Shown: positions 1-11,918 of the stretch, piece after piece
Layout: every line of letters begins with the position of its first letter
Numbering within the stretch: the stretch's first letter is position 1
Origin: Candidatus Avelusimicrobium ruminicola
GTDB lineage: Bacteria > Elusimicrobiota > Elusimicrobia > Elusimicrobiales > Elusimicrobiaceae
Direction of reading: 5' to 3'
Length of the DNA stretch: 11,918 bases
Assembly (NCBI GenBank): GCA_900319885.1
Contig: ONQH01000029.1
Location: 1 to 11,918, forward strand
Position numbers and translations under genes: made by a program
Notes under the pieces: generated by a model
What the model saw: only the letters and a program-made list of their open reading frames with translations
Told to the model about the DNA's origin: nothing
The model's database searches: none

Positions 1-358
1 TGGCCTCTTGCGGTAATTCCGCATCTACTTCTTCGTTACCTGATTTGCCTTCTCTATCGGGAACATCATCCGAAACAACTCCCGCTTGTGGGCATTGTTC
101 CCAATCCTCGCCTTTCCCTATCTTGGATACGCAAAAGTCCGCAAACTCTCTTTCATGTTCGCTAATTTCGCCGTATTTACCCCAAAATTCATGCAAGTCG
201 ATAGAGCCACTTTGCCATAATTCACAAAACCGAGAAGCCCTTTCATCGCTCTCCTTGTTACATGGAAACACTACCAAAGCAACATACTCTAACAGAGCAT
301 ATTCTGCTTGTTTGCGATTTTCTTGAAAATCTCGTTTTGTAGGTATGGCTAGATTCAT
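1..358 (-). CDS. Unknown acidic protein, C-terminus cut off by window edge
   Basis: An open frame of 119 codons starts at the ATG at 356-358 and runs leftward off position 1 without a stop, so the C-terminus is missing. The N-terminus begins MNLAIPTKRDFQEN. The rest is soluble, rich in Glu and Asp, with scattered Cys and Trp (for example an FCELWQSGS segment near residue 45 and an ADFCVSKIGKGEDWEQC stretch near residue 80) and an increasingly acidic, low-complexity end. I see no signal peptide, membrane segment or catalytic motif and do not recognise the family. It is transcribed divergently from the nuclease gene at 452. No clear Shine-Dalgarno precedes the ATG, and a good -10 hexamer lies only 9 bases upstream, so the message may be leaderless. 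Confidence that it is coding rests on the long open frame with sensible codon use starting next to a promoter. Confidence 0.6.
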   Translation of the reverse strand, partial: MNLAIPTKRDFQENRKQAEYALLEYVALVVFPCNKESDERASRFCELWQSGSIDLHEFWGKYGEISEHEREFADFCVSKIGKGEDWEQCPQAGVVSDDVPDREGKSGNEEVDAELPQEA

Positions 359-367
359 AATAATTTC

Positions 368-398
368 ATTGTATCTTATTTCCAATACTAATTGTCAA
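368..398 (-). promoter_or_regulatory. Putative sigma70-type promoter for the truncated minus-strand gene
   Basis: On the minus strand a perfect TTGACA (398-393) is followed after 19 bases by TACAAT (373-368). The spacer is 2 bases longer than ideal. A start site about 7 bases past the -10 would fall next to the ATG at 358, implying a leaderless or nearly leaderless transcript. Confidence 0.4.
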
Positions 399-451
399 AA
401 AATGCCAGATTAGCAATATGTTTAGGAATGATACAGATTTAAGGAGGCATT

Positions 452-892
452 ATGACTATAGGTAAAATATCACTTATGCTAACTTGCGTACTGTTATTAG
501 CCAGCTGTGCACATATAAGCGCAAGCCAGCAAAAAGATATGGCAAATTTTGACAACGCATCCTTGATATCTGTATATGACGGAGATACGTTTTACATAGA
601 TATTCCCTCTTGCAATATTGACGTTTTCTGCAAACATATTTCCGTTCGCGTACGAGGAGTAGATTGCCCTGAAATGAAAGGTGGTACCGCAGAAACGAAA
701 GCACGCGCCAAACAAGCCAAGGAGTTTAGTGAACGCTTTCTTAAAAGCGGCAAAATTCTACTGTACAATTGTGGACGAGATAAGTATTTCCGGCTACTTT
801 GTGATGTGGGAGTTAACGATAAAAGCTTAGGTGCAGAGTTAATTAAGTCCGGACATGCTGTTTCTTATGATGGCGGAACAAAAAATCCTTAA
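452..892 (+). CDS. Staphylococcal-nuclease-like (thermonuclease) lipoprotein
   Basis: A 146-residue Ca2+-dependent sugar-non-specific nuclease of the SNase fold, probably anchored to an envelope membrane. Residues 1-19 form a lipoprotein signal with a hydrophobic stretch and the lipobox LASC (lipidated Cys19). The SNase domain spans about 37-140. All active-site positions are kept: DGDT at 43-46 (D45 matches SNase Asp21), R66 (Arg35), D71 and E74 in VDCPE (Asp40, Glu43), and R114 in DKYFR (Arg87). The length fits a minimal one-domain SNase. Besides the lipidated Cys, the mature protein has five cysteines (54, 60, 72, 107, 117), which might form disulfides. A strong AAGGAGG site at 441-447 fixes the start. 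The role is likely degradation of extracytoplasmic nucleic acid, either for nutrition or as a barrier to incoming DNA; the sequence does not decide between them. It is a single-gene unit. Confidence 0.9.
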   Translation: MTIGKISLMLTCVLLLASCAHISASQQKDMANFDNASLISVYDGDTFYIDIPSCNIDVFCKHISVRVRGVDCPEMKGGTAETKARAKQAKEFSERFLKSGKILLYNCGRDKYFRLLCDVGVNDKSLGAELIKSGHAVSYDGGTKNP

Positions 893-1045
893 AATTTAAA
901 GTAAATTTATTATTTTCCCCTGCATTTACCCTGTTTTACAGGGAAAATTTCTCGCCGCTTTACTGCCGCTTTGGAAAGAAAAGAACTATCAATTTTTGCC
1001 TGTTTATTGCCTGTTTGATAAAAGAATATTCAGCATAGTGCTAGG

Positions 1046-1073
1046 AAAACTAAAAGCACCGTATTTTAGTTTT
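1046..1073. repeat. AT-rich 10-bp perfect inverted repeat
   Basis: AAAACTAAAA at 1046-1055 is perfectly complementary to TTTTAGTTTT at 1064-1073 with an 8-base loop. The stem has one G-C pair. It lies between the nuclease gene and the terminator at 1089; it could be a weak hairpin in the mRNA tail or a protein-binding site. Function unknown. Confidence 0.6.
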
Positions 1074-1088
1074 GATTTATTAGCATTT

Positions 1089-1125
1089 ATCCCCGTTAGG
1101 ATTAACTCCCGACGGGGATTTTTTT
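1089..1125 (+). terminator. Rho-independent terminator downstream of the nuclease gene
   Basis: The stem ATCCCCGT (1089-1096) pairs with ACGGGGAT (1112-1119) around a 15-base loop, followed by an unbroken run of seven T (1119-1125). It is about 200 bases past the nuclease stop codon and is the first strong terminator after it. Confidence 0.85.
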
Positions 1126-1233
1126 ATAAACAACCGATAGCATAGTATTTCTGGGTTCATTTTGGCTTTTACAAAAATTTATTGGATTTTATGCTGACAC
1201 CACGAGGTAGGAAGTCGTGCAAATGCGAATTAA

Positions 1234-1257
1234 AATATGTTACGATAAAAACATATT
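1234..1257. promoter_or_regulatory. Inverted repeat (candidate operator) upstream of the exported ankyrin gene
   Basis: AATATGTT (1234-1241) and AACATATT (1250-1257) form a perfect 8-bp inverted repeat with an 8-base spacer. It ends 6 bases before the AGGAG ribosome site. A -10-like TACGAT (1241-1246) lies inside it, so a bound protein would block the promoter; another possible promoter lies upstream (TTTACA at 1168, TATGCT at 1190, spacer 16). The repeat is unrelated to the GCGACA palindrome found further right. As RNA it could also fold near the translation start. Confidence 0.45.
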
Positions 1258-1275
1258 GTTTATAGGAGAAACAGT

Positions 1276-2328
1276 ATGCGTAAATTTACACAAATTATCA
1301 GTAGTATATTTATTGCTTTATTTGGATTTGCTTGTGCCCGTCAAGACGCATTATACAAAGCCATTGAAGCCGGAGATACACAACAAGTCGCTCAACTGAT
1401 TACCAACGGAGCAGATGTAAATAAACGGTACTCAAAACCTAGTCCAGGAAGCACGCCTTTAATGTGGGCTATTACGAAAGGGAACCTGGATATTGTGAAA
1501 CTACTATTGCAAGCCAAGGCAGATATTCACGCTCAAGATAAAGAGGGAATGACCCCGCTTATGGTGGCCTGTATTACGGAACGCCCGCAAATAGCAGATA
1601 TGTTAATAAAGGAGGGGGCCAACATCCATACAGCTAATGCAGGGGGAGCAACTGCACTGCTTTTAAGTGCTTATTATGGCAATTTAGAGTTGGTAAATTT
1701 GTTAGTACAGGCAGGGGCCGATGTAAATCGAGCAGATAACCAAGGAGCTACCCCCATTTTTTTGGCGGCAAATGCCGGAAATAATGCTTTGTTAAATTCG
1801 CTCATAAAGGCGGGAGCAAATGTAAATGTGATGACCTCTTCCGACCGCAAGGGAACACCTCTTATGGAAGCTGTTTTCCAAAATAAGTTAGAAACGGTCA
1901 AACTCCTTATCCAAGCGGGAGCGAAACTTGATTTGCAAGATAGTTTTGGATGGACAGCTTTATTCATTGCCAGTAGCCAAGGATATACAGAACTTGTTAA
2001 TGAGTTACTGCAAACCGGAGCAAATGTTAATCTTGTAAATGGCGGTGGGGATACCCCTCTTATGGTAGCTTCCAGTGAAGGACACTCGGAAACAGTTGCT
2101 ACGTTACTTACCCATGGAGCAGATGTAAACGCCCGTAATCATGACGGCTGGACTGCGTTAATGATTGCTAGCCAACAAGGGAATTTAGCTATTGTTCGTA
2201 CTTTATTACAAGCTAAAGCGGATGTAAATGCAAAACAAAAGGATGGGTTTGCTGCCATTAAATTTGCTACGGCTGCCGGACATACAGAAATCGTAAACTT
2301 TCTTAAATCTGCCGGAGCGAAAGAATAA
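1276..2328 (+). CDS. Exported ankyrin-repeat protein (about ten repeats)
   Basis: The 350-residue protein has a Sec-type signal peptide (MRK followed by a hydrophobic stretch to about residue 20, then ACA-R, a plausible signal peptidase I site). The Cys at 20 lacks a canonical lipobox (GFAC), so lipidation is unlikely. The rest, about 23-350, is roughly ten consecutive 33-residue ankyrin repeats with the usual TPLM start and GADVN end; repeat 5 carries a short insertion (VMTSSDRKG). There is no catalytic domain, so it is a pure protein-binding solenoid, probably in the periplasm or at the surface. Its partner is not visible here. AGGAG at 1264-1268, 7 bases before the ATG, supports the start. 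It is a single-gene unit bounded by terminators at 1089-1125 and 2367-2389. Confidence 0.9.
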   Translation: MRKFTQIISSIFIALFGFACARQDALYKAIEAGDTQQVAQLITNGADVNKRYSKPSPGSTPLMWAITKGNLDIVKLLLQAKADIHAQDKEGMTPLMVACITERPQIADMLIKEGANIHTANAGGATALLLSAYYGNLELVNLLVQAGADVNRADNQGATPIFLAANAGNNALLNSLIKAGANVNVMTSSDRKGTPLMEAVFQNKLETVKLLIQAGAKLDLQDSFGWTALFIASSQGYTELVNELLQTGANVNLVNGGGDTPLMVASSEGHSETVATLLTHGADVNARNHDGWTALMIASQQGNLAIVRTLLQAKADVNAKQKDGFAAIKFATAAGHTEIVNFLKSAGAKE

Positions 2329-2366
2329 GCATTTAGCCACCTGAACTACACTCACCGTAAAATTTG

Positions 2367-2389
2367 AACCCCCTTGACGGGGGTTTTTT
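2367..2389 (+). terminator. Rho-independent terminator after the exported ankyrin gene
   Basis: AACCCCC (2367-2373) pairs with GGGGGTT (2379-2385) around a 5-base loop, followed by a T tract (2384-2389). It lies 38 bases past the stop codon. Confidence 0.85.
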
Positions 2390-2417
2390 ATTTCAGTTTA
2401 TCTAATAGGGCTTAATC

Positions 2418-2438
2418 AAACGGAGGCGTCCGTTTTTT
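2418..2438. terminator. Second hairpin terminator at the convergent gene junction
   Basis: AAACGGA (2418-2424) pairs with TCCGTTT (2429-2435) around the loop GGCG, with six T at 2433-2438 in the plus direction. It backs up the previous terminator for the ankyrin gene. The minus-strand gene's stop codon (2437-2439) touches it; in that direction the following TTTGATT is only a weak U tract. Confidence 0.7.
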
Positions 2439-3714
2439 AAGATTTTTTAAGTTCTTCATAATGTCCCCAAATTTCACCTAAGCACTTGTTAAATACTGCC
2501 GGCTTAAAGTAGGCAAACGCGGATGGGTGGTACCCCGTGGAAACGAGCAAACAAGATTTTTGAGGATGGTCTTGATCATACCCCGTCAAAACGGCAAAAG
2601 GCACTGCTTTAGAGCCCATTTTAATTTGCAAGCGAGGCGGCAAATTGTTCAATTTTCGCAGTGAAATTTTTTCATTATCTAATACCTTATCCCGGTCCTG
2701 CAGGATGACATCAAATGGGGCATTTCCCCAAGTAATAATAATATCCGGTTTGCATTGTTTGACTATTTCCACAAAGGCTTGCATCGCGCGCTTGTTATCC
2801 CCGGGTGCGTTATTTTGTGTATTGGACATGCTTTGTTGGTAAAAATTGCTAAATACCAGTTGATTCCAAATTTCCGAGGTACTATTTTCATCAAGAGATT
2901 TACGAAATTTTCTGTGACTTGGATATTCCTTTTCCCCGTTTATATAACCGTATAGTTCTCGGCAGGTCATATAGCGGCAAATAGGCATTTGAAAGCAATG
3001 GGAACAGGGGTGTTCATTTTTGCAAAGTGAACACTCATACAATTCGTGCATATGGCACTGAGGGTGTTGCGCAGCTTTATCTTCAAAATCGCTTGTTTGA
3101 CTCAAAATCTCTTGAACTGTTTTCGCGTCCTCTTCCAAATCTTCCGGCCGTAAATCTTTTTGGGAATCATTATCCATGCGGTCCAATGAATGAACGCGCA
3201 AGATTTTTTCAATAGCGCCTAATTCGTTATGGTTTTCCAGCCAAGAAAGCCCTTTTTCTTTTAGATGTTTGCTGGCTTGGTTGTATTCGTCGGGAAAATT
3301 TTTTTTATAAAATTCCAGCCATTTATAAACAATATATATTTTATCCCAGTATTTAATATCTTTCTGGAAAGAGGATTCCCATATCTCCGTATTAAAATAT
3401 GCTGAAAATTCTTTATCTTGTTCTATTTTTTCTTTAATTTCCTTACGTACTTGATAATAGGCTACTATTTTATCTTTTATCTTGGTGGGATCGGTTTGTA
3501 ATGGGGCAAGTATTTTCAACGAATTGAGGTAATAATCCTGCTCGTGGTTTTTGTTTTTACAATGGTTTTCATCTAGACAATAATGTTCTTTACCCAGGGC
3601 CATCAATTTCAACGGTTTGAGGTCACCAGGGAGGTTTTCCCCTGACGGGATGATTCCCTCTTCATATTTTTCCCCTTCCCAAGGCAGAAAAAACACGTTA
3701 TCACTATACTCCAT
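2437..3714 (-). CDS. Uracil-DNA-glycosylase-fold protein with cysteine-rich insert
   Basis: I chose the ATG at 3714 (425 residues). It is preceded by AGGGA five bases upstream, whereas the in-frame TTG at 3738 has no ribosome site. Features resemble the UDG-like superfamily members whose N-terminus reads ILGESHYC: ALGKEHYC at 39-46 with a second Cys at 52, then after a long middle region a VFSNFYQ strand (287-293), PDIIITWGN (323-331) and TGYHPSAF (393-400), where HPS matches the UDG motif at the base-binding loop. Inserted before these is a dense cysteine cluster (C220, C228, C231, C237, C240, C246, C251, including two CxxC pairs) that looks metal-binding, either zinc or Fe-S. The middle (about 55-210) is helical and charged with no recognised domain. 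A role in handling damaged or modified DNA bases is an inference from fold; glycosylase activity is not shown. It is a lone gene with its own -10 (TATAAT at 3759-3754). Confidence 0.6.
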   Translation of the reverse strand: MEYSDNVFFLPWEGEKYEEGIIPSGENLPGDLKPLKLMALGKEHYCLDENHCKNKNHEQDYYLNSLKILAPLQTDPTKIKDKIVAYYQVRKEIKEKIEQDKEFSAYFNTEIWESSFQKDIKYWDKIYIVYKWLEFYKKNFPDEYNQASKHLKEKGLSWLENHNELGAIEKILRVHSLDRMDNDSQKDLRPEDLEEDAKTVQEILSQTSDFEDKAAQHPQCHMHELYECSLCKNEHPCSHCFQMPICRYMTCRELYGYINGEKEYPSHRKFRKSLDENSTSEIWNQLVFSNFYQQSMSNTQNNAPGDNKRAMQAFVEIVKQCKPDIIITWGNAPFDVILQDRDKVLDNEKISLRKLNNLPPRLQIKMGSKAVPFAVLTGYDQDHPQKSCLLVSTGYHPSAFAYFKPAVFNKCLGEIWGHYEELKKS

Positions 3715-3753
3715 AATATTCCCTATCTCTTTAATCAAATACTACTGACGTCC

Positions 3754-3759
3754 ATTATA
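3754..3759 (-). promoter_or_regulatory. -10 element for the UDG-like gene
   Basis: A perfect TATAAT on the minus strand (3759-3754), preceded by TAG, lies 39 bases upstream of the chosen ATG. No good -35 hexamer is seen at 16-18 bases, and there is no GCGACA palindrome, so this gene appears to be outside the regulon described for the right part of the window. Confidence 0.5.
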
Positions 3760-3855
3760 CTAAATATTTTATTCTACCCTATGCCTATTGAGATATTGGG
3801 CGTAATTAATTTTGAACACATATTGAAATAATAAAACAATGTTTGCGGGCATGGT

Positions 3856-3885
3856 AAAAGCACACGCTATAAAACGTGTGCTTTT
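3856..3885 (-). terminator. Hairpin terminator after the ferritin-like gene
   Basis: A perfect 11-bp stem, AAAAGCACACG (3856-3866) with CGTGTGCTTTT (3875-3885), has an 8-base loop. It lies 27 bases past the ferritin-like stop codon. A and T runs on both sides make it able to work in either direction; no plus-strand gene precedes it. Confidence 0.85.
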
Positions 3886-3912
3886 TAACAAATGTTCTAT
3901 CCCTTCCGGTTT

Positions 3913-4425
3913 TTACTTATTACATTTTTTCTCTTGGGTATTGCAAGAACAATGCAAATCTTCCAAGTCTTGCTCGTGCTCTAATTCGTCTTCTAAAATC
4001 TCGCGCACCAAGTGCTCGGTTACCAAGTCTTTGCCGGCTACTTTTTCTAAGATTTTTTGATAGACTTCAATGGCGCATCTTTCTCCCTGAATATTTTGCT
4101 TTAACAGGTGTAAAGCTTCCGGATTTTCCGGTGCCAAGTAACCGCAAGCACTATCTTTGAGCCACAAATCCGGCGAGATAGCCGGCGTTCCGCCCAGCTC
4201 CAAAATGCGCTTGGCTAATTTTTCGGCGTGTTCCAACTCTTCGCCGGCGTGTTCTTCCAACTCTTGCGCAATCAGGTGGAACATTTTTCCTTCGGCCACT
4301 TTGGCCCCAATCCAATATTGGTAATAGGCCAGCCACTCATCACAATAAGCGCTATTGAGGTCTTTGAGTAGCGCGTTTAAATCAATGCCCGCGCGGGTAA
4401 CTAATTCTTGTGCTTTTAATCCCAT
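3913..4425 (-). CDS. Dps-like ferritin (DpsL/thioferritin type)
   Basis: I start the protein at the ATG at 4425 (170 residues, MGLKAQELV). AGGAGG lies 5 bases upstream and would be inside the coding region if the upstream TTG at 4443 were used. It is a four-helix ferritin-like protein with a complete di-iron ligand set: E30, E63-x2-H66, E115 and E147-x2-H150. Two cysteines, C94 and C117, are spaced C-x22-C with CAIE following. I associate this pair with the DPS-like proteins (thioferritins) of Sulfolobus and Bacteroides fragilis, which use peroxide to oxidise iron and protect DNA. C28 and a C-terminal CSC (159-161) plus C168 are additional. A bacterioferritin or rubrerythrin label is possible, but there is no rubredoxin CxxC domain. 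The gene has its own terminator; upstream are a conventional promoter candidate and the reverse side of palindrome A. Confidence 0.8.
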   Translation of the reverse strand: MGLKAQELVTRAGIDLNALLKDLNSAYCDEWLAYYQYWIGAKVAEGKMFHLIAQELEEHAGEELEHAEKLAKRILELGGTPAISPDLWLKDSACGYLAPENPEALHLLKQNIQGERCAIEVYQKILEKVAGKDLVTEHLVREILEDELEHEQDLEDLHCSCNTQEKKCNK

Positions 4426-4457
4426 AATTTCCTCCTTTTTCAATGACTTGGAAGGAT

Positions 4458-4487
4458 ACTTTAGCGGTTTTAGTTACCTTTTGGCAA
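4458..4487 (-). promoter_or_regulatory. Putative proximal promoter of the ferritin-like gene
   Basis: On the minus strand TTGCCA (4487-4482) is separated by 18 bases from TAAAGT (4463-4458), 33 bases upstream of the ATG. It is a moderate sigma70 match and competes with, or supplements, the more distant -10 beside palindrome A. Confidence 0.35.
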
Positions 4488-4570
4488 TGCAAAAAATTAA
4501 TTAGTTTCTTAGCATGCCAGATGATGTGAGAGCTATTTGCCCGAATAGGTGCCTTAAGGGTATTTTTTTC

Positions 4571-4620
4571 AGAATATAATTCTTGCGCGACAGGTTGTTG
4601 TCGCGGGGGTTTTGTATTCT
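4571..4620. promoter_or_regulatory. Palindromic operator/promoter A, two-sided (ankyrin and ferritin-like genes)
   Basis: The arms CGCGACA (4586-4592) and TGTCGCG (4599-4605) flank a 6-base spacer. Nine bases past the right arm is TATTCT (4615-4620), placed to transcribe the ankyrin gene at 4649. Nine bases past the left arm, on the minus strand, is also TATTCT (4576-4571), pointing to the ferritin-like gene at 4425 with a leader of about 140 bases. No recognisable -35 hexamer is present; the palindrome occupies that place. Copies B and C have the same layout. Confidence 0.75.
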
Positions 4621-4648
4621 ATATGTAAAAGATATACCGGAGTAAATT

Positions 4649-5362
4649 ATGCCCAAAATGACACTTGGCGAGGCCGCCTATCAAAATTCTATGCGTATGG
4701 TGCGCCAACTTATTGAAGCTGGCGCGGATCCCAATGTGTCCGAGGATGGACTTGTGCCGTTGCGGGAAGCGTGTTTTAATGAAAATATCCCTATGATCAA
4801 GTATTTGCTTGAACAGGGTGCTAGTCCTAATGGGCGCGACCCGGATGATGATGAAACCGTGTTGGAATCGTATATCCACCACTGTTACAAGCGTGTTAAT
4901 ACGGCAGTATTGCGCCGGATATTGCGTGCTGGAGCAAACCCATACTTATGCAAAGCCAAGCAATTGCGTCCCATGTTTCATTGGGCTATTTTGAACAATG
5001 TAAAACGACTGGTTTCTATCTTATTGGAGTATGGGGCAGATGTAAACCAACGCGGGAAAGTGCATGACGGTGAAACGCCGCTGATGACCGCTGCTTATTT
5101 TGCCGATATTTCCATGATGGAAATGCTACTTAAGCACGGGGCGGACGTTAATGCACGAGATGGGTACGGATGTAATGCCTTGTTCTATGTTGTTATGGGC
5201 GATTGTCCATGGCAAGAAATACTGCCGCGGTTTAAGTTGCTCTTCAAGTATAGCATTGATTTGCACGCACAGGAAAAACACGGTAAAAACATTTTACAAT
5301 ATGGTTTCCGTTTGGATAATGCCACAAAACGTTGGCTAAACGAGCAAGGAATCAAGGAATAA
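4649..5362 (+). CDS. Cytoplasmic ankyrin-repeat protein
   Basis: The 237-residue protein is built of about seven ankyrin repeats, several diverged: clear GADPN, GASPN, GANPY, GADVN, GADVN endings at about 33-residue steps, with longer loops in repeats 2, 3 and 6. It lacks a signal peptide and any enzymatic domain, so it should act inside the cell by binding another protein. GGAG at 4639-4642, 6 bases before the ATG, supports the start. Transcription would begin from palindrome A (TATTCT at 4615), giving a leader of about 22 bases. It converges on the DnaB-like/AAA operon with only 15 bases between stop codons and shares its operator type, so a partner among the AAA, DnaB-like, HNH or deiminase proteins is a sensible guess. 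It is not a copy of the exported ankyrin protein at 1276. No terminator is visible after it. Confidence 0.88.
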   Translation: MPKMTLGEAAYQNSMRMVRQLIEAGADPNVSEDGLVPLREACFNENIPMIKYLLEQGASPNGRDPDDDETVLESYIHHCYKRVNTAVLRRILRAGANPYLCKAKQLRPMFHWAILNNVKRLVSILLEYGADVNQRGKVHDGETPLMTAAYFADISMMEMLLKHGADVNARDGYGCNALFYVVMGDCPWQEILPRFKLLFKYSIDLHAQEKHGKNILQYGFRLDNATKRWLNEQGIKE

Positions 5363-5377
5363 AATCCGATCTTTTAG

Positions 5378-6154
5378 CTAAATAGGCTCTATCTTCCCCG
5401 TATCACTATCGTAATCAAAACAACAACTTCCCGGGCTCAAAAAATGCGTGTTCCGTATGTTTAGATGTAATTCCTTGTGCGGAGAATGTAGATTAAAATC
5501 TTGAACTTCTTGTAATTGGACAAATCCTATATAAGAACTAAATTCTTCCGGCAAAATAATTCTATTGCGTGCATAGATGCTATTCCAGCAGGCGGGGACT
5601 CCCTTAGGTAACTTAACGAAGAAAAACAACACTTTGTTGCGTTCTTTTACTTGCGGCCATAATACACATGGCTCAAAATTTTGCCAATCTTCCAGAGAAA
5701 CCGTTTTGATACACACGGATGTTTTATTTTCTTCCGGCACATCTTCATCCTCATGCCATGTAATCAGATAGTTAGCTATACATTCCAACGATTTTTGGAG
5801 CGATTGAAACTCTTGATAAGATAAATACCCTGTTTGCAAATGCATGCGATCTGCCCCCGATTGCAGACATAATAAATCACAAAAATCCTTATCAAACTCT
5901 TTTCCGCCTTCCAAAATATGAACTGGATCCCCACCTTTTGCTATTTGCCATAATAGATTTAGACGCCACATCCACAGGGCATTATCCTCTGCCCCACCGA
6001 AAAAAGTATAGCACTCCCCCGGCGCAAATTCCCCGCATATCTGCTCAAGATTTGGATAGGGTATTTTAATGCTGTCTTCAAAAGTTTCCTTTTTATCTTC
6101 TACCCTATTTAAAATAGGTTTAAAACGTTCTACCATTTCTTTCATCGTTATCAT
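5378..6154 (-). CDS. DnaB/RecA-fold protein lacking the P-loop, copy 2
   Basis: The 258-residue protein follows the C-terminal helicase domain of DnaB from end to end. IPYPNLEQICGEFAPGECYTFF (31-52) corresponds to the segment leading into Walker A of DnaB (LDxLTGGFQPGDLIIIA). Residues 53-60 (GGAEDNAL) stand where the GKT loop should be, so Walker A is lost. PVHILEGGKEFD (77-88) matches the PVLFFSLEM strand. VKERNKVLFFFVKLPKGV (169-186) matches the AKELNVPVIALSQL strand. The final SCCFDYDSDTGKIEPI matches the DnaB end VKLFFDPETGRFE. No Walker B Asp is evident. It is thus probably not an ATPase by itself but a structural partner. It follows its paralog by 3 bases, with GGAG six bases before the ATG; the last gene of the AAA operon. 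The family assignment is from remembered alignments and needs a profile or structure search. Confidence 0.6.
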   Translation of the reverse strand: MITMKEMVERFKPILNRVEDKKETFEDSIKIPYPNLEQICGEFAPGECYTFFGGAEDNALWMWRLNLLWQIAKGGDPVHILEGGKEFDKDFCDLLCLQSGADRMHLQTGYLSYQEFQSLQKSLECIANYLITWHEDEDVPEENKTSVCIKTVSLEDWQNFEPCVLWPQVKERNKVLFFFVKLPKGVPACWNSIYARNRIILPEEFSSYIGFVQLQEVQDFNLHSPHKELHLNIRNTHFLSPGSCCFDYDSDTGKIEPI

Positions 6155-6157
6155 AAA

Positions 6158-6919
6158 TTACTCCTTTTCTGCCGGCATGATTTCATACGTAAACGTATTT
6201 TTATCAAACAAAATAAGCTCCTTGCAGAAAGATTTCGCATTTTTAAGCATTAAGATTAACTGATCCTTTCCCTTTATTCCTTTTGTGTTTTTTTCTATCA
6301 TCACAAGCCCTAAATAGGATGATAAATACTCAGGTCGGACAACTCGATTAGGGTGATATAAACTTCCAAACGTCACGGGCACATCTTTCGGCATCTGCAC
6401 AAATAGCAACAGTGCCACATTTTGTTCACGCGCTTGAGTCCACAATGCTTCAGCATTTTCCTGCCACTTTGCTAATGTCATATCCTTTACGCACACAACG
6501 GGGTTTGAATTAACTGCCACGCAATTACCTGTTTCCCATGTTAGTGGGTAGAGGGCAAGTTCTTTAAGTGCCACTCGCAAATCATCATAATCCGCTCTAT
6601 TAAGATCATGGGGAAACATCTTACTTTGCAGACAAAGCAACTCTACCGTGTCGGCATCAAAAGACTTTCCGCCCTCTAGCACATGTACAGGCACTCCATT
6701 TTTTATCAGCTGCCATAGCAAATTTCTGCGCCATAACCGCAAAGCTATTTCATCTTTGCTACCAAAGAAACTATAACATTCCCCCGGCATAAAACTTCCC
6801 CAGACCGATGCCAAATTATCATAGGGAATGCGCAACCCAGTAACACAAGGTTTTTCCTCGTGCTGAAGATGGTCCAAAATGGTGGCAAACCGCTTAGCTT
6901 GTTCTTTCATTGTTATCAT
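6158..6919 (-). CDS. DnaB/RecA-fold protein lacking the P-loop, copy 1
   Basis: The 253-residue paralog of the next gene shares the MITM-KE start, a motif IPYxNL at 31-36, PGECYSFFG (45-53), RNLLWQ (65-70), PVHVLEGGK-FD (77-88) and ELLCLQS (93-99). Like its twin it aligns with the DnaB C-terminal RecA fold, but the Walker A place (53-60) reads GSKDEIAL with no GKT/S. The later strand is VALLLFVQMPKDV, again like the DnaB LSQL strand. The two proteins differ most in their middle (about 130-145) and C-terminal parts, which suggests an old duplication and specialisation, perhaps as a heterodimer. It starts 13 bases after the AAA stop codon, with AGGAG overlapping that gap, so it is co-transcribed with the ATPase. 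Catalytic ATP hydrolysis is unlikely; an adaptor or scaffold for the AAA ATPase or DNA is an inference. Confidence 0.6.
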   Translation of the reverse strand: MITMKEQAKRFATILDHLQHEEKPCVTGLRIPYDNLASVWGSFMPGECYSFFGSKDEIALRLWRRNLLWQLIKNGVPVHVLEGGKSFDADTVELLCLQSKMFPHDLNRADYDDLRVALKELALYPLTWETGNCVAVNSNPVVCVKDMTLAKWQENAEALWTQAREQNVALLLFVQMPKDVPVTFGSLYHPNRVVRPEYLSSYLGLVMIEKNTKGIKGKDQLILMLKNAKSFCKELILFDKNTFTYEIMPAEKE

Positions 6920-6932
6920 AATTCTTTCTCCT

Positions 6933-8936
6933 CTAATTTACATGAAAACCGATCCCGTTGCCATGGGTATTGTGTTTAAGCTTCTGCTCAGTTTCCAGCA
7001 TTTCTTTTAGCGCATAAAAATCATGCGCGTGGCCCAATATTTCTGCCTTATTTTTTACAAGGGCAAAGTCTCCGGGTGTTAGTTTATCTAGCCCTATCAC
7101 ATCTTTTTTGTCAATCATTACATGGAAGAAGAACATAAAGGCACATACCACTTGCTGAGGAGTCAAAAAATCATACTTAATTTTAAAACTAAACCGCCGC
7201 AAACTGGCCGGGTCTAGCGTGTCCATGAGGTTGGTGGTGCAAATAAACGGATACGGGTGCGATTCCATCCAGGTCAACATTTCGTTTACACCGGATATTT
7301 CCCACGAGTGAGAAGCCGTGGCACGGTCCCGCAAGAAACTATCGGCCTCATCAAAAATTAAGAGTGATTTGTTCTCTTTGGCCTGCGCAAAGGCCTCGGC
7401 GATATTTTGTTCTGTCCCTCCAACCCATTTGGACAGCAAATCTGATGCCCTACGGTGTAGCACATCTAAGCCCAATTCTTGCGCTAAATACCGTGCATAG
7501 GCCGATTTGCCCGTACCGCTGGCCCCGTATAAGCAAAGCGAGAAATTAAGCCGTCCTAAACGTTTAATCTGCTGAGTAAGCAGGTCTAAATTCATATCCG
7601 CATTGATAAGGGCAGTTTCAAATTCGGCATTCTCCGTATTTTCCTCCGGCTTTTTGTAGCCACCGTTAAGGGCTTGCGTCATAAAAGACAAGTGCTCTTT
7701 AACGGTATTTAAATCTCCTTTAGCCATATGGGCCGCATGCGTGGCGCCTGCAATCATAGATGGCGGCACTTCGTACTTTTTGGCAAGTTTTAATGTATCT
7801 TCCTTGCCACACGCAATTTTGTTCTCTGTTAGATATTTATTCCAAATTTTTTGGCGCACCTCCACGGGCGGCTTATTAAAACACACCGCCAACGTAAAAC
7901 GACGGATAAAAGCCGGGTCCATGCGATGGATTTTATTAGTTGTCCAAATGACTGGAACTTCATTATTTTCCAAAAGGTTATTGATTTCCATTTTACTGGC
8001 ACGTGTTTCCGGACTGGAAAACATATCCTCTCCCTCATCAAACAATAAGCAGGCATCCTTAATATTTTTGAGAGAAAATTGCTTGCGGTAAAATTGCTGT
8101 AAGCGAAAGTTTTTCTCGTCATCTCCATTATTACAAATGCCCACTGTGTATAGATTCAACTTGGCAGATTTGGCTAACATCTTGGCAAAACTGGTTTTAC
8201 CCGTGCCAGGAATACCATAAAGCAAAATATTAAACCCTTTCATGCGCTTGGCACACTTCATAAGGCGCAAAGCGAAATCACTAGCTTCCACATAAGGAAA
8301 GTCCTTGCTAGTTAATTCTTCCCTATTAGATAAAGGAGCCCCGACTAGTGCCTTGGAACGTGCGGTATTGCTTTTGTACGCAGTAGAGATGAATTCTTGT
8401 GCCCAACTTGTTAATTGGAAATCAGAATTAAAACGTCGTTCTTTTATAATGCCTAGGCGTTTTAAAGGCGCATTATCATTTAAAAAGGAATACCCCGTTC
8501 CTACAGGGCAATCGGCTGCTGCTGTTAAGGTATCCTCTCGTTCATAAAGGTCGTGGTTAAATTCTTGTAAACATTTTTTAAAGAATTTATTTGTATATAC
8601 CGCACCCAAAAAGCGGACAATCTTTTCTTCCTGTTCTTTTAACTGTAGGACTTTCGAAAGATAAGAAATATTGCGTTGCGCTTCAGGAATGGGTAGGGTT
8701 GAATAAATCGTTCCATGTTCCGCCAAAGCACTTTCTATCTTTTCACAAAACTCTTGCGTTTCTTTTTTAGTATACCCTCTATCATCTTCTCTGCGAGGAA
8801 GAGAAAAAAGCAGGTCTCCACCATTCATATTGTTAATATCCACAAGGCTTCTTTCATAACGCTCAAGGGTTTTTAAGTAAGGAAGCAATTTGTTTAAGTA
8901 GTAGAATGCCTCATATTGTTCGCGCGTGTATTTCAT
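6933..8936 (-). CDS. Tandem AAA+ ATPase (two complete AAA modules)
   Basis: The 667-residue protein has an N-terminal helical/winged-helix-like region (1-215) followed by two AAA modules. Module 1: Walker A GIPGTGKT (241-248), Walker B LLFDE (297-301), sensor-1 TTN (332-334) and the arginine-finger-type RRF (345-347). Module 2: Walker A GASGTGKS (471-478), a pore loop SKWVGGTEQN (502-511) like that of classical AAA unfoldases, Walker B LLIFDE (525-530), TTN (567-569) and RRF (580-582). Both modules look active. It resembles Ycf46/SpoVK/Vps4-type AAA proteins, so substrate threading or remodelling is expected. AAGGAG (8951-8946) precedes the ATG by 9 bases. It is first in an operon with the two P-loop-less DnaB-like proteins, driven from palindrome B. 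No protease or nuclease domain is fused; clients are probably supplied by neighbours. Confidence 0.88.
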   Translation of the reverse strand: MKYTREQYEAFYYLNKLLPYLKTLERYERSLVDINNMNGGDLLFSLPRREDDRGYTKKETQEFCEKIESALAEHGTIYSTLPIPEAQRNISYLSKVLQLKEQEEKIVRFLGAVYTNKFFKKCLQEFNHDLYEREDTLTAAADCPVGTGYSFLNDNAPLKRLGIIKERRFNSDFQLTSWAQEFISTAYKSNTARSKALVGAPLSNREELTSKDFPYVEASDFALRLMKCAKRMKGFNILLYGIPGTGKTSFAKMLAKSAKLNLYTVGICNNGDDEKNFRLQQFYRKQFSLKNIKDACLLFDEGEDMFSSPETRASKMEINNLLENNEVPVIWTTNKIHRMDPAFIRRFTLAVCFNKPPVEVRQKIWNKYLTENKIACGKEDTLKLAKKYEVPPSMIAGATHAAHMAKGDLNTVKEHLSFMTQALNGGYKKPEENTENAEFETALINADMNLDLLTQQIKRLGRLNFSLCLYGASGTGKSAYARYLAQELGLDVLHRRASDLLSKWVGGTEQNIAEAFAQAKENKSLLIFDEADSFLRDRATASHSWEISGVNEMLTWMESHPYPFICTTNLMDTLDPASLRRFSFKIKYDFLTPQQVVCAFMFFFHVMIDKKDVIGLDKLTPGDFALVKNKAEILGHAHDFYALKEMLETEQKLKHNTHGNGIGFHVN

Positions 8937-8968
8937 GGTTTTGTTCTCCTTTCCGTTAGATTATGTAT

Positions 8969-9003
8969 AGTGTAGAAAAGGTGTGCGACAGCATAGTGTC
9001 GCA
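8969..9003 (-). promoter_or_regulatory. Palindromic operator/promoter B for the AAA operon
   Basis: Perfect arms TGCGACA (8984-8990) and TGTCGCA (8997-9003) flank the spacer GCATAG. On the minus strand, 9 bases beyond the palindrome, lies TACACT (8974-8969), the proposed -10 for the AAA gene at 8936. On the other side the equivalent position (9013-9018) reads TTTTAA, not a -10, and there the HNH gene only ends. Readthrough from the HNH operon, 84 bases upstream on the same strand, remains possible, as no terminator separates them. Confidence 0.75.
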
Positions 9004-9020
9004 GCGTGGGAATTTTAATA

Positions 9021-9818
9021 TTATTTTTGGTTATTTAATTTCTTTTCAACTTTCTCCCAAATAGATTTAAAATCTGTTAAGTATGAAATATCAATTCCTT
9101 CCTTCGCTAATACATTTTGCCAAAATCGGTTAATGCCTTGTGCAATTGGCTTAAAATCCTCGGGGCGAATAAAATCACTCTTGGCATTATTACATACATG
9201 ACAAATCCAAATACAATTCCCTTCGCTATACAAATTCTTCCCTTGGGCAGAATGTTTGCGCTCCAACTCCAGTGTTTTTCCTCTATTTCGCTTATTACCA
9301 CCATTTGTTGCCACTTGCTCCAGGTATTCCCGACATTTCTTCTGCGTAACACCGCAATATTCACACGTCGTTTGATCTTTAGGTATATTGTTGAGATACC
9401 ATTTGATAAATTTTTCTATTCCTAATTCACATGCCTTCTTAAAATCAGACAAGCTATTCAAATCATAGCCGGAATCATTATCTTTGGGCAATTCCTTCGG
9501 CAGTTTTTTAAATATTTCTTTCTGCTCTGCTTCCGTTTTATGCTTAAATGTAATCCATTTAATCGTATTATTAAGTTCACAGGGCCAACCACCAAACCCC
9601 GCACAACGGGGCAAGGTACATAAACTTTCAAGGTGCTTGATATATGGTTCTATTTGTTCATAGAGGCCAAAAGAATCTTCGTATTTTTTCTTAAGTTTAT
9701 CGGCTTTTGTCGTACCGAGAATTTTGTTTTGTTTTTTATCTACCAATTCTTTTTCATACAGAGAAATAGCATCTTTTAACATATTTATAGCATCTTGATT
9801 TTCCGATAATTTACTCAT
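9021..9818 (-). CDS. HNH endonuclease-like protein with two CxxC zinc knuckles
   Basis: The 265-residue protein has a charged helical N-terminal half (1-145) and a C-terminal HNH domain. CEYC (152-155) and CHVC (206-209) form a four-cysteine zinc site. Between and after them lie LELERKHS (183-190, the first HNH His at 189), NLYSEGNCIW (195-204, Asn 201) and CNNAKSDF (209-216), which together match the beta-beta-alpha metal fold of HNH nucleases. DNA cleavage is expected, but the target specificity is unknown; the N-terminal half may recognise the target or a partner. GAGGGA precedes the ATG by 5 bases, and the ATG overlaps the deiminase stop by 8 bases, so the two are translationally coupled. 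It is the third gene of the winged-helix/deiminase/HNH operon. A homing-type nuclease is less likely, given the operon position. Confidence 0.8.
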   Translation of the reverse strand: MSKLSENQDAINMLKDAISLYEKELVDKKQNKILGTTKADKLKKKYEDSFGLYEQIEPYIKHLESLCTLPRCAGFGGWPCELNNTIKWITFKHKTEAEQKEIFKKLPKELPKDNDSGYDLNSLSDFKKACELGIEKFIKWYLNNIPKDQTTCEYCGVTQKKCREYLEQVATNGGNKRNRGKTLELERKHSAQGKNLYSEGNCIWICHVCNNAKSDFIRPEDFKPIAQGINRFWQNVLAKEGIDISYLTDFKSIWEKVEKKLNNQK

Positions 9819-10671
9819 AATATTCCCTCGTTAAACAATGTACGGCACCGCCATACTGCGATATTTGCTCACAATCCACGCACACAAGCGGCTTGTGGGT
9901 GTGCTTTTTCATTATATTAACAATTTCGTCATCTTCGGGCAAATTAAATTGTGGTACAAAAACAGCGCGTGAAGTTTCCAAAAAATTCACGTAAAGGCCT
10001 TTGGCACTCAGCCAGTTATCTTCATCTATCGGGCATAACAAAGGCAACGTCTTAAAATGATGACAACTAGCCAACAAATTGCTAGATTTATCATCAAGCA
10101 ATGTTTCTAAGGCAATATTTTCGTCAAAAATATTTGATGTTCCCTCCATTAGATTATCCCCTAAAAACTGAATATATCCGTCCATATGGCCGATTTTATC
10201 GCCTTTTTGTTGTGGTAGCCAGAATATTTCTTGCACACCCAGTGCGCGTTTTAATTCTTGATTCACGTGTTCTTTTTGTGCTGGGTTTGATTTATGGAAA
10301 ATTGTTTGTTTTTCCAAGCAAAACGCTTGATTTTTGTCAGGGGACAGAACAATATTACCTCCATCTATACGCACGTCACATGGTCTAGCATGAGGGAAAG
10401 CACCTCGTACCTGCTCGCGGATAGCCGCCGTAAATTTAGGTGTGTAATTGGCATAGCGCGGGTCAAAAAAGAGTTGGTATAACTCCCGGGTTTGCACATT
10501 TTGCACAGGCAGAAAATCACGCACCCATATATCGGGCAACTCCAATGCACGAACTTCGTGATATTTTCTCAACTGCGCCACAAAATGCTCGTAAAACTTG
10601 GCATGGCCGGGGTATATCTGCTCCGTGTACCAAGTGGGTTTAGCCACATAAATTACCTCATTGGGGGTCAT
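9811..10671 (-). CDS. Agmatine/peptidyl-arginine deiminase family enzyme
   Basis: I choose the ATG at 10671 (286 residues), which has GGTGG upstream and overlaps the previous gene by 14 bases; an ATG at 10713 would overlap by 56. Family motifs appear in order: LPDIWVRDFLP (45-55, the DxWxRD site), DGGN (103-106, usually EGGN), GHMD (161-164, catalytic His) and GGAVHC (274-279, catalytic Cys279 near the C-terminus, usually GGNIHC). These are the residues needed for guanidine hydrolysis of agmatine or arginine side chains. It is shorter than typical agmatine deiminases (about 340-370), and the motifs are diverged, so the substrate may differ, for example a protein arginine. No signal peptide is seen, so it is cytoplasmic. 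Its position between a winged-helix-like protein and an HNH nuclease argues against simple polyamine metabolism. Confidence 0.8.
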   Translation of the reverse strand: MTPNEVIYVAKPTWYTEQIYPGHAKFYEHFVAQLRKYHEVRALELPDIWVRDFLPVQNVQTRELYQLFFDPRYANYTPKFTAAIREQVRGAFPHARPCDVRIDGGNIVLSPDKNQAFCLEKQTIFHKSNPAQKEHVNQELKRALGVQEIFWLPQQKGDKIGHMDGYIQFLGDNLMEGTSNIFDENIALETLLDDKSSNLLASCHHFKTLPLLCPIDEDNWLSAKGLYVNFLETSRAVFVPQFNLPEDDEIVNIMKKHTHKPLVCVDCEQISQYGGAVHCLTREYYE

Positions 10672-11098
10672 GTATCCACCGCCAAAATACTTCTTTCTTA
10701 TGCTCGGGCGCAATAATCACGCGGTCGTTGGGCCAGTAATACTCCATATCAATTACGGCCACCGCATCTATTACGCTACGCGGCATGAGGTATTCACTCC
10801 CCATTACCCGTACCAGTAAATCCAAATCAACAAGCTCTTGCCACGCTTCCTCATGTTTCAAATATAGCGTTGGCACATTGAGATCCTTTTCCAGCTGTGA
10901 AATGAACAACGGTTGGGGTTTTAACTGGTACACATAGTAATAACTAAACACCAGTTTGGCTACATTGGACAGGGGCGGCAAAAAACTGTCCAGTTCCGCA
11001 AGCACTTTTTTTACCTCCGGTTGTTCCAGCGCCGCAAGACCGTCTTGTTCCACGCCGTCCAAAATAGCGTCGAAATACTTAAACAGACTAAACGTCAT
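10658..11098 (-). CDS. Small winged-helix-like protein of unknown function
   Basis: I choose the ATG at 11098 (146 residues), preceded by GGAG at 6 bases. The upstream ATG at 11125 has no ribosome site and coincides with the transcription start predicted from the -10 at 11137. The core at about 42-110 (helix with VAKLVFSYYYVYQ, then FISQLEKDLNVPTLYL, a helix, and a hydrophobic strand LLVRVMGSEYLM) has the pattern of a winged helix, similar in style to wHTH modules joined to AAA ATPases. It has no enzymatic motif. It could bind DNA or act as an adaptor for the AAA protein. It is first in the operon, its stop overlapping the deiminase start by 14 bases, and is driven from palindrome C divergently from the WYL regulator. 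I do not recognise the family. Confidence 0.75.
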   Translation of the reverse strand: MTFSLFKYFDAILDGVEQDGLAALEQPEVKKVLAELDSFLPPLSNVAKLVFSYYYVYQLKPQPLFISQLEKDLNVPTLYLKHEEAWQELVDLDLLVRVMGSEYLMPRSVIDAVAVIDMEYYWPNDRVIIAPEHKKEVFWRWIHDPQ

Positions 11099-11131
11099 AA
11101 TGAACTCCATTTCCTTATTCGTCATAGAACT

Positions 11132-11181
11132 AGGATAACAAAATCATGCGACAACACCTTGTCGCCCCTATGTGCTATACT
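11132..11181. promoter_or_regulatory. Palindromic operator/promoter C, two-sided (WYL gene and divergent operon)
   Basis: TGCGACA (11147-11153), spacer ACACCT and TGTCGCC (11160-11166). Nine bases to the right is TATACT (11176-11181), preceded by TG as in an extended -10, for the WYL gene at 11199. Nine bases to the left on the minus strand is TATCCT (11137-11132), for the winged-helix/deiminase/HNH operon at 11098. Predicted starts give leaders of about 11 and 27 bases. The site can control both genes at once. Confidence 0.8.
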
Positions 11182-11198
11182 TTTTGTAAGAGGTAACT

Positions 11199-11918
11199 AT
11201 GCAAAAAGAAATGCAAAACAAACTAACACGCCTTTTGTATGAATTGAACGCCCTGGATAAGGGGGCTATCCGCCTAAAAGATATGGCAGAAGAAGTGGGG
11301 GTTGCCGTACGCACCCTCCAACGCGACATGAACGAAATTGAGGATGCCAACTTCCCGCTGTGGAACCCCGAGCCGGGAGTGTATGCGTTTATAGAAGGGT
11401 TTTCCTTGGAGCGCATGCAGTTATCCAGCGCGGAGGCGTCTATCTTGGTGGTGATGAGTGATATTGCCTCATCCTTGGGTGGCAATTTTGGGCAGTCGTT
11501 TGAAGCGCTTAAATTACGTCTGACCGAAGGCACACAAAACAATCCATTTTTTATTAAAATGACGCCAGGTGAGCAATACAAGCAAACACCCATTACACGC
11601 ACGTTGGAAGATTCTATCCGTGCACGCGAGTGGGTGACCGTATGCTACAAAGGCGGCAAACAAGCATGCTATGCGGTACGGCCTTTGAAACTGTTGTGGA
11701 GTGAGGGTTTTTGGTATTTGCTTTCGCTGACGGATGATGACAAACTGTTAAAATTCCGCCTGGAAAAGATTTCCTCCGCCAAAGAAATGGGCAAGTTTTT
11801 TAAGTACGACAAAAATATAGACAAAACTCTCAAAGAAAGCACGAACGTATGGTTTGAAAAAGAACGCCCTTTGGCGGTGCAGTTGGAAGTATCGGCCGAG
11901 TGCGCGCATTTCTTTAAG
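11199..11918 (+). CDS. HTH-WYL transcriptional regulator, C-terminus cut off
   Basis: The frame is open for 240 codons to the window edge. Residues 5-65 form a DeoR/HTH_11-type winged helix with recognition segment RTLQRDMNEIE (38-48). A linker follows, then a WYL domain at about 135-200 with RPLKLLWSEGFWYLLSL (161-177), including the literal Trp-Tyr-Leu at 172-174, and FRLEKI (186-191). The WCX-type C-terminal segment begins near 223 and is incomplete. WYL domains sense ligands such as nucleic acid fragments or nucleotides and control DNA-damage responses (PafBC) and phage-defence operons (CapW, BrxR). AAGAGG (11188-11193) lies 5 bases before the ATG. It is transcribed divergently from the winged-helix/deiminase/HNH operon, with palindrome C between them, so autoregulation and control of the other palindrome-bearing units is the natural inference. 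Activator or repressor cannot be decided. Confidence 0.88.
   Translation, partial: MQKEMQNKLTRLLYELNALDKGAIRLKDMAEEVGVAVRTLQRDMNEIEDANFPLWNPEPGVYAFIEGFSLERMQLSSAEASILVVMSDIASSLGGNFGQSFEALKLRLTEGTQNNPFFIKMTPGEQYKQTPITRTLEDSIRAREWVTVCYKGGKQACYAVRPLKLLWSEGFWYLLSLTDDDKLLKFRLEKISSAKEMGKFFKYDKNIDKTLKESTNVWFEKERPLAVQLEVSAECAHFFK

Follow-up and report, generated by a model that had tools for sequence, protein, structure and literature searches.

An 18-base palindrome and a WYL-family regulator appear to act together on scattered, partly mobile genes of Candidatus Avelusimicrobium ruminicola

WYL proteins often serve as regulators in the neighbourhood of bacterial defence genes, and to our knowledge few of their regulons have been worked out. 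DriD of Caulobacter crescentus is a homodimeric WYL activator with an HTH-WYL-WCX architecture (preprint PMC12340889). The PafBC / RecA-NDp promoters of mycobacteria carry a TTGTC half-site 12 bases from TAnnnT (PMC5656591), and the PafBC activator inserts between sigma region 4 and the DNA (PMC11804915). The inverted repeats described for BrxR are placed downstream of the -10 and not over the -35, and SiwR of Mycobacterium smegmatis is described as controlling adjacent genes (PMC10693628). The locus described here resembles DriD and PafBC most. It lies in a stretch of 11,918 nucleotides of Candidatus Avelusimicrobium ruminicola, referred to as the window, which contains the following features:

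4571-4576, minus strand: -10 hexamer TATTCT on the left side of box 1, towards a ferritin-like gene at a distance of about 145 bp; of uncertain functional use
4587-4604, no strand: WYL box 1, GCGACA-N6-TGTCGC, with a -10 on both sides
4615-4620, plus strand: -10 hexamer TATTCT of box 1, towards the ankyrin gene
4649-5362, plus strand: ankyrin-repeat protein, 237 aa, starting 46 nt after the box 1 core
5378-6154, minus strand: 258 aa paralogue (39% identity) of the 253 aa DnaB-like protein
6158-6919, minus strand: 253 aa protein with the DnaB C-terminal-domain fold
6933-8936, minus strand: tandem AAA+ ATPase of 667 aa, which opens the box 2 operon
8969-8974, minus strand: -10 hexamer TACACT of box 2, towards the AAA operon
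8985-9002, no strand: WYL box 2, with a -10 on the left side
9021-9818, minus strand: 265 aa protein, HNH-nuclease-like by eye, with two CxxC knuckles
9811-10713, minus strand: Porphyromonas-type peptidyl-arginine/agmatine deiminase-family protein
10658-11125, minus strand: 155 aa protein of no known family; start more likely at 11098, after a Shine-Dalgarno-like stretch (by eye)
11132-11137, minus strand: -10 hexamer TATCCT of the operon beginning with 10658-11125
11148-11165, no strand: WYL box 3, flanked by a -10 on either side; it separates the regulator from the deiminase operon
11176-11181, plus strand: -10 hexamer TATACT of the WYL gene, with TGC before the hexamer
11199-11918, plus strand: WYL regulator, continuing beyond the window; 40 N of the assembly (11919-11958) fall inside the gene

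The initial annotation had reported three exact copies of the palindrome, a TAnnCT hexamer exactly 10 bases from the 18-mer on five sides, and the improbability of such recurrence by chance. All of this holds: the three copies lie where it had placed them, all five hexamers were verified, and in 300 windows simulated with unchanged base-to-base transition frequencies exact palindromes numbered two in all, at most one per window. The sixth side, to the right of box 2, has TTTTAA at the hexamer position and no TAnnCT. When up to three mismatches are allowed, the window contains seven palindrome matches against a shuffle mean of 2.47, a number reached in 4 of 200 shuffles. Across the genome (1,201,259 bases in 176 contigs, 83% complete) six sites were found with at most one mismatch and none with the reversed pattern. 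Five of them are on the window's contig, namely the window's three and those at 14336 and 17457, and one is at C104:2872; all six have TAnnnT 10 bases away on one or both sides, and the three one-mismatch sites outside the window have a -10 on one side only (TATCTT, TATCTT and TATCCT). An additional box with a 7-base spacer was noticed at contig position 17553. The annotation had named many random or intragenic copies as the outcome that would speak against it; with only six sites and no reversed match, that outcome is absent in this genome.

Among 90 genomes of the family, the box followed by TAnnnT gave 119 directed matches in 34 genomes, compared with one match for the reversed-pattern control; at the genus level, boxes with a -10 occur in 29 of 66 genomes. 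Only motifs accompanied by a -10 were counted, and one-mismatch palindrome counts across the genus were not used as evidence, because reversed-pattern controls were equal or higher in many genomes. Upstream of tandem-AAA homologues, picked by protein alone and with the 5' end present, the box and TAnnnT are found at the unchanged distance in 26 of 27 cases. A chance origin of the box was rejected on the shuffles, the simulated windows and the reversed-pattern controls in genome and family.

The promoters share the grammar CGACA-N6-TGTCG-N11-TAnnnT, in which a CGAC...GTCG palindrome with half-sites spaced by N8 is centred on a poor -35 and keeps a single distance to the -10 (one offset in 28 of 29 promoters). 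A -35 was looked for at the box promoters and none was found, the best match agreeing with the consensus at no more than three of six positions. Read rightwards, boxes 1 and 3 give TTGTCGC-N10-TAnnCT, i.e. the PafBC-type TTGTC 12 bases from TAnnnT. This architecture, with the box over the -35 and a rigid -10 distance, points to an activator.

The presence of the box follows one clade of WYL proteins, as it was found in 17 of 18 upstream regions where identity is at least 55% and in none of 12 where it is at most 48%, and the WYL gene itself is often preceded by a box. Close homologues (e.g. P0121, 98% identical to the query) exhibit the HTH-WYL-WCX architecture in precomputed Pfam matches to WYL and to PF25583, which we take to be WCX; the HTH_11 match of the window protein itself is below the Pfam cut-off. 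The nearest solved relative is DriD, according to both Foldseek and a profile search of the PDB, while a single-sequence PDB search with the WYL protein returned chance-level matches only. In the ligand groove of the WYL domain K185, R187 and K190 are invariant in 47 sequences, and Tyr158 stands where DriD and PafC have Arg. The contig's other WYL-like ORF, at L007:18928-19617, is a chimera and truncated.

Relatives of the deiminase-family protein and of the 155 aa protein were found near 20 and 11 of 32 AAA islands, respectively. No Walker A motif was seen in the alignment of the 253 aa DnaB-like protein, and a Pfam scan of the 265 aa HNH-like protein gave no convincing family. Among the core island genes of the window PADLOC found no complete described system; its matches were of the WYL, AAA and ankyrin types with one weak Cas3c, the IetA match of the ATPase being limited to the AAA domain and the PDC-M72A match of the ankyrin-repeat protein possibly driven by the repeats. 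Beyond the window lie a zinc-ribbon/DUF2779/HTH-TPR run, with the HTH_11-TPR protein at contig position 14382, and tandem membrane peptides of 21-28 aa. In relatives, boxes are also present outside the AAA island, upstream of unrelated and unlinked genes, including some R-M and Abi genes (type I R-M, type II R-M, GmrSD, AbiE). We compared non-WYL first genes behind exact boxes with no AAA gene within 8 kb (24 genes, 17 scanned) with 20 genes drawn randomly from the same loci; enrichment in PADLOC matches was not significant at E <= 1e-5 (6/17 vs 5/20, Fisher 0.72) or at E <= 1e-15 (5/17 vs 2/20, Fisher 0.21), the latter line having been set after the matches were seen.

From what can be read in the DNA directly (boxes, spacing, absent -35, WYL-clade link and gene content) we consider it probable that the palindrome serves a DriD/PafBC-type transcription activator, the protein encoded at 11199, as combined operator and promoter. 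A WYL homodimer would bind the two GTCG half-sites flanking the usual place of the -35, substitute for this element and aid a sigma-70-type RNA polymerase at a -10 located 10 bases out, which would be weak, TAnnCT-like and often TG-extended. Because the box is symmetric, it could fire in both directions. The activator would raise its own gene and drive the operon of the AAA and DnaB-like proteins, that of the 155 aa, deiminase-family and HNH-like proteins, and the ankyrin gene. Its targets outside the window would be the zinc-ribbon run, the membrane peptides, a serine recombinase in three relatives, and some unlinked R-M and Abi genes. The signal may be a nucleic acid resembling ssDNA, and the island may constitute a stress or defence programme that can be induced. 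In the manner of a little-studied class of DNA-damage activators of other bacteria, regulator and palindrome appear to jointly switch on scattered, partly mobile DNA-handling and possibly defence genes. That one regulator controls all these units, as the initial annotation had it, is favoured by the WYL-clade link, the boxes often found ahead of the WYL gene and the rigid -10 distance, although a palindrome at the -35 is by itself no proof; the sequence is best read as a single WYL regulator that has its own, non-household regulon, a reading we regard as supported, with the amendment that boxes in relatives extend past this island.

A repressor of the BrxR/CapW kind, which would occupy the box, block the polymerase and keep a defence island silent until released by a ligand, is an unlikely alternative: no -35 was found for a bare promoter, occlusion does not require a rigid -10 distance, the described BrxR repeats are placed differently, and Foldseek E-values put BrxR and CapW behind DriD and PafB (the two are also missing from the six profile matches at E <= 0.01, an absence that alone proves nothing). 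Still less probable is that the WYL gene is a mere target and the true reader is another host factor, be it LexA, the HTH_11-TPR protein or an alternative sigma factor. LexA and HTH-TPR proteins do occur in these genomes, and an alternative sigma factor might in principle have a box with a -10 as its specific promoter; however, the box tracks the WYL clade, 21 of the 32 AAA islands have WYL nearby and 4 the HTH-TPR family, and a sister palindrome (CGACAAACGTTTGTCGG type) has a WYL paralogue (41-44%) within 3.4 kb in all five genomes of the family scan that contain it. LexA was rejected as the reader by its distribution, being found in 64 of the 66 genus genomes as against 29 for boxes with a -10.

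It could also be argued that the box is merely ancestral sequence shared by a recently spread mobile element that carries its own promoters. The AAA gene is indeed patchy (30 of 90 genomes), a serine recombinase adjoins the island in three relatives, and the copies of this recombinase in G065 and G083, genomes of different genera, are 90% identical. Yet identity among the AAA proteins falls to 47% with box and spacing unchanged and the intervening bases drifting, and the boxes ahead of unrelated genes largely refute this explanation, to which we give hardly any credence. The island itself is accessory and probably mobile. The gene to the left of the G065 recombinase (last 302 residues) matched no other of the 66 genus genomes at E <= 1e-40, and for the 300 bp next to the recombinase the only sequence shared with other parts of L087 and L212 was a single AT-rich 12-mer; as no empty integration site was found, mobility stays putative. 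We put forward only tentatively, and as rather doubtful, a transmissible second damage response, in which an integrative island with its own ssDNA-sensing WYL activator would govern its recombinase and tandem membrane micro-peptides, and chromosomal immunity operons (those of the R-M, GmrSD and AbiE genes named above) would have captured the 18-bp box. If so, a single mobile regulator would trigger excision and immunity at once, along with a possible arm for suicide or dormancy.

Compared with the known systems, the locus resembles BrxR/CapW in that a WYL regulator neighbours nuclease and AAA genes and has inverted repeats near its own gene (PMC9122601), but here the box lies over the -35, the -10 distance is fixed, the targets are many and DriD obtains the better Foldseek E-values. 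SiwR is a homodimeric WYL activator, with a 19-bp imperfect palindrome between -35 and -10 (PMC10693628), whereas the boxes here are distributed across many operons. With PafBC promoters the window boxes agree in half-site and register; PafBC, however, is a heterodimer reading a non-palindromic motif, unlike the palindrome with -10s on both sides and the one WYL gene seen here. DriD shares the CGAC/GTCG half-sites, a site centred on a degenerate -35, the fixed -10 distance, several target promoters and one bidirectional promoter region (PMC12340889). It differs in phylum and in the spacing of GTCG half-sites (N7, against N8 here); ssDNA sensing is, for box and regulator here, a matter of analogy with it. 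Particular to our locus are -10s on both sides of two of the three boxes, apparent autoregulation, and targets in an accessory island (AAA, deiminase-family, DnaB-like, micro-peptides, recombinase). The DriD/PafBC mode of activation would thereby be extended to a little-studied gut phylum, Elusimicrobiota, with unannotated micro-proteins indicated as part of the response and a promoter grammar so sharp and genome-readable that targets can be listed from sequence alone.

The initial annotation had placed in the window three exact copies of the palindrome GCGACA-N6-TGTCGC (here called the box) and five TAnnCT hexamers beside them, and all of these positions are borne out; 300 simulated windows contained two exact palindromes in total. 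The genome-wide scan that it had proposed returns six sites with at most one mismatch in 1.2 Mb and none for a reversed control, and all six have TAnnnT at 10 bases on at least one side. On the 19,634-base contig C102, whose bases 1-11918 are the window and which is also numbered as locus L007, and on C104 they are:

C102, 4587: box 1 of the window
C102, 8985: box 2 of the window
C102, 11148: box 3 of the window
C102, 14336: box ahead of tandem hydrophobic peptides
C102, 17457: box ahead of a zinc-ribbon gene
C104, 2872: box ahead of a further tandem-AAA gene, from which a membrane-protein ORF of 61 aa separates it

A seventh box, with a 7-base spacer, lies at C102 17553; it has TATCCT at 10 bases and is followed by a 419 aa gene.

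The same arrangement recurs in relatives: a scan for CGACA-N6-TGTCG-N11-TAnnnT found 119 directed hits, spread over 34 of the 90 genomes of the family (reversed-pattern control, 1), and the motif is present in 29 of the 66 genomes of the genus subset. As a choice based on the box would be circular, loci were selected independently of it, by the protein encoded by the tandem AAA+ ATPase gene (6933..8936, minus strand), which has 33 matches at E <= 1e-40 in 30 of the 90 genomes. Thirty loci were fetched and three without the 5' end were left out; a box was found in 26 of the 27 scored (25 with at most one mismatch, one with two), all 26 with TAnnnT at a single distance, the sole exception being a locus of genome G060 (L155). 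When offsets were compared for 29 boxes with at most one mismatch, TAnnnT stood at the one offset in 28 and never at offsets 6-10 or 12. Conservation in the 28 promoters is most prominent at the palindrome core and, within the -10 element, at TA..CT (consensus CGACA-N6-TGTCG-N11-TAtaCT), and a -35 element is absent: at spacers 15-19 the match to TTGACA never rises above 3/6 in any of them, while 25% of background draws reach at least 4/6. Base counts over 114 directed exact boxes, chosen with TAnnnT required, show that T occupies position -15 in 98 and G position -14 in 56, that TG is present in 51, and that C is the fifth -10 base in 71. A Shine-Dalgarno sequence with a start codon follows 30-59 nt past the core in 72 of the 114, versus ~6% of control positions, and 23 have no such start within 115 nt. 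We regard the regulon itself as firmly established.

The initial annotation had ascribed the boxes to one regulator, for which the WYL gene (11199, plus strand) is the candidate. Among 30 fetched WYL loci, 18 have at least 55% identity, and 17 of these carry a box with at most one mismatch in the 200 bp ahead of the gene; none of the 12 with at most 48% identity does, five of which have an unclear start codon. In 10 of the 17 the TAnnnT of the best box points at the WYL gene, 34-160 nt ahead of it, and in seven it does not. A box with its -10 occurs in all 19 genomes with a box-clade WYL gene (mean 4.6 hits), G037 being scored from a 97-residue fragment with 85% identity, and in 15 of the 71 without one (mean 0.44). 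In two genomes (G019, G030) boxes and the WYL gene occur without an AAA match. LexA as the reader is disfavored by its distribution, since it is nearly universal in the genus (64/66), whereas the boxes are not. A sister palindrome, CGACAAACGTTTGTCGG (one copy reads AAACATTT), lies at most 3.4 kb from a WYL paralogue with 41-44% identity in all five of the 90 family genomes that show it (G023, G025, G043, G063, G076), and possibly marks a second WYL regulon. The WYL gene studied here is interrupted by 40 N at L007:11919-11958, just past the window end at 11918, and is probably intact, because the parts on either side of the gap share 99% and 98% identity with the orthologue in genome G065. A separate reading frame (L007:18928-19617, plus strand), a chimera or an assembly join, unites a WYL-family HTH region with a C5-cytosine methylase fragment (PF00145, residues 141-191).

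Within 10 kb of 32 AAA islands, some of them on cut contigs, we found WYL 21 times, the deiminase-family protein 20, DUF2779 15 and a 155 aa protein 11. Small genes also stand behind boxes, in our own locus as follows:

L007:17293-17406, minus strand: unannotated zinc ribbon, 37 aa, behind box 17457 and ahead of the DUF2779 run
L007:14018-14293, minus strand: three tandem hydrophobic peptides (28/21/25 aa), beyond the window, behind box 14336

The zinc ribbon (36-37 aa) starts 50-59 nt past a box in nine loci and is followed by DUF2779 in L007, L078, L085 and L087; when equal-length copies are compared pair by pair, 131, 118 and 284 differences fall on codon positions 1, 2 and 3. A membrane protein of 58-63 aa starts 48-51 nt past a box in L008, L079, L125 and L086, and farther away in L081 and L114. 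Each tandem peptide is preceded by a Shine-Dalgarno-like stretch, and counterparts lie behind boxes in L087 and, as 24 aa versions, in L085 and L098.

In genomes G065 and G038 a box precedes by 35 nt a 221 aa ORF, followed by DUF2924 and a serine recombinase (Pfam assignment from the G065 copy only); the G038 contig stops within the recombinase, whose available 142 residues are 94% identical to the G065 copy. In G083, of a different genus from G065, a recombinase 90% identical to that of G065 is the fifth gene past the AAA gene in an unbroken run from the AAA box, and G054 has a 36%-identical one in the island region but not evidently behind a box. Neither an att site nor an empty site was found around the G065 recombinase in 66 genus genomes, with L087 and L212 compared. 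The window genes left of the island (2-4443: a MEIRYNE... ORF, a thermonuclease-like ORF and a ferritin-like gene) resemble, as judged by eye from the first residues, genes right of the island in G065 (L212), and the swapped sides imply that gene order has been rearranged around it. The same stretch encodes a 433 aa protein (2437-3738, minus strand) with a C-terminal end that looks uracil-DNA-glycosylase-like by eye and no convincing Pfam family.

In relatives the genes beside boxes also include the following, the first four entries being unlinked targets and the last two lying close to one-mismatch boxes:

G054, L093: complete type I R-M operon
G024, L108: C5-methylase/restriction/helicase operon
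G042, L115: GmrSD
G054, L090: PDDEXK_4 defence candidate and AbiEii
G024, L109: AbiEi
G010, L080: PIF1, inside an island

Defence matches among the first genes behind boxes number 5 of 17 scanned versus 2 of 20 controls (6/17 versus 5/20 at a looser cut-off); as this is no firm excess, a defence purpose of the regulon is not firm.

The named relatives of the AAA gene are Elusimicrobiales/Elusimicrobium MAGs, some of them from sheep rumen, sheep colon and reindeer, which identifies the host as an uncultured gut member of Elusimicrobiota; Candidatus Proelusimicrobium and Avelusimicrobium are among the names under which homologues are recorded. Among the matches listed from open-licence PMC papers, no title or abstract start dealt with the regulon. 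The 253/258 aa paralogues of the AAA operon resemble in fold the DnaB C-domain (best E 5.7e-12), with no Walker A seen in them, and in G083 a 171 aa ORF adjoining such a gene scores Pfam DnaB_C at 1.3e-11. The DUF2779 protein matches Cas4 weakly. Residues 53-300 of the deiminase-family protein, including the C-terminal GxxHCxT segment, align with 2cmu, named a putative peptidyl-arginine deiminase, and agmatine deiminase 3hvm is a further match. The tandem hydrophobic micro-peptides have no convincing Pfam family, and by their size they may resemble TisB-type peptides.
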